Below are positions 1 through 61,955 of a stretch of DNA of 61,955 nt, in pieces (position 1 is the first letter of the stretch; every line of letters begins with the position of its first letter). A program made the position numbers and the translations under genes. Origin of the DNA: Acidimicrobiia bacterium (lineage in GTDB: Bacteria > Actinomycetota > Acidimicrobiia > Acidimicrobiales > Acidimicrobilacustridaceae); NCBI GenBank assembly GCA_020832495.1, contig JAFIEP010000010.1, positions 1 through 61,955 on the forward strand, in the 5' to 3' direction. Below the pieces are notes generated by a model, which made no database searches, was not told the origin of the DNA, and saw nothing but the letters and a program-made list of their open reading frames with translations.

Positions 1-14
1 GGCGTCGCGACGCC
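1..14. other. Perfect 14-bp palindrome at window edge
   Basis: GGCGTCG followed by CGACGCC is a perfect inverted repeat without loop. It lies at the window edge, so it may be a piece of a larger terminator or operator belonging to an upstream gene. Nothing further can be said from this window. Confidence 0.3.
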
Positions 15-25
15 GCTCGATCATC

Positions 26-64
26 CGGGCGACACACCTCGGGCGACACACCTCGGGCGACACT
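26..64. repeat. 14-bp tandem repeat, 2.8 copies
   Basis: The unit CGGGCGACACACCT occurs twice exactly and then partially. It precedes the J-domain gene, in the same kind of intergenic position where other short tandem repeats of this window lie. Confidence 0.8.
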
Positions 65-113
65 CTGGTCGACGCACTCCGGGCGAGGAACTGATGGACG
101 GGAGATGGCGGTG

Positions 114-779
114 ATGGCACGACTCGGCAAGGGGCGACGGCGTCGAAAGTCTGACGCAGCCGGCGACTCCGATGCCGACCTGCCGGGTTCCCACGACGGC
201 GCGTCCACCGACAGCCCGCTCGAGGCGCTCGCCACCTGGGAGTTCGCCAGCGCCCCAGCGGGTGCACCCCACGCTGGTGCCCCGGCGACGGCCGATGCTG
301 TCGGAGGCGAGCCGGACGTCATCGACCTCACCACCCAGAACCCTGCATCCTCCGGCGCCCCGTCGAACGACGACCGGGTGGCGCAGTACAGCGCCTGGGC
401 CGACCGGATGCGGGCCAAGCGCCAACAGAACAAGGAGCGCATCGCCGAGGCGAACGGCCACGTCGGTGCCCGGGTGCAGCCCAACTACTGGCATGCCGAC
501 ACCATTTTCGTGGACGGCGCCACCGTCGACGAGTCCGACGGCGCCGACCGGCTCGGCGCAAGCGAACTGGTGGAGTTGTACAGCCATCTCGAGCTCGGCC
601 CGGACGCAGATCTCGCCGCAATCACCGAGGCCTACCGTCGGCTGGCCAAGCGCCACCATCCCGATCGGTGGGCGACTGCGGACCCCGCCACGCAGGCCCA
701 CCACGAGCAGCAGATGCTCGCCGTCAATCGGGCGTACCGACTCCTGCGCGCCGAACTCGACGCCGACACACACCGTTGA
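114..779 (+). CDS. J-domain (DnaJ-like) protein
   Basis: A protein of about 221 residues with a C-terminal J domain. The first two thirds are charged and rich in Ala, Asp and Pro without a recognisable fold. The last 70 residues give a J-domain pattern with helix II, the HPD tripeptide at about residues 182-184 (context KRHHPDRW) and helix III ending in AYRLLRAEL. J domains stimulate the ATPase of Hsp70 (DnaK). There is no Gly/Phe region or zinc finger, so this is a J-domain co-chaperone of type III, not DnaJ itself. ATG 114 is preferred because GGGAG lies 9 bases upstream; ATG 105 in the same frame has that GGGAG directly against it. Its client is unknown. Confidence 0.85.
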   Translation: MARLGKGRRRRKSDAAGDSDADLPGSHDGASTDSPLEALATWEFASAPAGAPHAGAPATADAVGGEPDVIDLTTQNPASSGAPSNDDRVAQYSAWADRMRAKRQQNKERIAEANGHVGARVQPNYWHADTIFVDGATVDESDGADRLGASELVELYSHLELGPDADLAAITEAYRRLAKRHHPDRWATADPATQAHHEQQMLAVNRAYRLLRAELDADTHR

Positions 780-865
780 TCGCCAGCCTGGCGCAACGAC
801 GCCGACACGGCGCCGGCCGGCCACGCGCCGGGCAACCCTGAGCCCACCGGTGAGATGCCGACTGC

Positions 866-3685
866 TCAGAGGCGGCGCACGTCAGGGCCCAGGTCGACCA
901 TCGCCGGCGCCACCCGCACCCGGACATCGGTCAGCGAGAGGTCACCGCCGCTGATGATCACCGGGTTGGCCACCAGATCTGCCACCTCCGGTACGGCGTC
1001 GGAGACGGCGGACAACCGCTCGACCAACGACGTGAGCTGTCGTGCCGCACCACCGGCGGGATCGGCCACCTCCAGCGCGGCCGACAGCGGGGACTCGAGC
1101 ACCAGCCGGCGAGCAGCTTCGTCGCTCAAGGGGAGCACCCCGACCGCCCGCTCGGTCTGACCCAGAGCGGCAATGCCCCCGAGTCCGACGGTGAGCACGC
1201 CGCCCACTGCAGGGTGCTGATGGACGCCGACCAGCGCGTCGACCCCACCGTGCACCATCCGCTGCACCACGGTGGTGGCCATGGCATCGCCGAGCCGATC
1301 GGCCATGCGGTTCACCGCCGCCCGCACGTCCTCGGCAGACCGGAGGTCGAGCGCCACCCCACCGTCCTCCCCCCGGTAGTAGGTGGCGATACCGCCCGCC
1401 TTCACCACCACCGGGTAGCCGAGCGTCTCGGCCGCCGCCACGGCGTCGTCGACACCGGTCACCGAGCGGCTCGGCGCCAACGGAAGACCGAATGCGTCGC
1501 ACAACCGGGCCACCTCGCCCGCCTCCAACCAGCGACCAGATGCGCCGCCCGGCTCGGCCAACACCTCTCCCACCAGCCGACGCGCTGCTTCGAGGTCGAC
1601 GTCCGCCGGAGGCCCGTCGGGGACGTCGCCCAGCGGTCGGCTCAACCACTCGCCGTAGGCGGCCACGTGGGCCAGCGTTGCGATCGCTTCCCCTGGCAAC
1701 TCGAACAACGGGATCTGCACCGACCCCGAGACCAACGGTGCGTCGGTGGGGGCGCCCAAGAAGGTGGCCAGGACGGTCCGCCTCCCGTCGACCACCGCGC
1801 CGATGGCTCGGCCCACCTCGGCACGCCGATCGCCGATGGCCGGGGCGTAGACCACCAGCACGGCATCGATGCCCTCGTCGTCCTGCACCGCCGCCAGCGC
1901 GCGTTCGTAGTGCCGGGGACCGGCATCGAAGGGCAACTCCACCACGCCGCCAGTGACCGTCGTCCCCGCTGCTGCGTCTTCCACGGCGGCCACCGTCGTC
2001 TCGGCGAAGTCGGCAGACGTCAGGCGGCTGCCGGCCACCGCGTCCCGGGTCATCGACGATGCACCCTTCGAGTTGGACACCACGGCCACACGCCGACCGG
2101 TGGGCACCGGTTGGTGGAGCAGGACCCGGGCCACGTCGAACAGTTGCGCCAGGCCGTCCACCCGGATGACCCCGCACTGTGCGAGCAGTGCCCCGTAGGT
2201 GGCGTCGGCCGGCCAGTGCAGATCGTCGGCCGGCTCACCGGGCCGACGCGGTGGACTCACGCTGCCGGACTTGACGGCCACCAGCGGGAGCCGGCGGCTC
2301 ACCCGACGGGCGATGCGCACGAAGCGCCGCGGGTTACCGAAGGACTCGAGGTACAACAGGCCGACGCGGGTGCGGCCATCCTCCTCCCAGTACTGCAGGA
2401 TGTCGTTGCCACTCACGTCGACCTTGCTGCCGAGGTCGACGAAGCTCGAGATCCCGACCCCCTTGCGGCGGGCCACGTCCAACGCAGCCACACCGAGCGT
2501 CCCGGACTGGCTCAGGAACCCGGCCGCGCCGGCGGCCACCTCGACCGGAGCGAAGGTGGCGACCATGGACACCTTCGGTGCGGTGTTCACCGCACCGAGC
2601 GACTCGGGCCCGATCATGCGGATACCCCACCGTCGCGCCGCCGCCAGCAGGTCCGGGAGTGGCACGGCGCCACGATTCGTCCCGGCGTCGGCCGGCTCAC
2701 CCTCGAGCGGGCTGGTCGAACCCACGACCTGCACCACCCGCCCGGCGTAGCCGGCGGAGGTGACGATGAGACCCCGCACCCGTTTGCGAGCGCACTGCTC
2801 GATGACGTCGACCGTCGACGCCGCCGGCACCGCCAGCACGGCCACGTCGACGTCGTCGGGTACGTCCACCACACTGGGCCACGCCCGCACACCTCCGACG
2901 TGCCCACCGTGGGGGTTGACCGGGTACACGGGACCCTCGAACCCGCCGGCCAGCAGGTTGCGGAACAGTTCGTGGCCCAACCCTCCCGGTTCCCGTCCGG
3001 CGCCGACCACGGCGATCGAGCGAGGTTCGACCAGTCGAGCGACCGAACCCGCCGCCGCCCGACGTTCGCGCTCCTCCACGAGTGCGGTGGCTGCCTCGGT
3101 GGCGCCGATGTCGAACATGACCTCCACCACACCGTCCTGGAAGGTGCGGCGCTGTTCGAAGCCGGCCCGGGCGAACACCGACAGCATGCGGCGGTTCGAC
3201 GGGAGCACCATGGCGGTCAGCTCCCCCAGTCCGGCTTCGCGCGCCGCCACCACCAGGTACTCGAGCAGCACCGTCGCCAACCCGCGACCTTGGTGCTCCT
3301 CGTCGACCATGAAGGCGACTTCCGCCGAACTGCGATCCGGCCGGGTGTCGTAGGTGGCCATCCCGATGAGCCCATCGCCCAGTTCGGCCCCCAACCCGAG
3401 CCGGTCGAGATGGTCGACCGCCAGCAGGTTGTCGAGCATGCGGGGCGTCAGCTTGGGCATGGCGGTGAAGTAGCGGAAGTAGATGCTGTCCGGTGACTGC
3501 CGCTCGTGGAAGGCCACGATGGCCTCGCCGTCGTCGGGCCGGATCGGGCGGATGTGGACGGTGCCGCCGTCAGCGAGCACGACGTCGGCCTCCCACCGGG
3601 CGCGCTCACCCCCGTTGCGGGGTGCTACCTGACCGCTCGGCGCCTCCCCGTCGGTGGGTGCAGCAGCGGGAGCGTCGTCGGCCAT
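866..3685 (-). CDS. GNAT acetyltransferase / ADP-forming acyl-CoA synthetase fusion
   Basis: A 939-residue fusion. Residues about 30-185 form a GNAT domain (acetyl-CoA motif A: EEHQGRGLAT). Residues about 215-340 are a CoA-binding Rossmann domain (SIAVVGAGREPGGLG), about 385-620 a succinyl-CoA-ligase-like part (SQSGTLGVAALD) and about 705-935 an ATP-grasp domain. This is the architecture of actinobacterial Pat-type protein lysine acetyltransferases, in which the NDP-forming synthetase part is usually regulatory and the GNAT part acetylates targets such as AMP-forming acyl-CoA synthetases. Here the GNAT domain is N-terminal, unlike Salmonella Pat. Whether the synthetase part is active cannot be judged. 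The ATG start has a TAGGCT hexamer 6 bases upstream, suggesting a leaderless mRNA. Confidence 0.9.
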   Translation of the reverse strand: MADDAPAAAPTDGEAPSGQVAPRNGGERARWEADVVLADGGTVHIRPIRPDDGEAIVAFHERQSPDSIYFRYFTAMPKLTPRMLDNLLAVDHLDRLGLGAELGDGLIGMATYDTRPDRSSAEVAFMVDEEHQGRGLATVLLEYLVVAAREAGLGELTAMVLPSNRRMLSVFARAGFEQRRTFQDGVVEVMFDIGATEAATALVEERERRAAAGSVARLVEPRSIAVVGAGREPGGLGHELFRNLLAGGFEGPVYPVNPHGGHVGGVRAWPSVVDVPDDVDVAVLAVPAASTVDVIEQCARKRVRGLIVTSAGYAGRVVQVVGSTSPLEGEPADAGTNRGAVPLPDLLAAARRWGIRMIGPESLGAVNTAPKVSMVATFAPVEVAAGAAGFLSQSGTLGVAALDVARRKGVGISSFVDLGSKVDVSGNDILQYWEEDGRTRVGLLYLESFGNPRRFVRIARRVSRRLPLVAVKSGSVSPPRRPGEPADDLHWPADATYGALLAQCGVIRVDGLAQLFDVARVLLHQPVPTGRRVAVVSNSKGASSMTRDAVAGSRLTSADFAETTVAAVEDAAAGTTVTGGVVELPFDAGPRHYERALAAVQDDEGIDAVLVVYAPAIGDRRAEVGRAIGAVVDGRRTVLATFLGAPTDAPLVSGSVQIPLFELPGEAIATLAHVAAYGEWLSRPLGDVPDGPPADVDLEAARRLVGEVLAEPGGASGRWLEAGEVARLCDAFGLPLAPSRSVTGVDDAVAAAETLGYPVVVKAGGIATYYRGEDGGVALDLRSAEDVRAAVNRMADRLGDAMATTVVQRMVHGGVDALVGVHQHPAVGGVLTVGLGGIAALGQTERAVGVLPLSDEAARRLVLESPLSAALEVADPAGGAARQLTSLVERLSAVSDAVPEVADLVANPVIISGGDLSLTDVRVRVAPAMVDLGPDVRRL

Positions 3686-3691
3686 GGGCAG

Positions 3692-3701
3692 AGCCTACGA
3701 T
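3692..3701. promoter_or_regulatory. Overlapping divergent -10 elements (GNAT fusion / Mo enzyme)
   Basis: Minus-strand TAGGCT (3692-3697) ends 6 bases before the ATG of the GNAT fusion. Plus-strand TACGAT (3696-3701) would start the Mo-enzyme mRNA about 35 bases before its ATG. The two hexamers share the TA at 3696-3697, so RNA polymerase cannot occupy both at once. Confidence 0.5.
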
Positions 3702-3742
3702 CGGAGTGCCGACCATGTCGGCGCCGCCACGAGGAGGGGACC

Positions 3743-6091
3743 ATGTCCACCGAACAGCGCAGCGAACCGGCAACGGGCACGGCACCCTCGACGGGGTCCG
3801 CCCCGTCGGCGGAGGGCCTGACCATCGACACCACCCACTACCGCACGTGCCCCTTGTGCGAAGCCATGTGCGGGCTCGAGATCGCCGCCGCCGAGGACCG
3901 GGTGGTGCGCGTGCGCGGCGACCGGCTCGACCCGTTCAGTGCCGGCTTCCTGTGCCCCAAGGGAGCGGCGCTGGGCCACCTCCACCACGACCCCGACCGC
4001 CTCCGACGGCCGATGGTGCGCGACGGCGACGACCCCGACACGGCCACGTGGCGCGAGGTGGACTGGGACGAGGCCTTCGCCGAGGTGGAACGACGACTGG
4101 GCGCCGTACTCGGCGACGGCACCCGCGACACGGTGGCCGTGTACCTCGGGAACCCCAACGTGCACAACCCTTCGTCGGCCATCTACATCCGTCCACTGGT
4201 CAAGGCGCTGGCCACCACCAACGTGTACTCGGCGAGCACCGTCGACCAGATGCCTCGGCATGTGTCCTGCGGGTTGATGTACGGCAATCCGGACACGATT
4301 CCCGTGCCGGACCTGGACCGCACCTCGTTCCTGTTGATGCTGGGGGCCAACCCGCTCGAGTCGAACGGCAGCCTCTGCACCGCAGCGGACTTCCCGGGGC
4401 GGTTGGCTGCCCTACGGGACCGAGGTGGACGACTGGTGGTGGTGGACCCCCGTCGTACCAAGTCGGCCGCCGCCGCCGACGAACACCTCTTCATCCGACC
4501 CGGCACCGACGCCGCCTTCCTGCTGTCGATCCTCAGCGTGCTGGTGGAGGACGGCCTGGTCGACCTCGGCCAGGTGGCTGCACACGTGACCGGCCTCGAC
4601 GAGGTCTGCGCCGCGGTGCGCGACTGGCTGCCCGAACGGACCGAGCACATCACCGGCATCACCGCATCGACCACCCGTCGCCTGGCGCACGAGCTGGCCA
4701 CCGCCGACCGGGCGGCCGTCTACGGCCGGATGGGCACCACCACCGTCCCGTTCGGCACCCTCACCTCGTGGGCGGCGGACCTCTGCACGATCCTCACCGG
4801 CAACCTGGACCGGCCGGGTGGCCTGATGTTCCCCCTGGCCGCGCACACTTCCCGACGCCGACCCGGGCCGGGCCGCGGCTTCCGCACCGGTCGCCGCCAC
4901 AGCCGGGTCCGTGGCTACCCGGAGGCTCGCGGGGAGTTCCCGGTGGCCACGCTGGCCGATGAGATCCTCACCCCCGGCGCCGGACAGGTGCGGGCCCTGG
5001 TGACCGTGGCGGGCAACCCCGTGCTGTCCACCCCCGACAGCGGCCGACTCGAGGAGGCACTCGGCACCCTCGACGCCATGGTGTGCGTCGACCCGTACCT
5101 CAACGAGACGACCAGGTTCGCACACGTGATCCTGCCCCCGCCCGGGCCGCTCGAGCGCAGCCACTACGACCTGGCCTTCACCACCCTGGCCGTGCGCAAC
5201 ACGGTCAAGTGGTCACCCCCGATGTTCCCGCCCGACGGCCCCGGCGAGGAGGTCATCCTGGCCAAGCTGGCACTCATCGCCGCAGGCGCGGGTGCGGACG
5301 CCGACCCGGCGGTGATCGACGACCTGGTCCTCTCGTCGCTGCTCGACCGGGCCGTGGGCGACGGCGGTCCCCTCCAGGGCGCGGATCCAGCCGACCTCCG
5401 CCGGCAACTCGTGGCCACCACTCCGGTCGAGCAGGCACTGGAGGTCATGGTTCGGCTGGGGGCCTACGGGGATCGCTTCGGAACCGAGCCAGATGGCCTG
5501 ACGTTCGAGCGTCTGGCCGACGAGGTGCACGGCATCGACCTCGGCCCGCTCGAGTCCCGTGTGCCCGAGGTCGTCTCCACCACCACGGGAGCGATCGAAC
5601 TCGCACCACCGGCGATCCTGGCCGACGTGGCCCGCCTGGCCACCTCCATCGAGGACCTGGCGGGGAACGGGCTGGTCCTCGTCGGTCGACGTCACCTGCG
5701 GTCGAACAACTCGTGGATGCACAACGTCCCGGTGCTCGTCAAGGGCCGCCACCGCTGCACCCTGCAGATCCATCCCGACGATGCCACCGCTCGCCACCTC
5801 ACCGACGGCGACCTGGCCGAGATCCGATCCAGAGCCGGCGCCGTGCAGGTGGCCGTGGAGGTCACCGACGAGATCATGGCGGGTGTCGTCTCCCTTCCTC
5901 ACGGCTGGGGCCACGACCGGCCGGGGATCGCCCTGGCCGTGGCCAGCAGCCGCCCAGGGGTCAACTCGAACGTGCTCACCGACGCCGACCGCACCGACCA
6001 CCTGTCGGGCAACGCCGTGCTCAACGGGATCCCCGTCGAGGTGACGGCGGTCGACCCGCAGTTGGCCGGTCGCGGATCGGTGGATCGGTGA
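3743..6091 (+). CDS. Molybdopterin (bis-MGD) oxidoreductase with [4Fe-4S] cluster
   Basis: A 782-residue member of the DMSO-reductase superfamily, soluble (no signal peptide). The N-terminus has Cys36, Cys39, Cys43 and Cys71 (CPLCEAMC and FLCPKG) for a [4Fe-4S] cluster, followed by molybdopterin domains and a C-terminal dinucleotide-binding domain (region with ARHLTDGDLAEIRS). Formate dehydrogenases have a Cys or Sec Mo ligand in the VDHCARV-like segment; the matching stretch here is STVDQMPRHVSCG, and the ligand position is not an obvious Cys. The substrate is therefore unknown. ATG 3743 is preceded by GAGGAGGGG. The stop codon overlaps the GTG of the next gene (GTGA), so the two are translationally coupled. 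Confidence 0.9.
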   Translation: MSTEQRSEPATGTAPSTGSAPSAEGLTIDTTHYRTCPLCEAMCGLEIAAAEDRVVRVRGDRLDPFSAGFLCPKGAALGHLHHDPDRLRRPMVRDGDDPDTATWREVDWDEAFAEVERRLGAVLGDGTRDTVAVYLGNPNVHNPSSAIYIRPLVKALATTNVYSASTVDQMPRHVSCGLMYGNPDTIPVPDLDRTSFLLMLGANPLESNGSLCTAADFPGRLAALRDRGGRLVVVDPRRTKSAAAADEHLFIRPGTDAAFLLSILSVLVEDGLVDLGQVAAHVTGLDEVCAAVRDWLPERTEHITGITASTTRRLAHELATADRAAVYGRMGTTTVPFGTLTSWAADLCTILTGNLDRPGGLMFPLAAHTSRRRPGPGRGFRTGRRHSRVRGYPEARGEFPVATLADEILTPGAGQVRALVTVAGNPVLSTPDSGRLEEALGTLDAMVCVDPYLNETTRFAHVILPPPGPLERSHYDLAFTTLAVRNTVKWSPPMFPPDGPGEEVILAKLALIAAGAGADADPAVIDDLVLSSLLDRAVGDGGPLQGADPADLRRQLVATTPVEQALEVMVRLGAYGDRFGTEPDGLTFERLADEVHGIDLGPLESRVPEVVSTTTGAIELAPPAILADVARLATSIEDLAGNGLVLVGRRHLRSNNSWMHNVPVLVKGRHRCTLQIHPDDATARHLTDGDLAEIRSRAGAVQVAVEVTDEIMAGVVSLPHGWGHDRPGIALAVASSRPGVNSNVLTDADRTDHLSGNAVLNGIPVEVTAVDPQLAGRGSVDR

Positions 6092-7056
6092 ACGCTCCCG
6101 AACGACCCGACGAGGAGATCGCTGCCCTGGTCGTCGACCACCTCGACGAAGCCCGCGAACTGGCGGCCACGGTCACCGATGTCATGGGTACACCCCCGAG
6201 TTTCGCCACACCCGAGGGCCTCGAACAGCTCCGCAGCGGCAACCTGTTCGGCGAGATGCCCGACACCGACGTCATCGAGCGGACCGTGCCCGGCCCGGCC
6301 GGCCCGCTCCACGTGCGCATCGCCGAGCCGCCGGCTGACCCGATCGCCGTCTACTTGCACATCCACGGTGGCGGCTGGTGCGCCGGCTCGGCAACGGCGG
6401 CAGACACCGCCAACGTCGAATTGGCCCGCACCGCCGGCGTGGCGGTGGTGAGCGTCGACTACCGCCTGGCGCCGGAGCACCCGTGGCCGGCACCGGCCGA
6501 CGACGTGGAGGCCGTGGCCACCTGGTTGCTCGGCCAAGGCGCCGGCGAGTTCGGTACCCAGCGCCTGGCGCTCGGCGGCGACTCCGCAGGGGCCCATCTG
6601 GCAGCGGTGACCGCGCTGCGGCTCCGGGACCGCCACGACGCCATCGACCGGCTGGTGGCGGTCAACCTCACGTTCGGCATCTACGACCTCGGGATGACCC
6701 CCTCGCAACGACAGGCCAGCACCGACCCGGTGTTGCCCCGAGCGGCCCTCGAGGCCTGCTACGAGCACCTGCTGCCCGGGCAGTCACCCGAACTGCGCCG
6801 GGACCCTGACGTCAGCCCGCTCTACGCCGACCTCGCCGGCCTGTGCCCGGCACTGGTGTCGGTGGGCACCCGTGATCCGCTGCTCGATGACAGCCTCTTC
6901 ATGGCGGAGCGCTGGGCCATGGCGGGCAACCCCTGCCGACTGGATGTCTACCCCGAAGGGGTCCACGGCTTCTCGGCACTGCCGATCGAGCTGGGCACCA
7001 TCGCCCGGCGCCGCATGGACGAGTGGGTGCGCACGCAGGTGGCGGCGGCGGGCTGA
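6088..7056 (+). CDS. Alpha/beta hydrolase, HSL (type IV) family
   Basis: A 322-residue hormone-sensitive-lipase family esterase. The oxyanion motif HGGGW is at about residues 93-97, the nucleophile elbow GDSAG has Ser166, and the C-terminal part offers the acid (VGTRDPLLDDS) and the catalytic His (GVHGF). The family hydrolyses short acyl esters, amides or carbamates. GTG 6088 overlaps the TGA of the molybdopterin enzyme by 4 bases, which supports this start over the much longer open frame and implies a two-gene operon with a shared pathway. No signal peptide is seen. Confidence 0.9.
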   Translation: MNAPERPDEEIAALVVDHLDEARELAATVTDVMGTPPSFATPEGLEQLRSGNLFGEMPDTDVIERTVPGPAGPLHVRIAEPPADPIAVYLHIHGGGWCAGSATAADTANVELARTAGVAVVSVDYRLAPEHPWPAPADDVEAVATWLLGQGAGEFGTQRLALGGDSAGAHLAAVTALRLRDRHDAIDRLVAVNLTFGIYDLGMTPSQRQASTDPVLPRAALEACYEHLLPGQSPELRRDPDVSPLYADLAGLCPALVSVGTRDPLLDDSLFMAERWAMAGNPCRLDVYPEGVHGFSALPIELGTIARRRMDEWVRTQVAAAG

Positions 7057-7088
7057 CCACGCCGCCCTTCGACGCACCCCTCGCCCCT

Positions 7089-7132
7089 GGCACAGCGCGC
7101 CGGCACAGCGCGCTGGCACAGCGCGCTGGCAC
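7089..7132. repeat. 13-bp tandem repeat, 3 copies
   Basis: GGCACAGCGCGCC/T occurs three times in a row and then begins a fourth time. It fills the gap between the ends of two convergent genes, about 30 bases after the hydrolase stop codon. Confidence 0.85.
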
Positions 7133-7155
7133 CCTGAGTGTGGCCCGCCTTCGCC

Positions 7156-7794
7156 TCACGAGCCGTCATCGGCCGGTCCGATCTCGATCGGACCGACGTC
7201 GAAGCACACCTCCTGCACGAAGGCCTCGACCCGTTCTGTCTGCGGACGGACGCGCACGCTGATCCGCTCGAGCTCCCGACGCTGCGTATCGGGCTCGTCG
7301 ACGGCCGCCACGGCATCGCTCATGTCGCCCACGGCGTCGGCCAACGCCCTGACGTCGCCCCGGATCTCCACAGGCGCCTGATCGGTCAAGCGTTGGAGCG
7401 GGGCCACGTCCACACTGAACGGCCCATCCTCGCCCGACCGCTCGAGTGCCCCCACGAGGGTCACCTCCGAGAGCGACTCGATCCGGTCGCACCACAGGGC
7501 CACGTCGGGAGCAGTGCGATCGGCGTCGAAGGTGGTCCGACGGTCCTCGGCCCACACCGACACCCCCCAGGCGGCGCCAGCCGACACCACCACGGCGACG
7601 AACCAGACCCGCCCTCGGCGGTGCCAGGGCCGGCTGCCGGCGGACCGCCGATTCGGCCGCCCCGTCGACCCGCCGGTGCGGGCCTCGGGAGCAGCGGACG
7701 GCCCATCGGCACCGGCGTCGGCGTCGGGGGACGCCGTGGCAGCACCCTCGCTGTCGGTGGCGCGGCCCGGTTCGTCCTCGGTTCCTCGTGACAC
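7156..7794 (-). CDS. Unknown single-pass membrane protein
   Basis: A 212-residue protein I do not recognise. Residues 1-63 are a polar Ala/Gly/Asp/Arg-rich cytoplasmic tail. One hydrophobic helix follows (VWFVAVVVSAGAAWGVSVWA, about 64-83), and then an outside domain of about 130 residues with two Cys (in ALWCDRI and VQEVCFD) that could form a disulfide bridge and helical Asp/Glu/Arg-rich segments. Positive charges before the helix suggest an N-in orientation. The GTG start has TACCAT 8 bases upstream. It is divergent from the next gene, also unknown. Confidence 0.7.
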   Translation of the reverse strand: MSRGTEDEPGRATDSEGAATASPDADAGADGPSAAPEARTGGSTGRPNRRSAGSRPWHRRGRVWFVAVVVSAGAAWGVSVWAEDRRTTFDADRTAPDVALWCDRIESLSEVTLVGALERSGEDGPFSVDVAPLQRLTDQAPVEIRGDVRALADAVGDMSDAVAAVDEPDTQRRELERISVRVRPQTERVEAFVQEVCFDVGPIEIGPADDGS

Positions 7795-7802
7795 GGACGC
7801 GG

Positions 7803-7808
7803 ATGGTA
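7803..7808 (-). promoter_or_regulatory. Start-proximal -10 TACCAT
   Basis: The minus-strand hexamer TACCAT ends 8 bases before the GTG of the unknown membrane protein, the spacing expected for a leaderless transcript. Confidence 0.4.
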
Positions 7809-7865
7809 GTGGGCGGACGGACCGGCATCGTCGCCGTCCGATGCCGCCGACGACCTCACGGGGCG

Positions 7866-7871
7866 TACGCT
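7866..7871 (+). promoter_or_regulatory. Start-proximal -10 TACGCT
   Basis: TACGCT ends 6 bases before GTG 7878. The purine-rich GAGGAG between them touches the start codon and is too close for a normal Shine-Dalgarno site, so a leaderless mRNA is likely. Confidence 0.4.
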
Positions 7872-7877
7872 GAGGAG

Positions 7878-8309
7878 GTGGTCGAACTTCGCATCGGGCC
7901 GGTGCCCTCGGGCAGTGTCACCATCTGGGTGGCCTATGCCCGGACGGTGCTGGCGCAGGCGCTCTCGACCGGTGGTGGACTTCCGCCCATCGATCCTGCC
8001 CTCATCGAGGAGATGGAGCGCCACCTCGACGCCTGGGAGGCTGCCGCCACCCCGGACCAGCCCTTCCTGTGGACCACCGAGGCCGACCCCGAGCGCCTGG
8101 CCTACCTGGCCCACACCTTCCTGCAGATCGTGCAACGTCTCTCCGAGCAGGCCGAGAACCGTGGCTTCCCCATCGCCCCTGTCGACGGCGAAGAGTTCTA
8201 CCAGGCCCTCATCCGCGGCATCATCGACGCGTTCGAGGCCGAAGGCCGATCGTTCGCCAGCTTCGCCGAACAGCTCCGCGACGAATGGCCGGGACTGAAG
8301 GAACCCTGA
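7878..8309 (+). CDS. Unknown small acidic protein
   Basis: A 143-residue soluble protein that I do not recognise. It is acidic and mostly helical by composition, with a central segment ending in AHTFLQIVQRLSEQAENRG and a conserved-looking C-terminus (EEFYQALIRGIIDAFE). No catalytic motif, Cys pair or membrane helix is seen. The start is uncertain: GTG 7878 fits a TACGCT -10 element 6 bases upstream, whereas ATG 7803 would add 25 residues with arginine-rich, unconvincing sequence. It lies alone between a divergent unknown gene and a lipoprotein gene. Confidence 0.65.
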   Translation: MVELRIGPVPSGSVTIWVAYARTVLAQALSTGGGLPPIDPALIEEMERHLDAWEAAATPDQPFLWTTEADPERLAYLAHTFLQIVQRLSEQAENRGFPIAPVDGEEFYQALIRGIIDAFEAEGRSFASFAEQLRDEWPGLKEP

Positions 8310-8397
8310 ACCTCCCTTCACCAACTCGGCGCCACGATGGTGGTGCAGTCGCCGAATGGACCATGATCGACGCCACCTGTCGACAACGGAGACCATC

Positions 8398-9681
<1,284 letters not shown>

Positions 9682-9707
9682 GTTGGCCGGCGCCGACCAC
9701 CCCGATA

Positions 9708-10175
9708 TCAGGCGCCGATGACGTCGGGTCGGCCGTGACCCTGGGCCTCGGCGAGGGCCACGTAGGCTTCCAGGACGAACCCGGCGTCGAAGATGCTCTC
9801 CACGTTGCCCTCGGCGTCGAGGTTGAGGTTGGCACCGTAGATGGCGAACCAGGCGTCGGTGATCTCGGTGTTGTCCTCGGGCACGACCAGGGTGTGGACC
9901 GACCCTGCCGGCTCGTAGAGGAACGATCCGGCCGTGTTCACCTCCGGGTACTCGGCGTACTTCCAGCGGCCGCCCATGGTGAAGGCGTAGACAGGTCCGG
10001 TGTGCTTGTGGGTCGGGATGACGGTGCCCGGTTCCCATCGGGTGCGGACCACCCACAAGCCGGCAGGGATGTCGACCTGCACCAACTGGAGGTGAGTGCC
10101 GTCGCCGACGTCGACGAACGGCAGCTCGGACTCGCCGCGGTGGATGGCGGTGGGAATGGCATCGGTCAGGGTCAT
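9708..10175 (-). CDS. Cupin protein, 2,4'-dihydroxyacetophenone-dioxygenase-like
   Basis: A 155-residue single-domain cupin. The metal site is visible as PTHKHTGPVYAFTMGGRWKYAEYPE (motif 1, with two His, and a Glu) and a second motif with GSVHTL. The whole length, including NTAGSFLYEPAGSVHTL and ANLNLDAEGNVE, resembles the family annotated as 2,4'-dihydroxyacetophenone dioxygenase, iron enzymes that cleave the C-C bond of hydroxyketones; the family name is broader than the proven activity. ATG 10175 is chosen because upstream residues look non-coding. GACCAT lies 7 bases upstream. Confidence 0.85.
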   Translation of the reverse strand: MTLTDAIPTAIHRGESELPFVDVGDGTHLQLVQVDIPAGLWVVRTRWEPGTVIPTHKHTGPVYAFTMGGRWKYAEYPEVNTAGSFLYEPAGSVHTLVVPEDNTEITDAWFAIYGANLNLDAEGNVESIFDAGFVLEAYVALAEAQGHGRPDVIGA

Positions 10176-10297
10176 GGCCACAATGGTCGCGCGCCGAACG
10201 TCGAGGCGCCACGCCGAGCCCGGCTGATGACCGCCGGTGCCGGTCAGCCGTGGCGACCGCTCGACGCCGAGGCACCCGGTAGGGTCAGGAGCCTCCC

Positions 10298-10372
10298 ATG
10301 CGCATCCCATGCGCATCCCACGTGCTTCACCACGTGCTTCACCACATGCTTCACCACATGCTTCACCACATG
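10298..10372 (+). repeat. Tandem repeats carrying serial in-frame start codons
   Basis: Two 11-bp copies (CATGCGCATCC) are followed by four 12-bp copies of CACRTGCTTCAC at 10319-10366 and a partial fifth at the ATG of the sulfotransferase fold. As 12 is a multiple of three, each of these units places GTG or ATG in the reading frame. Confidence 0.85.
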
Positions 10373-11347
10373 GACATCTTCTTCCCCCACATCATGAAGA
10401 CGGCGGGATCGTCGTTCCTGTCGCACGCCCGCGACAACCTGCCCGACGGCGTCTACCAGCGGTCGCCGTGGTGCCTCCACGAGCCCGTCGAACCCTTCCG
10501 CGACAACATCACCAAGCTCCTGCTCAAGTTGGACCCGACCACGGTCCTGCTCCTCACGCCCGACGAGCGCGACCGCTTCCGACTCTTCCAAGGTCACGTC
10601 CCCGCAGCGAGTGCCGCACTGCTCGACGGGCCGGTTCGCACCGTGGTGCTCCTGCGCGAGCCGGTGGCCCGAGCGATGTCGCACCTCGTCCAGGAAACGT
10701 ATCGACCGGGAGTGGACCCCGACACCGTCCCCCCACCCCCGGAGCGCTACGAGCTCCCGTTCCCCTTCATCGGCGACCCGACGAACCACCAGGTGAAGAT
10801 GCTCGGCACCTCCGAGGCGAGCGTTCGATCCAGCACACCGCGCTCGGAGGTGGGCGACCGGCTGCGCGCCGCCACGGTACGGCTGGCGGTGGCGCTCGGT
10901 GAGGAGGACCAAGCGGCCGCCCTGGCCGACCTCGAGGCCATCGCCGCCACCCCCGAGGCACGCCGCGAACAGGCGGCGATCGCCGAGGCAGCGACGGTGG
11001 ACGGTGTGGTCGACGTGGACCGCTTGGTCGAGTCCATGGTGGACCCGGCGCTGCTCCGCGCCGACCCGGCCGACGACACGAGCCTCGCTGCTGCCTGCGA
11101 ATGCCTGCGGGAAGCCGAGATCGTGGGGACGACCGAGGACTATCCCGCCTTCCTCACCGAGGTGAGGGACCGCTTCCAATGGCGGATTCCCCGACCCCGG
11201 AAAGTGAACGTCGGTCTGCGTGTGGAGCTCGACGCCGCACTCCAGCGACGGATCCGAGCCGACAACGAATTCGACATCGAGCTGTACCAGCGCGCCCTCG
11301 AGGAGATCGATCGTCGACGCCGGCGGACCGTCCTCGGCGGCGACTGA
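10298..11347 (+). CDS. Sulfotransferase-family protein with repeat-derived N-terminus
   Basis: The core starts at MDIFFPHIMKTAGSS, a 5'-phosphosulfate-binding-loop pattern (HxxKTAGSS) typical of sulfotransferases that use PAPS. A likely 3'-phosphate loop follows (VVLLREPVARAMSHL). The rest is divergent and helical. AGGAG lies 6 bases before ATG 10298, which would give 349 residues; the first 24 come from short tandem repeats (HVLH, HMLH units). Each repeat carries its own in-frame ATG or GTG, and ATG 10370 would give a 325-residue protein starting at the fold. The substrate is unknown. The stop codon belongs to an 8-bp tandem repeat. Confidence 0.75.
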   Translation: MRIPCASHVLHHVLHHMLHHMLHHMDIFFPHIMKTAGSSFLSHARDNLPDGVYQRSPWCLHEPVEPFRDNITKLLLKLDPTTVLLLTPDERDRFRLFQGHVPAASAALLDGPVRTVVLLREPVARAMSHLVQETYRPGVDPDTVPPPPERYELPFPFIGDPTNHQVKMLGTSEASVRSSTPRSEVGDRLRAATVRLAVALGEEDQAAALADLEAIAATPEARREQAAIAEAATVDGVVDVDRLVESMVDPALLRADPADDTSLAAACECLREAEIVGTTEDYPAFLTEVRDRFQWRIPRPRKVNVGLRVELDAALQRRIRADNEFDIELYQRALEEIDRRRRRTVLGGD

Positions 11348-11391
11348 CCCGCTGACCCGCTGACCTGCTGACCTGCTGACCTGCTGATCCG
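11344..11391. repeat. 8-bp tandem repeat with TGA in every unit, 6 copies
   Basis: CTGACCCG twice, CTGACCTG three times, CTGATCCG once. The first unit contains the stop codon of the sulfotransferase-like gene (11345-11347). Because 8 is not divisible by three, the six TGA triplets cover all three frames twice. Confidence 0.9.
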
Positions 11392-11413
11392 CCGGCCAGT
11401 TGCACGCGTCCGC

Positions 11414-13645
11414 TCAGGTGAGAACGGTCGCCGGGTGGTTCACGATGGGGCGGGCCGGCCGCGCGGGCTGGCCGCGCAGGGCATCAGCGGGCGGATGGTC
11501 CACCGGGTGTTCGAGGTCGCCCCAGATCGGCAGCACCAACGATGACGCGTGGTCGCCACCGAGGCCGACCGCGTGGTCCGCACCCTCCACCACCGGGTTC
11601 TCGAAACACCAAAAGGGCATGTCCCGCCCGGGGGTCGACACGGTGAGCCGCAGCCGGGAGCCGCGACGGAAAACGTGCGCCACCGGCATGAGTGGCAATC
11701 GGAAGCGGACCCACTCCCCCGGTACCAGCGGTTCGCGGTGCTCGGCCACGAAGGTGTAGTCGACCCGCAGGTCGTCGGATCGGTGTACGTCCTCGTGGCG
11801 GTGCACGGGACGATGCCACCCGCACTGCACCCGGACCTCGATGCCGTCGGGACGGATCTCGGTCAGCGTGGCCTGCACCGAGGTGTCGTCGGTGCCCGGT
11901 CGGAGCCACAGGTCGACATGGCCCTGGCCCATGACGGCCACCGGGGACTCGAGCGGCGCTGTCTCGTACCCCACGGTGGCGTCGTCGTCGAAGTAGGTCC
12001 ACTCGATGGGCACGGTCGGCCGAATGAAGTCGTCGAAGGCCTCGGTGAGGGCGTAGGACTCGCCGCCTGCCTCGGGGTCGTCCCGATAGCGGTGCCCCGA
12101 TCCCTCCGGGGACGGTTCGTCCCGCAGCGATCCGTCCTCGGCGAAGTACCAGCGCCGGGCGGTGCACCCGGGGGGCGGGAACGACGTCGTGAGCAGCTCG
12201 TACCGTGCGGCCGGCGCACCCGCCGTGTCCGATCCGGCGCCGCTCTCGAAGAGGACCCGCACCGGAGGTTCGGATCGGTACTTCGCCAACGCAGCGTCGT
12301 AGTCCTCGGCGAGATCGCTGAAGCGGTCGGGCTCGATCTCGTGGGTGTAGCCGAAGTGCTCGGCGAACTGTGCGGGCGCGAACTGTCGGATGATCTCGGG
12401 CACCTTCGGCACGCGTCGGGCCACGTAGAACGACAGGAACTCGAACCAGCGGGCGATGATCATCGGGCTGTACCCGTCAGGGTGATGACCGTTGAAGAGG
12501 GTGACCACCACGTGAGGCGAACGGTGGAACCCGTCGAGCATGAGGGCGAAGCGACTCCCGGTCTGTTCGTCCTGCCACGAGCCCGTCAGGTACACCGGCA
12601 CCTCGATGCGGTCGATGGCGCTGGCCACCCGACGAGCCTCGAGCGCTGGCTGGAAGCACTCGATCGCCCGACCGAACCGTTCGAAGTCGAAGTTCTGGCT
12701 GCGGATCGACTGGTTGGCGGCGCAGGTGGTGTCACCTGCATCGATCCGGGCCTGGTCCCAGGCCATACCCCCGACCTTGGTCTCGGCGTCCCGTTGGGCC
12801 AGCCATGCTCGGGTGAACCCCGAGTTGTAGGTACCTCCGGGCCACTGCTGGCGCCAGAGGTCGTCGATGACCGACAGCGGGGTGATGGCCGCCAGGCTGG
12901 GTGGGCGCGTGGCCCCCACGTAGAGCTGCGAGATCCCTGGATAGCTGAGGCCCACCATGCCCGGGCGGTTGTGCAGCACCCACTCCTGGCGGGCCACCGT
13001 CTCCACCACGTCGTAGCCGTCGGCGGACTGCGCTGGGCTGAAGACGTCGAACACCCCACCGGAGCAGCCGGTGCCCCGCATGTTCACCCCGACGACGGCG
13101 AACCCCAGCAGGTTGCCGATCATGGTGCCCGGCTGAGGGGCATCGGGGTTCGACGGGCCGTAGCCCGAGTACTCGATCACGGTCGGCCAGGGAGGCGGGC
13201 CGTAGAGCCCCTCGTCGGGGAAGCGCACCATGACCGACAGTTCGACCCCGTCACGCACTCGTAGGTAGCCGAATCCTTCGTCCAGCCGCTGGTCGTACAG
13301 CGACGGGTCCGGATGGTCGTCGACGGCCAGCACGCGCACCGGGCCGTGTGTCCGCACCGGGTCGGCCGAGCGGTCGACCACCTCGTAGTTGCCGGGCGCC
13401 AACGGCGAGCCGGAGGCGAGCGCTCCCACGAGATCGTCGGGCGTGGCCAACACCCGGTGCTCGGGGGGTACGAAGGCGAGATGGGCGTTGCCCATTGCGT
13501 CAGCCACCAGGGTGGCCACCGGCCGGCCCTCTGCGGCGACGACCTCGAGGTGTGCGCCGGGGCGAGCACCCGTGACCGTGAGGGTCTCGACTCCTGGGGT
13601 GACGACGAGGTCTCGAGCCACGGTGGATGGTCCTTCGGTTGCCAT
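11414..13645 (-). CDS. CocE/NonD-family hydrolase
   Basis: A 743-residue alpha/beta hydrolase of the X-Pro dipeptidyl-peptidase (S15) / cocaine-esterase family. An N-terminal beta-rich part of about 115 residues precedes the hydrolase domain. There TVIEYSGYGPS and the nucleophile GLSYPG (Ser234) are seen, and the C-terminal half has the jelly-roll domain with VMGQGHVDLWL and the usual SRLRLTVSTPG. Family members cleave esters or amide bonds of acylated substrates. The ATG start has GGGAG 7 bases upstream, and a -10 TATGAT at 13681-13686. No signal peptide is visible, so the enzyme is probably cytoplasmic. Confidence 0.9.
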   Translation of the reverse strand: MATEGPSTVARDLVVTPGVETLTVTGARPGAHLEVVAAEGRPVATLVADAMGNAHLAFVPPEHRVLATPDDLVGALASGSPLAPGNYEVVDRSADPVRTHGPVRVLAVDDHPDPSLYDQRLDEGFGYLRVRDGVELSVMVRFPDEGLYGPPPWPTVIEYSGYGPSNPDAPQPGTMIGNLLGFAVVGVNMRGTGCSGGVFDVFSPAQSADGYDVVETVARQEWVLHNRPGMVGLSYPGISQLYVGATRPPSLAAITPLSVIDDLWRQQWPGGTYNSGFTRAWLAQRDAETKVGGMAWDQARIDAGDTTCAANQSIRSQNFDFERFGRAIECFQPALEARRVASAIDRIEVPVYLTGSWQDEQTGSRFALMLDGFHRSPHVVVTLFNGHHPDGYSPMIIARWFEFLSFYVARRVPKVPEIIRQFAPAQFAEHFGYTHEIEPDRFSDLAEDYDAALAKYRSEPPVRVLFESGAGSDTAGAPAARYELLTTSFPPPGCTARRWYFAEDGSLRDEPSPEGSGHRYRDDPEAGGESYALTEAFDDFIRPTVPIEWTYFDDDATVGYETAPLESPVAVMGQGHVDLWLRPGTDDTSVQATLTEIRPDGIEVRVQCGWHRPVHRHEDVHRSDDLRVDYTFVAEHREPLVPGEWVRFRLPLMPVAHVFRRGSRLRLTVSTPGRDMPFWCFENPVVEGADHAVGLGGDHASSLVLPIWGDLEHPVDHPPADALRGQPARPARPIVNHPATVLT

Positions 13646-13680
13646 CAGAGGTCTCCCTCAGGTCGGGGTGCCGGCCCGCC

Positions 13681-13703
13681 ATCATAGGTGAGCAGCGCTC
13701 ACC
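13681..13703 (-). promoter_or_regulatory. -10 TATGAT with adjoining palindrome upstream of the CocE-like gene
   Basis: Minus-strand TATGAT (13681-13686) would start transcription about 30 bases before the CocE-family ATG. Directly upstream, in the -35/-10 spacer, GGTGAGC and GCTCACC form a perfect inverted repeat around AGC (13687-13703). The position fits an operator for a dimeric repressor. Confidence 0.45.
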
Positions 13704-13809
13704 GCAGCGAGGGGACGAGCGGAGCAAAAGGGGAGGGCAATTCGTGTCGTCGGTCACCGATCCGGCCACCGCTTCCGCTAGCCTTGCGGCAGGCGAGGAG
13801 GGCGACGAA

Positions 13810-13911
13810 GTGATGTTCCACGAGCAACACAGCACCCGGGCGGGCGGTCCACCCGGGATTCCGCCGGTCGACGGCGCGTCCTCGAACACGTCGGTCGCGC
13901 ACCGTGGCTGA
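13810..13911 (+). CDS. Possible 33-residue leader peptide overlapping NeuD start
   Basis: GTG 13810 follows a perfect GAGGAGG by 8 bases. The 33-codon frame ends at TGA 13909-13911, inside the acyltransferase gene that begins at GTG 13904. That gene has no Shine-Dalgarno site of its own, so the short frame could supply it with ribosomes by termination-reinitiation. The peptide is rich in Gly, Pro and Ser, with no recognisable motif. It may instead be chance. Confidence 0.35.
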   Translation: MMFHEQHSTRAGGPPGIPPVDGASSNTSVAHRG

Positions 13912-14506
13912 CACGGCGACGATCTTCGGGTTCGGTGGCCACGCACGCGTGGTGCGCAGCCTCCTCGAGGGGCGCTACGACCGTTTCGTCCACGTCACCA
14001 CCGCCGGGGTGGCGGGCACGTGGTCCGAACACGAGTGGCTCGACGACACCGACGGCACCGGTGACGTCTACATCGCCATCGGGGACGACGCCGCACGAGA
14101 ACGCATCCACACGATGCTGGTCGGCCGTGGCATCCTCCCGGCCACGTGCATCGCGGAGTCGGCCAGCGTGGCCCACGACGCCTCCGTCGGCGCCGGCTGT
14201 GTCATCACCGCCGGGGCGGTGGTGGCCGCCAACGCCCGACTGGGCGACGGGGTCATCGTCAACACGCTGTCCAGCGTCGACCACGACTGCGTCGTCGGGG
14301 ACTTCGCTCAGATCGCCCCCGGGGTGACGCTCGGCGGCACCACCACCGTGGGGCGACGAACGTTCTTCGGGGTCAAGTCAGCCACCATCCACGGCGTGAC
14401 GATCGGTGACCACGCCAAGGTCATGGCCGGTGCGGTCGTCACCCGCGACGTCCCTCCCGGTGCCGTGGTCGGCGGCGTCCCCGCCCGCATCATCCGCGAC
14501 GGCTGA
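13904..14506 (+). CDS. NeuD-type sugar O-acyltransferase (left-handed beta-helix)
   Basis: A 200-residue acetyltransferase of the sialic acid O-acetyltransferase NeuD / PglD group. The N-terminus is a small Rossmann domain (IFGFGGHARVV) for sugar-nucleotide binding. From about residue 85 hexapeptide repeats form a left-handed beta-helix (SVGAGCVITAGAVVAANARLG and further), with the typical His in SSVDHDC. Such enzymes acetylate amino sugars used in surface glycans. The neighbour is a convergent glycosyltransferase, which supports a glycan role. GTG 13904 lacks a Shine-Dalgarno site and overlaps a possible leader frame. Its 3' end overlaps the glycosyltransferase 3' end by 17 bases. Confidence 0.85.
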   Translation: MADTATIFGFGGHARVVRSLLEGRYDRFVHVTTAGVAGTWSEHEWLDDTDGTGDVYIAIGDDAARERIHTMLVGRGILPATCIAESASVAHDASVGAGCVITAGAVVAANARLGDGVIVNTLSSVDHDCVVGDFAQIAPGVTLGGTTTVGRRTFFGVKSATIHGVTIGDHAKVMAGAVVTRDVPPGAVVGGVPARIIRDG

Positions 14507-15725
14507 CCCCTCGGCCGAGCAGGTCGCGGTAGTACCAGACATAGCGCTCGACGACGGCACCCTGCTCGAAGTGTTCCTCGACGTAGCGCCGGCCTGCCGC
14601 TCCCATGCGCGCTGCCGCCGGGAGATCCGACAGCACCGACCGCAGTGCCGCAGCGAACGCCCCCACGTCGCCGACGGGCACGAGGACGCCACCCACCCCG
14701 TCAGCGACCGCATCCACCACGCCGGTCGCCGCGTACCCCACCACCGGGCGGCCACAGGCCTGGGCCTCGAGGACGACGTTGGGCAGTCCCTCGCGCCACG
14801 TCGGCAGCGCCAGACAGTGGAACGTGGCCATCATGGCGGGGATTTCCCGGGTCGGACCCACGTAGCGCACACCGGGTCGGTCGTGTAGTTGCTCGAGTAG
14901 GGCGGCGGAGGACGGATCTGTGGGGTCGGCATCGCCCACCACCACCAACTCGGCGTCACCCAGGGTGGCCCTGACCTCACCGAAGGCGGCCAGCAGGTCG
15001 TTCATCCCCTTGTCGGTGTGCACCCGGCCGACGAACCCCACGACCGGCACGGCGTCGTCGATGGCCATCGGTGTCGGTGAGAACCGCACACAGTCGACCC
15101 CGACACTCGATCCTCGACCCAACACGACGCCGCCGGCGACGGGCAGGCCGTTGGCATCCATCGTCCGCAGCAGGCTCTCGGAGTTGAAGACCACGTCGTG
15201 CGCGGCCCGCAAGGTCAGCGATTCGAGCGCCACGTGCAGCCGGCGACCAGCACCTCGGGCGTGCTCGGCGCGAAAGCCGCGCACCTGGTAGACGACGTGC
15301 GGCACGGCGGCGGCCCGAGCCGCCAGCACCCCGAGGAGACCCCCCTTGGGTGTGGAGGCCGACACGACACTCGGGCGCACGCGCCGGAACAACCACCACA
15401 GCCGCACCAGGTCCCGCAGATCGGCCACCGGCGAGGGATTGCGGTGGATCGGCACGTCCGCCCACCACGCCAGTACGGGCTGCAGTCGTTCAGGCGGTGG
15501 GTTCCCGTCGAAGTTGGTGACCACGCCGCAGCGCACCCCGTCCGCGGCGAGTGCCTCGATGAGCGGGCCCAGGAAGCCGACGGTGCGGGCGTGCGCCACC
15601 ACGAACACGACGTCGACCCCCCCGTCGGGCCGTGCGCGACCTCGCCGCCCGCCACGGCGTCGCCGACGCCGTCCACCGGCCTGGTCCGAGGTCGCAGGTG
15701 GGATCTGGTCCCCGGAGCGCGCCAT
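14490..15725 (-). CDS. Glycosyltransferase family 4 (GT-B)
   Basis: A 411-residue GT-B glycosyltransferase. After a basic arginine-rich N-terminal tail of about 35 residues, the acceptor-binding half carries STPKGGLLGVLAARAA, as in enzymes that transfer the first or second sugar onto polyprenyl-linked precursors. The C-terminal half holds the nucleotide-sugar site with GFVGRVHTDKGMNDLL and the EGLPNVVLEAQACGRPV motif (catalytic-region Glu pair). It is most likely a surface polysaccharide enzyme. The ATG start has TAGGCT 6 bases upstream. It overlaps the convergent acyltransferase at the 3' end. Confidence 0.9.
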   Translation of the reverse strand: MARSGDQIPPATSDQAGGRRRRRRGGRRGRARPDGGVDVVFVVAHARTVGFLGPLIEALAADGVRCGVVTNFDGNPPPERLQPVLAWWADVPIHRNPSPVADLRDLVRLWWLFRRVRPSVVSASTPKGGLLGVLAARAAAVPHVVYQVRGFRAEHARGAGRRLHVALESLTLRAAHDVVFNSESLLRTMDANGLPVAGGVVLGRGSSVGVDCVRFSPTPMAIDDAVPVVGFVGRVHTDKGMNDLLAAFGEVRATLGDAELVVVGDADPTDPSSAALLEQLHDRPGVRYVGPTREIPAMMATFHCLALPTWREGLPNVVLEAQACGRPVVGYAATGVVDAVADGVGGVLVPVGDVGAFAAALRSVLSDLPAAARMGAAGRRYVEEHFEQGAVVERYVWYYRDLLGRGVSRRG

Positions 15726-15731
15726 GGCCGG

Positions 15732-15737
15732 AGCCTA
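15732..15737 (-). promoter_or_regulatory. Start-proximal -10 TAGGCT
   Basis: Minus-strand TAGGCT ends 6 bases before the glycosyltransferase ATG. The same GAGCCTAC core occurs before the GNAT fusion gene at 3691-3698, and CAGCCTAC before the rRNA methyltransferase gene. Confidence 0.45.
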
Positions 15738-15769
15738 CCGGCGCCGATCACTCCCCTCGGACGGTCACC

Positions 15770-16996
15770 TCAGCCGCTGGCCCGGGTCCGACGCAGCAGC
15801 GGGTCGGCCGCAGCCAGCGCCCGGTCGGCCACCCGCAGCGTGCGGCCGGCGGCGCCGGGGGTGTCGGCGTCCACCAGGTTGCCCATGACCGCCAGGGTGA
15901 GTCGGGCAATGCCCTGGGTGCCCACCGCCAGACGAAGTCCGCTGCGCAGCAGCAAGGGGTGACCGATGAGGAACGAGAAGCGCCGGCCCGTGCGCAGGAA
16001 CTCGTCGAAGCGTTCACCGATCACGCGGTCGTAGGTCGCCGGGGCCGAGGCGGGGTCGGCCACGAAAGCATCGATGGCCACCATCCCCGACTCGAGGCCG
16101 TAGTCGATACCTTCACCGTTCATCGGGTTGACGAGTCCAGCCGCATCCCCGATGGCCACCCATCCCGGACCGGCCCGTCGCCGGGTACTCATCGGCAGGC
16201 GCCACGCCCGAGGTCGTTCGAGGTCAGGCCCGAGCGACCACGGCCCCTCCACCAGGGCTCGGTAGTCGGCCAACAGGGCGTGCAGGTTCAGGGACTTGAA
16301 GCCCTTCATGGTGGACAACGCCCCCACGCCGATGTTCACGGTGCCGTCCCCGACGGGGAACATCCATCCGTACCCGGGGACCGCCGTCCCGTCCGACGAG
16401 CGGATGGTGAGGCACGCCTCGATGTGGCGCTCGGCATGGCGCGGGGTCTCGGCGTAGGTCCGGATGGCCAGACCGAAGGGCTCGCCGGCCACACGCTCGG
16501 CACCGACGAGGCGAGCGGCCGCACCGGGAGCCCCGGTGGCCAGCACGGTCAGCCCGGAGCGCACCAGGCGGTCGCCCACCTCGACCCCCACCACCCGGTC
16601 ACCGTCGAACACCGGGACCGCAGTGCACTCCCAGCGGACGTCGGCTCCGGCCTTCTCGGCCGCCTCCGCCAGGTGACGATCCAGCTCGCGTCGGGTCCAC
16701 ACCGCACCGTGTGAGGGAAAGCGGCCGTTCGCCGGCCAATCGAGTTCGCGGGTCGTCCGGTTGGCGATCATCCGCAACCCGTCGATGCGGTGGGCATCAC
16801 CGAGGTCGATGCCGAGTTCGTCGAGCGCGGCCACGGCCCGAGGGGTGAGCCCGTCGCCGCAGACCTTGTCGCGCCCAGGGCGGCCTCGTTCGAAGACCAC
16901 CACCCGCAAACCCGCTCGCGCCGCCCTGATGGCAGCCGCCGACCCGGCCGGGCCAGCCCCGATGACGACGACGTCGAACTCCTCGTACGCGCTCAC
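15770..16996 (-). CDS. Geranylgeranyl-reductase-family FAD oxidoreductase
   Basis: A 408-residue flavoprotein. The N-terminus is a FAD-binding Rossmann fold (VVIGAGPAGSAAAI) followed by a second FAD contact (GDGLTPRAVAALDELG, typical of this family) and the C-terminal IGDAAGLVNPMNGEGI motif. The family reduces double bonds of geranylgeranyl chains in lipids or menaquinone side chains; a menaquinone-saturating role would suit an actinobacterium but is inferred. GTG 16996 was chosen because the Rossmann fold begins 8 residues later and CACACT lies 6 bases upstream; the longer frame from 17080 adds 28 residues of unlikely sequence. Confidence 0.85.
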   Translation of the reverse strand: MSAYEEFDVVVIGAGPAGSAAAIRAARAGLRVVVFERGRPGRDKVCGDGLTPRAVAALDELGIDLGDAHRIDGLRMIANRTTRELDWPANGRFPSHGAVWTRRELDRHLAEAAEKAGADVRWECTAVPVFDGDRVVGVEVGDRLVRSGLTVLATGAPGAAARLVGAERVAGEPFGLAIRTYAETPRHAERHIEACLTIRSSDGTAVPGYGWMFPVGDGTVNIGVGALSTMKGFKSLNLHALLADYRALVEGPWSLGPDLERPRAWRLPMSTRRRAGPGWVAIGDAAGLVNPMNGEGIDYGLESGMVAIDAFVADPASAPATYDRVIGERFDEFLRTGRRFSFLIGHPLLLRSGLRLAVGTQGIARLTLAVMGNLVDADTPGAAGRTLRVADRALAAADPLLRRTRASG

Positions 16997-17002
16997 CCTT
17001 CC

Positions 17003-17008
17003 AGTGTG
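17003..17008 (-). promoter_or_regulatory. Start-proximal -10 CACACT
   Basis: CACACT on the minus strand ends 6 bases before GTG 16996 of the geranylgeranyl-reductase-like gene. The GGAAGG between them adjoins the start codon, too close for a normal ribosome site. Confidence 0.35.
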
Positions 17009-17087
17009 CTCCGACGGCGACGCGATCAGGCAGTCGGGAGCCCCAGTCGCCCTCGCCGCGACCAGCCTGAGCCGGCGCACCGGCCAC

Positions 17088-17093
17088 TAACCT
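17088..17093 (+). promoter_or_regulatory. Start-proximal -10 TAACCT
   Basis: TAACCT ends 8 bases before GTG 17102 of the nitroreductase gene, with no Shine-Dalgarno site between, as in a leaderless mRNA. Confidence 0.4.
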
Positions 17094-17101
17094 TCGTCGT
17101 C

Positions 17102-17698
17102 GTGTCGAACGACCACCTCCCCGCGCCACCGACCGATGCTGTGCGACGGGCCATCGTCGAGCGACGCACGAGCCTGCGCATGGACCCCGACCAGCCGGTT
17201 GACCCGGCGCTGCTCGAGGATCTGTGTGCCATGGCGTGCTGGGCTCCCAACCACCACCGCACCGAACCGTGGCGTTTCGCCGTCGTCACCGGCGACGGAC
17301 GACGGCGGCTGGGCGAGACCCTGGCCGCGCTGCTCGAGGCAGAAGGGCGTGACCCCTCGAAGGTGGCCAAGTCCCGCACCAAGTACCTTCGCGCCCCGGC
17401 GATGATCGTCGTGGGTTCCGCTGCCGGTGACCACGCCGTACAGACCGCCGAGAACCGCGATGCCACCGCCGCGGGTGTGCAGAACCTGCTGCTCGCCGCC
17501 ACCTCTGCGGGCCTCGCCTCGTTCTGGTCGTCCATCGCCCCGAACGACGCACCGCCACTTCTCGAACTCTGCGGTTTCGACTCGGGCACCACCGTCGTGG
17601 CCGGCGTCTACGTCGGCCACCCAGTCGGCGAGGTGTCCACACCCCCCCGCCGGCCACCGCGCATCACCTGGGTCGGTGACGACCCACCCTCGCGGTGA
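17102..17698 (+). CDS. Nitroreductase-family protein
   Basis: A 198-residue FMN-dependent nitroreductase-fold protein. The N-terminal RRTSLRMDPDQPVD segment resembles the FMN phosphate-binding RRS motif, CWAPNHHRTEPWRFAVV is the classic 'APS...QPW' region, and the C-terminal half has GVQNLLLAATSAGLASFW. Such homodimers reduce nitro groups, quinones or flavins with NAD(P)H. GTG 17102 is the first start with a fitting -10 element. It is divergent from the reductase gene and separated by 36 bases from the crotonase gene downstream, which has its own promoter-like hexamer. Confidence 0.85.
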   Translation: MSNDHLPAPPTDAVRRAIVERRTSLRMDPDQPVDPALLEDLCAMACWAPNHHRTEPWRFAVVTGDGRRRLGETLAALLEAEGRDPSKVAKSRTKYLRAPAMIVVGSAAGDHAVQTAENRDATAAGVQNLLLAATSAGLASFWSSIAPNDAPPLLELCGFDSGTTVVAGVYVGHPVGEVSTPPRRPPRITWVGDDPPSR

Positions 17699-17721
17699 TC
17701 TCAACGTTGCCATCGTCCGTC

Positions 17722-17727
17722 TAGTGT
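17722..17727 (+). promoter_or_regulatory. Start-proximal -10 TAGTGT
   Basis: TAGTGT ends 7 bases before GTG 17735 of the enoyl-CoA hydratase gene. No Shine-Dalgarno site lies between, which suggests leaderless translation. Confidence 0.4.
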
Positions 17728-17734
17728 CCGACGG

Positions 17735-18601
17735 GTGACAACGAACGCCAGCCGAGGAGCCCCCACCGAGGACGACGACCGGTCCGACGAGCCGGCGCTC
17801 CGGTTCGAACGACGCGACGGTGTCGCCCACCTCATCATCGACGCGCCCCGGCAGGGCAACGCGCTCACCCCCGACCTGCGCGACCAGTTGGCCGGCCACT
17901 TCGAGACGTTGTCCGCCGACCTGCGCGTCCGCGCCGTGGTGCTGCGGGGTGTCGGGGAGCGCCACTTCTGCACCGGTGCCGCCCTCGGCAGCGCCCAACA
18001 CGAGGGACCCCCGCGTCCCGAGGGTGCGCCCGAGCGCGCCCCCGGTGAGGTGGCCCGTATGATCCGAACCGGTTGGCAGCGCCTGGTGAGTTCCATCCTG
18101 GACTGCGACAAGGTGGTGATCGCCGCGGTGAACGGCACCGCTGCGGGTGGTGGAGCGCAACTCGCCCTGGCCTGCGACCTGGTGGTCATGTCCGAGACGG
18201 CCAAGCTGGTCGAGGTATTCGTCCGACGGGGCATCATGGCGGACGCTGGCGGCTGCTACCTGCTCCCACGCATCGTCGGCATGCAACGAGCGAAGGAACT
18301 GCTCCTGTTGGGCGCCGACTGCCCAGCGGACGACGCCTATCGGATGGGCATGGCGAACCGCGTGGTGCCCTCGGACGAACTCGACGCCACGGTGGCCGAA
18401 CTGACCACCGCGCTGTCTGCGCTGCCCACGCAGGCCTTGGCCCACACCAAGCGCCTGGTGAACCGCAGCTTCGAGTCGAGCCGCCAGCAGAGCTTCGAGG
18501 ACGAGGCCGCCTTCCAGGAGCTGCTGACCGCCACGGCCGACATGGCCGAGGGCATCGCCGCCTTCCGCGAGCGCCGTACGCCCGAGTTCCGCGGGTGGTA
18601 A
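17735..18601 (+). CDS. Enoyl-CoA hydratase/isomerase (crotonase) family
   Basis: A 288-residue crotonase-fold enzyme with an acidic N-terminal tail of about 25 residues. The oxyanion-hole motifs are FCTGAALGSAQ (first) and AAVNGTAAGGGAQLALACDL (second). The region usually carrying catalytic acids reads GIMADAGGCYLLPRIVG, which keeps Asp but not the standard Glu, so hydratase activity is not certain; isomerase or hydrolase activity is possible. The C-terminal helices (PTQALAHTKRLVNRSFE) are typical of bacterial acyl-CoA metabolism. It ends 6 bases before the next gene, probably one operon. Confidence 0.85.
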   Translation: MTTNASRGAPTEDDDRSDEPALRFERRDGVAHLIIDAPRQGNALTPDLRDQLAGHFETLSADLRVRAVVLRGVGERHFCTGAALGSAQHEGPPRPEGAPERAPGEVARMIRTGWQRLVSSILDCDKVVIAAVNGTAAGGGAQLALACDLVVMSETAKLVEVFVRRGIMADAGGCYLLPRIVGMQRAKELLLLGADCPADDAYRMGMANRVVPSDELDATVAELTTALSALPTQALAHTKRLVNRSFESSRQQSFEDEAAFQELLTATADMAEGIAAFRERRTPEFRGW

Positions 18602-18607
18602 CCAACC

Positions 18608-19315
18608 GTGGACGATGAGGTACTGAGCTGGGCCGAGGCGCTCGACTTCGCTGCCGTCATTGCCGTACTCCTCGCCGGTGTGCACCTGCTCAGCCCGTGG
18701 CTACGCCGCAAAGCACACGCCCGGTGGGCAGTGATCAACCCGCTCAGCGCCGGGGCGTTGGCCGCCTACATCTTCCTCCACATGCTCCCGGCTGTGGCCG
18801 AGTCGGAGCACGAGTTCGGATTGGCCATCACCGGCGTGATGCTGGTGGGTTTCGTCGCCTACTACGGGGTGGAGGGGTATCTCGACCATCGACCCAACCG
18901 GCTGTTCTGGGTGAAGATCGCCATCAGCTGGATCTACTCGTTCCTGGTGGTCTACTCGCTCCCCTCGACACTCGCCACACGCCCTGCAGCGGCGCTGGTG
19001 GCCTTCGCCGCGCTGGCCCTGCACGTCGTGCAGACCAACAACCACCTGGCCGCCCAGGCGGAGGAACAGTTCGACGCTCAGGGCCGGTTCGCACTGGCCA
19101 CGGCCCCGCTGGCGGCCATCATCTTGGACTTCGCCATGGGCTCACCCAGCGACGCCGCGGCCGCCTTCCTGTCGGCGTTCGTCTCGGGCATCCTCCTGCT
19201 GGGGCTCTTCCGCGACGAACTGGGCTCCGGGGGGCGCCAGCTCCGTTTCGGCCTCTTCCTCGTGGGGGTGACGGCCTACGGGAGCCTGTTGCTCCTCGAA
19301 CACGTCCTGGGTTGA
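18608..19315 (+). CDS. Multi-pass membrane protein, possibly ZIP-like
   Basis: A 235-residue integral membrane protein with about seven or eight hydrophobic helices. The sequence HMLPAVAESEHEFG after the second helix resembles the His/Glu metal-binding helix of ZIP transporters, but length and the rest of the sequence do not fit that family clearly. The GTG start lies 6 bases after the crotonase stop codon, so both are likely cotranscribed. A transport or membrane-anchoring role is inferred only from the helices. Confidence 0.6.
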   Translation: MDDEVLSWAEALDFAAVIAVLLAGVHLLSPWLRRKAHARWAVINPLSAGALAAYIFLHMLPAVAESEHEFGLAITGVMLVGFVAYYGVEGYLDHRPNRLFWVKIAISWIYSFLVVYSLPSTLATRPAAALVAFAALALHVVQTNNHLAAQAEEQFDAQGRFALATAPLAAIILDFAMGSPSDAAAAFLSAFVSGILLLGLFRDELGSGGRQLRFGLFLVGVTAYGSLLLLEHVLG

Positions 19316-19361
19316 CGGCGAGCCAGGGCGTCGCTCATTAGTCCGCCGGCGACACCAGGAT

Positions 19362-19389
19362 GCTCAATCGAAGGACGCTCAATCGAAGG
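19362..19389. repeat. 15-bp repeat duplicating a gene's last codons and stop
   Basis: GCTCAATCGAAGG occurs twice, 15 bases apart. On the minus strand this reads TTC GAT TGA, the last two codons and stop of the small IF2_N-like gene, then GCG TCC and TTC GAT TGA again. The 15-base step keeps the second TGA in frame. Confidence 0.75.
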
Positions 19390-19690
19390 GCTGCAGGTCC
19401 GGAGGGCCCGGCGACGGGTCCGACTCGCTCGATGTCCTCGCATCGTCCCGCCCACCATGCGCAGCGGCCCAGCCGCGCTCGAGACGCTGTCGCTGCGTCC
19501 CGTCGAGCACCGACGAACGGTGCAGCGGACCGAGGCCGACGTCGACGGCCATCTCGAGCACCTCACCGACCGTCGCCCCGAGCTGATCAGCGACGTCGAC
19601 GAGCGGGGTCAGCGACCTGGTGGTGAGCCTCGAGACTGCACGGGCAGGATCGGCCGACAGTCGGGTCCGGTCGGGATCGTCGGGCGCCAT
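19379..19690 (-). CDS. Small protein with IF2_N-like helical domain
   Basis: A 103-residue protein. Residues about 25-70 (TPLVDVADQLGATVGEVLEM and onward to RSSVLDGTQRQRLERG) resemble the small helical domain found at the N-terminus of initiation factor IF2: an acidic/hydrophobic helix, a Gly turn, a second helix and a final Leu-Arg helix. The C-terminal third is polar and disordered. A role in RNA or ribosome contact is inferred from that weak similarity. TAGCGT lies 6 bases before the ATG, which supports this as a real gene. Confidence 0.55.
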   Translation of the reverse strand: MAPDDPDRTRLSADPARAVSRLTTRSLTPLVDVADQLGATVGEVLEMAVDVGLGPLHRSSVLDGTQRQRLERGWAAAHGGRDDARTSSESDPSPGPPDLQPFD

Positions 19691-19696
19691 GGGAAA

Positions 19697-19702
19697 ACGC
19701 TA
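19697..19702 (-). promoter_or_regulatory. Start-proximal -10 TAGCGT
   Basis: Minus-strand TAGCGT ends 6 bases before the ATG of the small IF2_N-like protein, matching the leaderless pattern of the window. Confidence 0.4.
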
Positions 19703-19782
19703 TCGCCGCGGCGGCCGGGCCCCGCCGGATCCTCGGCGGCGCGGACCACGTATCAGCGCCGGTCGGCGTCGCCTCCGGCCGC

Positions 19783-20538
19783 TCACCCGTCGTGCCACTG
19801 GCCACGCTCGACGAGGACGTGGCGCAGCACCGACGGGCGATCCGTCATGATCCCTGCCACGCCGAGATCGAGTAGGCGATGCATCTCGCCGGGATTGTCG
19901 ACAACCCAGACGTGGATCGGCAGTCCGAAGCGACGGGCGGTACGCACCACGTCGGCGTCGAGCAGGGTGCGATGTCCGAGGCGGACCGGAACCTGTGCCA
20001 CCGCCCCCACCGGCCGACCCACCGGCCACCCGCTGGCCGCCATTCGTAGCCGGGTCATCCCTGACGGTCCGAGGGCGGTGCACAGCCGGGGGCCAACCAG
20101 ACGGCGGAGCCGACGGAGGCGAGCATCGGAGAAGGCCATGATGCAGACCCTGTCCAGTACACCGGTCTCGAGGAGCAGTCGAGCGAGCGGCGCGACCGCC
20201 GCCCCCTCCTTGGGGTCGATGTTCACCCGGACGCCGGGCCAGGCCTCGAAGACCTCGGCGAGGCGTGGCACGGTGGCCGTCCCGTCGACGCGCAGCTCTG
20301 CCACCTCGCCGTAGCGCAGGTCCCGCAGCGCACCGACCCCGTCGGTGACGCGATCGACGTACGCGTCGTGGAACACCACCAGCTCTCCGTCCGCAGTGGT
20401 ACGGACGTCGAGTTCCAGGTAGCGGTAGCCCGACGCCACCGCAGCCTCGAAGGCAGCCATCGTGTTCTCCGGTGCTTCGGCCGCACCGCCGCGATGGGCG
20501 AATGCCGCCGGAGTGGCGTGATCGAGGAACGGATGCAT
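19783..20538 (-). CDS. Glycerophosphodiester phosphodiesterase
   Basis: A 251-residue GDPD of the TIM-barrel family that hydrolyses glycerophosphodiesters to glycerol-3-phosphate and an alcohol. AHRGGAAEAPENTMAAFEAA holds the first catalytic His and Arg and the metal-binding Glu; ELDVRTTADGELVVFHDAYVDRVT gives the second Glu-x-Asp and the second His. The C-terminus has WVVDNPGEM and GIMTDRPS, both typical. No signal peptide, so a cytoplasmic enzyme for phospholipid turnover. ATG 20538 starts just before the barrel and has a purine-rich AGGTGG upstream. Confidence 0.92.
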   Translation of the reverse strand: MHPFLDHATPAAFAHRGGAAEAPENTMAAFEAAVASGYRYLELDVRTTADGELVVFHDAYVDRVTDGVGALRDLRYGEVAELRVDGTATVPRLAEVFEAWPGVRVNIDPKEGAAVAPLARLLLETGVLDRVCIMAFSDARLRRLRRLVGPRLCTALGPSGMTRLRMAASGWPVGRPVGAVAQVPVRLGHRTLLDADVVRTARRFGLPIHVWVVDNPGEMHRLLDLGVAGIMTDRPSVLRHVLVERGQWHDG

Positions 20539-20636
20539 CTCAGCCCACCTCGGCACCGTCGACGACCGACGTGGCCAGCGGGCGCCGTTCGAGGCCGCAC
20601 CCGGCGCCATCCGCTGTGGCACGATCAGTGGCCACG

Positions 20637-21368
20637 ATGGCCGATGACACCCCCACCGACACCTCGACGTCGCCCTCAGAGCGGCGCGCACTCGACGAGC
20701 AGATCGTCACGGCCATCATCGAGGCGGTCATCGGCGGTGAGTACCCTCCGGGCAAGCCCCTCCCACCCGAGCGGGAACTGGCCGAACACCTCGGCGTGAA
20801 CCGCACGTCGCTCCGCCAGGCGCTGGCCCGGCTCGAGCAGATCGGGCTGATCGCCAGCCGCCAGGGCAGCGGCAACCTGGTTCGGGACCCGACGGGGCTG
20901 ACCGACCCCGCCGTGGTACGCGCCATGGCCCACCAACTCGATGTCGGCTTCTTCGCCGAACTGGTCGAGGTCCGTGCCGTCATCGGTACCGCCATCGGGC
21001 GTATGGCGGCCGAACGGGCGACCGGTGACGACCTGGGCGCCCTGCACGCCGCCACCGCAGCGGTCGCCACCGCGCCCGGGCCGGCCGAACTCCAATCCGC
21101 CGAACTCGAATACTTCGAGGTGCTCGTGACCGCTGCGCACAACCGCGCCATCTCGCTGCTGCTGCGCTGGGTCCGCTCGGCGTACGGCGACGCCTCGGAG
21201 GTGTTCGTGGGCGCCTTCGAGGACCACGACGCCGTGCTCGCCGGCGTCGAACGACTCACCTCTGCCGTAGCCCGCCACGACCCGGCCGCCGCCGAGGCGG
21301 CCATGGCGCAGTATCTCGACGACAGCGGTGGGCGCCTTCTGCGCAGCGTCGGGATCGGCGGCAACTGA
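20637..21368 (+). CDS. GntR-family regulator, FadR subfamily (FCD domain)
   Basis: A 243-residue transcription regulator. Residues about 18-85 form a winged helix-turn-helix (PPERELAEHLGVNRTSLRQALARLEQIGLI, followed by SRQGSGNLV). Residues about 105-235 form an all-helical FCD effector domain. FadR-subfamily proteins bind TTGGTNNNACCAA-like palindromes and respond to acids or acyl-CoA. A perfect palindrome of this type lies in the promoter of the convergent neighbour, only 750 bases away, making that gene the likely target. Stops of the two genes are 4 bases apart. The start ATG has only a weak upstream region. Confidence 0.9.
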   Translation: MADDTPTDTSTSPSERRALDEQIVTAIIEAVIGGEYPPGKPLPPERELAEHLGVNRTSLRQALARLEQIGLIASRQGSGNLVRDPTGLTDPAVVRAMAHQLDVGFFAELVEVRAVIGTAIGRMAAERATGDDLGALHAATAAVATAPGPAELQSAELEYFEVLVTAAHNRAISLLLRWVRSAYGDASEVFVGAFEDHDAVLAGVERLTSAVARHDPAAAEAAMAQYLDDSGGRLLRSVGIGGN

Positions 21369-21372
21369 ACGC

Positions 21373-22107
21373 TCATGCGGCCGCTGTAGAGGCACCGTCG
21401 GTGTGGTCCTCGACGCCGAGGGTTCGCACGGTCGGCGAGGTGGGCACGGTCGAGGGATCCGGTGCAGTCCCGAACAGGTCGTCCACGAAGGGCACGGTGA
21501 AGCCGTACCACCGCTGTTCGTGCTTGAAGTGGTGCAGTCGATGGCGTCGTTGCAGCTTGCGGAACCATCCGCGCCGAGGGCGGTAGCCGGTGTGGGTGAG
21601 GAAGTGGGTCCACTCGTACGCGATGGTGGCGACGGTGGTGGCCAGCATCCCCGTCAGCGCCAGCCGGCGCGTCGGCATCGCCACCAGCCAAAGTGCGACA
21701 TGCACCGGTGCAGCAGGCAGGAGGAACCACGACGGCAGCATCGTGTGCTCGAGGTCCCACGGGTCGGCGTGATGTCGGCGGTGGTAGCGGGCGACCGCGG
21801 GATCGACCGTGCGCCGGCCCAGGCGGCGGGGTGCGGCGTGCAGGACGTAGCGGTGAGCGAGCCACTCCTGGAAGGGCCACCAGACCGCCACGCCGGCCGC
21901 CACCGCCACGTCCTGGCGCCGCAGCGGGCCGGCGGCGGCCCGCACGGCACCCAGTACCCCTGCCTGCACGAGCAGGAGCCGTCCACTCGGGTGACCGGCG
22001 AACAACCGCAGTGCCTCGCCGAGGTCGGCCGCCGGCACCGGCCGGGGCACCGGGCCCTCCTGTCCGTCGGGTGTCGAGGTGGACATGGCCGGAGTCGTGG
22101 TCACCAT
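21373..22107 (-). CDS. Fatty-acid-hydroxylase / sterol-desaturase-like membrane enzyme
   Basis: A 244-residue membrane diiron enzyme. Histidine boxes are seen as HRYVLH, HRRHH and HRLHHFKHE, with an extra His pair in THFLTH, and about four hydrophobic helices separate them. This is the pattern of the fatty acid hydroxylase superfamily (sterol desaturases, carotenoid hydroxylases, alkylglycerol monooxygenase). The substrate is unknown; a lipid is likely. ATG 22107 is preferred because ATG 22116 falls inside a -10 hexamer (AATAAT) lying 7 bases upstream of it. A FadR-type operator overlaps that promoter. Confidence 0.88.
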   Translation of the reverse strand: MVTTTPAMSTSTPDGQEGPVPRPVPAADLGEALRLFAGHPSGRLLLVQAGVLGAVRAAAGPLRRQDVAVAAGVAVWWPFQEWLAHRYVLHAAPRRLGRRTVDPAVARYHRRHHADPWDLEHTMLPSWFLLPAAPVHVALWLVAMPTRRLALTGMLATTVATIAYEWTHFLTHTGYRPRRGWFRKLQRRHRLHHFKHEQRWYGFTVPFVDDLFGTAPDPSTVPTSPTVRTLGVEDHTDGASTAAA

Positions 22108-22114
22108 GCAGCCC

Positions 22115-22143
22115 ATTATTGGTTGAACCAATCGTGCGGTCAA
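22115..22143 (-). promoter_or_regulatory. Promoter with FadR-type operator in the spacer
   Basis: On the minus strand TTGACC (22138-22143) and AATAAT (22115-22120) are 17 bases apart, a near-consensus sigma-70 promoter ending 7 bases before the hydroxylase ATG. The 15-base palindrome ATTGGTTGAACCAAT (22118-22132) overlaps the -10 and spacer. It matches the ATTGGTNNNACCAAT consensus known for PdhR and related FadR-family repressors, so bound repressor would block RNA polymerase. Confidence 0.7.
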
Positions 22144-22171
22144 GCGTCCCGCCGACCCCGGTGGTGCCCGC

Positions 22172-22177
22172 TACGGT
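22172..22177 (+). promoter_or_regulatory. Start-proximal -10 TACGGT
   Basis: TACGGT ends 7 bases before GTG 22185 of the DNA glycosylase gene, favouring a leaderless mRNA and therefore translation of the proline-rich N-terminal repeats. Confidence 0.45.
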
Positions 22178-22184
22178 CCCTCGG

Positions 22185-22847
22185 GTGACCGACCCGCCCG
22201 CCGACCCGCTCCCCGACCCGCCCGCCGACCCGCCCGCCGACCCGCCCGCCGCCCCGCTCCCCGAACGCCTGGCGCGGGGGAACGACGGGCGCGTCCGCTG
22301 CTGGTGGTGCGGTGACGACCCGCTGTACGTGCAGTACCACGACGAGGAGTGGGGTCGACCAACCACCGACGAACTCGAACTGTTCGAACTGTTGTGCCTC
22401 GAGGGAGCGCAGGCCGGGCTGGCGTGGATCACCATCCTGCGCAAGCGGGAGGGCTACCGCCGGGCGTTCGCCGCCTTCGACCCCGAAACGGTCGCCGCCT
22501 TCGGCGACGACGACGTCGAACGACTGATGTCCGACCGCTCGATCGTGCGCAATCGAGCGAAGATCACCGCCATCATCGGCAACGCCCGCGCCCTGCTCGA
22601 CCTCCACGCCGCGGAGCGGACGCTGCGAGACCTGGTGTGGAGCCACCAGGTGGCGCCCCGCCCGGAACCGCTGTCCCCAACCGGCGAACTCCCGGTGACC
22701 AGTCCTGAAGCCGTTGAACTGACCAGGAAACTGAAGCGGCTCGGGTTCCGCTTCGTCGGTCCCACCATCGTGTACGCCTTCCTGCAATCGGCCGGCGTGG
22801 TCGACGATCACCTCCTCGGCTGCTGGCGGGCCCCGAACCGGGTCTGA
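22185..22847 (+). CDS. tag: DNA-3-methyladenine glycosylase I
   Basis: A 220-residue glycosylase of the TagI family that removes 3-methyladenine from alkylated DNA. RCWWCG near residue 40, YHDEEWG, and DDHLLGCWR at the C-terminus provide the zinc ligands (Cys, His, His, Cys). The helix-hairpin-helix fold is represented by AWITILRKREGYRRAF. The first 27 residues are a Pro/Ala/Asp repeat (PADP units) encoded by 12-bp tandem repeats and absent from normal Tag proteins; the -10 position suggests that they are translated. It lies divergent from the hydroxylase gene with about 77 bases between. Confidence 0.93.
   Translation: MTDPPADPLPDPPADPPADPPAAPLPERLARGNDGRVRCWWCGDDPLYVQYHDEEWGRPTTDELELFELLCLEGAQAGLAWITILRKREGYRRAFAAFDPETVAAFGDDDVERLMSDRSIVRNRAKITAIIGNARALLDLHAAERTLRDLVWSHQVAPRPEPLSPTGELPVTSPEAVELTRKLKRLGFRFVGPTIVYAFLQSAGVVDDHLLGCWRAPNRV
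22188..22255 (+). repeat. In-frame 12-bp repeats coding for PADP units
   Basis: Units of GACCCGCCCGCC are repeated with one variant through the start of the glycosylase gene, encoding a Pro/Ala/Asp N-terminal tail. Confidence 0.75.
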
Positions 22848-22919
22848 GATGCCCGGCGTCGGCTCACGACCCGACTCGATGATGACTCATCGGCTGCGAT
22901 CACCTGCGCTCAGAGGCCA

Positions 22920-23816
22920 TCACGGCAGGATGCGCTCGAGCACCCCGTTGTCGGGCAACAACCCGGCGGGTCCGAAGCGGCGAAGCGTCTCCACGAACGC
23001 CGGGGCGTCGACCTCGAGCCGGGCCACCACCCGCCGGGCTTCTGCGGTCTCCCCCGCCAACCCCAGCACGACGGCCCGCCACATCGACAGGTCCGGGTTC
23101 ACCGCCGGGTCCTCCTCCTCACCGAGTTCCTCCAGCGCGTCGAGACCGTCGCCGGGTCGGCCGTCGATGGCCAGCTCGAAGGCCTCCACCATCTGGTGGT
23201 ACTTCGCCGACAACGACACCAGCGACGAAAGCTCGGCCACCGGATCGGTGGCTCGGTCCACCCGCAGGTCCACGATCCGATCTCGCCAGGGGCGTCCGGT
23301 GCGCTCCGCCCGGACCACACTGAGCGCCGCCGAGCGCGGCCCCCGCAGGTCACCACCAGCGCGTTCCGCCGCGCGCAGCGCCGCCATGAGCCGCTCGGCG
23401 AGGGGTCCGGCGGTCGCCTGATAGGCGTCGAACATGGCCTGCCAGACACCGTTGGTGGCCATCATGTTGGCCAGCGTTGCGCAGTCGTCCCCGATGACGT
23501 GGCCCGCCTCGGCCACGTTGGCCTCACCGGTGAAGGCATGGAGACGGCCGGCGCAATCGATCATGGCCAGTTGTCGGCGCTCGGGGTGAGGGTCGATCGA
23601 CAGCAGCGCGGCCAGCGCCTCGGGGGCGGTGAGCCCGCCCTCGAGCAGGTCCAACCCCAGGGTGCCGTAGGCGGGCAGCGCCATCGACTGGGTGGCGATC
23701 ACCCCGACCCCCGGCTCGCAGAAGGGCACACTGGCACCCACGGCCAGCGCCTGCGACTGGGTGGCGATGCCCATCTCGCCGGTCGAGGGATCACGAGCCA
23801 CGATGGAGTAGGTCAC
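22920..23816 (-). CDS. DUF1028 protein (Ntn-hydrolase-like)
   Basis: A 298-residue protein. The first 215 residues match the DUF1028 family: TYSIVARDPSTGEMGIATQS at the N-terminus and ATQSMALPAYGTLGLDLLEGG and FTGEANVAEAGHVIG in the middle. The family has an N-terminal-nucleophile-hydrolase-like fold; activity is unproven. The C-terminal 80 residues are helical and tetratricopeptide-like in composition. GTG 23816 is preferred because DUF1028 begins there and GAGCAT lies 6 bases upstream; ATG 23861 would add 15 residues. Confidence 0.85.
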   Translation of the reverse strand: MTYSIVARDPSTGEMGIATQSQALAVGASVPFCEPGVGVIATQSMALPAYGTLGLDLLEGGLTAPEALAALLSIDPHPERRQLAMIDCAGRLHAFTGEANVAEAGHVIGDDCATLANMMATNGVWQAMFDAYQATAGPLAERLMAALRAAERAGGDLRGPRSAALSVVRAERTGRPWRDRIVDLRVDRATDPVAELSSLVSLSAKYHQMVEAFELAIDGRPGDGLDALEELGEEEDPAVNPDLSMWRAVVLGLAGETAEARRVVARLEVDAPAFVETLRRFGPAGLLPDNGVLERILP

Positions 23817-23822
23817 CGCCCG

Positions 23823-23828
23823 ATGCTC
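23823..23828 (-). promoter_or_regulatory. Start-proximal -10 GAGCAT
   Basis: Minus-strand GAGCAT ends 6 bases before GTG 23816 of the DUF1028 gene, weaker than the TANNNT form but at the same distance. Confidence 0.3.
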
Positions 23829-23912
23829 GCAGGCCACTCGACAGGGCGCCAGCATCATCACCGGTCGCCGCGACCCTTGCGGCCGTCAGGCGCCGGCACA
23901 CCACCCGCAGAG

Positions 23913-23986
23913 CGCCCCCGGCAGGATTCGAACCTGCGACCGTCCGATTAGAAGTCGGATGCTCTGTCCAGCTGAGCTACGAGGGC
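23913..23986 (-). tRNA. tRNA-Arg (anticodon TCT)
   Basis: A complete cloverleaf on the minus strand. The acceptor stem is GCCCTCG with CGGGGGC, the D arm contains GCTCAGCTGGACAGAGC, the anticodon stem-loop is CCGA-CTTCTAA-TCGG, and the T arm is GCAGG-TTCGAAT-CCTGC. Anticodon TCT reads the rare AGA/AGG codons. The 3' CCA is not encoded. It follows the end of the divergent tRNA pair. Confidence 0.97.
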
Positions 23987-24130
23987 ATGTGAACTCGGTC
24001 GGCACCGTCGACGCCGTCGACGCGGACCACCAGCGGAGCGTAAAGCATCCGATTCCGCCGGCGGTGTCGCCCGCACGCGAAAGATCCGTGCCCGCGCCAA
24101 CCCGGTTGCCGTCCGACGGCAGTGCGCGCC

Positions 24131-24136
24131 TATGCT
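24131..24136 (+). promoter_or_regulatory. -10 TATGCT of tRNA-His
   Basis: TATGCT lies 13 bases before the tRNA-His gene, and TTGCCG (24106-24111) 19 bases farther up could be a weak -35. The sequence CCTATGCTCGG recurs before the small 74-residue gene at 26775. Confidence 0.4.
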
Positions 24137-24149
24137 CGGAGTCCCCGTG

Positions 24150-24226
24150 GTGGCCGTAGCTCAGTTGGTTAGAGCGCCAGGTTGTGATCCTGGATGTCGG
24201 GGGTTCGAATCCCCTCGGCCACCCCA
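24150..24226 (+). tRNA. tRNA-His (anticodon GTG)
   Basis: A cloverleaf with acceptor GTGGCCG/CGGCCAC, D arm, anticodon stem-loop CCAGG-TTGTGAT-CCTGG with GTG, and T arm CGGGG-GTTCGAAT-CCCC. A genomic G at 24149 opposite the discriminator C supplies the extra G-1 nucleotide typical of tRNA-His. CCA is encoded at 24224-24226. Confidence 0.97.
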
Positions 24227-24307
24227 CGCCGGACGGGTGGTCGCTCCTCGGGGCGGCCACCCCCCGGTCCGTGGTGCCGGTGTCACCGGTCGGGTTCGTG
24301 GTTCCGC

Positions 24308-24327
24308 AGCGATCCGATAGGATCGCT
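24308..24327 (+). promoter_or_regulatory. -10 TAGGAT inside an 8-bp hairpin before tRNA-Lys
   Basis: AGCGATCC-GATA-GGATCGCT is a perfect inverted repeat of 8 bp. TAGGAT (24318-24323) inside it stands 14 bases before tRNA-Lys, the usual -10 distance. The hairpin may end tRNA-His transcription or control tRNA-Lys initiation. Confidence 0.4.
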
Positions 24328-24337
24328 CGGCAGTCGT

Positions 24338-24413
24338 GCGCCTCTAGCTCAACTGGCAGAGCATCGGACTCTTAATCCGCAGGTTCTGGGTTCGAGTCCC
24401 AGGGGGCGTACCA
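24338..24413 (+). tRNA. tRNA-Lys (anticodon CTT)
   Basis: A cloverleaf with acceptor GCGCCTC pairing with GGGGCGT (two G-U type pairs), D arm GCTC/GAGC, anticodon loop CTCTTAA with anticodon CTT, T arm CTGGG-TTCGAGT-CCCAG, discriminator A and encoded CCA at 24411-24413. It is followed 3 bases later by a strong hairpin terminator. Confidence 0.95.
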
Positions 24414-24416
24414 GCT

Positions 24417-24448
24417 CAGAGGGGGTGGCCGGAAGGCCACCCCCTCTG
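24417..24448. terminator. Bidirectional 14-bp hairpin terminator, GGAA loop
   Basis: A perfect 14-bp GC-rich stem (24417-24430 with 24435-24448) closes on a GGAA tetraloop. There is no T-tract, as is common for actinobacterial terminators. It stands between tRNA-Lys and the 3' end of the convergent rRNA methyltransferase gene, so it can serve both. Confidence 0.8.
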
Positions 24449-24480
24449 CCATCCCATCGCCGAGCCGACACCACCCCACT

Positions 24481-25764
24481 TCACCGCTCGAAGCGGCTCA
24501 CCACCTCCACGTGGTGGGTGTCGGGGAACATGTCCAGCACCACCGACTCGACCAGCGAGAAGCCTTCCTGCGCCAGCAGCGCCGTATCGCGTCCCAACGC
24601 CGCCGCATCACAGGACACCAGCACGAGATGCGCTGTCGCCGTGGCCGCCACCCGGGCAACCCCGGTGGCCCCCAGGCCCGAGCGGGCCGGGTCGGCCACC
24701 ACCAGTCCTGCCGGGCACGGCCGCCACGCCTCGACCGCGGTGGTGTGCACCACCGCTCGACCCTCGCCGAGCACCCGCCGGAGGTTCGCCTCGGCATCGG
24801 CGGTCGATGACCGCGCCCGCTCGACGGCCACCACCGGCCCCGGCCACGACCGGCCCACTGTGCCCGCCAGGAGGCCGACGCCGGCGTAGAGGTCGACCAG
24901 GGTCGACTGCTCGTCAGCGGCAGCCATCGCCACCGAGGACGCTGACGTCACGGCGGCCACCAGTGCGTCGGCCCCCTCGCGGCTGCTCTGGAAGAACGAC
25001 GGGGCGGAGATCCGCCACACCTCTCCAGCCACCACTTCGTGCAGCCAGACCTTCCGTCCACGTCGCACCTCGTCCTCTCCCACCACCCAGGCATCGTCGG
25101 GGACCTCCACGTCACCGGCGGCTGGCCGGGCCAGGACGAGGCGCTCCCCGGTGGCGGCACCGCAGCGCAGCGTCACCTCCTCGCAGCGAGGGAACCGCCC
25201 TTCGAGCAGCAGCTCCTCGACGAGGGGGTGGGCCGCCGGACACTGCGCCGGAACCACGAGGTCGTGCGAGCGCCGTTTGCGCAGGCCAGCGCGACCGTCG
25301 CCGTCCACACCAGCGCGCACGGTCGTGCGACCTCCCCGGGCCACGGCTGCACCGGCACGCACCGGCGGCGCCGTCAGGCCGCCGAGGCGAGCGAGTGCAT
25401 CGGCCACCACCGCCACCTTCAACTCGAGTTGCACCTCGGGTCGGGCGTGCTGAAGGTCGCAGCCGCCACACCCCTCGGCCACCGCCGCACACGGTGGCGC
25501 GACTCGGTCCGAGGACGACTCGATGACCTCACACGTCACTGCTTCGAGATGACGCGCCCGACGACGATGGACGCGGGCACGCACACGCTCGCCCGGCAGG
25601 GCGCCCTCCACGAGCACCACCCGACCGTCGGCCTGGCGAGCGAGCAGGCGGCCGGCAGCCACCGGTCGTTCCACGACCACCTCCACCACTTCCGCCGACG
25701 CTGCGTCGGCACTGGCACTGGCCGTCGACCCCCGGGGACGTCGACGAGGCGAGCGAGAACCCAT
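24481..25764 (-). CDS. RlmD/TrmA-family RNA (uracil-5-)-methyltransferase
   Basis: A 427-residue TRAM-domain RNA methyltransferase of the RumA/TrmA family, which methylates uracil C5 in 23S rRNA or tRNA. After a basic tail, residues about 25-85 form the TRAM domain. CAAVAEGCGGCDLQH gives the Cys cluster for [4Fe-4S] as in RlmD. The SAM motif is VDLYAGVGLLAG, and DPARSGLG plus SCDAAALGRD includes the catalytic Cys region. The C-terminus ends DMFPDTHHVEVVSRFER, a family signature. ATG 25764 is chosen because TAGGCT lies 8 bases upstream. Confidence 0.92.
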   Translation of the reverse strand: MGSRSPRRRPRGSTASASADAASAEVVEVVVERPVAAGRLLARQADGRVVLVEGALPGERVRARVHRRRARHLEAVTCEVIESSSDRVAPPCAAVAEGCGGCDLQHARPEVQLELKVAVVADALARLGGLTAPPVRAGAAVARGGRTTVRAGVDGDGRAGLRKRRSHDLVVPAQCPAAHPLVEELLLEGRFPRCEEVTLRCGAATGERLVLARPAAGDVEVPDDAWVVGEDEVRRGRKVWLHEVVAGEVWRISAPSFFQSSREGADALVAAVTSASSVAMAAADEQSTLVDLYAGVGLLAGTVGRSWPGPVVAVERARSSTADAEANLRRVLGEGRAVVHTTAVEAWRPCPAGLVVADPARSGLGATGVARVAATATAHLVLVSCDAAALGRDTALLAQEGFSLVESVVLDMFPDTHHVEVVSRFER

Positions 25765-25772
25765 GGACGCCC

Positions 25773-25782
25773 AGCCTACGGT
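25773..25782. promoter_or_regulatory. Overlapping divergent -10 elements (RNA methyltransferase / rpe)
   Basis: Minus-strand TAGGCT (25773-25778) ends 8 bases before the methyltransferase ATG. Plus-strand TACGGT (25777-25782) overlaps it by TA and could start a longer leader to rpe at 25949; a second TACGGT lies closer, at about 25825. The layout copies that at 3692-3701. Confidence 0.45.
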
Positions 25783-25948
25783 TCGTGCGTCGCTCCACGG
25801 ACGACCAGCGACGCGGGGTCCACTACGGTGCCACCGTCGTGCCTCGGGCACTCGGTCCGCCACTGCGCTCCCCCGACCGCTCCCCGAGCCGCTCGCTCAA
25901 CCCGTCGACATCAGCCAGCCCACTCAGCCGCTCTGGAAGGTCCCCGCC

Positions 25949-26692
25949 ATGGCTCCCCCGCCCCCGCCCCCGCCCCCACCCCCACCTGATGACCGCACCA
26001 CGGCCGAACGGCCTGGCACAGACCGGCCGTTCGAGATCGTCCCGTCGGTGCTCCCAGCCGACTTCGCCACGCTCGGCGCCGAGTGTGCAGCGCTCGAGGC
26101 AGCCGGAGTGGACCGCATCCAGTTCGACATCATGGACGGCCGTTTCGTCCCGAACCTGACCTTCGGCCCCGACGTCGTTGCTGCCGTTCGACCGCACTGC
26201 TCGGTCCGCTTCGAGGCCCACCTCATGGTGCACGAACCGGACTGGATGTTCGAACCCTTCGTCGCAGCGGGCTGCGACCTGCTCATCGTGCACGCCGAGT
26301 CGGTCCTCCACCTGCACCGGGCGCTCGGCAAGGTGCGCGAGGCCGGCGCGGCGGCCGCCGTCGCCATCTGCCCGGCCACCCCGATCTCGGCGGTCACCCA
26401 CGTGCTCGACCTCGTCGACATGGTGCTCGTCATGACCGTGAACCCCGGGTTCGGCGGTCAGGACTACATCGCCACCATGGAACCCAAGATCGCCGAACTC
26501 CGCCGCCACGTCGACGACCACGGACTCGACGTCGACATCGAGGTCGACGGCGGGATCTCGTCGGCCACCGTTGCCGGCGCGGCATCCGCCGGCGCCAACG
26601 TGCTGGTGGCCGGATCGGCGCTGTACCGCGACAGCGAGGGCCTGGCCCACGCCGTGAGCGAACTGCGCTCCTTGGCCGAGCAGACCCGCTGA
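25949..26692 (+). CDS. rpe: Ribulose-phosphate 3-epimerase
   Basis: A 247-residue TIM-barrel epimerase that interconverts ribulose-5-phosphate and xylulose-5-phosphate in the pentose phosphate pathway. SVLPADFATLGAEC, FDIMDGRFVPNLTFGP (metal-binding Asp and His nearby), EAHLMV, MTVNPGFGGQ and IEVDGGIS are all present. The N-terminus carries an unusual run of eleven prolines after Met-Ala, not part of the fold. ATG 25949 has GGAAGG 8 bases upstream. It works with zwf and pgi farther along the window. Confidence 0.95.
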   Translation: MAPPPPPPPPPPPDDRTTAERPGTDRPFEIVPSVLPADFATLGAECAALEAAGVDRIQFDIMDGRFVPNLTFGPDVVAAVRPHCSVRFEAHLMVHEPDWMFEPFVAAGCDLLIVHAESVLHLHRALGKVREAGAAAAVAICPATPISAVTHVLDLVDMVLVMTVNPGFGGQDYIATMEPKIAELRRHVDDHGLDVDIEVDGGISSATVAGAASAGANVLVAGSALYRDSEGLAHAVSELRSLAEQTR

Positions 26693-26776
26693 CCATCCGA
26701 TCTCTCGGGTCGCCAGCTGGATCGGGCCACCGATCAGTGGGTGCGGCCGGGGGGCGCCCGGCGCCAGCGCGGGTCC

Positions 26777-26782
26777 TATGCT
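26777..26782 (+). promoter_or_regulatory. -10 TATGCT upstream of small gene
   Basis: CCTATGCTCGG here matches the -10 context of tRNA-His. Transcription would begin about 55 bases before the 74-residue gene. Confidence 0.4.
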
Positions 26783-26842
26783 CGGGCCGGCGTCGGTGGG
26801 TGACCCCACCGTCGAGCGCAAGCGACCCCACGGAGGACTGCG

Positions 26843-27067
26843 ATGTCGGTACGGAGCCGCCAGATCGGCAAGGTCATCATCAACGGGAACTGGTACACCG
26901 TGCAGCCCGGCACCTTCGAGATCATCGAACTCGGCTTCGAGGACGACGACGGCAATCCGCTCCATCCCCCGCTCGGCCAGTACGGCTACCGGTTCCGCAC
27001 CGAGAACCGCGACGAGTACGTGGGCCCGCTCAGCGCCATCGAGCTCTACAAGCTCATCGACGCCTGA
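26843..27067 (+). CDS. Small unknown protein (74 aa)
   Basis: A 74-residue protein that I do not recognise. It is beta-rich, with KVIINGNWYTVQPGTFEIIE followed by an acidic loop, a YGYRFRTENRDEYVGPLS segment and a final helix (AIELYKLIDA). No Cys, signal peptide or membrane helix is seen. A clear GGAGG stands 6 bases before the ATG and its codon use matches the neighbours, so the gene looks real. The next gene begins 25 bases later on the same strand. Confidence 0.75.
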   Translation: MSVRSRQIGKVIINGNWYTVQPGTFEIIELGFEDDDGNPLHPPLGQYGYRFRTENRDEYVGPLSAIELYKLIDA

Positions 27068-27092
27068 CCGTAGGGTGTCGGAACGGCGCGCC

Positions 27093-28076
27093 ATGACCAG
27101 CGAGGACGCCGCCCCCACCTACGACGACGTCGTGGTCGCCGCCGGGCGACTCGAGGGCATCGTCCACCGGACGCCCCTGACGACCTGCTCGACCATCGAC
27201 CAGTGGGTCGGTTGCCGACTGCTGCTCAAGTGCGAACATCTCCAGCGCGTCGGTGCCTTCAAGTTCCGCGGCGCCACCAACGCCGTGCTGGCACTCAGCG
27301 ACGACGACGCGACCAACGGCGTGGCGGCCCACTCCTCGGGGAACCACGCCGCTGCGCTGGCCCTGGCGGCACGTACACGCGGCGTCCCGGCGCACGTGGT
27401 CATGCCCACCAGCGCGCCGGTCGCCAAACGCGCCGCCACCGCCGGCTACGGGGCCGAGATCATCGACTGCGCCCCGACGCTCGAGGCCCGCGAAGCCACG
27501 CTGGCCGAGGTCCTCGAACGCACCGGCGCCGTCGAGATCCACCCCTACGACCATCCCCACGTGATCGCCGGGGCGGGAACGGCCTCGCTCGAACTGCTCG
27601 AACAGGCAGCCGAGTGCGGCATCGACCCTCTCGACGCCGTCGTGGTCCCCGTCGGTGGCGGTGGGTTGGCCAGCGGCACCGTCCTCGGTGTGCGAGGTCG
27701 CCACGGCACCGACGTGGCGGTGTTCGCCGCCGAGCCGACCGGGGCCGACGACGCCGCCCGCTCGCTGGCCGAGGGACACCTCATTCCCTCCCTGGCGCCC
27801 GACACCGTCTGTGACGGGCTGCTGACCTCGCTCTCGCCCCGGACGTTCAGCATCCTGTCGAGCGGGCTCGAGCGAGTGGTCACCGTCACCGACGACGAGG
27901 TGCTCGAAGCCATGCGACTCCTGTGGGAGCGGGCCAAGATGGTGGTGGAACCCTCCGGTGCCATCGCGGTGGCGGCCACCCGGCGGTTGGTCGCCGGTGG
28001 CGAGGTGTCACCCGATGCCACCGTCGGCGTCATACTCAGCGGGGGCAACGTCGATCTCGACGCGTTGCCCTTCTGA
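27093..28076 (+). CDS. PLP-dependent threonine/serine dehydratase
   Basis: A 327-residue fold-type II PLP enzyme of the threonine ammonia-lyase / serine racemase group. The PLP lysine is in FKFRGATNAV, the substrate loop is SSGNHAAALALAA, the phosphate-binding loop is VGGGGLASG, and the C-terminus has VEPSGAIAVAA and LSGGNVD. It lacks a C-terminal ACT regulatory domain, so it is a catabolic-type enzyme or racemase. Product would be 2-oxobutyrate or pyruvate plus ammonia. TAGGGT 16 bases before the ATG is a possible -10. Its last codons and stop are copied in a tandem repeat. Confidence 0.9.
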   Translation: MTSEDAAPTYDDVVVAAGRLEGIVHRTPLTTCSTIDQWVGCRLLLKCEHLQRVGAFKFRGATNAVLALSDDDATNGVAAHSSGNHAAALALAARTRGVPAHVVMPTSAPVAKRAATAGYGAEIIDCAPTLEAREATLAEVLERTGAVEIHPYDHPHVIAGAGTASLELLEQAAECGIDPLDAVVVPVGGGGLASGTVLGVRGRHGTDVAVFAAEPTGADDAARSLAEGHLIPSLAPDTVCDGLLTSLSPRTFSILSSGLERVVTVTDDEVLEAMRLLWERAKMVVEPSGAIAVAATRRLVAGGEVSPDATVGVILSGGNVDLDALPF

Positions 28077-28169
28077 CGCGCTGCCCTTCTGACACGCTGC
28101 CCGTCTGACGCGCTGCCCTTCTGACCCGCTGCCTTCTGACCCGCTGCCTTCTGACCCGCTGCCTTCTGA
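28061..28169. repeat. 15/16-bp tandem repeat built from a gene's 3' end, 7 units
   Basis: The last bases of the dehydratase gene, CGCGTTGCCCTTCTGA, form the first unit. Three 16-bp and three 15-bp variants follow, each ending in TGA. The unit-length changes place TGA in all three frames. Confidence 0.92.
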
Positions 28170-28207
28170 CAGGATGTCCGTCCGACGATCGCTCCTGGTG
28201 ATGTCGC

Positions 28208-29599
28208 TCAGCCCGAGAAGCGAGCGATGACGTCTGACGCCTCGGGCTGTTGCAACTCCAACACGGCCGCACCTCCACTGGTGGTGCGGGGGAACACAGG
28301 GAGATCGACCGAGTCGGGGCTCAGCCCACGGGCGGCCCATCCGAAGCGCAGGGCGTCGAGGAAGGTGAACGAGTCGTCGAGGCGCATTCCCGGACCCAGT
28401 GCACCCGCAGCGTTGGCCGCTCGCCACGGGTTGCGGGTACCCCCCAACTTCCCCAACAGCGAGGTGAGGAAGAGTCGTTGACGTTCGGTACGGCCGATGT
28501 CGCCCGTTGGGTCGGTTCGCCACTCCCCGTCGATGAGCTGGGTGAACTGGCGGGAGCGGACGTAGGCCAGCGCCTGCGTCCCGTCGAGCACGACCTCCCC
28601 CGCTTCCTCCACGAACAGGCCCGACATCTCGTCACGGGCCGGGTGCTCGAAGGGGATGGTGACCCCACCGAGGGCGTCGACCAGCCCCCCGAAGCTGACG
28701 AAGTCGACCTCCATGTAGTGGTGCACCGGGAGGCCGAGGCTCTGCACGGCGCCGATGAGGGCCACGGGACCGTTGACGTAGGTGCTGTTGATCCGGCCCG
28801 GCTCACCGGTGACCGGGTCGACCACCCACAGGTCACGGGGGATCGACAACATGGCCGACCCCGCGGGACCACCGGTGCGCAGCAAGATGATGGTGTCCGC
28901 CCGGGCGCCGCCGAACTCGCCGTCGAGGAACGCCCCGGCGTCGGGCGCGTCGGGGTCGATGTTGTCACGGCTGTCGGTGCCGACGATCAGGTAGTTGGTG
29001 CCCTCGCCGCCGGTCGACAGCACGTCGCCCACCGGTACCCGTTCGATGCGGCTGAACTGCCACCACCCGAATCCAACCGAGAGCACCAGCAGCACCGCAA
29101 CGGTGATGAGCCCCCCGCGCACGAGGCGACGGAGCGACGGTGGGCGGCGACGCGACCGGGCACGCGCCGGGCGGGACGCCTTCTTGTCGCCCCTTGACGA
29201 CGGCGATGCGTCGCGCGTCGGCCGCTCCGGAGCCTCCGGTCGGCGTGGCGTCGGTTGCGGCCGAGCCGCGCTGGGAGACCCACCGCCCGCCGGATCCCGC
29301 GATCCAGCCGACGTCGGCCGCCGCAGAGGTCTGGCCTCGCTGGCGTCGATGCGCCGCCCGCCGCTCGTCCCGGCGGCCGGTCGACCCACGCCGGCGGAGC
29401 GATCCGCCGGTGGAGCCGGCGGCAGCACCTGGGTTCGGTCGGCACCGGGGTCATCGGCCGGTGACTCCCCGACCGTGCCCCGGTCGGCGGTCCCCGGTGG
29501 CGGGTCGTTCAGGTCGATCTTCGGCACCAGCATGGTCGGGTCCGGGTCGACGAACGGGGCCTCGTCCCTCGCCCCGTCGTCATCTCCGTTCCGAGCCAT
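28208..29599 (-). CDS. LytR-CpsA-Psr (LCP) family cell-wall transferase
   Basis: A 463-residue LCP protein. The N-terminal 155 residues are a long polar, Pro/Arg/Asp-rich cytoplasmic tail; then one membrane helix (GLITVAVLLVLSVGFGWWQF) and an extracellular LCP domain. The domain shows YLIVGTDSRDN, ADTIILLRTGG, LSIPRDLWV and the INSTYVNG and YVRSR motifs that bind polyprenyl-pyrophosphate and magnesium. These enzymes transfer teichoic-acid-like polymers or arabinogalactan to peptidoglycan. TAGCAT is 6 bases before the ATG. It belongs to the same envelope theme as the glycan gene cluster. Confidence 0.92.
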   Translation of the reverse strand: MARNGDDDGARDEAPFVDPDPTMLVPKIDLNDPPPGTADRGTVGESPADDPGADRTQVLPPAPPADRSAGVGRPAAGTSGGRRIDASEARPLRRPTSAGSRDPAGGGSPSAARPQPTPRRPEAPERPTRDASPSSRGDKKASRPARARSRRRPPSLRRLVRGGLITVAVLLVLSVGFGWWQFSRIERVPVGDVLSTGGEGTNYLIVGTDSRDNIDPDAPDAGAFLDGEFGGARADTIILLRTGGPAGSAMLSIPRDLWVVDPVTGEPGRINSTYVNGPVALIGAVQSLGLPVHHYMEVDFVSFGGLVDALGGVTIPFEHPARDEMSGLFVEEAGEVVLDGTQALAYVRSRQFTQLIDGEWRTDPTGDIGRTERQRLFLTSLLGKLGGTRNPWRAANAAGALGPGMRLDDSFTFLDALRFGWAARGLSPDSVDLPVFPRTTSGGAAVLELQQPEASDVIARFSG

Positions 29600-29605
29600 C
29601 GGCCC

Positions 29606-29611
29606 ATGCTA
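29606..29611 (-). promoter_or_regulatory. Start-proximal -10 TAGCAT
   Basis: Minus-strand TAGCAT ends 6 bases before the LCP gene ATG. TACGAG on the plus strand overlaps it at TA but has no nearby gene start. Confidence 0.4.
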
Positions 29612-29659
29612 CGAGCCACCACCCCACGATCCCCGTCGCTGAAACCACCGCCAGTCGAC

Positions 29660-29681
29660 GCGACCCCTACACTCGGGTCGC
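29660..29681 (+). promoter_or_regulatory. cydAB -10 TACACT inside a 7-bp inverted repeat
   Basis: GCGACCC (29660-29666) and GGGTCGC (29675-29681) are perfect complements around CTACACTC. The central TACACT is a good -10 element, so a protein bound to the arms would cover it. Transcription would begin about 100 bases before cydA. In the leader, TCACCC (29682) and GGGTGA (29707) enclose GGTG-AA-CACC, a nested hairpin. Confidence 0.5.
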
Positions 29682-29783
29682 TCACCCGCTCGTGGTGAAC
29701 ACCGATGGGTGACCGTGATGCCACCAGCTCGCAGGGTCATCCGAGGATCCTGAACCCCGCAACAGCGCTCTCCTGGAGGCAAC

Positions 29784-31223
29784 GTGTCGAGTTCGTTCCT
29801 GCTCGCCTCGTCGGACCTGCTGGCAGCGCGCAACCAGATGGCCTTCACGCTCGGCGTACACATCATCCTGGCCTGCTTCGGGGTGGCCTTCCCGGCCATC
29901 GTGCTCATCGCCAACTGGAAGGGCATCCGGGGTGATGCCGACGCACTGTTGCTCGCCCGCCGCTGGTCGAAGGTCATGGCCGTGCTGTTCGCCGTCGGCG
30001 CCGTCACCGGCACGGTCCTCTCGTTCGAACTGGGGCTGCTCTGGCCCGGGTTGATGGGGCGCTACGGCGACGTGTTCGGCATCCCCTTCGCCTTCGAGGC
30101 CATCTTCTTCTTCACCGAAGCCATCTTCATCGCCATCTATCTGTACGGGTGGAAACGCCTGCCCCCGAAAAAGCACTTCCTGACCGGCATCCCCATCGTG
30201 CTGGCCGGCGCCGGCGGCACCTTCTCCATCGTGTCGGCCAACGGCTGGATGAACCATCCCAGTGGCTTCACCGAGTTGCCCGACGGTTCCATCGTGGACA
30301 TCCAACCGCTGGCTGCCATCTTCAACGAGGGCGTGTGGCACCAGGTTCCCCACATGTACCTCGCGGCCTACATCGTGGCGGGGTGTTGTGTCGCCTCGGT
30401 CTACGCCGTCGGCATGTTGAAAGGCCGACGGGACCGCTACCACACCCTCGGCTTCTGCATCCCCTTCACCGTGGCGGCCATCGCGCTGCCACTGCAGTTC
30501 TTCGTCGGAGACCAGGCGGCCCGCGCCGTCTACGACAAGCAGCCGGTGAAGTTCGCCGCCATGGAGCTCGTGTGGGAGACAGGCCCAAACCAACCCGAGG
30601 TCATCGGTGGGATCATGGACCCCGAGACCGGCGAGATCTCCTGGGGCATCCAGATTCCCGACGTGGCCTCGATCCTGTCGGGTTTCTCACCCGACACGGT
30701 GATCGAGGGCCTGGCCGACGTGCCACCGGAGGATCGGCCACCGGCCAACATCGTGCACCTCGCCTTCGACGTCATGATCTTCGCCGGCTCAGCGCTCTTG
30801 GCCATGGCGGCGTGGTACGGCTTCGTCTGGTGGCGTCGACGGCGCCTGCCGAAGACCCGCTGGTTCCTGCGCGCCACGGCCACCTCCGGTGTCCTGGCGG
30901 TGATCGCCCTCGAGGCAGGCTGGATCGTGACCGAGGTGGGCCGTCAGCCCTGGGTGGTGTACGGCCACCTCAGGACCGAGGACGCCGTCACCGACGCCGG
31001 TGGGCTCTGGTGGTGGTTCGCCTTGGCCGTCGCCATCTACGTCGTGGTCATCACCGCCGGCATCGTCGTCATCCGCACGATGGCCAAGCGGTGGCAGGCC
31101 GCTGACGCCGCGGCCGCCGAGGCCGGACTGGCGGCCGACACCATCGACCCGCACGCGCCCTACGCACCCCGACCACGAGGACGCGCCGACACCGGTGCCG
31201 ACGCCGAGCGCGGGGACCGCTGA
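29784..31223 (+). CDS. cydA: Cytochrome bd quinol oxidase subunit I
   Basis: A 479-residue integral membrane protein with about nine helices. It is the heme-bearing subunit that oxidises quinol and reduces O2 to water without proton pumping. Near the N-terminus, FTLGVHII holds the heme ligand His, HQVPHMYLAAY a second His, and the GRQPWVV motif is complete. The Q loop is short, as in the CIO/CydA-short type. GTG 29784 has GGAGGCAAC upstream. Its TGA shares one base with the cydB ATG. No cydDC assembly genes are in this window. Confidence 0.96.
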   Translation: MSSSFLLASSDLLAARNQMAFTLGVHIILACFGVAFPAIVLIANWKGIRGDADALLLARRWSKVMAVLFAVGAVTGTVLSFELGLLWPGLMGRYGDVFGIPFAFEAIFFFTEAIFIAIYLYGWKRLPPKKHFLTGIPIVLAGAGGTFSIVSANGWMNHPSGFTELPDGSIVDIQPLAAIFNEGVWHQVPHMYLAAYIVAGCCVASVYAVGMLKGRRDRYHTLGFCIPFTVAAIALPLQFFVGDQAARAVYDKQPVKFAAMELVWETGPNQPEVIGGIMDPETGEISWGIQIPDVASILSGFSPDTVIEGLADVPPEDRPPANIVHLAFDVMIFAGSALLAMAAWYGFVWWRRRRLPKTRWFLRATATSGVLAVIALEAGWIVTEVGRQPWVVYGHLRTEDAVTDAGGLWWWFALAVAIYVVVITAGIVVIRTMAKRWQAADAAAAEAGLAADTIDPHAPYAPRPRGRADTGADAERGDR

Positions 31224-32284
31224 TGCTGATCGACACCATCGCCGTGATCCTCTGGGCAGGCGTCACCCTCTATGCCGTCTTCGGTGGCGCCGACTTCGGC
31301 TCGGGACTGTGGGACCTCGTGGCCGGCGGTGATCGACGAGGCGCCCGACCGCGTGCGCTCATCGACGTGTCGATCGCCCCCGTGTGGGAGGCGAACCACG
31401 TGTGGTTGATCTTCTGCCTGGTCGTGTTGTGGACGGCGTTCCCCACCGTGTTCGCCGCCATCATGACCACGCTGTACATCCCGCTCGGGCTGGCCGCCAT
31501 CGGGATCGTGTTCCGTGGTGCGGGGTTCGCCTACCGCCACGTCACCCGATCGCTGGCGGGACGACGTCTCTACGGCGCCACGTTCGCCATCTCATCGGTG
31601 ATCACGCCGTTCTTCCTGGGCGCCGTGGCCGGCGCCGTCGCCTCCGGGCGGGTGCCGATCGGCGGCGACGCCACGGCACCCATCAGCTCGTGGTGGGCAC
31701 CGGTGCCGGTCTTCTGCGGCGTGCTGGCCGTGGTGGTCTGTGCCTGGTTGGCTGCGGTCTTCTTGGTCCACGAAGCCCACCGGCAGGGCGATGCTGCGCT
31801 GCAGCGCTACTTCACCGTCCGAGCCGTTGGCGCTGGCGTGGCCGCCGGGGTCGTGGCCATGGTGGGCATCGTGCTGCTGCGCAACGACGCGCCGGAGCTC
31901 TACGACGGGTTGACCGGCATTGCGCTCCCGCTGGTGGCGGCGTCTGCCGTGTTCGGCACCACGGCACTGGCCCTGCTGTGGTCCGGCCGTCCCCGCGGGA
32001 CCCGTCCGCTGGCCGCCGGCTCGGTGGCCGCGGTGGTGTGGGCATGGGGGCTGGCCCAGCATCCGTGGATGCTGCCCGATCTGGTCACGGTGGCCGACGC
32101 CGCTGCGCCGGCCGCCACGCTGTGGGCCGTCGTCGTTGCCGTGGCGGTGGCCGCCGTCCTGATCACGCCGGCGTTCGTCCTCCTGTACTGGCTGGACCAG
32201 CACAGCATGCTCGACAGCGTCGACCTCGAGTGGGAAGCAGCCGCCAACGAGGGTCTGGCCGATACGGAGGCGACGGCTGACTGA
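31223..32284 (+). CDS. cydB: Cytochrome bd quinol oxidase subunit II
   Basis: A 353-residue membrane protein with about eight helices. VWEANHVWLIFCLVVLWTAFP in the second helix and the early GADFGSG segment are family signatures. CydB pairs with CydA to form the bd oxidase and stabilise the hemes. ATG 31223 overlaps the last base of the cydA stop (TGATG), so the two are translationally coupled. The C-terminus is acidic and ends 26 bases before the convergent zwf gene. Confidence 0.95.
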   Translation: MLIDTIAVILWAGVTLYAVFGGADFGSGLWDLVAGGDRRGARPRALIDVSIAPVWEANHVWLIFCLVVLWTAFPTVFAAIMTTLYIPLGLAAIGIVFRGAGFAYRHVTRSLAGRRLYGATFAISSVITPFFLGAVAGAVASGRVPIGGDATAPISSWWAPVPVFCGVLAVVVCAWLAAVFLVHEAHRQGDAALQRYFTVRAVGAGVAAGVVAMVGIVLLRNDAPELYDGLTGIALPLVAASAVFGTTALALLWSGRPRGTRPLAAGSVAAVVWAWGLAQHPWMLPDLVTVADAAAPAATLWAVVVAVAVAAVLITPAFVLLYWLDQHSMLDSVDLEWEAAANEGLADTEATAD

Positions 32285-32310
32285 CCCGGGGTGGCCTCCC
32301 CCGGCAGTCC

Positions 32311-33720
32311 TCAGCGGCGCTCGTCGCCCGGCATGACCGGATCGGCCCACCGGTGCTTGCCGGGTAGGAGATCCTCGGCCTCCGGCGGCCCCCAGGACCC
32401 GGGCACGTAGGGGATGGCCGCCGGGTGGTCCTCGAGCACGTGCTCGACCACCTTCCAGGCTGCCTCCACACTGTCCTCGCGGGTGAACAGCAGCGGGTCA
32501 CCGGCGAGGGCCTCGGTGAGGAGCCGTTCGTAGGGCGTGCGCTCGTCCGTCACGTCCTCGCACAGGGTCAACTCGCTGGCGCGGCCCTCGATGCCGTCAC
32601 CGGGCACCATGGACCGCAACCCGAGAGCGATCTCGGGTTGCGGCTGCAGACGGAATCGCAGGTGGTTGTGGTCGTCGTCGCCGTGGTCGAGCGAGGTTTC
32701 GCGGAACACCCGCTGCGGCGGGGCCTTCAGTTCCACCCGCACCTCGGTGGCGTGGACGGGCAACTCCTTGCCGGCCCTGATGTACCAGGGCACCCCGGCC
32801 CACCGCCACGAGTCGATGTGGAGGCGCACGGCGACGTAGGTCTCGACATCGGAATCGTCGGCCACGCCCTCCTCGTTCTGGTAGCCGTCGAACTGGCCCC
32901 GCACGATGCCTTTGCTGTGCAGCGGGCTCATGGCCTTGAACACCCGCGCCTTCTCGTCGCGGGTGGCGGCCACGCCCTGGCCCACCGGTGGCTCCATGGC
33001 CAACAGCGCCACCACCTGCAGGAGATGGTTCTGCACGACGTCGCGCAGCGCTCCCACTTCTTCGTAGAACCGGCCCCGACCCTGCACACCGAAGTCCTCG
33101 GCCATGGTGATCTGCACGCTGGCGATGTGGTCGCGGTTCCAGATGGGCTCGAAGAACGAGTTGGCGAACCGCAGGTACATGAGGTTCAACACCTCCTGCT
33201 TCCCCAGGAAGTGGTCGATGCGGTACACGTCGTCCTCGTCGAACACCCGGTGCACGATGCGGTTGAGTTCCTGCGCACTGGCCAGGTCACGTCCGAACGG
33301 CTTCTCGACGATGACCCGAGCCCCCTCGGCACAACCACTCGACCCCAAGGACTCGACCACCTCGCCGAACAGCGACGGTGGGATGGCGAGGTAGTGGGCA
33401 GGCCTCGACGAACGCAAGCCGTCGAGGGTCGAGCGAAGCGCCTCGAAGGTGGCGGCATCGGCGTAGTCACCGTCGACGTAGCGCAGGGACGCCATGAGGT
33501 GATCGAGCGCCTCGGGGTCGTCGACCGTGGCATGCTCGGCGAGCGAGGCCCGACCGCGCTCCCGCAGGTCCTCGAGCGTCCAGTCGGAATACGCCACCCC
33601 CACGACCGGCACGGTGAGGCGACCACGCTTCGACATGGCGTAGAGCGCCGGGAACGTCATCTTGTAGGCCAGGTCGCCGCTGGCGCCGAACCAGCACAGT
33701 GCGTCCGCCGAGCTGTTCAT
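32311..33720 (-). CDS. zwf: Glucose-6-phosphate 1-dehydrogenase
   Basis: A 469-residue enzyme that oxidises glucose-6-phosphate to 6-phosphogluconolactone with NADP+, the entry to the pentose phosphate pathway. GASGDLAYKM is the coenzyme-binding motif, RIDHFLGKQEV the substrate-binding and catalytic motif, and RAGKEL the later family motif. ATG 33720 is preferred, as GGAGG lies 8 bases upstream, whereas the alternative ATG seven codons earlier has its AGGAG directly adjacent. It is divergent from pgi, with about 160 bases between. TAGGGT at 33790-33795 (minus) is a possible -10. Confidence 0.95.
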   Translation of the reverse strand: MNSSADALCWFGASGDLAYKMTFPALYAMSKRGRLTVPVVGVAYSDWTLEDLRERGRASLAEHATVDDPEALDHLMASLRYVDGDYADAATFEALRSTLDGLRSSRPAHYLAIPPSLFGEVVESLGSSGCAEGARVIVEKPFGRDLASAQELNRIVHRVFDEDDVYRIDHFLGKQEVLNLMYLRFANSFFEPIWNRDHIASVQITMAEDFGVQGRGRFYEEVGALRDVVQNHLLQVVALLAMEPPVGQGVAATRDEKARVFKAMSPLHSKGIVRGQFDGYQNEEGVADDSDVETYVAVRLHIDSWRWAGVPWYIRAGKELPVHATEVRVELKAPPQRVFRETSLDHGDDDHNHLRFRLQPQPEIALGLRSMVPGDGIEGRASELTLCEDVTDERTPYERLLTEALAGDPLLFTREDSVEAAWKVVEHVLEDHPAAIPYVPGSWGPPEAEDLLPGKHRWADPVMPGDERR

Positions 33721-33846
33721 CGGGTCGACCTCCGGGGTCATCTCCTGCAAGGACCAACGGCCACGATGCCGTGGGCGTCGCCCGGACGACCCTAGTGCCC
33801 CTTCCGCAGCCACGAGCGGGGCAGAACCGGCCGGTCAGCGGAGACC

Positions 33847-33852
33847 TACACT
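33847..33852 (+). promoter_or_regulatory. -10 TACACT of pgi
   Basis: TACACT lies 27 bases before the pgi ATG, and GAGGAGGAACG is between them. This is a leadered promoter with a strong ribosome site, unlike most genes of the window. Confidence 0.45.
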
Positions 33853-33879
33853 GCCCGCTCGAACGACTGAGGAGGAACG

Positions 33880-35526
<1,647 letters not shown>

Positions 35527-35575
35527 GATACCGACGCTGTGACCACCGGCGGACGCGGGAACGCTCCGTGCCTGC

Positions 35576-35581
35576 CAGGAT
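35576..35581 (+). promoter_or_regulatory. Start-proximal -10 CAGGAT
   Basis: CAGGAT ends 6 bases before GTG 35588 of the histidine phosphatase gene. The gene may also be read through from pgi, 61 bases upstream. Confidence 0.35.
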
Positions 35582-35587
35582 GACCTC

Positions 35588-36226
35588 GTGAGCGATCCAT
35601 CCGTGCCCGCAGGCGGAACTCAGTCAGCCCGTCCGGGACGACACGAGGTCGTCCTGCTGCGCCACGGCGAAACAGAGTGGAGCCGCACCGGCCGACACAC
35701 CGGTCGCACCGATGTGCCACTCACCGAGCGGGGCCGAGCCCAGGCCGCCACGGTCGAACAACGGCTGGCCGGCCATCGTTTCGCTGTCGTGCACACCAGC
35801 CCGCTGTCGCGGGCGCGCGACACCTGCGCGCTGGCCGGCTTCGGGGCTCGGGCGACCCTCGACGACAACCTGCTCGAATGGGACTACGGCTCGCTGGAGG
35901 GTCGCACCACCGCCGAGATCCGCGTCGAGTTGCCCGACTGGCTCGTGTTCGACGGACCGGTGCCCGGCGGCGAGTCGCTCGAGGACGTGGTGCGCCGTGT
36001 CGACGCCGCACTCGCCGCGGTGGCGGAGGCAGACGGTGACGCCCTCCTCGTGGCCCATGGCCACGTACTGCGGGTGCTGGCCGCCCGCTGGCTGGGCCTC
36101 GACGGCGCCGAGGGACGTCTGCTCGCGCTGGACCCGGCGTCGGTGTCGGTGCTCGGCTGGGAACACGACAACCATGTGCTGCGCCGCTGGAACGACACCG
36201 CACACCTCGGTGAGCACATCGACTGA
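35588..36226 (+). CDS. Histidine phosphatase (phosphoglycerate mutase) family
   Basis: A 212-residue histidine-acid phosphatase of branch 1. LRHGETEWSRTGRHTGRTD is the phosphohistidine loop, with the second His in AHGHVLR and the conserved Glu in EWDYGSLEGRTT. Members include phosphoglycerate mutases, sugar-phosphate phosphatases and cobalamin-pathway enzymes. Its placement just after pgi makes a sugar-phosphate substrate plausible, but this is inference. Short acidic N-terminal tail. Confidence 0.9.
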   Translation: MSDPSVPAGGTQSARPGRHEVVLLRHGETEWSRTGRHTGRTDVPLTERGRAQAATVEQRLAGHRFAVVHTSPLSRARDTCALAGFGARATLDDNLLEWDYGSLEGRTTAEIRVELPDWLVFDGPVPGGESLEDVVRRVDAALAAVAEADGDALLVAHGHVLRVLAARWLGLDGAEGRLLALDPASVSVLGWEHDNHVLRRWNDTAHLGEHID

Positions 36227-36287
36227 GCGACCACGACACAGCCGTCGCCGCCGCTCGAGGGCGAGAGGACCGGGGGGCCTCGCCGGA

Positions 36288-37787
36288 TCAGCGCCCGGAA
36301 GGCGACGGGTCGCCGGGCCAATGGGCAACGACGAGGATGGAGAGTCCGAACGGGATGTCGAACCGGCGTCCCGCTCGCTGTTCGAGGGCCGCCATACGGG
36401 CGAACACCGCCTCGATCGCCGGGTGGACGGTGCTCGTCTCCTCGTCGGTGGCGGCGAAGAAGCGGCGCATCGGCGTGCGACGGACCACCGCCGCCAGCGG
36501 CACCAGGAAGCTGAACAGGTACGTGGCACGGTCGACCGCGAAGCCCGCCTCCTCCACGACGCGCACCAGCGTGGTGCGCGAGTAGCGGCGGCGGTGGGCG
36601 GCTCGCTCGTCGTGCTCGCTCCACAGCCAGGCGTAGGCCGGAACGGTCAAGAAGACCGCCCCGCCAGGGCGCAGCACCCGACGGAACTCACCGAGGGCGG
36701 CCACGTCGTCGTCGAGATGTTCGATCACGTCCATGCTGATCAACGTGGACGCGGTCCGATCGGCGAACGGCAGCCGCTCGGCCCGCGCCACCATGACCGC
36801 CGGCACCTCGGGACGCGACGCCACCCGTCCGAGCACGTGCGCCGAGAGATCGGTCCCGACCACCGGTGTGGCGCCGAGCTCGCGCAGGGTGGCCATGGCG
36901 TCCGCCGTGCCGCAGCCGATGTCGTAGGCCCGCGCCCCCACCGCGAGATGCGGGCCCAGTTCCTGTGCCATCCAGCGGCGGCGGGCCCGATACCACCAGT
37001 GCGTCTGTGACACCTCGGCCATCAGGTCGAAGTAGGCGTCGTCGGGCTGCACGTCGCCGGGCTGCACGTCGCCGGGCGCCGGATCGATGATCGGGGCGGG
37101 TACAACGCCTCCCGTTGCGCAGCGACGACCGACGAGCAGCACGTGCGGGTGCGGGTAGCCCCGGTCCACCCGCTCGACGACCACGTCGAGCCCGTTCCCC
37201 CGGAGCTGGTCGGCCAGTTCCTCCGGCGCAGCGAAGTCCACCCCGTCGCCCGCGGTGATGCCCAGGACGCCGGTGGCCAGACGCTCCTGGGCCACGGTGA
37301 TCGCACCCTTCCACCGCGGCAGGCGGTCGGTCTCCTTCACGAGGAGCACCCCGCCATCGGCCAAGTGCTGCACGCACGCCGCCAACAACCGCTTGCGGGC
37401 GTCCGGATCCAACAGGTACAGCACGTCGGCGATGACGATCGCATCGAACGTCCCGGCGACGAACTCCCCCGGGGCCACCGCCGCGAATCCCACCTGCGCC
37501 TCGTCTGGCTCGAGGCGTGAGGCCGCCTGCGCCGCCAGGTCGATCTTGTGAGCGTCGATGTCAACGCCGGTCACCACCCGATCGGGTCCGGCCAACGCCA
37601 GGTAGACAGCCAACAGCCCGTGCCCGCAACCCACCTCCAAGACCCGCCCAGCGGCGGGAACCCGGCGCTCGAGAGCATCGAACGGGCAGGTCCACCAGCG
37701 GGTGCGCACGTGGAACCGATCGCCCCGGGGTGCGTCGTCGTAGAGCGACAGCGCTCGGCGGGCGGCAGGGGTGACAGGGCGACGCAT
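36288..37787 (-). CDS. Double class I SAM methyltransferase
   Basis: A 499-residue protein with two complete methyltransferase domains in tandem. Domain 1: VLEVGCGHG at residues 49-57, then VVTGVDIDAHKID and IVIADVLYLL. A Pro/Asp/Val linker with a short repeat (GDVQPGDVQP) follows. Domain 2: YDIGCGTADA near residue 290, with VVGTDLSAHVLGR and SMDVIEHLDDD. Two successive methylations or one regulatory domain are possible. The ATG overlaps the stop of the ChbG gene by one base (TGATG), so it is the last gene of an envelope-glycan operon. The target is unknown. Confidence 0.88.
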   Translation of the reverse strand: MRRPVTPAARRALSLYDDAPRGDRFHVRTRWWTCPFDALERRVPAAGRVLEVGCGHGLLAVYLALAGPDRVVTGVDIDAHKIDLAAQAASRLEPDEAQVGFAAVAPGEFVAGTFDAIVIADVLYLLDPDARKRLLAACVQHLADGGVLLVKETDRLPRWKGAITVAQERLATGVLGITAGDGVDFAAPEELADQLRGNGLDVVVERVDRGYPHPHVLLVGRRCATGGVVPAPIIDPAPGDVQPGDVQPDDAYFDLMAEVSQTHWWYRARRRWMAQELGPHLAVGARAYDIGCGTADAMATLRELGATPVVGTDLSAHVLGRVASRPEVPAVMVARAERLPFADRTASTLISMDVIEHLDDDVAALGEFRRVLRPGGAVFLTVPAYAWLWSEHDERAAHRRRYSRTTLVRVVEEAGFAVDRATYLFSFLVPLAAVVRRTPMRRFFAATDEETSTVHPAIEAVFARMAALEQRAGRRFDIPFGLSILVVAHWPGDPSPSGR

Positions 37788-38644
37788 CAGGACACGTCGG
37801 CGGCGCCCGCCGCCAGGTCACCGAACGTGCCGAGCCGGAAGCCGAGCTCCTCCACCGTGGCGCGGACCTCCGACGAACGAAGCGCCGCCAACTCGTCGGC
37901 CCACTGGTAGCCCCATCGGTAGCGACCGAGGTCCGCGTCGTCGGCCTGGCCCGGATGGGTGGCCAGCTCGGCCGACGGCGCGCCGGTTGCCGCCAGACGT
38001 CCGAGCGCTGCGATCATGGCGGGCCGGTCGAGGTTGCCGGCTTCGTCCAGGCCCGTCGAGGCAGCGGCGTAGGCCCACCCCTCGTCCTCGCAGCGGCGCT
38101 CCAGATCGCGCGCCAGGCGTGCCACCACCACCCCGACCACCGAGCGGGCGGTCGATCGGGTGACCCGGATCACCTTCACCCCGTACCGGTCGCCCAGCTC
38201 CATCACCACCCGACGCACCGAGGGCCACAGGTGCAGGTTCTGGTGGGTGTCGAGATGATCGATGTCGACGCCGGCGCTCCGGATGCGCTCGAGCTGGGCG
38301 GCGAACTCGCGACGCACGTCGGCGGGATCGATCCGACCAGCGGCGATGCGAGGCAGGAACTGACGCCACGACAGGGGCAGTCGTCCGCGGCGGTCGACCA
38401 ACGACGGGATCTCCCGGGCGCTGAGCAGCGGAGGATCCTCCCCCACTGCGGCCAGGTGGGCGCCCGTGCCGAGCGTGGGTGCGTCGGCCAGCCAGGACGC
38501 GCCGCGCTCGAAACCCGGGGCCAGGGCCAGCACCGAGGTGGAGGTGACGATGCCGTGGCGGTGCGCGTCGAGCACCGCACGCGACACGCCATCGGTCAAC
38601 CCGTAGTCGTCGGCGTTGACGATGAGCAGCGGTCCGGCGTCCAT
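37787..38644 (-). CDS. ChbG/YdjC-family carbohydrate deacetylase
   Basis: A 285-residue polysaccharide-deacetylase-like protein. NADDYGLTDGVSRAV holds the catalytic Asp-Asp and metal-binding Asp; THQNLHLWPSV gives a His pair, and THPGQAD near the C-terminus the other metal His. ChbG removes acetyl groups from chitooligosaccharides; homologues act on lipid-linked amino sugars. The gene lies between a GT2 dolichyl-phosphate-sugar-type synthase and a double methyltransferase, which suggests a modified lipid-linked sugar. ATG 38644 starts right after the GT2 stop. Confidence 0.9.
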   Translation of the reverse strand: MDAGPLLIVNADDYGLTDGVSRAVLDAHRHGIVTSTSVLALAPGFERGASWLADAPTLGTGAHLAAVGEDPPLLSAREIPSLVDRRGRLPLSWRQFLPRIAAGRIDPADVRREFAAQLERIRSAGVDIDHLDTHQNLHLWPSVRRVVMELGDRYGVKVIRVTRSTARSVVGVVVARLARDLERRCEDEGWAYAAASTGLDEAGNLDRPAMIAALGRLAATGAPSAELATHPGQADDADLGRYRWGYQWADELAALRSSEVRATVEELGFRLGTFGDLAAGAADVS

Positions 38645-38646
38645 GG

Positions 38647-39477
38647 TCAACCGTCGACCACCGGTCGCCGCACCTCGTCGGGCAGCGGCCGCACCGCCAC
38701 CAGCTCGGCGCGTAGGGCGCGCATCTCGCGGAGTATGTCGACGATCACGTCGTTGGACGAGAGCGTCGATATCCCCCGGGTGCGAGGGAAGTAGTCGACC
38801 CCGAACTGGATGATGGAGAACCCCATCCTCTGCGAACGGGCCAGGAGTTCCACGTCGATGAACGACCCTTCGCTGCGAAGCTCCACGTGGTCCAACACCC
38901 GACGCCGGACGAGCTTGAAGGCGAAGTTCACGTCGCGCAGCCGCAGCCCCAGGACCAGCTGCACGAGGTGGTTGTAGACGTAGGAGTAGAGGAGCCGCCG
39001 AGGTCCTTCGCCGGTGCGGTCGAAGCGGAAGGCGCTCACGATGTCGGCGTCGTAGATGCGCAGCAGACGAACTGCCTTGGCCACCTCTGCCATGTCGAAC
39101 GGCAGGTCGGCGTCGGTGTAGAGCACGACGTCGCCCCGGGCCTCGGAGAACCCGGTGCGTAAGCTGCCACCCAGCTTGCGGTTGTGTTCGTGATGCACCA
39201 CCCGCACTCGTGAGTCGCCGGCGGCGATGGCGTCGGCGATCTGGGGGGTGCGGTCCGTGGAGGCGTCGTCGATCACCACCACTTCGAACCACTCGATCTC
39301 ACCCGCCACGATCAGCCCCTCGCCGGCATCGATGCCTGCCGCCACGGCGCGCTCGATCGTCTCCTCCTCGTTCCAGGCGGGGAAGAAGATGGTGAGGCTG
39401 GCCGGTGTGGCGGCTGGGGTGGCGGCTGGGGTGGCGGTGGGCGTCATGGGCGGCGTGGGGTCGGCGTCACCGCGCAC
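38647..39477 (-). CDS. GT2 glycosyltransferase, polyprenyl-phosphate-sugar type
   Basis: A GT-A enzyme of about 266 to 276 residues. LTIFFPAWNEEETIERAV begins the fold; VVVIDDASTDRTPQIADAIA and LYTDADLPFD give nucleotide and metal (DAD) sites. The middle contains FAFKLVRRRVLD, seen in dolichol-phosphate mannose synthases. It therefore probably transfers a sugar to polyprenyl phosphate at the membrane. The start is unclear: GTG 39477 or ATG 39447; both give a tail of Thr/Pro/Ala repeats from a 12-bp tandem repeat. It is followed at 2 bases by the ChbG gene. Confidence 0.88.
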   Translation of the reverse strand: MRGDADPTPPMTPTATPAATPAATPASLTIFFPAWNEEETIERAVAAGIDAGEGLIVAGEIEWFEVVVIDDASTDRTPQIADAIAAGDSRVRVVHHEHNRKLGGSLRTGFSEARGDVVLYTDADLPFDMAEVAKAVRLLRIYDADIVSAFRFDRTGEGPRRLLYSYVYNHLVQLVLGLRLRDVNFAFKLVRRRVLDHVELRSEGSFIDVELLARSQRMGFSIIQFGVDYFPRTRGISTLSSNDVIVDILREMRALRAELVAVRPLPDEVRRPVVDG

Positions 39478-39573
39478 TGCGAGCAGCTGTCGGCACGCGA
39501 GCAGGCATCGGCGCAGGAGTGGTCACCGGCGGATGATACGGGGTGGACCACTCGCCCACGGCAGCTTCCCTAC

Positions 39574-40953
39574 TCATGCCAGGTAATACCCCCGGGCGTA
39601 GGCACTGGTGAGGAACACCAGCGCCGCTGCGCTGACGGCGAGCCAGGCGTTGCGGATCCAGCGGTGTCCGCCGTCGACCAACCACCACGCCAGGGCCAGG
39701 AACACCGGGAACGCACCCAGCACGTAGCGGCCGGTGCCCTGCCAGTCCTTCGAGCCGAGCACCGGGATGGCGACGAGCGCGACGACGTACACCCCGTAGC
39801 CCCACCCGATGCGTCGCATGACCACCGGCACCAGCGCCAGGAAGCCGAACACGAGTGCGGCCTGGAAGGTCACCCCCAAGGTGTAGGTGAGCGCCGGCCA
39901 GGTCTCGTCGCCGCCACGCAGGTGGGTTGGCAGGTCACCGAGCCGTTCGATCCACGGTTCCTTGAACCACGTCGATGGTCCCTGGCCCTGATCCCATCCC
40001 GGTGCGCTCTGCACCTCCACGAACAGCGTCGGGTCCCCGAAGGCGACCCATTGGTAGAGCATCCATCCGACCAGGCCGCCCACCGACAGCAACACGCCGG
40101 CATCTCGCGGTCGCAACCGCCCGAGGGCGAACTCCACACCGAGCAGCCTGCGAGATCGACCGGGTAACGGCGAGTCGTCCCCGGCGGTGATCGGTGCCCC
40201 CGCCGGCGCGTCCGTCTCCGACCCCGCCTGCGAGTCGGGGCGGGGGCTCGTTCTGGCCAGGTGCAGCCGGTCCAGCCAGGTGATGCGCACTGCGCCGCGC
40301 TGTTCGAGCAGCACCGCCACCAGGCCGACCACCATGGCGATGCCCACCGGCCGAGTGGCAGTGGCCACGGCGGCAACCAGGCCGGCGAGCACCGGACGAT
40401 CCCGCCCCAACAAGGCGAAGGCCCCAACGGCGCACAGCACGAAGAGCGCATCGGCGTACATGGCGCCGTACAGGTACCAGGCGTAGGGGAAGACCAAGAG
40501 CAGCAACAGCGCCGTGCGGGCCACCGGCACCGACGACCGCTCCACGCACCAGCGGTAGAAGACCACCGCCAGCGCCAGCCCGCAGAGCAGCGTGACCAGT
40601 ATCCCGGCCAGGTAGACGTCACCCACCAGCCGACTCATGGCTGCGACCGCAGTCGGGTAGCCGGGGAAGAAGGCGATGGACGACTGTTCGCCGGGCACGT
40701 GGAAGTACCCGTCGGTGACGATCGAGTGGTACCAACCGCCGTCGAAACGCACCCATCCCTCGAGCAGTCCGGCACCCCGGAAGCTCAACGGCTCCCTGAT
40801 CGGATACTCGGAGTGGCGAGGGAGGTAACGGGTCGACCACCACACGGTGAGGTACAACGCCACCGCCACGGTGGCGAATGCCCCCACCGGGTAACGCACC
40901 CGCTCGGCGAGCCCCTGACGATGATCCGCCGAGTCAGCGGTCAGCGGCCGCAC
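39574..40953 (-). CDS. PIG-V-like polytopic mannosyltransferase
   Basis: A 459-residue membrane protein with about ten helices. The first outer loop contains WVRFDGGWYHSIVTDGYF and IAFFPGYP, the motif of the PIG-V / GT-C mannosyltransferases that use polyprenyl-phosphate mannose; the Asp in RFDGGWY is the usual catalytic residue. A polar cytoplasmic loop of about 70 residues (rich in Ala, Pro, Asp) interrupts the helices. Next to a GT2 enzyme that could make its donor, the pair would build an extracellular glycan. GTG 40953 begins 8 bases after the hydrolase stop. Confidence 0.85.
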   Translation of the reverse strand: MRPLTADSADHRQGLAERVRYPVGAFATVAVALYLTVWWSTRYLPRHSEYPIREPLSFRGAGLLEGWVRFDGGWYHSIVTDGYFHVPGEQSSIAFFPGYPTAVAAMSRLVGDVYLAGILVTLLCGLALAVVFYRWCVERSSVPVARTALLLLLVFPYAWYLYGAMYADALFVLCAVGAFALLGRDRPVLAGLVAAVATATRPVGIAMVVGLVAVLLEQRGAVRITWLDRLHLARTSPRPDSQAGSETDAPAGAPITAGDDSPLPGRSRRLLGVEFALGRLRPRDAGVLLSVGGLVGWMLYQWVAFGDPTLFVEVQSAPGWDQGQGPSTWFKEPWIERLGDLPTHLRGGDETWPALTYTLGVTFQAALVFGFLALVPVVMRRIGWGYGVYVVALVAIPVLGSKDWQGTGRYVLGAFPVFLALAWWLVDGGHRWIRNAWLAVSAAALVFLTSAYARGYYLA

Positions 40954-40961
40954 TGGCGCGG

Positions 40962-42308
40962 TCAGTCGTCAGTGGCGGAGATGGGACTCCCCCGGTGGGC
41001 AACGGCGGTCGCCCTCCGAGCGCCGGCCAGGTCCGCCGGCTGGTCCTCGGAGGTGAGGCCATCGATGCGGCCCGGGGCCGCCTCGAGGGGCAACGGACCC
41101 AACCGGTGCTCGGTGAACGCCACGATGCGGCTGAGGGCAGCCACGCTGATCGACAACTGCGGCACCAGCATCGGCCAGACGTGGAACATCTCCGGCTCGT
41201 CGTGCAACCACACCTCGACGCCGGCGTCGGCCGCCTTGCGAGCGAACGCTGCTTGGCCGTCGTGGAGCATCTCCCGCCCACCGATCTGGATCAACATGGG
41301 GGCCAGGCCGCGCAGGTCGGCGTAGAGCGGCGACACCAACGGGTCGGTCGGCTCGGCCGCACCCACGTAGCCGTCGGTGGGAATGACCTCGGGGAGGATG
41401 TCGGTACGAGCGTTGGCGGCGATGCTGTCGCCGGTGAGTGTGAGATCGATCTCGGGGCTGATGAGCGAGTACCCGGCGGGTTGTGGCAGTCCTTCGTCGC
41501 GGAGGGCCACACCCAGCGCGGCGGCCAGCCCGCCTCCGGCGGAGTCACCGGCCACCATGATCCGCTCCGCCGGCACGCCGACCGACAGCATGTGGCGGTA
41601 GCAGGCCAGGGCGTCCTCTACAGCAGCGGGGAACGGATGCTGTGGTGCCAGGCGGTATTCGGGCACGAACACGCCGGTGCTGGTCCGCATGGACAGCTTC
41701 GAGGTGAAGCCCCGGTGGGTCCACGGCGACCCCCCGAGGTAGCCACCTCCGTGGAGGTACAGGATCACCCCTCGGTAGGTGTAGCCGACCGGATGGATCC
41801 AGTCGCCCGGCACCGGGGCATCCCGCTCGAGGGTGACCGACAGCGACCGGCGGTACCCGATCGGTGGCCACACCACCTGCGTGGCCATGTCGATGATGCG
41901 CTCGACACCGCGCAGGGTGGGCGGATCCATGTTGCCGCCGGCGATGCCACCCATGAGCTGCGACACCGCCGCACGGGTGAGTTCCACCGACCAGGACCAC
42001 CCGGGCACCATCGGACCTTCGAGGACACGGCGGGCCGCACCCGTCCCCACGGCGGCACCGGCGCTCACGCCGACCTTGGCCAGGGCGACCAGCGTGCGGG
42101 GCCAGTCGGCTCGCGGCGTGGTGGCCTCGAGGTCCGCCGGCACCGGTGAACCCACGGCCTGGTCGTCGGCGGCATGGTCGTTGGCGGCCTCACCCACGGC
42201 CTCGTCCACGGCCCGGTCGTCCACGGCCTCGTCCACGGCCCGGTCATCCACGGCCCGGTCGTCCACGGCCTTGTCCACGGCCCGGTCATCCACGGTCTGG
42301 TCGTCCAT
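40962..42308 (-). CDS. Alpha/beta hydrolase with repeat-rich N-terminus
   Basis: A 448-residue HSL-type hydrolase. Residues 1-55 are a highly acidic repeat (DDRAVDEAV units) encoded by tandem 12/15-bp repeats; the hydrolase domain follows a hydrophobic stretch. HGGGYLGG is the oxyanion motif and GDSAGGG the nucleophile elbow; acidic (GREMLHDGQ) and His (EMFHVWP) residues complete the triad. An ester substrate in lipid or polyketide-like molecules is possible. ATG 42308 has a perfect GGAGGAACG, proving that the repeats are translated. First gene of the probable envelope operon. Confidence 0.88.
   Translation of the reverse strand: MDDQTVDDRAVDKAVDDRAVDDRAVDEAVDDRAVDEAVGEAANDHAADDQAVGSPVPADLEATTPRADWPRTLVALAKVGVSAGAAVGTGAARRVLEGPMVPGWSWSVELTRAAVSQLMGGIAGGNMDPPTLRGVERIIDMATQVVWPPIGYRRSLSVTLERDAPVPGDWIHPVGYTYRGVILYLHGGGYLGGSPWTHRGFTSKLSMRTSTGVFVPEYRLAPQHPFPAAVEDALACYRHMLSVGVPAERIMVAGDSAGGGLAAALGVALRDEGLPQPAGYSLISPEIDLTLTGDSIAANARTDILPEVIPTDGYVGAAEPTDPLVSPLYADLRGLAPMLIQIGGREMLHDGQAAFARKAADAGVEVWLHDEPEMFHVWPMLVPQLSISVAALSRIVAFTEHRLGPLPLEAAPGRIDGLTSEDQPADLAGARRATAVAHRGSPISATDD
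42203..42305 (-). repeat. In-frame 12/15-bp tandem repeats (DDRAVDEAV)
   Basis: GTCCACGGCCTC and GTCCACGGCCCGGTC units alternate about nine times. They lie in the reading frame of the hydrolase, so length variation would alter its acidic tail without frameshift. Confidence 0.85.
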
Positions 42309-42420
42309 CGTTCCTCCGGCCGTTCTTCCGGCACCCGAGCGGCAGATGCGCACGGTTCGCCACGGCCTGCGTGTCCGCCACATCGTGCCACGTCCCGCTC
42401 CCCCACCGCTCCCCGTTCGC

Positions 42421-42426
42421 TACGGT
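42421..42426 (+). promoter_or_regulatory. Start-proximal -10 TACGGT of ppgK
   Basis: TACGGT ends 6 bases before the ppgK ATG, with no Shine-Dalgarno site; a leaderless mRNA is likely. Confidence 0.45.
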
Positions 42427-42432
42427 GCAACC

Positions 42433-43230
42433 ATGCAACTGTTCGGCATCGACATCGGCGGCACCGGGATCAAGGGGGCGCCGGTGGCACTCGACCGTGG
42501 CGAGCTGGCCGCCGACCGCTGCCGCATCGACACCCCGCACCCGGCCACGCCGGACTCGGTGGCCGGGGTGGTGGCCCAGATCGTCGACCACTTCTCCTCG
42601 AGCGACGACAGCACCGACACCGCTGATGCCGCCGCCCCCGAGCGCACCGCCCCGGTGGGGTGCACCTTCCCCGCAGTGGTAAAGGACGGAGTGGCGCTCA
42701 CCGCGGCCAACGTCGACGACGCCTGGTTGGGCACCGACATCGCCTCGGTGTTCGCAAATGCCTGCGGTCGGCCGTTCGTGGTACTCAACGATGCCGATGC
42801 CGCCGGCATCGCCGAGATGCGCTTCGGGGCCGGTCGAGGCCTCACCGGCGTGGTGGCCGTCATCACACTGGGCACCGGCATCGGCAGTGCCCTGTTCGTC
42901 GACGGCATCCTGGTACCCAACACCGAACTCGGTCACCTGGAGATGGACGGCGAGGACGCCGAACTGCAGGCGGCGGCCAAGGTCCGCGAGAAAGAGGACC
43001 TGTCCTGGAAGAAGTGGGCCAAGCGGGTCGACACCTACATCGAGGAACTGGACCGCCTGGTGTGGCCCGACCGCATCATCATCGGCGGTGGTGTCTCGAA
43101 GCACGCAGACAAGTTCCTTCCCCGCATCCACACTCGCGCCGAGGTGGTCCCGGCGACGCTGCACAACGAAGCCGGCATCGTGGGCGCTGCGTTGGCTGCC
43201 GCCGACTGGCAGGCCAGCCGCCAGAGCTGA
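42433..43230 (+). CDS. ppgK: Polyphosphate glucokinase
   Basis: A 265-residue ROK-family kinase that phosphorylates glucose with inorganic polyphosphate (and often ATP). [16 protein letters not shown] is the phosphate-binding loop, [13 protein letters not shown] carries the catalytic Asp, and [14 protein letters not shown] plus ELGHLEM are signatures of the polyphosphate-using type. The C-terminus [20 protein letters not shown] is also typical. The product, glucose-6-phosphate, feeds zwf and pgi of this window. A stretch of short repeats follows the stop codon. Confidence 0.95.
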
Positions 43231-43235
43231 CGGCC

Positions 43236-43314
43236 CGTCACCGCCCGCCCGTCACCGCCCGCGCACCACCGCCCGCCCATCACCGCCGCTCGTCACCGCC
43301 GCTCGTCACCGACC
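43236..43314. repeat. 13/14-bp tandem repeats between convergent genes
   Basis: Five to six variants of CGTCACCGCCCGCC stand between the ppgK stop and the end of the convergent Gfo/Idh gene. On the minus strand each unit reads GGTGACG or GGTGATG. Confidence 0.8.
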
Positions 43315-43328
43315 GGGCTGGCGACTAC

Positions 43329-44552
<1,224 letters not shown>

Positions 44553-44558
44553 GCGCCG

Positions 44559-44569
44559 TAGTGTAGGGA
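44559..44569. promoter_or_regulatory. Nearly fused divergent -10 elements TAGTGTA
   Basis: Plus-strand TAGTGT (44559-44564) is 9 bases before the aldo/keto reductase ATG; TAGGGA (44564-44569) is 4 bases before it. Minus-strand TACACT (44560-44565) is 7 bases before the Gfo/Idh GTG. Five base pairs are shared, so only one direction can fire at once. Confidence 0.5.
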
Positions 44570-44573
44570 TCCG

Positions 44574-45503
44574 ATGACGCCCACGAGCCCACCGCCGTCG
44601 CTGGTCGACCCCGCTCCACGCTCGCTCGGGCCGCTGGGCGAGATCGGCCCGCTGGGTTTCGGCTGTTGGCGCTTCACCCACGACGACATCGGCCGGGCCG
44701 GGGCCCTCCTCGACGCGGCACTCGATGCCGGCATGACGCTGGTCGACACCGCCGACGTCTACGGCCTCGACTGGGGTGGCACCGGCTTCGGCAGCGTCGA
44801 GTCGCTCCTCGGGGCTGTCCTGGCCGACGACCCCACGCGCCGCGACCGGATGGTCCTGGCCACCAAGGGCGGGATTCGCCCGCCGGTCCCCTACGACTCG
44901 AGCGCCGCCTGGCTCCGCACGGCGTGCGAGGACTCGCTCCGACGACTGCAGGTGGACCACGTCGAGCTGTACCAGATCCACCGCGCGGATCTCTTCACCC
45001 ACCCCGCCGAGGTGGCCGACACGCTCGCCGACCTCATCGAGCGAGAACTGATCGAGGCCGTCGGGGTCAGCAACCACACGCCGGCACAGCACCGCGCCCT
45101 GGCGGCACACCTCGAGGTTCGCGGGGTCCCCCTCGTCAGCACCCAGCCCGAGTACTCCGCAGCGGTGCTCGACCCCCTGCGCGACGGCACCTTCGACCTG
45201 GCCGCCGAAGCCGACCTCGTGCCCCTGGTGTGGAGCCCCCTGGCCGGCGGCCGGCTGGCCACGGGTGATGGCATCTCGCCCAACCTGGTGGAGGTGCTCG
45301 ACGACCTGGCCGCACGCGAAGATGTCGACCGGGCCACGGTGGCACTGGCCTTCGCCCTGGCCCATCCGGCGCGCCCGGTGGCGCTGGTGGGCAGCCAACG
45401 GCCCGAACGACTCACCGCTGCGGTCGAGGCCCTCTCGGTTCACCTCGACCGCAGCGACGTCTACCGCATCGTCGTCGCCAGCGAAGGAGTACCCCTTCCA
45501 TGA
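44574..45503 (+). CDS. Aldo/keto reductase
   Basis: A 309-residue AKR. The catalytic tetrad can be placed: Asp in LVDTADVYG, the Tyr in the same motif, Lys in VLATKGG and His in YQIHRAD. The C-terminal half (GVSNHTPAQHRAL and WSPLAGGRLA) fits the L-fucose-dehydrogenase-like group of AKRs. It reduces or oxidises a carbonyl of a sugar with NAD(P)H. Its ATGA junction overlaps the next gene by four bases, forming an operon. Confidence 0.9.
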   Translation: MTPTSPPPSLVDPAPRSLGPLGEIGPLGFGCWRFTHDDIGRAGALLDAALDAGMTLVDTADVYGLDWGGTGFGSVESLLGAVLADDPTRRDRMVLATKGGIRPPVPYDSSAAWLRTACEDSLRRLQVDHVELYQIHRADLFTHPAEVADTLADLIERELIEAVGVSNHTPAQHRALAAHLEVRGVPLVSTQPEYSAAVLDPLRDGTFDLAAEADLVPLVWSPLAGGRLATGDGISPNLVEVLDDLAAREDVDRATVALAFALAHPARPVALVGSQRPERLTAAVEALSVHLDRSDVYRIVVASEGVPLP

Positions 45504-46564
45504 CCGTCGAAGTCTCGTGGTTCTCCGCACTGTGTGACGACGACTACCGCTGGCTGGGGGTGGCCGATCCGGCGCTGCGCTCGAGTTGGCCGCACTGTCG
45601 TGACATCGTGACCGCCGCCGAGCGCAACGGCTTCGACAACATCCTGCTGCCCTCCGGCTACGCCCTCGGTATCGACTCGGTGGCCTTCGCCGGGGGCATG
45701 GCCGCTCTCCTCGAGCGGTTGCACCTGCTGGTGGCCGTGCGATGTGGCGAGCTGGTCGTGCCACAGCTCGCACGACAGTTGGCCACGCTCGACCAGATGC
45801 TCGGCGGCCGCCTCACGGTCAACATCATCTCGAGCGACCTTCCCGGTGAGTCCCTACCGTCGGAACCCCGCTACCGACGCACGATCGAGGTGATGGGTGC
45901 CCTGCGCGCCCTCCTCGACGGCCAGCCCGTCGAGATCGACGGTGAGTTCCTCGAGCTCTCCGTCGAGCCGCCCCGAGTGCGGACGGTGAGCGGCACCTGT
46001 CCGCCTCTCTACTTCGGCGGCATGTCGGAACCCGCCCGGGACACCGCCGCGGCGGGCGCCGACGTCTACCTGATGTGGCCCGACGTGCTGCCGGCCGTGC
46101 GGGACCTCATGGACGACCTCCGCACCCGCGCCGAGCGGGTGGGGCGGACGCTGCGCTTCGGCTACCGCGCCCACGTCATCGTGCGGGAGACCGAATCGGA
46201 GGCCCGCGCTGCGGCAGCCGAGTTGGTGAGCCGGCTCGATGACGCCGAGGGGCGTCGCATCCGCGAGCGGTCGCTCGACTCGGGCTCTGCCGGCGTCGCC
46301 CGCCAGGCGGAACTGCGCGACGATGCCGACGACGATGGCTTCGTGGAGGACCACCTGTGGACCGGGGTGGGCCGAGCCCGCTCCGGCTGTGGCGCGGCAA
46401 TCGTGGGCGATCCCGACCAGGTGCTGGCCAAACTGCGTGCCTACGAGCAGGCCGGCATCGAGGCCTTCATCCTCTCGGGCTACCCCCATCGGGAGGAGTG
46501 CGACCTGTTCGGCCGCTACGTCCTCCCCCGCCTCGACCACGCCCCGTTGAAGCCCCGGATCTGA
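45500..46564 (+). CDS. LLM-class flavin-dependent oxidoreductase
   Basis: A 354-residue luciferase-like monooxygenase of the alkanesulfonate monooxygenase (SsuD-like) group: TIM-barrel with DNILLPSGYALGIDS, LVAVRCGELVVPQLARQLAT, GGRLTVNIISSDLPGE and the YFGGMSE region. FMNH2 is the cosubstrate, usually supplied by a partner reductase; none is in the operon. The substrate is unknown, perhaps a sulfonate or sugar-derived compound. It overlaps the AKR gene by ATGA. Tandem CTGACC repeats start at its stop codon. Confidence 0.9.
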   Translation: MTVEVSWFSALCDDDYRWLGVADPALRSSWPHCRDIVTAAERNGFDNILLPSGYALGIDSVAFAGGMAALLERLHLLVAVRCGELVVPQLARQLATLDQMLGGRLTVNIISSDLPGESLPSEPRYRRTIEVMGALRALLDGQPVEIDGEFLELSVEPPRVRTVSGTCPPLYFGGMSEPARDTAAAGADVYLMWPDVLPAVRDLMDDLRTRAERVGRTLRFGYRAHVIVRETESEARAAAAELVSRLDDAEGRRIRERSLDSGSAGVARQAELRDDADDDGFVEDHLWTGVGRARSGCGAAIVGDPDQVLAKLRAYEQAGIEAFILSGYPHREECDLFGRYVLPRLDHAPLKPRI

Positions 46565-46757
46565 CCCCGAACCGGGTGACCGCCGACCGACTGACCGCCG
46601 ACCGGCTGACCGCCGACCTGCTGACCGCCGACCTGCTGACCGGCAACCGGCTGACCGACACATCGACTGACCGGCACATCGGCTGACCGGTACATCGGCT
46701 GACCGGCGAGCCGGCTGACCGGCAACCGGCAACCGGCAACCGGCAACCGGCGGCGAT
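46565..46757. repeat. 15/16-bp tandem repeats beginning CTGACC, about ten units
   Basis: Units such as CTGACCGCCGACCTG and CTGACCGGCACATCGG run from the stop of the flavin enzyme gene to that of the convergent PhoD gene, ending in four 7-bp GGCAACC/CGGCAAC copies. Nearly every unit contains a TGA triplet. Confidence 0.88.
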
Positions 46758-46760
46758 CGC

Positions 46761-48287
46761 TCAGCAGGCGGCGCCCCCACCGGCCGGGGCGGCCGGGCCG
46801 GCCACACGGTGCAATTCGAAACCGGTGAACACCGCCGAGGTCGGCTCGGTGACCGTCTCCACGTAGCGCCAACGTGCGTCGAGGGCGTCGGGGGTCAAGC
46901 GGCACGTGACGTAGCCCCGGTTGGTGCCGTTGGCGTGGTGCACGTACGGACGCTGCATCATGAGGTTCTCCCACAGCGGTGCGGCGTCGGGGTTGAAGTT
47001 CGACGAGATCGACGGTGTGAGCAACTCGGTGGCCACGACGGGCGTGGTGGGGTCCTGCACCTGCTGGTGCAGGTCAGCAGCGAAGGCGGCGTGCAGGTCA
47101 CCGCTCAGCACCACGGGGTTGGCCACGTCCTCGGAGGCGAACAGGTCCAGCAGGCGTTGACGAGCCAGCGGATAGCCGTCCCACTGGTCGTGATTCACCG
47201 CCGTGCCGATCTGCATGTCACCGAACACCACCTGTTGCGCCAGCACGTTCCAACGAGCCTCTGACGACAACAACCCGTCGGTCAACCACGCCTCCTGGGC
47301 GTCACCCAGCATGGTGAGCTCCGGGTCGAAGTTGTCGTCGCACAGCGGCGCTCCGCCGTCGCCGCACGGCTGGTTCGATCGATACTGACGCGTGTCGAGC
47401 ACCCACAGGTCGGCCAGGCGTCCCCACCGCAGGCGCCGGTGGATGGGCAGGTCCGGTCCGGTCGGCGGCGGTAGGCGGGTGGCTTGGTTCTCCCACCAGG
47501 CCCGGTAGGCAGCCGCTCGGCGAGGTAGGAAGGTGGCCGGGTCGTTGCCGTGCTTGTCGAGGTCGGCGGCGTAGTTGTCCTCCACCTCGTGGTCGTCCCA
47601 GGTGACCACCCACGGGAACGCGGCGTGTGCCGCCTGCAGGTCGGGGTCCGACCGGTAGAGGGCGTAGCGGGCCCGGTAGTCCTCGAGCGTGGTGGCCACG
47701 CCGGGCGTAGGCCGAACCGGGCCCTGGCCGCTGCTCTCGTAGATGTAGTCGCCGACGTGGAAGACCAGGTCGAGGTCCTCGTTCGCCAGGTTGGCGTGCG
47801 CCGTGTAGTAGCCGTGGCGGTAGTTCTGGCAGGTGGCCAGGCCGAAGCGGAGTTGGCCAGGTACGCAGTCGACGGCCGGAGCGGTTCGGGTCCGCCCGAC
47901 GGGACTGACCCAGTCCCCGACCGAGAAGCGGTACCAGTACCAGCGGTCGGGCTCCAGCCCGCGCAGGTCCTTGTGGATGGCGTAGCCCCGGTCGGGGCGG
48001 GCCAGGGCACCGGTCCGGTTGATGACCTCGTCGAAGTCGGGGTCGGTGGCCACCTCCCACAGCACGCTGATCGGCTCGTTCGGCAGGCCGCCACCGCCGA
48101 TGGGGTCAGGGGCCAACCGGGTCCACAACACCACCCCGTCGGGCAACGGGTCGCCGCTGCCGACCCCCAGAGTGAACGGGTAGGCCGAGATGCCCTGGGC
48201 GTCGGGTACCGCACACTCCCGCAGGGTGGGGAGCACGGCAAACGCGGCCAGGCCACCCAGGAAGCTGCGTCGGGTCATGGTGAACAC
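46761..48287 (-). CDS. phoD: PhoD-type alkaline phosphatase, Tat-exported
   Basis: A 508-residue phosphodiesterase/phosphatase. The N-terminus MTRRSFLGGLAAFAVL is a Tat signal. HVGDYIYE, WDDHEVEDNY and LSGDLHAAF carry the metal ligands for the Fe3+/Ca2+ centre of PhoD enzymes. The fold ends with AVFTGFELHRV. It releases phosphate from phosphodiesters outside the membrane. GTG 48287 has GGAGG 5 bases upstream and adds three residues (MFT) to ATG 48278. Last of three minus genes after the fumarase, across a repeat. Confidence 0.9.
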   Translation of the reverse strand: MFTMTRRSFLGGLAAFAVLPTLRECAVPDAQGISAYPFTLGVGSGDPLPDGVVLWTRLAPDPIGGGGLPNEPISVLWEVATDPDFDEVINRTGALARPDRGYAIHKDLRGLEPDRWYWYRFSVGDWVSPVGRTRTAPAVDCVPGQLRFGLATCQNYRHGYYTAHANLANEDLDLVFHVGDYIYESSGQGPVRPTPGVATTLEDYRARYALYRSDPDLQAAHAAFPWVVTWDDHEVEDNYAADLDKHGNDPATFLPRRAAAYRAWWENQATRLPPPTGPDLPIHRRLRWGRLADLWVLDTRQYRSNQPCGDGGAPLCDDNFDPELTMLGDAQEAWLTDGLLSSEARWNVLAQQVVFGDMQIGTAVNHDQWDGYPLARQRLLDLFASEDVANPVVLSGDLHAAFAADLHQQVQDPTTPVVATELLTPSISSNFNPDAAPLWENLMMQRPYVHHANGTNRGYVTCRLTPDALDARWRYVETVTEPTSAVFTGFELHRVAGPAAPAGGGAAC

Positions 48288-48337
48288 GGCAACCTCCGCC
48301 GGGAGTGGGAGGATCGAGCAGCGCCGAGACCGCGTGG

Positions 48338-48409
48338 GCCTGTAGCGAAGCCGACGCCTGTAGTGAAGCCGACGCCAGTAGTGAAGTCGACGCCAGTAGT
48401 GAAGCCGAT
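48338..48409. repeat. 18-bp tandem repeat, 4 copies, after the fumarase gene
   Basis: Four copies of GCCAGTAGTGAAGCCGAC-like units lie between the fumarase stop and the PhoD start. The unit is a multiple of three and on the minus strand would code for GVGFTT in readthrough. Confidence 0.88.
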
Positions 48410-48414
48410 GCCGG

Positions 48415-50061
48415 TCAGCTGCGCAACGCAACCGGACGTGACGTCTCGGCAAAGAAGTCGTTGCCCTTGTCGTCCACCACGATGAACGCCGGGAAATCCT
48501 CGACCTCGATCTTCCAGATGGCTTCCATCCCCAACTCGGGGTACTCGAGCACCTCCACCGATCGGATGCACTCCTGGGCCAGACGAGCGGCCGGTCCACC
48601 CACCGAACCGAGGTAGAACCCACCGTGGCGGTGACAGGCATCCGTGACGGCCTTGGAGCGGTTGCCCTTGGCCACCATCACGTGGCTGCCGCCGGCAGCC
48701 ATGAAACGATCCACGTAGGAGTCCATGCGGCCCGCCGTCGTCGGCCCGAACGAACCCGAGGCGTACCCGTCGGGGGTCTTGGCCGGCCCGGCGTAGTAGA
48801 TGGCGTGGTCCCGCACATAAGCCGGGAGCTCCTCGCCCCGGTCGAGCCGCTCGGCCAGCTTCGAGTGCGCGATGTCGCGGGCCACCACCATCGGTCCCGA
48901 CAGGGCCAGGCGGGTCTTCACCGGATGGCGTGACAGCTCCTCGCGGATCTCGGCCATCGGACGATTGAGGTCGATGTGCACCACGACGTCATCGAGATCA
49001 TCATCGGTGATCTCGGGGAGATAGTGCGCCGGATCGCGCTCCAACTGCTCGAGGAACACGCCCTCGGCGGTGATCTTGCCCAAGGCCTGGCGGTCCGCCG
49101 AGCAGGACACGGCAATGGCCACCGGGCACGACGCACCGTGGCGGGGCAGGCGGACGACACGCACGTCGTGGCAGAAGTACTTGCCCCCGAACTGGGCGCC
49201 GATCCCGAACGCCCGGGTGAGCTCGAGCACCTCGGCCTCGAGGTCGAGGTCCCGGAAACCGTGCCCGGCGGTGCTGCCCGTGGTGGGCAGCCCGTCGAGG
49301 TAGCGGGCGCTGGCCAACTTGGCGGTCTCGAGTGCGAACTCCGCCGAGGTGCCGCCGACCACCACCGCCAGGTGGTACGGCGGGCAGGCGGACGTACCGA
49401 GCAACCGCAGCTTCTCGTCGAGGAAGGACATGAGCCGGGTGGGGTTGAGCAGTGCCTTGGTCTCCTGGAAGAGGAACGACTTGTTGGCCGACCCACCACC
49501 CTTGGCCATGAACAGGAACGAATAGGTGTCGCCGTCGACGGCAGCGATCTTTATCTCGGCCGGGAGGTTGGTGGCGGTGTTCGTCTCCTCCCAGAAGGTG
49601 AGCGGCGCCATCTGGCTGTAGCGCAGGTTGGCGTCGCGGTACGTCTCGAAGATGCCGAGCGACAGTGCGTCGGCATCACCTCCGCCGGTGAGCACGAGCT
49701 CGCCCTTCTTGCCTTTCACGATGGCCGTCCCCGTGTCCTGACACATCGGCAGGACACCACCGGCGGAGATGCAGGCGTTGCGCAGCAGGTCGAGCGCGAC
49801 GAAGCGGTCGTTGCCCGATGCCTCGGGGTCGTCGAGGATGGCACGCAGCTGCGCCAGGTGGCCCGGACGCAGCAGGTGGGCGATGTCCCACATGGCCTGG
49901 CGGGCCAGCAGCGTCAGTGCCCCGGGTTCCACCTCGAGGAACTGTCGACCGGCGGCTTCGACGGTACGCACACCCTCGGTGGTGAGGCAGCGGTACTCCA
50001 CCTCGGGGCTCGTGATCGGCAGGAGTTCGACGGGATCGGGCAACTCGCTCAGATCGCTCAC
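48415..50061 (-). CDS. fumA: Fumarate hydratase, class I
   Basis: A 548-residue oxygen-sensitive iron-sulfur fumarase of the FumA/FumB single-polypeptide type, in the TCA cycle. [19 protein letters not shown] and VSCSADRQ supply the Cys ligands of the [4Fe-4S] cluster, and the C-terminal part ends with [18 protein letters not shown]. Class I fumarases often occur with class II in actinobacteria; no class II gene is here. GTG 50061 overlaps the stop of the DUF2510 gene by four bases, so translation is coupled. Confidence 0.92.
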
Positions 50062-50828
50062 GGCGCCTGCTCCTCCTCGACCGTGGTGGGAGGCGGCTCG
50101 GTCGTCGTCGGCGCCTCGGTGGTGGTCGTCGTGGGCGCCTGTGTGGTGGTGGTGGTCGGCGCCTGGGTGGTCGTGGTGGTGGGCGCCTCGGTGGTTGTCG
50201 TGGTCGGCGCCTCGGTGGTGGTGGTCGTGGTCGTCTCTGTGGTCGTCGTCGTGTCGGACGGATCGTCGTCATCGTCGGTGCCGGTCAGCACCAGGTACGT
50301 GCCCACTGCCGCCACTGCCGCAACCAACACCACGATCAGTGCTACCAGCGCGCCGTTCCCGCGCTTCTCCGGCGCGGCGCCGGCTACGGCGGGCGCCGTG
50401 CGGCGGGTCCACTCCCGACCGTCCCAGTAGCGAACCTGTTCGACGTCGTCGGGGTCCGGATACCAGTTCGGCGCCGGATTGTCGCCAGCCGGTCGAGCCT
50501 TGCGCGTCCACCCCTTGCCGTCCCACCAGCGCATGAGCGATCCCCGTTCGGGATCCGGATACCACCCCGACGACGGGTTGATCCCTTCGGGGCGTGCGCT
50601 CTCGGTCCACGCCGTGCCGTCCCACCAGCGGACCAGACCGGCCTGGGTCGGATGGGCGTACCACCCGGCGTCGCCGCCTCCGATGGGGCGGGTCCGGTCG
50701 ACGAAGCGCTGACCGTCCCACCACCGCTCGAGTCCTGGCCTCCCGTGCGGGTCGCGATACCACCCGGCCTGGCCGGCCGCCGGTGCTGCACCGGCCGCGC
50801 CGGACGGTTGCGTGGGGTCGTCAGTCAC
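50058..50828 (-). CDS. Four-repeat DUF2510 membrane protein with Thr-rich tail
   Basis: A 256-residue protein. Four DUF2510 repeats, each GWYxDPxxxxxxRWWDGxxWT-like, start near residues 22, 54, 87 and 121. A membrane helix ([22 protein letters not shown]) follows, and then a Thr-rich tail of five APTTTTTE/Q octads, probably outside and perhaps glycosylated. DUF2510 occurs in actinobacterial membrane and secretion-related proteins; activity is unknown. GTG 50828 has GAGGAGG upstream. The stop overlaps the fumarase start (GTGA), an odd partner. Confidence 0.88.
50090..50255 (-). repeat. In-frame 24-bp repeat encoding APTTTTTE/Q
   Basis: About five copies of an octapeptide unit of Ala-Pro and five Thr plus Glu or Gln in the tail of the DUF2510 protein. 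Confidence 0.8.
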
Positions 50829-50883
50829 GTGAACCTCCTCGTCAGCACGAGTGTGCCAGGCCGCAGGGCGATGCGGTCGTCGC

Positions 50884-51309
50884 TCACACCACGGCGGCGT
50901 CGAGAATGCCGTCGACCAGGGTTCGAGCGCCCTCGCGCACCTCGGTCCGCCGGATGGCCAAGCCGCCGAACACCGACCCACCGGCCTCGGTGACCAAGCG
51001 GTCGAGCTTGCCCAGCGTCTTGCCGGGGGTGATGGCGTAGGTGCAGTACACCGCGCAGCGCTTGCCCTCGAGCGACGGCAGCGACTCGCGTAGGCGGCGA
51101 GCCCGGCCCGGGCGCTGCCCGACGACGAGCGCGCCGTCGGTCCAGGACCCCACGACGACGACGTCGGCAGCGGCCACCGCATCGGCGTCGACACCGACGA
51201 TGGGGAAGGTGCGGCACGGCACGCGGTGGGAGAAGAACTCATCAGCCATGGCCAACGCCGCCGCGCGGGTGGTGCCGGTCAGGCTCTCGTAGACGATCAC
51301 GACCTCCAT
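50884..51309 (-). CDS. Flavodoxin-domain protein
   Basis: A 141-residue flavodoxin-like protein: VIVYESLTGTTRAAALAMADE is the FMN phosphate-binding loop and VVVGSWTDGALV the second contact. Cys in AVYCTYAI is in the position of the core strand. Such proteins carry electrons or act as small quinone reductases. A -10-like TAGACC stands 9 bases before the ATG. It is 55 bases upstream of the DUF2510 gene on the same strand and may be cotranscribed. Confidence 0.85.
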   Translation of the reverse strand: MEVVIVYESLTGTTRAAALAMADEFFSHRVPCRTFPIVGVDADAVAAADVVVVGSWTDGALVVGQRPGRARRLRESLPSLEGKRCAVYCTYAITPGKTLGKLDRLVTEAGGSVFGGLAIRRTEVREGARTLVDGILDAAVV

Positions 51310-51409
51310 GCGTTCAATGGTCTAGCAGGAACGAGGCGGTCGTCGACAGACCTGGAGATCAAGTCGACGATCATCGTCCGTTCATGGCGATCACGGTGTG
51401 GCACCGGGC

Positions 51410-53262
51410 TCAGCGGCCCGTGGTCGACAGCCACTGGGCCATGGTGGCGGCGCCGAACAGCTGTCGCCGAGCCCGATTCGTGAGCTGCTCATAGTCGGCC
51501 AGGGCTCCTTCGACGACGGAACGGTCGAGCACCTCCCACAGTTCGGGAGCGGCACCGCTCAACACGTCGTCCACCACCAGCCGCCGATGATCCCCGCCGG
51601 CGCGGTTCAAGAACGAGCCGAACGAACCGCCGGCGGGGTCGACCGGCCCCGAACGCCGCGCCGGAGGCACCGACACGCCCTTCTCCGACAGGGGCGTTGC
51701 GCTCCCACGATCACCGGTCTTCCACCCACCTGAGGCCAATCGGTGATCGAGCAACCAAGGGTCGACCTCAGCGAGGATCCGCTCGAACAGGACCTCCCGT
51801 CGTCGCCGGTCCCCACCGAGGGCCCACCCCGTCTGCACCAGGCAGTGTGAGGCGAACGGCAGCGCCCGCCGGTCATATTCGAGTTCTTCGAGGAGCCCGA
51901 ACATGTGCCGAGACGAGTTCGACTGCACCATCAGGTCGACGCGGTCCTCGAGAGTGACGACGCTCGGCGTGACCACTTCGAGTTCCTCCCACAGCTCCTG
52001 TCGCAGCACCCGAGCGACGTCCGGTCGCACCGCGCCCAGCACATCCGCGGTGAGTCGATCGATCCACAGCTCGAGGTCGGCAGTACTCAGCAGGCGCTCG
52101 TCGCTACGCAGCTTGGAGCGGATCAGGTAGCCGTCCGGGCCCGACACGCGGACCTCTGGTGGGCGTGCCAACGGCCCCTTGAGCAGCCATGCGTTCCGCA
52201 TCCCACCCGAGTCCTCGACGAAGCGGACGAAACGCTCGCCGTAGGTATGTCGGTGCCGACCCATGTTCGCTCGGTGCCGGTGGGTGAGCCCGAAGCGCGA
52301 CGCCAGCTCGCCAGCGACCACGACATCGGGCAGCCCCGCCGGTCCGACGGTCTGGTACGCGAACTGGTCGGCAATCCCCTCACCCAGCGCCACCGCCAAC
52401 AACAATCTCGAGTCCTTGCCTCCGGTCAGATCGGCGGCGACCTGGTGTTGCGACGGACCCTCGACGAGGTGGGCCAGGGAACCAGCGGCGTGCAGTTCGT
52501 CAGCCAACTCTGCACGGGCCAGCGCAGCCAGCTCGTCCTCGGACGCTCCGGACAACCCCTCGTCGGGTTCCCAGGGCGGCCGTGGGCGCTCGATCCTCGG
52601 GCGGGCCCCAGGGGGAATCGATACGTGCTCGCCCGGCCGAGAAGGCGCACACCTTCGAAACCGGTCCGTCTACCCACGCGGAAGTTCGCCGCAGCGTTCC
52701 ACAGCACACCGAGTACGTCGCGTCGAGGCGTCTGCCCTATCGGGGCGACCGCCGCGGCAGCCAATGATGCCCTGCTGGCCACGGCCGTCACCCCATCAGC
52801 CTCAGCAACGTAGAGGAAACGCAGACCGAGCGGGTCGGCCGCGATGAACCCCTCGCCTCGGCCCGTCAGGTGGGCTACGGCGTACGTGCCGCGCAGTCGT
52901 TCGCCCACGTCGCCAGCCGACGGGCCCGCCATCACGTCGCGCAACTCACCGGACAGCAATCCCCGCACCATCGTCGCCCAGGCGGCCTCGGGTTCCCAGG
53001 GATGACCAACCCTGCGGAGACTGCCCACCGCCACCGTGAGCGCAGGGTCTGCGACCACCCACCGCCGCGGGGCCTCAGGGTGGTCGACCGGCTCGTCCTG
53101 CCACACACCCGCCACGACCCGGCCCGTCTCGCTGGTCCAGGAGATGTGAGCCCTGGCGGCGAAGCCCAACCCGCTCGGCGCCGGGTCGGTCACCGCCTGT
53201 CGCCGGTGCTCTGCGACAGCACGCTCTCCGTGGGCGATGATGACCAGGAAGGCAGCACGCAC
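51410..53262 (-). pseudogene. Asparagine-synthetase-like gene with a frame disruption
   Basis: Two frames together make a 600-residue AsnB-like protein. The first frame (from GTG 53262) encodes a class II glutaminase-fold domain (AGDVGERLRGTYAVAHLTGRG, GLRFLYVAEA). It lacks the catalytic Cys2, as in lasso cyclases and beta-lactam synthetases. Downstream, from about 52600, the reading frame must change by -1 (one base missing) to continue as RPRIERPRPPWEPDEG and the ATP-binding PP-loop ADLTGGKDSR, ending at 51410. The break lies in GC-rich runs near 52600-52617. Gene decay, sequencing error or recoding are all possible; none can be excluded. Confidence 0.75.
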
Positions 53263-53274
53263 CCGGAGAGTCTC
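53263..53274 (-). promoter_or_regulatory. Start-proximal -10 GAGACT
   Basis: Minus-strand GAGACT ends 6 bases before GTG 53262 of the asparagine-synthetase-like gene, at the usual distance but a weak match. Confidence 0.3.
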
Positions 53275-53299
53275 GCAGACGCCCTTGTCAGGAGGCACG

Positions 53300-54805
53300 A
53301 TGTCAAGCGATCCCACCCTCACGCCACCAGAGCGCGCTGAGCCCGTGGAGACCGACCCGCACACCTGGGAGCATCGATCCCAGCCCGACGACCAACGGAA
53401 CCCGCCAGCCGGCGGCGGCGTCGAGAGCACGGACGTCGTCGTCGTCGGAGCCGGATTCGCCGGACTGCAGGCAGCCACCTCGCTGCTCGAGGGCGGCCTC
53501 GAAGTGACCGTCCTCGAAGCACGTGATCGCCTGGGGGGACGTACCCACACCCGCACGCTGCACGACACCTGGGTCGACCTCGGCGGCCAGTGGATCGGGC
53601 CAGGCCAGGACCGCGCCGCCGACCTCGCCCGTCGTCTGGAAGTGGCCACCTACCCGCAGCCGACGACGGGTGACGACGTGGTCCTCCCCGCCGGCGGCGG
53701 CGCGCCACTGCGGGTCGCCGACCTGGCCGACGCCATGGAACACAGCGACCTCGTCGGCTACCTGAACCTCGTCAGCGCCTTCGACGTCGTGTGTGCTCGG
53801 GTGCCCCTCGACGCACCGTGGGAGGCACCGGGAGCCGGCGAGTTGGACGCGCAGACGTTGGCCGAGTGGGTGCGCGACCAGGATCCACCCGCCGGTGCCG
53901 CCCTGCTGTTCGAGGTGGGGGTGCAAGCAGTGTTCGCCGCCGCCTCGTCACAGCTCTCGCTGCTGCACGCCGCCTTCTACACCGCAGCGGCCGGTGGATG
54001 GTCGAGACTCACCGACACCGAGGGTGGGGCGCAACAGGATCGTCTCGTCGGCGGTGTCCAACCCCTGGCCGAGCGTTTCGCCGAGCCGCTCGGTGACCGC
54101 ATCCGGCTGTGTGTGCCCGTGCGTCGCCTGATCACCGACAAGGAAGGCGTGGTTGTGGAAGCCGACGAAGGGTCGTGGCTGGCCCGCCGCGTTGTGGTCA
54201 CCCTCCCACCCACGCTGGCGGCCCGCATCGACTACGACCCACCACTTCCCGGGGGACGGGATCAGCTCACCCAGCGCATGCCGCAGGGCTCGGTCATCAA
54301 GTTCCACGTCGTGTATCCCACCCCGTGGTGGCGCGAGCGCGGCCTGTCGGGCACCGTCCTGGCACCGGACCGTGCCGTGGGGGTGACATTCGACGGCACA
54401 CCGCCCACCGCACGGCCCGGGATCATCACCGGCTTCTTCGAGGGGGCCCACGCGGCCGAGGCGGCGCGCCGCACCAGCGACGAGCGACGCCAGGTAGTGC
54501 TCGACGTGCTCGTCGATGCGCTCGGCCCCGACGCACGCGAGGCGATCGACTACATCGACCTCGACTGGTCCGAGGAGCCGTTCACCCGCGGCTGCTACGG
54601 GGCGCACCTCCCGCCGGGGGCCTGGACCGCGCACGGCACGGCGCTGCGCCAGCCCGTGGGGCGTATCCACTGGGCCGGCACCGAGACCGCTCGCGCCTGG
54701 GCGGGGTACATCGAGGGAGCCCTCGAGTCCGGCGAGCGGGTGGCCGAGGAGATCCTGGCGGCGGAGCGCAAGCACCGACGACCGAGAGGTGACCAGCGTG
54801 TGTGA
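53300..54805 (+). CDS. FAD-dependent amine oxidase
   Basis: A 501-residue flavin monoamine oxidase-family protein. VVVVGAGFAGLQAATSLLE is the FAD loop, LEARDRLGGRTHT the second contact and VGRIHWAGTETARAWAGYIEG the C-terminal FAD motif. It oxidises a primary or secondary amine with O2. The first 40 residues are a polar tail. GGAGG lies 4 bases before the ATG. Divergent from the asparagine-synthetase-like gene with 37 bases between; the stop overlaps the next start by eight bases, so it is coupled to the secernin-like gene. Confidence 0.9.
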   Translation: MSSDPTLTPPERAEPVETDPHTWEHRSQPDDQRNPPAGGGVESTDVVVVGAGFAGLQAATSLLEGGLEVTVLEARDRLGGRTHTRTLHDTWVDLGGQWIGPGQDRAADLARRLEVATYPQPTTGDDVVLPAGGGAPLRVADLADAMEHSDLVGYLNLVSAFDVVCARVPLDAPWEAPGAGELDAQTLAEWVRDQDPPAGAALLFEVGVQAVFAAASSQLSLLHAAFYTAAAGGWSRLTDTEGGAQQDRLVGGVQPLAERFAEPLGDRIRLCVPVRRLITDKEGVVVEADEGSWLARRVVVTLPPTLAARIDYDPPLPGGRDQLTQRMPQGSVIKFHVVYPTPWWRERGLSGTVLAPDRAVGVTFDGTPPTARPGIITGFFEGAHAAEAARRTSDERRQVVLDVLVDALGPDAREAIDYIDLDWSEEPFTRGCYGAHLPPGAWTAHGTALRQPVGRIHWAGTETARAWAGYIEGALESGERVAEEILAAERKHRRPRGDQRV

Positions 54806-56078
54806 CACGTTCTGTGTGGTCCACCCCGACGCCATGTTGGTGGCCAAGAACTCCGACCGCCCGGTAGCCGAACCCCAGGTGGTCGAGGCTCATCTTCCTC
54901 GCACGTCGAACGGCGCCGACGGCGGACTGGCAACGCAGTACCTGACCATCCCCGACCTGGGTGCACCCCATCCCGTGCTGGGATCCCGGCCGCTGTGGTT
55001 GTGGGGCTTCGAGCACGGACTCACCGCCGGTGACGGAACAGCGGGTGGGCTGGTCGTCGGCAACGAGAAGGTCTGGACGATCGACGATCCACACGGCGCT
55101 CCGCCGGCGCTGCTCGGGATGGACCTCGTCCGACTGGCCCTCGAACGGGCCTCGTCGGCCGACGAGGCCCTCGAAGCAGTCACGTCGTTGCTGGCCGAAT
55201 ACGGCCAGGGTGGTTCCGGCGAGGAACATGCCGACGAGCCGTACCACTCGTCGTTCCTCCTCGCCGACGCCCACGGCGGATGGCACCTCGAGACCGCCGG
55301 CCGCTCCTGGGTGGCGGCGCCGGTCGGTGGCGGCACCGCCATCTCGAACCGACTGTCGATCAGCACCGAGTGGACGCGCTCGTCACCTGACGTGACACCG
55401 GGGTCGGATTGGCAGGCATGGCGCGACCAAGCAGCACCAACCGGGATCGCCGACCACCGCCTGGCGGCCACCCGCGCCTGCGTGGCCCGAGGATCCGCCA
55501 CCGGACCCGCAGAGGCAGTGGCCACCCTGCGCGACCACGGCAGCGGCCCCTGGGGAGCGCCGGGAACTCCTGCAGCGATGGGCGACGCGCCACCCCCTCC
55601 GCCGCCGGCCGACGTGGGCGACGACTGGTCGGGCATCACGGTCTGCATGCACGTCCGCGACTACCAGGCCACGACGGCCGCCATGGTGGCCTGGCTCCCG
55701 CACTCGCCGGCGGCGCCTCGCCGGATGTGGGCGGCGCTCGGCTCCCCGTGTGCCTCGGTGTTCCTCCCTGGGGTGGTGCTCGGCCACGGGCCGGCAGCGC
55801 ACGTGGTGTTGCCCGCCGCACTGAGTTCACCGGAGATGTGGCATCGCCTGGCCGGCGTCGCCCGCCGGGTGGAGGCGCCCGGGGACCAGGGACTCGAGGC
55901 GCTCATGGCGGCGCGACGGACGCTCGGTCCCGTGGAGGCGGCGGCCTGGGCCGAAGCCGACGAACTGGCCGCGACGGAGGGTCCTGGGGTCGTCGACGCC
56001 TGGGGGGAGGCCGCTCGCCGCTGGAGCGAGGCGACCGCCGCAGCGGTCACCGAGGTCACCCGGACACTGGGGCTCTGA
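54798..56078 (+). CDS. Secernin / C69-like Ntn hydrolase
   Basis: A 426-residue protein of the peptidase C69 / secernin group. It begins with Met-Cys-Asp-Thr, so Cys2 would be the N-terminal nucleophile after Met removal. KNSDRPVAEPQVVEAHL and WGFEHGLTA match secernins, which hydrolyse amide bonds of dipeptide-like substrates. There is no signal peptide. GTG 54798 overlaps the amine oxidase stop by eight bases, and is chosen over GTG 54789 because only it places Cys at position 2. Operon with the amine oxidase; both may process an amine/amide metabolite (inference). Confidence 0.85.
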   Translation: MCDTFCVVHPDAMLVAKNSDRPVAEPQVVEAHLPRTSNGADGGLATQYLTIPDLGAPHPVLGSRPLWLWGFEHGLTAGDGTAGGLVVGNEKVWTIDDPHGAPPALLGMDLVRLALERASSADEALEAVTSLLAEYGQGGSGEEHADEPYHSSFLLADAHGGWHLETAGRSWVAAPVGGGTAISNRLSISTEWTRSSPDVTPGSDWQAWRDQAAPTGIADHRLAATRACVARGSATGPAEAVATLRDHGSGPWGAPGTPAAMGDAPPPPPPADVGDDWSGITVCMHVRDYQATTAAMVAWLPHSPAAPRRMWAALGSPCASVFLPGVVLGHGPAAHVVLPAALSSPEMWHRLAGVARRVEAPGDQGLEALMAARRTLGPVEAAAWAEADELAATEGPGVVDAWGEAARRWSEATAAAVTEVTRTLGL

Positions 56079-56125
56079 CCCGCCCACGTCGACCAGCAGG
56101 TGGTCACGAGGCAGTCACCAGGCAG

Positions 56126-56776
56126 TCACCAGCTGTCGACGTGCACGATGTCGTCGAGATCCACCCTCGGCGCCGGCTTGAACTCGGTGCCGACGGTGTA
56201 GGCCACGGGGATCAACAGCCCCTGGGACACCCGGTCGAAGGGAATCCCCAACAGCTCCGCCACCTCCTGCTCGTGCTGGAGGTGCAGCGTCGTCCAGCAG
56301 GTGCCGAGCGCCCGTTCCCGGGCAGCGAGCATGAAGCTCCACGCAGCGGGGAACAGCGAACCCCACAAGCTGGCCGTGGCGAACGACGGCAGACCGTCGA
56401 GACGCATCGACAGGCACGGGATGACCATGGCCGGTACCTCACCCATGTGTTCTGCCAGGTACTCCGCAGAGGAAAGCACCCGATCCTGGGTGCGGGCTCG
56501 CTCACCGCTCACCTCGCCGACCACGGCCTCGGCCATCCCCGAGTCCCGGTAGGCGGCGAAGGCCGTCCGGTAGAGGTCGCCAATGGCGGCCTTCTTGGCT
56601 GCATCGGTGACCACCACCCAGTGCCAGCCCTGGGCGTTCGAGCCGGTGGGGGCCTGGACGGCCAGCTCGATGCACTCGCGTAGCAGCTCGATGGGCACCG
56701 GTCGCTCGAGGTCGAGTCGCTTGCGGACGCTGCGGGTGGTGCTCAACAGTTCGTCGGCGGAGAGTTCGAGGCGCAT
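56126..56776 (-). CDS. Nitroreductase-family protein
   Basis: A 216-residue FMN-dependent nitroreductase. RSVRKRLDLERPVP is the FMN loop, QAPTGSNAQGWHWVVV the characteristic substrate loop and GTCWTTLHLQ the interface segment. It differs clearly from the nitroreductase at 17.1 kb. TAGCGT is 6 bases before the ATG (leaderless pattern). Convergent with the secernin-like gene; a short GGCAGTCACC duplicate lies between. Confidence 0.88.
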   Translation of the reverse strand: MRLELSADELLSTTRSVRKRLDLERPVPIELLRECIELAVQAPTGSNAQGWHWVVVTDAAKKAAIGDLYRTAFAAYRDSGMAEAVVGEVSGERARTQDRVLSSAEYLAEHMGEVPAMVIPCLSMRLDGLPSFATASLWGSLFPAAWSFMLAARERALGTCWTTLHLQHEQEVAELLGIPFDRVSQGLLIPVAYTVGTEFKPAPRVDLDDIVHVDSW

Positions 56777-56782
56777 GCGGCC

Positions 56783-56788
56783 ACGCTA
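56783..56788 (-). promoter_or_regulatory. Start-proximal -10 TAGCGT
   Basis: Minus-strand TAGCGT ends 6 bases before the nitroreductase ATG; the same hexamer and distance as for the IF2_N-like gene. Confidence 0.4.
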
Positions 56789-56884
56789 CCCAGCGCGCGT
56801 GCGCCTGGCCCGCAACTCACGACGTGCCGACGCGGCGCTACCGCGGCAGCGTGCGGCGCGGCGCCCGATGCCGCCGTGGCACGC

Positions 56885-56913
56885 TTGACCGAAGCCGACA
56901 CGAGACGTACACA
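56885..56913 (+). promoter_or_regulatory. Sigma-70-type promoter of glcD-like gene
   Basis: TTGACC (56885-56890) and TACACA (56908-56913) are 17 bases apart. Transcription would start about 20 bases before the ATG, with GGGGGA serving as the ribosome site. Confidence 0.6.
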
Positions 56914-56940
56914 AGGGCGCGTCCGCCACAGGGGGAATCC

Positions 56941-58317
56941 ATGACCGACATCGCTGCACAGCTCGCCGAGATCGTCGGAGCCGGCCACGTGCTCACCGGC
57001 GAGGCCATCGCCGAGGACTACACCCACGACGAGGCTCTCGGCATCGAACCGGTCACGCCGGCCGCGGTCGTCCGACCGGCGGACACTGCCGAGGTGGCTG
57101 CCGTGGTGGCCCTCGCCGACCGCAGCGGGGTTCCGGTCACGGCGCGCGGGTCGGGCACCGGTCTCTCGGGCGCCTGCCTCCCCCAACCCGACGGCATCGT
57201 CGTGTCGTTCGAGCGCATGAACTCGGTGCTCGAGGTCGACACCGAGAACCACCTGGCGGTCGTACAACCCGGCGTCACCCTGGCGGAACTCGACGAGGCG
57301 CTCGCCCCGGCCGGCTTGGTCTACCCGGTGTTCCCGGGCGAGTACTCGGCCAGCCTTGGTGGCAACGTGAACACGAACGCCGGCGGCATGCGGGCCGTGA
57401 AGTACGGGGTGACCCGCCAGCACGTGCTGGGACTCGAGGCGGTCCTGGCCTCGGGTGAGGTGATCCGCACCGGCGGGCGGGTGGTGAAGCTGTCCACCGG
57501 CTACGACCTCACCCAACTGGTCATCGGCTCGGAGGGCACGCTGGCACTCGTCACCGAAGCCACGCTGCGCCTCTATCCCCGTGCACCACACGGCGCCACC
57601 ATCCTGGCCCCGTTCAGCACCCTCGAAGAGGTGACGGCAGCCGTGCCCAAGGTGGTGGCCTCGGGCGTCGGTCCGCTCATCTTGGAGTACATCGACATGC
57701 TCACCATGGCGGCGGCAACCGCGTACGTGAACCTGGACCTGGGCATCCCTCAGGAGATCAAGGACACCGCGCTGGCCTACCTCGTGGTGGCCCTCGAGTC
57801 GACGCACGAGGACCGCCTCGAACAGGACACTGCCGCCGTTGCCGAACAGCTGACCGATCTCGGAGCCATCGACATCTACGTGCTCCCCCCGACAGCAGCC
57901 GCCTCGCTGATCGATGCCCGTGAGAAAGCGTTCTGGGTGGCAAAAGCCAACAACGCCGATGACATCGTGGACGTGGTGGTGCCCCGGGCATCCATCCCGG
58001 AGTTCATGGCCAAGGTGCGCGACATCGCCGACGGCTCGGCGTCGTGGATCGCCGGCTGTGGGCACGCCGGCGACGGCAACGTCCACCTGGCGGTCTTCCA
58101 GGCCGACCCCGAGGTTCGCTCCGAGGTGATGACCGACCTCTTCCGCGCCGGCATGGATCTGGGCGGTGCCATCTCCGGCGAGCACGGCCTGGGACGGACG
58201 AAGAAGCACTACTTCCACGCACTCGAGGACCCGACGAAGATCGACCTCATGCGGCGTATCAAGGCGGCGTTCGATCCGAAGGGGACCCTCAACCCCGGGG
58301 CGCTCCTCGATGCCTGA
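56941..58317 (+). CDS. glcD: FAD-linked 2-hydroxyacid oxidase (GlcD/D-lactate type)
   Basis: A 458-residue FAD enzyme of the vanillyl-alcohol-oxidase fold. PVTARGSGTGLSGACLP is the FAD pyrophosphate loop, NVNTNAGGMRAVKYG the second; the C-terminal substrate domain has GCGHAGDGNVHL (metal or substrate His) and SGEHGLGRTKKHY. It oxidises glycolate, D-lactate or another 2-hydroxyacid to the 2-oxoacid. No GlcE/GlcF partners are adjacent, so electrons may go directly to quinone. Promoter at 56885; downstream is a 33-bp repeat and a TPP enzyme on the same strand. Confidence 0.9.
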   Translation: MTDIAAQLAEIVGAGHVLTGEAIAEDYTHDEALGIEPVTPAAVVRPADTAEVAAVVALADRSGVPVTARGSGTGLSGACLPQPDGIVVSFERMNSVLEVDTENHLAVVQPGVTLAELDEALAPAGLVYPVFPGEYSASLGGNVNTNAGGMRAVKYGVTRQHVLGLEAVLASGEVIRTGGRVVKLSTGYDLTQLVIGSEGTLALVTEATLRLYPRAPHGATILAPFSTLEEVTAAVPKVVASGVGPLILEYIDMLTMAAATAYVNLDLGIPQEIKDTALAYLVVALESTHEDRLEQDTAAVAEQLTDLGAIDIYVLPPTAAASLIDAREKAFWVAKANNADDIVDVVVPRASIPEFMAKVRDIADGSASWIAGCGHAGDGNVHLAVFQADPEVRSEVMTDLFRAGMDLGGAISGEHGLGRTKKHYFHALEDPTKIDLMRRIKAAFDPKGTLNPGALLDA

Positions 58318-58363
58318 CCGAGCGCGCAAACCCGCCTGCGGAGCAGCGGGCGACCCGACCCGG

Positions 58364-58445
58364 CCGGCTGGCCACCCGACTCACCACTCGACCCGACCGG
58401 CTGGCCACCCGACTCGCCACTCGACCCAACCGGCTGACCACTCGA
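58364..58445. repeat. 33-bp tandem repeat, 2.5 copies
   Basis: Units starting CCGGCTGGCCACCCGACT at 58364, 58397 and 58430 are spaced exactly 33 bases apart, with few mismatches. They occupy the gap between the glcD-like and TPP-enzyme genes. Confidence 0.88.
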
Positions 58446-58494
58446 GCAGGTCCGTGACCTTTTCCACCCGACCGACCATCACCCTGGGAGCATC

Positions 58495-60057
58495 ATGAAC
58501 GGAGCACAGGCCCTCATCCGCACGCTGGTCGACGCCGGCATCGACGTGTGCTTCGCCAACCCCGGCACCTCGGAGATGCACTTCGTGGCGGCCCTCGACG
58601 ACGTACCGGAGATGCGCGGCATCCTCGGGCTCTTCGAGGGGGCGGTCACCGGCGCCGCCGACGGCTACGCCCGCATGGCCGGCCGGCCGGCCGCCACCCT
58701 GCTCCACCTCGGGTCCGGTCTGGGCAACGGCCTGGCCAACCTCCACAACGCCCGCCGAGCGGCCACTCCGGTGGTCAACGTCGTCGGCGACCATGCCACG
58801 TACCACAAGCAGTACGACGCTCCGCTCGACTCCGACATCGAGTCGATCGCCAAGGGTGTGTCGTCGTGGATCCGCACCCCACAGCAGCCTGACGAGGTCG
58901 CAGCGGACGGCGCTGCGGCAGTGGCCGCCGCCTACGGCCCGCCTGGACAAGTAGCGACGCTCATCCTGCCGGCCGACGTGTCGTGGGGCGAGACCAGCAC
59001 CGGTCCCGCCCCGGCGCCTGACCGCCAGCGGGGCGCCTCCGTGGAGCCGGCCGCCGTCGAGGAGGTGGCCACGGTGCTCCGCTCCGGCGAACCGACGGCG
59101 CTGTTGGTCGGTGGTCGCGTCGTGGCCGACGACAGCCACCTCAACGCCGTCGCCCAGGTCGCGGCGGCCTGTGGCGTCAAGCTGTTGTGCGAGACGTTCC
59201 CGGCCCGACTCCGCCGAGGAGCCGGACGACCGGCGGTCGAGCGACTCGGGTACCTGGCCGAGTTCGCCCAGGCCCAACTCGACGGCCTGGCCCACCTGGT
59301 GGTCGTGGACACGAAGAGCCCGGTGTCGTTCTTCGCCTACCCCGACAAGGCCAGCGACCTCGTCCCCGACGGCTGCGCCGTGCACGTGCTCGCCGGACCG
59401 AACGACGATGTCGGTGGCGCGGTGGCCGCCCTCGTCGAGGCGGTGGGCGCCGGCAGCGAGCCGCTCCCGACCCAGGGCGCGAGCGACACGCCGGCACCAT
59501 CGGGCGAACTCAACGTGGAGACACTGGGCACCGCCCTGGCCGCCACCCTGCCCGAGGGGGCCATCGTGGCCGACGAGGGCAACACGTCGGGGTTGTTCGT
59601 GGCCGGTGCGACCGCCGGGTGTGCCCCACACGACTGGCTTTGCCTCACCGGCGGCGCCATCGGCATCGGTGTGCCGCTGGCCACCGGGGCGGCGGTGGCC
59701 TGCCCCGACCGGCAGGTGCTGTGCCTCGAGTCGGACGGCTCGACCATGTACACCATGCAGGCGTTGTGGACCCAGGCTCGCGAAGGGCTCGACGTGACCA
59801 CGGTCGTGTGCAACAACCGGTCCTACGCGGTGTTGAACATGGAGCTGGCTCGGGTCGGCGCCACCGCCGGTGGACCGGCCGCTCGTTCGATGTTGGATCT
59901 GGCCGAACCACCGCTCGACTTCGTGGCACTGGCACAGGGCATGGGTGTCCCGGCTACGCGGGCCACCACGGCCGACGAGCTGGTGGCACAGCTGCGAGCT
60001 GCTTTCGCCGAGGACGGCCCCCACCTGATCGAGGCGATGGTTCCCTCCATCATGTGA
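58495..60057 (+). CDS. TPP-dependent enzyme, acetolactate synthase-like
   Basis: A 520-residue thiamine-pyrophosphate enzyme. Residues near 20 (FANPGTSEMHFVAAL) begin the pyrimidine domain, the catalytic Glu is in LFEGAVTGAADGYARM, and the TPP/metal motif is ESDGSTMYTMQAL...NN near residue 410-435. The length and text match the 'acetolactate synthase large subunit' subgroup without a known regulatory subunit nearby; it might instead be a 2-oxoacid decarboxylase or carboligase. GGGAG lies 4 bases before the ATG. Together with the upstream 2-hydroxyacid oxidase a two-step route is plausible. Confidence 0.88.
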   Translation: MNGAQALIRTLVDAGIDVCFANPGTSEMHFVAALDDVPEMRGILGLFEGAVTGAADGYARMAGRPAATLLHLGSGLGNGLANLHNARRAATPVVNVVGDHATYHKQYDAPLDSDIESIAKGVSSWIRTPQQPDEVAADGAAAVAAAYGPPGQVATLILPADVSWGETSTGPAPAPDRQRGASVEPAAVEEVATVLRSGEPTALLVGGRVVADDSHLNAVAQVAAACGVKLLCETFPARLRRGAGRPAVERLGYLAEFAQAQLDGLAHLVVVDTKSPVSFFAYPDKASDLVPDGCAVHVLAGPNDDVGGAVAALVEAVGAGSEPLPTQGASDTPAPSGELNVETLGTALAATLPEGAIVADEGNTSGLFVAGATAGCAPHDWLCLTGGAIGIGVPLATGAAVACPDRQVLCLESDGSTMYTMQALWTQAREGLDVTTVVCNNRSYAVLNMELARVGATAGGPAARSMLDLAEPPLDFVALAQGMGVPATRATTADELVAQLRAAFAEDGPHLIEAMVPSIM

Positions 60058-60142
60058 GCCGCCTCATCGACCGCACGCCGACGCCGCGACCAACCTCCGA
60101 CACGAGGCGGCACATGCCGTGCCCAGGCTCGTGAGCCGACTG

Positions 60143-60712
60143 TCATCTGCGGTCGATTCGATACAGCACATGTCGACGAAGTGGGTGACCCACGTCGAGC
60201 GACGGGTGGTCGAAATCAGCGCCCACATCTCGGACCATGCCCAACCGCTCCATGACGGCCCGGGACCGTAGGTTGTCGACCGAGGTGAACGACACAATCT
60301 CGGTGAGGCCCACCTCATCGAAGCCGTAGTCGAGCGCAGCCCGCGCCCCCTCGGTGGCATAGCCCTGACCCCAGTGCGATCCGGCCAGGCGCCACCCGAC
60401 CTCGACGCAAGGGGTTGCCCGTTGTGGGAACGGCAAGGGGAACCCGGGTACTGAGAGACCGACGAATCCCACGAAGGGCGCGACCCCTGGCACCTCGACC
60501 GCCCACAGGCCGAACCCCTTCTCCTCGAAGCTGGCCTCGATCCGTCCCACCAGGGCGTCGGACTCCACCCGCGACAGGGGTCGGGCAAGGGTCGCCGTGA
60601 CCAGTGGATCGGCGTTCATTGCGGCGAACGGTTCGAGGTCCTCGGTCCGCCACCGTCGGAGTACCAACCGCTCAGTGATGAGGTGAGGCGCGTCGGCAGC
60701 GAGAGGTTGCAC
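60143..60712 (-). CDS. GNAT N-acetyltransferase (RimJ-like)
   Basis: A 189-residue acetyltransferase. LITERLVLRRWRTEDLEPFA is the typical RimJ/RimL N-terminus and WGQGYATEGARAALDYGF carries the acetyl-CoA loop (Q/RxxGxG/A type). SVDNLRSRAVMERLGM completes motif B. The acceptor (ribosomal protein N-terminus, antibiotic or small molecule) is unknown. GTG 60712 is a tentative start, as GGAGG lies 14 bases upstream; the upstream region is filled with 13-bp repeats. Confidence 0.82.
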   Translation of the reverse strand: MQPLAADAPHLITERLVLRRWRTEDLEPFAAMNADPLVTATLARPLSRVESDALVGRIEASFEEKGFGLWAVEVPGVAPFVGFVGLSVPGFPLPFPQRATPCVEVGWRLAGSHWGQGYATEGARAALDYGFDEVGLTEIVSFTSVDNLRSRAVMERLGMVRDVGADFDHPSLDVGHPLRRHVLYRIDRR

Positions 60713-60762
60713 ACCGGAAGCTTTCCATCCTCCGCCACCCGTCACCCGCCAGCCACTGCCGG

Positions 60763-60866
60763 GATCCGCTGCCGCAATCCGCTGCCCCAATCCGCTGCCC
60801 CAATCCGCTGCCGCAATCCGCTGCCGCGATCCGCTGCCCCAATCCGCTGCCGCAATCCGCTGCCGC
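60763..60866. repeat. 13-bp tandem repeat, 8 copies, between divergent genes
   Basis: Eight exact-length copies of RATCCGCTGCCSC cover 104 bases directly upstream of both the GNAT gene (minus) and the DUF2127-like gene (plus). Confidence 0.92.
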
Positions 60867-60875
60867 TCGATCTGC

Positions 60876-60881
60876 CACGAT
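60876..60881 (+). promoter_or_regulatory. Start-proximal -10 CACGAT
   Basis: CACGAT ends 6 bases before GTG 60888 of the DUF2127-like membrane protein. The 13-bp repeats end 9 bases before it and would cover its -35 region. Confidence 0.35.
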
Positions 60882-60887
60882 GAGTCT

Positions 60888-61754
60888 GTGCGCCCCCTGC
60901 CCCGCCGATGGCATGACGAGACATGGATCTGTTCCCTCCACGGCCACGTCGCGCCCGCAGCGGCAGTTCGATCGTTGCGACCGGAGGACGACCATCTGGG
61001 AGTCGACCTACCCGACGGCACCCGGTCGGTCCGTTGTCTGCGGTGCGACCTGTGGCTTCGCGTGGCCGACCCGGGCGACAGCGCCACCTCCGAGACCCTG
61101 CCTCCCCTGGAGAACCTGACGCTGCCGCTACGCGGAAAGCCGCTGAAGCAGCGCCTCATCCTCAGGCTCATCGCCTTCGAGCGAGCCGTCCACGTGCTCC
61201 TGTTCGGGCTCATGGGCATCGCCGCGCTCATTGCGCGGTTCGAGTTGGGCTTTCTCCAAGGCTGGGCACAGGACCTTCTGACCGATCTGCAGACTGCTGT
61301 GAACCAGACGGCGCGCGCTGCCAGCCACACCTGGATCCAGGACGGACTCACCCACCTGGCCGACCTGGCACCCGGCACCTTGTTCGTGCTGATCGCCGTG
61401 TCGTTCGCCTACGCCACCATCGAGGGAGTGGAGGCGGTCGGCCTCTGGCGCGGCCGCCGCTGGGCCGAGTACCTGACCGTCCTCGTAACCGCCTCGCTAT
61501 TGCCGATCGAGCTGCGCGAGCTGGCTGAGGGAGTGTCGCCGTTCCGCGTTGCAGCGCTGCTACTCAACCTGGCCATCCTGGTGTACCTGGTGTGGGCGAA
61601 GCGGTTGTTCGGGTTGCGAGGTGGCGCCCCCGCTGCCGAGGAGCACACCGACTGGGAGGCAGTGCTGGCATCGCCCGTCACCGAGGGGGCATCGATCCGG
61701 ATCGATACCGACCCCACGGAACTCGTGGAGCCGGGCCCGACCGTCGAGCGCTGA
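60888..61754 (+). CDS. DUF2127-like membrane protein
   Basis: A 288-residue protein with a zinc-ribbon-like Cys pair at residues about 50-56 (RCLRCDLWLRV), preceded by a second Cys/His region (ICSLHGH). After this polar part come about four membrane helices. AFERAVHVLLFGLMGIAAL, TIEGVEAVGLWRGRRWAEYL and ILVYLVWAKRLFGLRGG match DUF2127. The family's function is unknown. The C-terminal 40 residues are acidic and soluble. GTG 60888 fits a -10 CACGAT 6 bases upstream. Confidence 0.8.
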   Translation: MRPLPRRWHDETWICSLHGHVAPAAAVRSLRPEDDHLGVDLPDGTRSVRCLRCDLWLRVADPGDSATSETLPPLENLTLPLRGKPLKQRLILRLIAFERAVHVLLFGLMGIAALIARFELGFLQGWAQDLLTDLQTAVNQTARAASHTWIQDGLTHLADLAPGTLFVLIAVSFAYATIEGVEAVGLWRGRRWAEYLTVLVTASLLPIELRELAEGVSPFRVAALLLNLAILVYLVWAKRLFGLRGGAPAAEEHTDWEAVLASPVTEGASIRIDTDPTELVEPGPTVER

Positions 61755-61768
61755 CACCCGGCGACACT

Positions 61769-61876
61769 GGGCCCGGTCCTGGTGGTGGGCCCGGTCCTGG
61801 TGGTGGGCCCAGTCCTGGTTGTGAGCCCAGTCCTGGTGGTGGGCCCAGTCCTGGTTGTGGGCCCAGTCCTGGTTGT
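61769..61876. repeat. 18-bp tandem repeat, 6 copies, after the DUF2127-like gene
   Basis: Six copies of GGGCCCAGTCCTGGTTGT variants begin 14 bases after the stop codon of the DUF2127-like gene. A seventh, partial copy follows. The last 80 bases of the window hold no recognisable gene. Confidence 0.92.
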
Positions 61877-61955
61877 GAGCCTGGGCGCGTTCGGGCGGAG
61901 CACTCCGGTGCGTCGGTGTATGCCTGGTGGGGGTGGGGTCAGGGTGGTGGTTGTG

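Follow-up and report, generated by a model that had tools for sequence, protein, structure and literature searches.

A stop-bearing tandem array at a gene end in an Acidimicrobiia genome, probably a minisatellite placed as neutral duplication predicts

Known repeats and additional stop codons

VNTR loci are tandem repeats generated by slippage, and dispersed intergenic repeats, such as MIRU and REP, occur in some bacteria. The MIRU of mycobacteria form a dispersed family of related 46–100 bp units, some of which are reported to overlap stop or start codons. Here we describe a tandem array at positions 28061–28169 of a 61,955-nucleotide stretch of DNA from an Acidimicrobiia bacterium (contig JAFIEP010000010.1 of assembly GCA_020832495.1); the whole stretch is called the window. 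The array shares with bacterial minisatellites and VNTR loci, as these are commonly described, a row of head-to-tail, locus-specific and imperfect units between genes, as well as units that differ by point changes and a single-base indel. It departs from a typical minisatellite or VNTR locus in that a gene's end forms its first unit. Like MIRU, it places short repeats near gene ends, but MIRU are dispersed whereas the unit at 28061–28169 occupies one place in its genome. Additional stop codons form a further point of comparison: Ho and Hurst 2019 (PMC6764699) report no compelling evidence of selection for additional stops in eubacteria. The array has in common with those cases the extra stops past the natural one, and differs in that its stops are by-products of tandem duplication and show no sign of being selected. 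Among the matches listed for tandem repeats straddling bacterial stop codons (titles and starts of abstracts, with most subscription journals uncovered), no paper on such repeats appeared.

The array and its probable seed at the gene end

The array takes up most of a 131-base gap between two convergent genes, the first of which ends with its natural stop, TGA, at 28074–28076. The features of the locus are as follows.

27093–28076, + strand: PLP-dependent dehydratase-like gene, threonine/serine dehydratase type (Pfam PALP, E 6.1e-77)
28061–28076, + strand: unit 1 of the array, the final 16 bases of the dehydratase-like coding sequence including the stop; probable seed, given the conserved C-terminus
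28061–28169, + strand: tandem array made up of four 16-bp and three 15-bp units, all seven TGA-ended, established by exact concatenation
28125–28169, + strand: three 15-bp units, identical in their letters; their place in the order of events is a reconstruction
28170–28185, + strand: possible decayed eighth unit, ending in CGA, 10/16 identical to unit 2 by eye
28208–29599, − strand: LytR-CpsA-Psr family gene, convergent, stop at 28208–28210, start uncertain (29122 according to the gene caller)

The dehydratase name for 27093–28076, which we presume to hold, draws on general knowledge of the family and on the naming in the original prediction.

From 28061 to 28169 the window matches, letter for letter, a head-to-tail concatenation of units of 16, 16, 16, 16, 15, 15 and 15 bp, just as had been predicted: the last 16 bases of the dehydratase gene are the first of seven 15/16-bp units, each ending in TGA. 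TRF calls the array at 28066–28170 with 6.8 copies, 93% match and a score of 161; in 50 third-order Markov simulations of the window, array scores reached 79 at most, and the array is therefore not a product of chance. Its units have the properties expected of a minisatellite, being longer than about 6 bp, arranged head to tail and alike beyond chance, and they are also specific to the locus. At up to one mismatch across the whole genome of the same organism, the 16-bp form (15 bases of it) occurs in four copies and the 15-bp form in three, all within this array, and no second match to the array region was found in that genome (40 of 47 candidates scored). The three 15-bp units are probably the latest expansion, following the loss of one C, if the order of events is read from the unit letters. 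The resemblance of 28170–28185 to unit 2 may be chance.

Unit 1 encodes the last residues of the protein, L-P-F. The motif L-P-[F/W] stands at the same place in five of the six closest homologues (L002, L003, L004, L006 and L008; approximately 50–60% identity) and is not kept in the sixth, L005. None of these six loci (L002–L006 and L008) has a TRF array across its stop; L006 carries a short 12-bp row of 2.4 copies around 40 bases beyond the stop. Because the C-terminal motif is kept in array-free homologues, the coding end is probably older than the array, and unit 1 is probably its ancestral seed, as far as conserved C-termini can tell. This agrees with the earlier suggestion that coding sequence together with its stop was the seed of the repeat.

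We read the stop at 30 homologous loci (L002–L006 and L008–L032, with L033–L036 excluded), a set whose more distant members, 31–46% identical, may include paralogues. A TRF row with a score of at least 40 crosses the stop at two of the 30: at L009 (2450–2494) a 14-bp unit in 3.2 copies (score 67) lies over the stop codon of the dehydratase homologue, and at L021 there is a weak row with a 9-bp unit (score 43). As L009 comes from a different family of the same order, its stop-covering repeat is of independent origin. The closest homologue within the family (genome G005, 58%) lies in a different gene neighbourhood, and tblastn of four window neighbour genes against the homologue loci, most of which reach about 1.5–4 kb past the match, found none of them.

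Lability was assessed by proxy in the family f1, represented in the counts below by the window genome (G000) and the relatives G006 and G003. For five of the eight stop-straddling arrays of G006 and G003 we looked for a counterpart in the congeners of these two genomes, G014 and G013, which belong to other f1 genera than the window genome. One of the five had no match in the congener; at the four matched genes, with alignments that cover the gene on one side only in three of the four comparisons, no array stood at the corresponding place (TRF score at least 40). In the comparison of L087 with L129, in which both sides are matched and identity across the gap is 79%, the array is missing from L129. 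The L087 array has the stop on one side and, on the other, an inverted repeat that both species carry and that looks like a terminator stem by eye.

Placement and distribution of arrays

The window holds 30 arrays at a score of at least 50, whereas simulated windows averaged 1.7. Those comparable to the array under study, together with two further intergenic arrays, are listed below.

11344–11392, + strand: 8-bp unit CTGACCCG, across the stop of 10370–11347, convergent gap
43233–43315, + strand: begins 3 bases past a stop, units without TGA on the + strand, convergent gap
46561–46730, + strand: about 11 units of 15–16 bp, across the stop of 45500–46564, TGA in each unit, convergent gap
56103–56132, − strand: 11-bp unit, across the stop of 56126–56776, convergent gap
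58356–58445: 33-bp unit in 2.7 copies, no stop codon per unit, co-directional gap
60756–60866: 13-bp unit in 8.5 copies, no stop codon per unit, divergent gap

Among the stop-bearing arrays of the window, the one at 46561–46730 is the most extreme, with TGACC in every unit while the remainder varies, and it continues into a 7-bp ACCGGCA array. A spurious gene called inside it (46576–46686) was excluded from the placement, density and 3′-end counts and is still included in the C/G skew table and the next-stop background given below.

For wider counts we sampled 770,623 bases of G000, made up of the window and 40 stretches picked non-randomly by contig number and length, and 200 kb from each of four relatives: G006 and G003 in f1, and G042 and G038 at the level of the order. 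Genes were called by a codon-usage caller, unchecked against annotation, which gives stops more reliably than starts. The G000 sample contains 152 arrays, of which 53 are noncoding and 12 lie across a stop; four lie across a start, and two of these four are also among the 12 stop-straddlers, one by way of the spurious gene's start. Stop-straddling arrays number 5 in G006, 3 in G003, 1 in G042 and 2 in G038.

Arrays favour the 3′ ends of genes in f1. When an array was required to cover at least half of the 20 bases past a stop or before a start, in gaps of at least 20 bases, arrays were found at 32 of 634 3′ ends and at 4 of 708 5′ ends (Fisher P = 1.8e-7). A duplication at a gene start disturbs the promoter, the ribosome-binding site or the spacing. 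Within genes, duplication is tolerated mainly at multiples of three, which matches the arrays inside coding sequences of the G000 sample, where the period is divisible by 3 in 90 of 99. Noncoding arrays of G000 show a slight excess of such periods as well (27/53, P = 0.008), which the simple model does not predict and which missed genes could cause.

The three f1 genomes hold 1.98, 1.96 and 2.70 arrays per kb of convergent gap and 0.18–0.65 in other gaps, with densities 3.6–4.2 times higher in convergent than in co-directional gaps. The difference persists when only the 20 bases past f1 stops are considered (22 of 254 convergent against 10 of 380 co-directional ends, P = 0.0013); it is not clearly present in G042 and G038. 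Arrays are best tolerated in convergent gaps because these contain neither a promoter nor a ribosome-binding site that a repeat could damage, and such lack of constraint accounts for the f1 excess only loosely, leaving the excess mildly unusual.

We modelled neutral placement by cutting each convergent-gap array to one unit, which yields the ancestral gap, and placing that unit at random with both proteins left intact; the model then gives the probability of overlap with a stop. In f1, at a score of at least 50, 14 of 27 convergent-gap arrays straddle a stop and 14.02 (sd 2.00) are expected; with the window excluded the figures are 10 of 20 and 11.04. Other cut-offs in f1 gave 17 of 32 (16.93 expected) at 40, 11 of 19 (10.67) at 60, 8 of 15 (8.48) at 80 and 4 of 10 (5.46) at 100, and all five genomes together, for arrays of two or more copies, gave 16 of 29 (14.64). 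G000 alone at a cut-off of 80 has a deficit of straddling arrays, 3 of 8 against 5.00 expected (sd 1.22). Straddling is certain for any unit longer than its ancestral gap, as in 4 of 15 G000 arrays, for which the expectation is 1 and uninformative; the power of the placement test is therefore modest. A test not conditioned on each array's own gap gave 9 of 15 straddling arrays in G000 against 4.9 expected (sd 1.7), which made the stop itself a candidate for a preferred seed. That test misleads because arrays sit in short gaps, and the candidate was discarded when the excess disappeared with the ancestral gap length in use.

The view that the array is more than a random minisatellite is thus not supported, as straddling occurs as often as neutral placement predicts (14/27 against 14.0, sd 2.0). 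We favour instead, with a probability of about 0.88, a minisatellite that arose by tandem duplication of the slippage type and was filtered by selection on the neighbouring proteins. A 16-base segment, comprising the last codons of the dehydratase-like gene and its stop, would have been duplicated once, and the array would then have been extended by further slippage, the presumed mutational step. One C would later have been lost and the resulting 15-bp unit copied twice. The first copy would keep the native end and stop while the others land in non-coding DNA, their repeated TGAs being passengers. The arrangement persists because the protein stays as it was whenever the duplicated segment ends at or past the stop codon. 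Tandem duplication is free to act on segments with a stop in them, which makes repeats that carry stops an expected feature of gene ends. The second option of the original prediction, a slippage product tolerated past stops, is supported as well. The array at 28061–28169 is an ordinary minisatellite, located as neutral duplication and selection on neighbouring proteins predict, and it exemplifies how a striking pattern at one locus, here a stop codon at the end of every unit, vanishes as a signal once placement is modelled.

Unlikely readings: termination, stop guarding and dispersed elements

The array might instead aid transcription termination between the convergent genes: C-rich and G-poor on the dehydratase strand, it would offer Rho a rut-like site for loading. 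We consider this very unlikely. Positions 28077–28170 contain 43 C against 21 G, a Rho RNA-binding domain is encoded in the genome (Pfam PF07497, E 6.6e-27), the stretch 27900–28400 yielded no intrinsic terminator-like site (shuffles yielded none either), and convergent gaps are the ones that arrays favour. The excess of C over G past stops was also larger with an array than with none in all three f1 genomes, at 0.080 against 0.018 (n = 35), 0.111 against 0.052 (n = 11) and 0.550 against 0.057 (n = 5), but in the two larger sets this difference is slight and the spread wide (sd 0.16–0.18). Against a role in termination, all four checkable arrays are not conserved between congeners, unit sequence varies from gap to gap, and the RNA of the array folds no better than shuffles on either strand. 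We also considered arrays as substitutes for hairpin terminators and set the idea aside: convergent gaps have hairpins as often with an array as with none (21 and 106 gaps respectively, P = 0.86), so that arrays do not seem to replace terminators.

The same reasoning can be extended to f1 as a whole, where arrays that arise repeatedly in convergent gaps could serve as expendable sequence for transcription termination or as a collision buffer, C-rich on the strand of the seeding gene. We hold this to be improbable to a similar degree. If it were true, gene ends would be raw material for new terminators, and the denser arrays of convergent gaps, if functional, would offer a quick route to terminator sequence.

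That the array was selected to provide backup stops in all frames, against readthrough or frameshifting at a leaky TGA, is less likely still. TGA is kept in all seven units and each of the three frames meets a stop within 15 codons, compared with a median distance to the next in-frame stop of 42 codons in the sample of the same genome (535 genes, a background that omits genes with no stop in 600 bases and counts downstream genes). TGA is likewise present in every unit, or almost every one, of some other arrays, a striking case being 46561–46730. The TGAs of units 1–4 fall in frames 0, +1, +2 and 0 and those of the three 15-bp units in frame 0, which bears out the predicted presence of TGA in all three frames and corrects its cause: the shift comes not from the one-base difference between 15- and 16-bp units but from 16 being 1 mod 3, the 15-bp units holding frame 0. 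Past the natural stop, the next one comes after 15 codons in frame 0, after 4 in frame +1 and after 9 in frame +2, which puts the in-frame backup farthest.

Unit length carries no mark of such selection. A period divisible by 3 does not spread TGA over the frames, yet 9 of 23 stop-straddling arrays have one, where one third is expected (binomial P = 0.66); the proportion differs by genome, from 2 of 12 in G000 to 4 of 5 in G006. With the array consensus as reference and only bases past the native stop counted, conservation in TGA columns does not significantly exceed that of other triplets (P = 0.30; 14 arrays, of which 3 are invariant). By eye, TGA is very well kept at 46561–46730 and 11344–11392, and it is lost in copies at L039:14830–14946 and L084:417–475. 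A first count, with the native unit as reference, had suggested better conservation of TGA (32 of 43 kept, against 0.67 for other triplets). Two things biased it: selection acts on the native stop, and arrays whose unit holds less than the whole stop were included. Nothing significant was left after correction.

Array-free gene ends tell the same story: across 277 of them, extra stops within 15 codons number 54, 55 and 53 in the three frames in order, compared with 57.8, 58.0 and 58.7 after shuffling of single bases. TGA is the stop of 609 of 673 genes and C comes next in 262 of 673, which makes TGAC ordinary in this genome. The finding of Ho and Hurst 2019 (PMC6764699) for eubacteria in general is negative too. 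The proposal that the repeat guards against readthrough in any frame therefore gains no support from the periods, the TGA conservation test or the counts of extra stops, nor from the four arrays comparable in a sister species, which that species lacks; nothing found suggests that the array guards against translation errors. The observations that the original prediction had set against stop guarding, namely close relatives without the repeat, free variation of other stop-adjacent repeats and no frame bias for TGA, were obtained by proxy only.

Insertion of a dispersed repeat element at the stop, whether mobile or structural, has next to no probability and is largely refuted by these results: a 14-base core of a 27-bp unit does recur at two places in G006, but the units at 28061–28169 are confined to their array at up to one mismatch in their own genome, RNA folding is close to that of shuffles (z 0.44 and 0.77 for the two strands) and unit 1 corresponds to a conserved protein end. 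The two G006 places, L077:5216–5294 and L080:18640–18693, have 27-bp units with the shared core in opposite orientation, and both touch a stop codon; this 27-bp repeat is possibly a dispersed element.

Two further observations concern contig ends and long units. Tandem arrays lie at both ends of the window's contig (26–63 and 61771–61881 of the window), as one would expect of a short-read assembly that breaks at repeats. About eight diverged copies of a 146-bp unit lie at L048:295–1500, near the start of contig C13.
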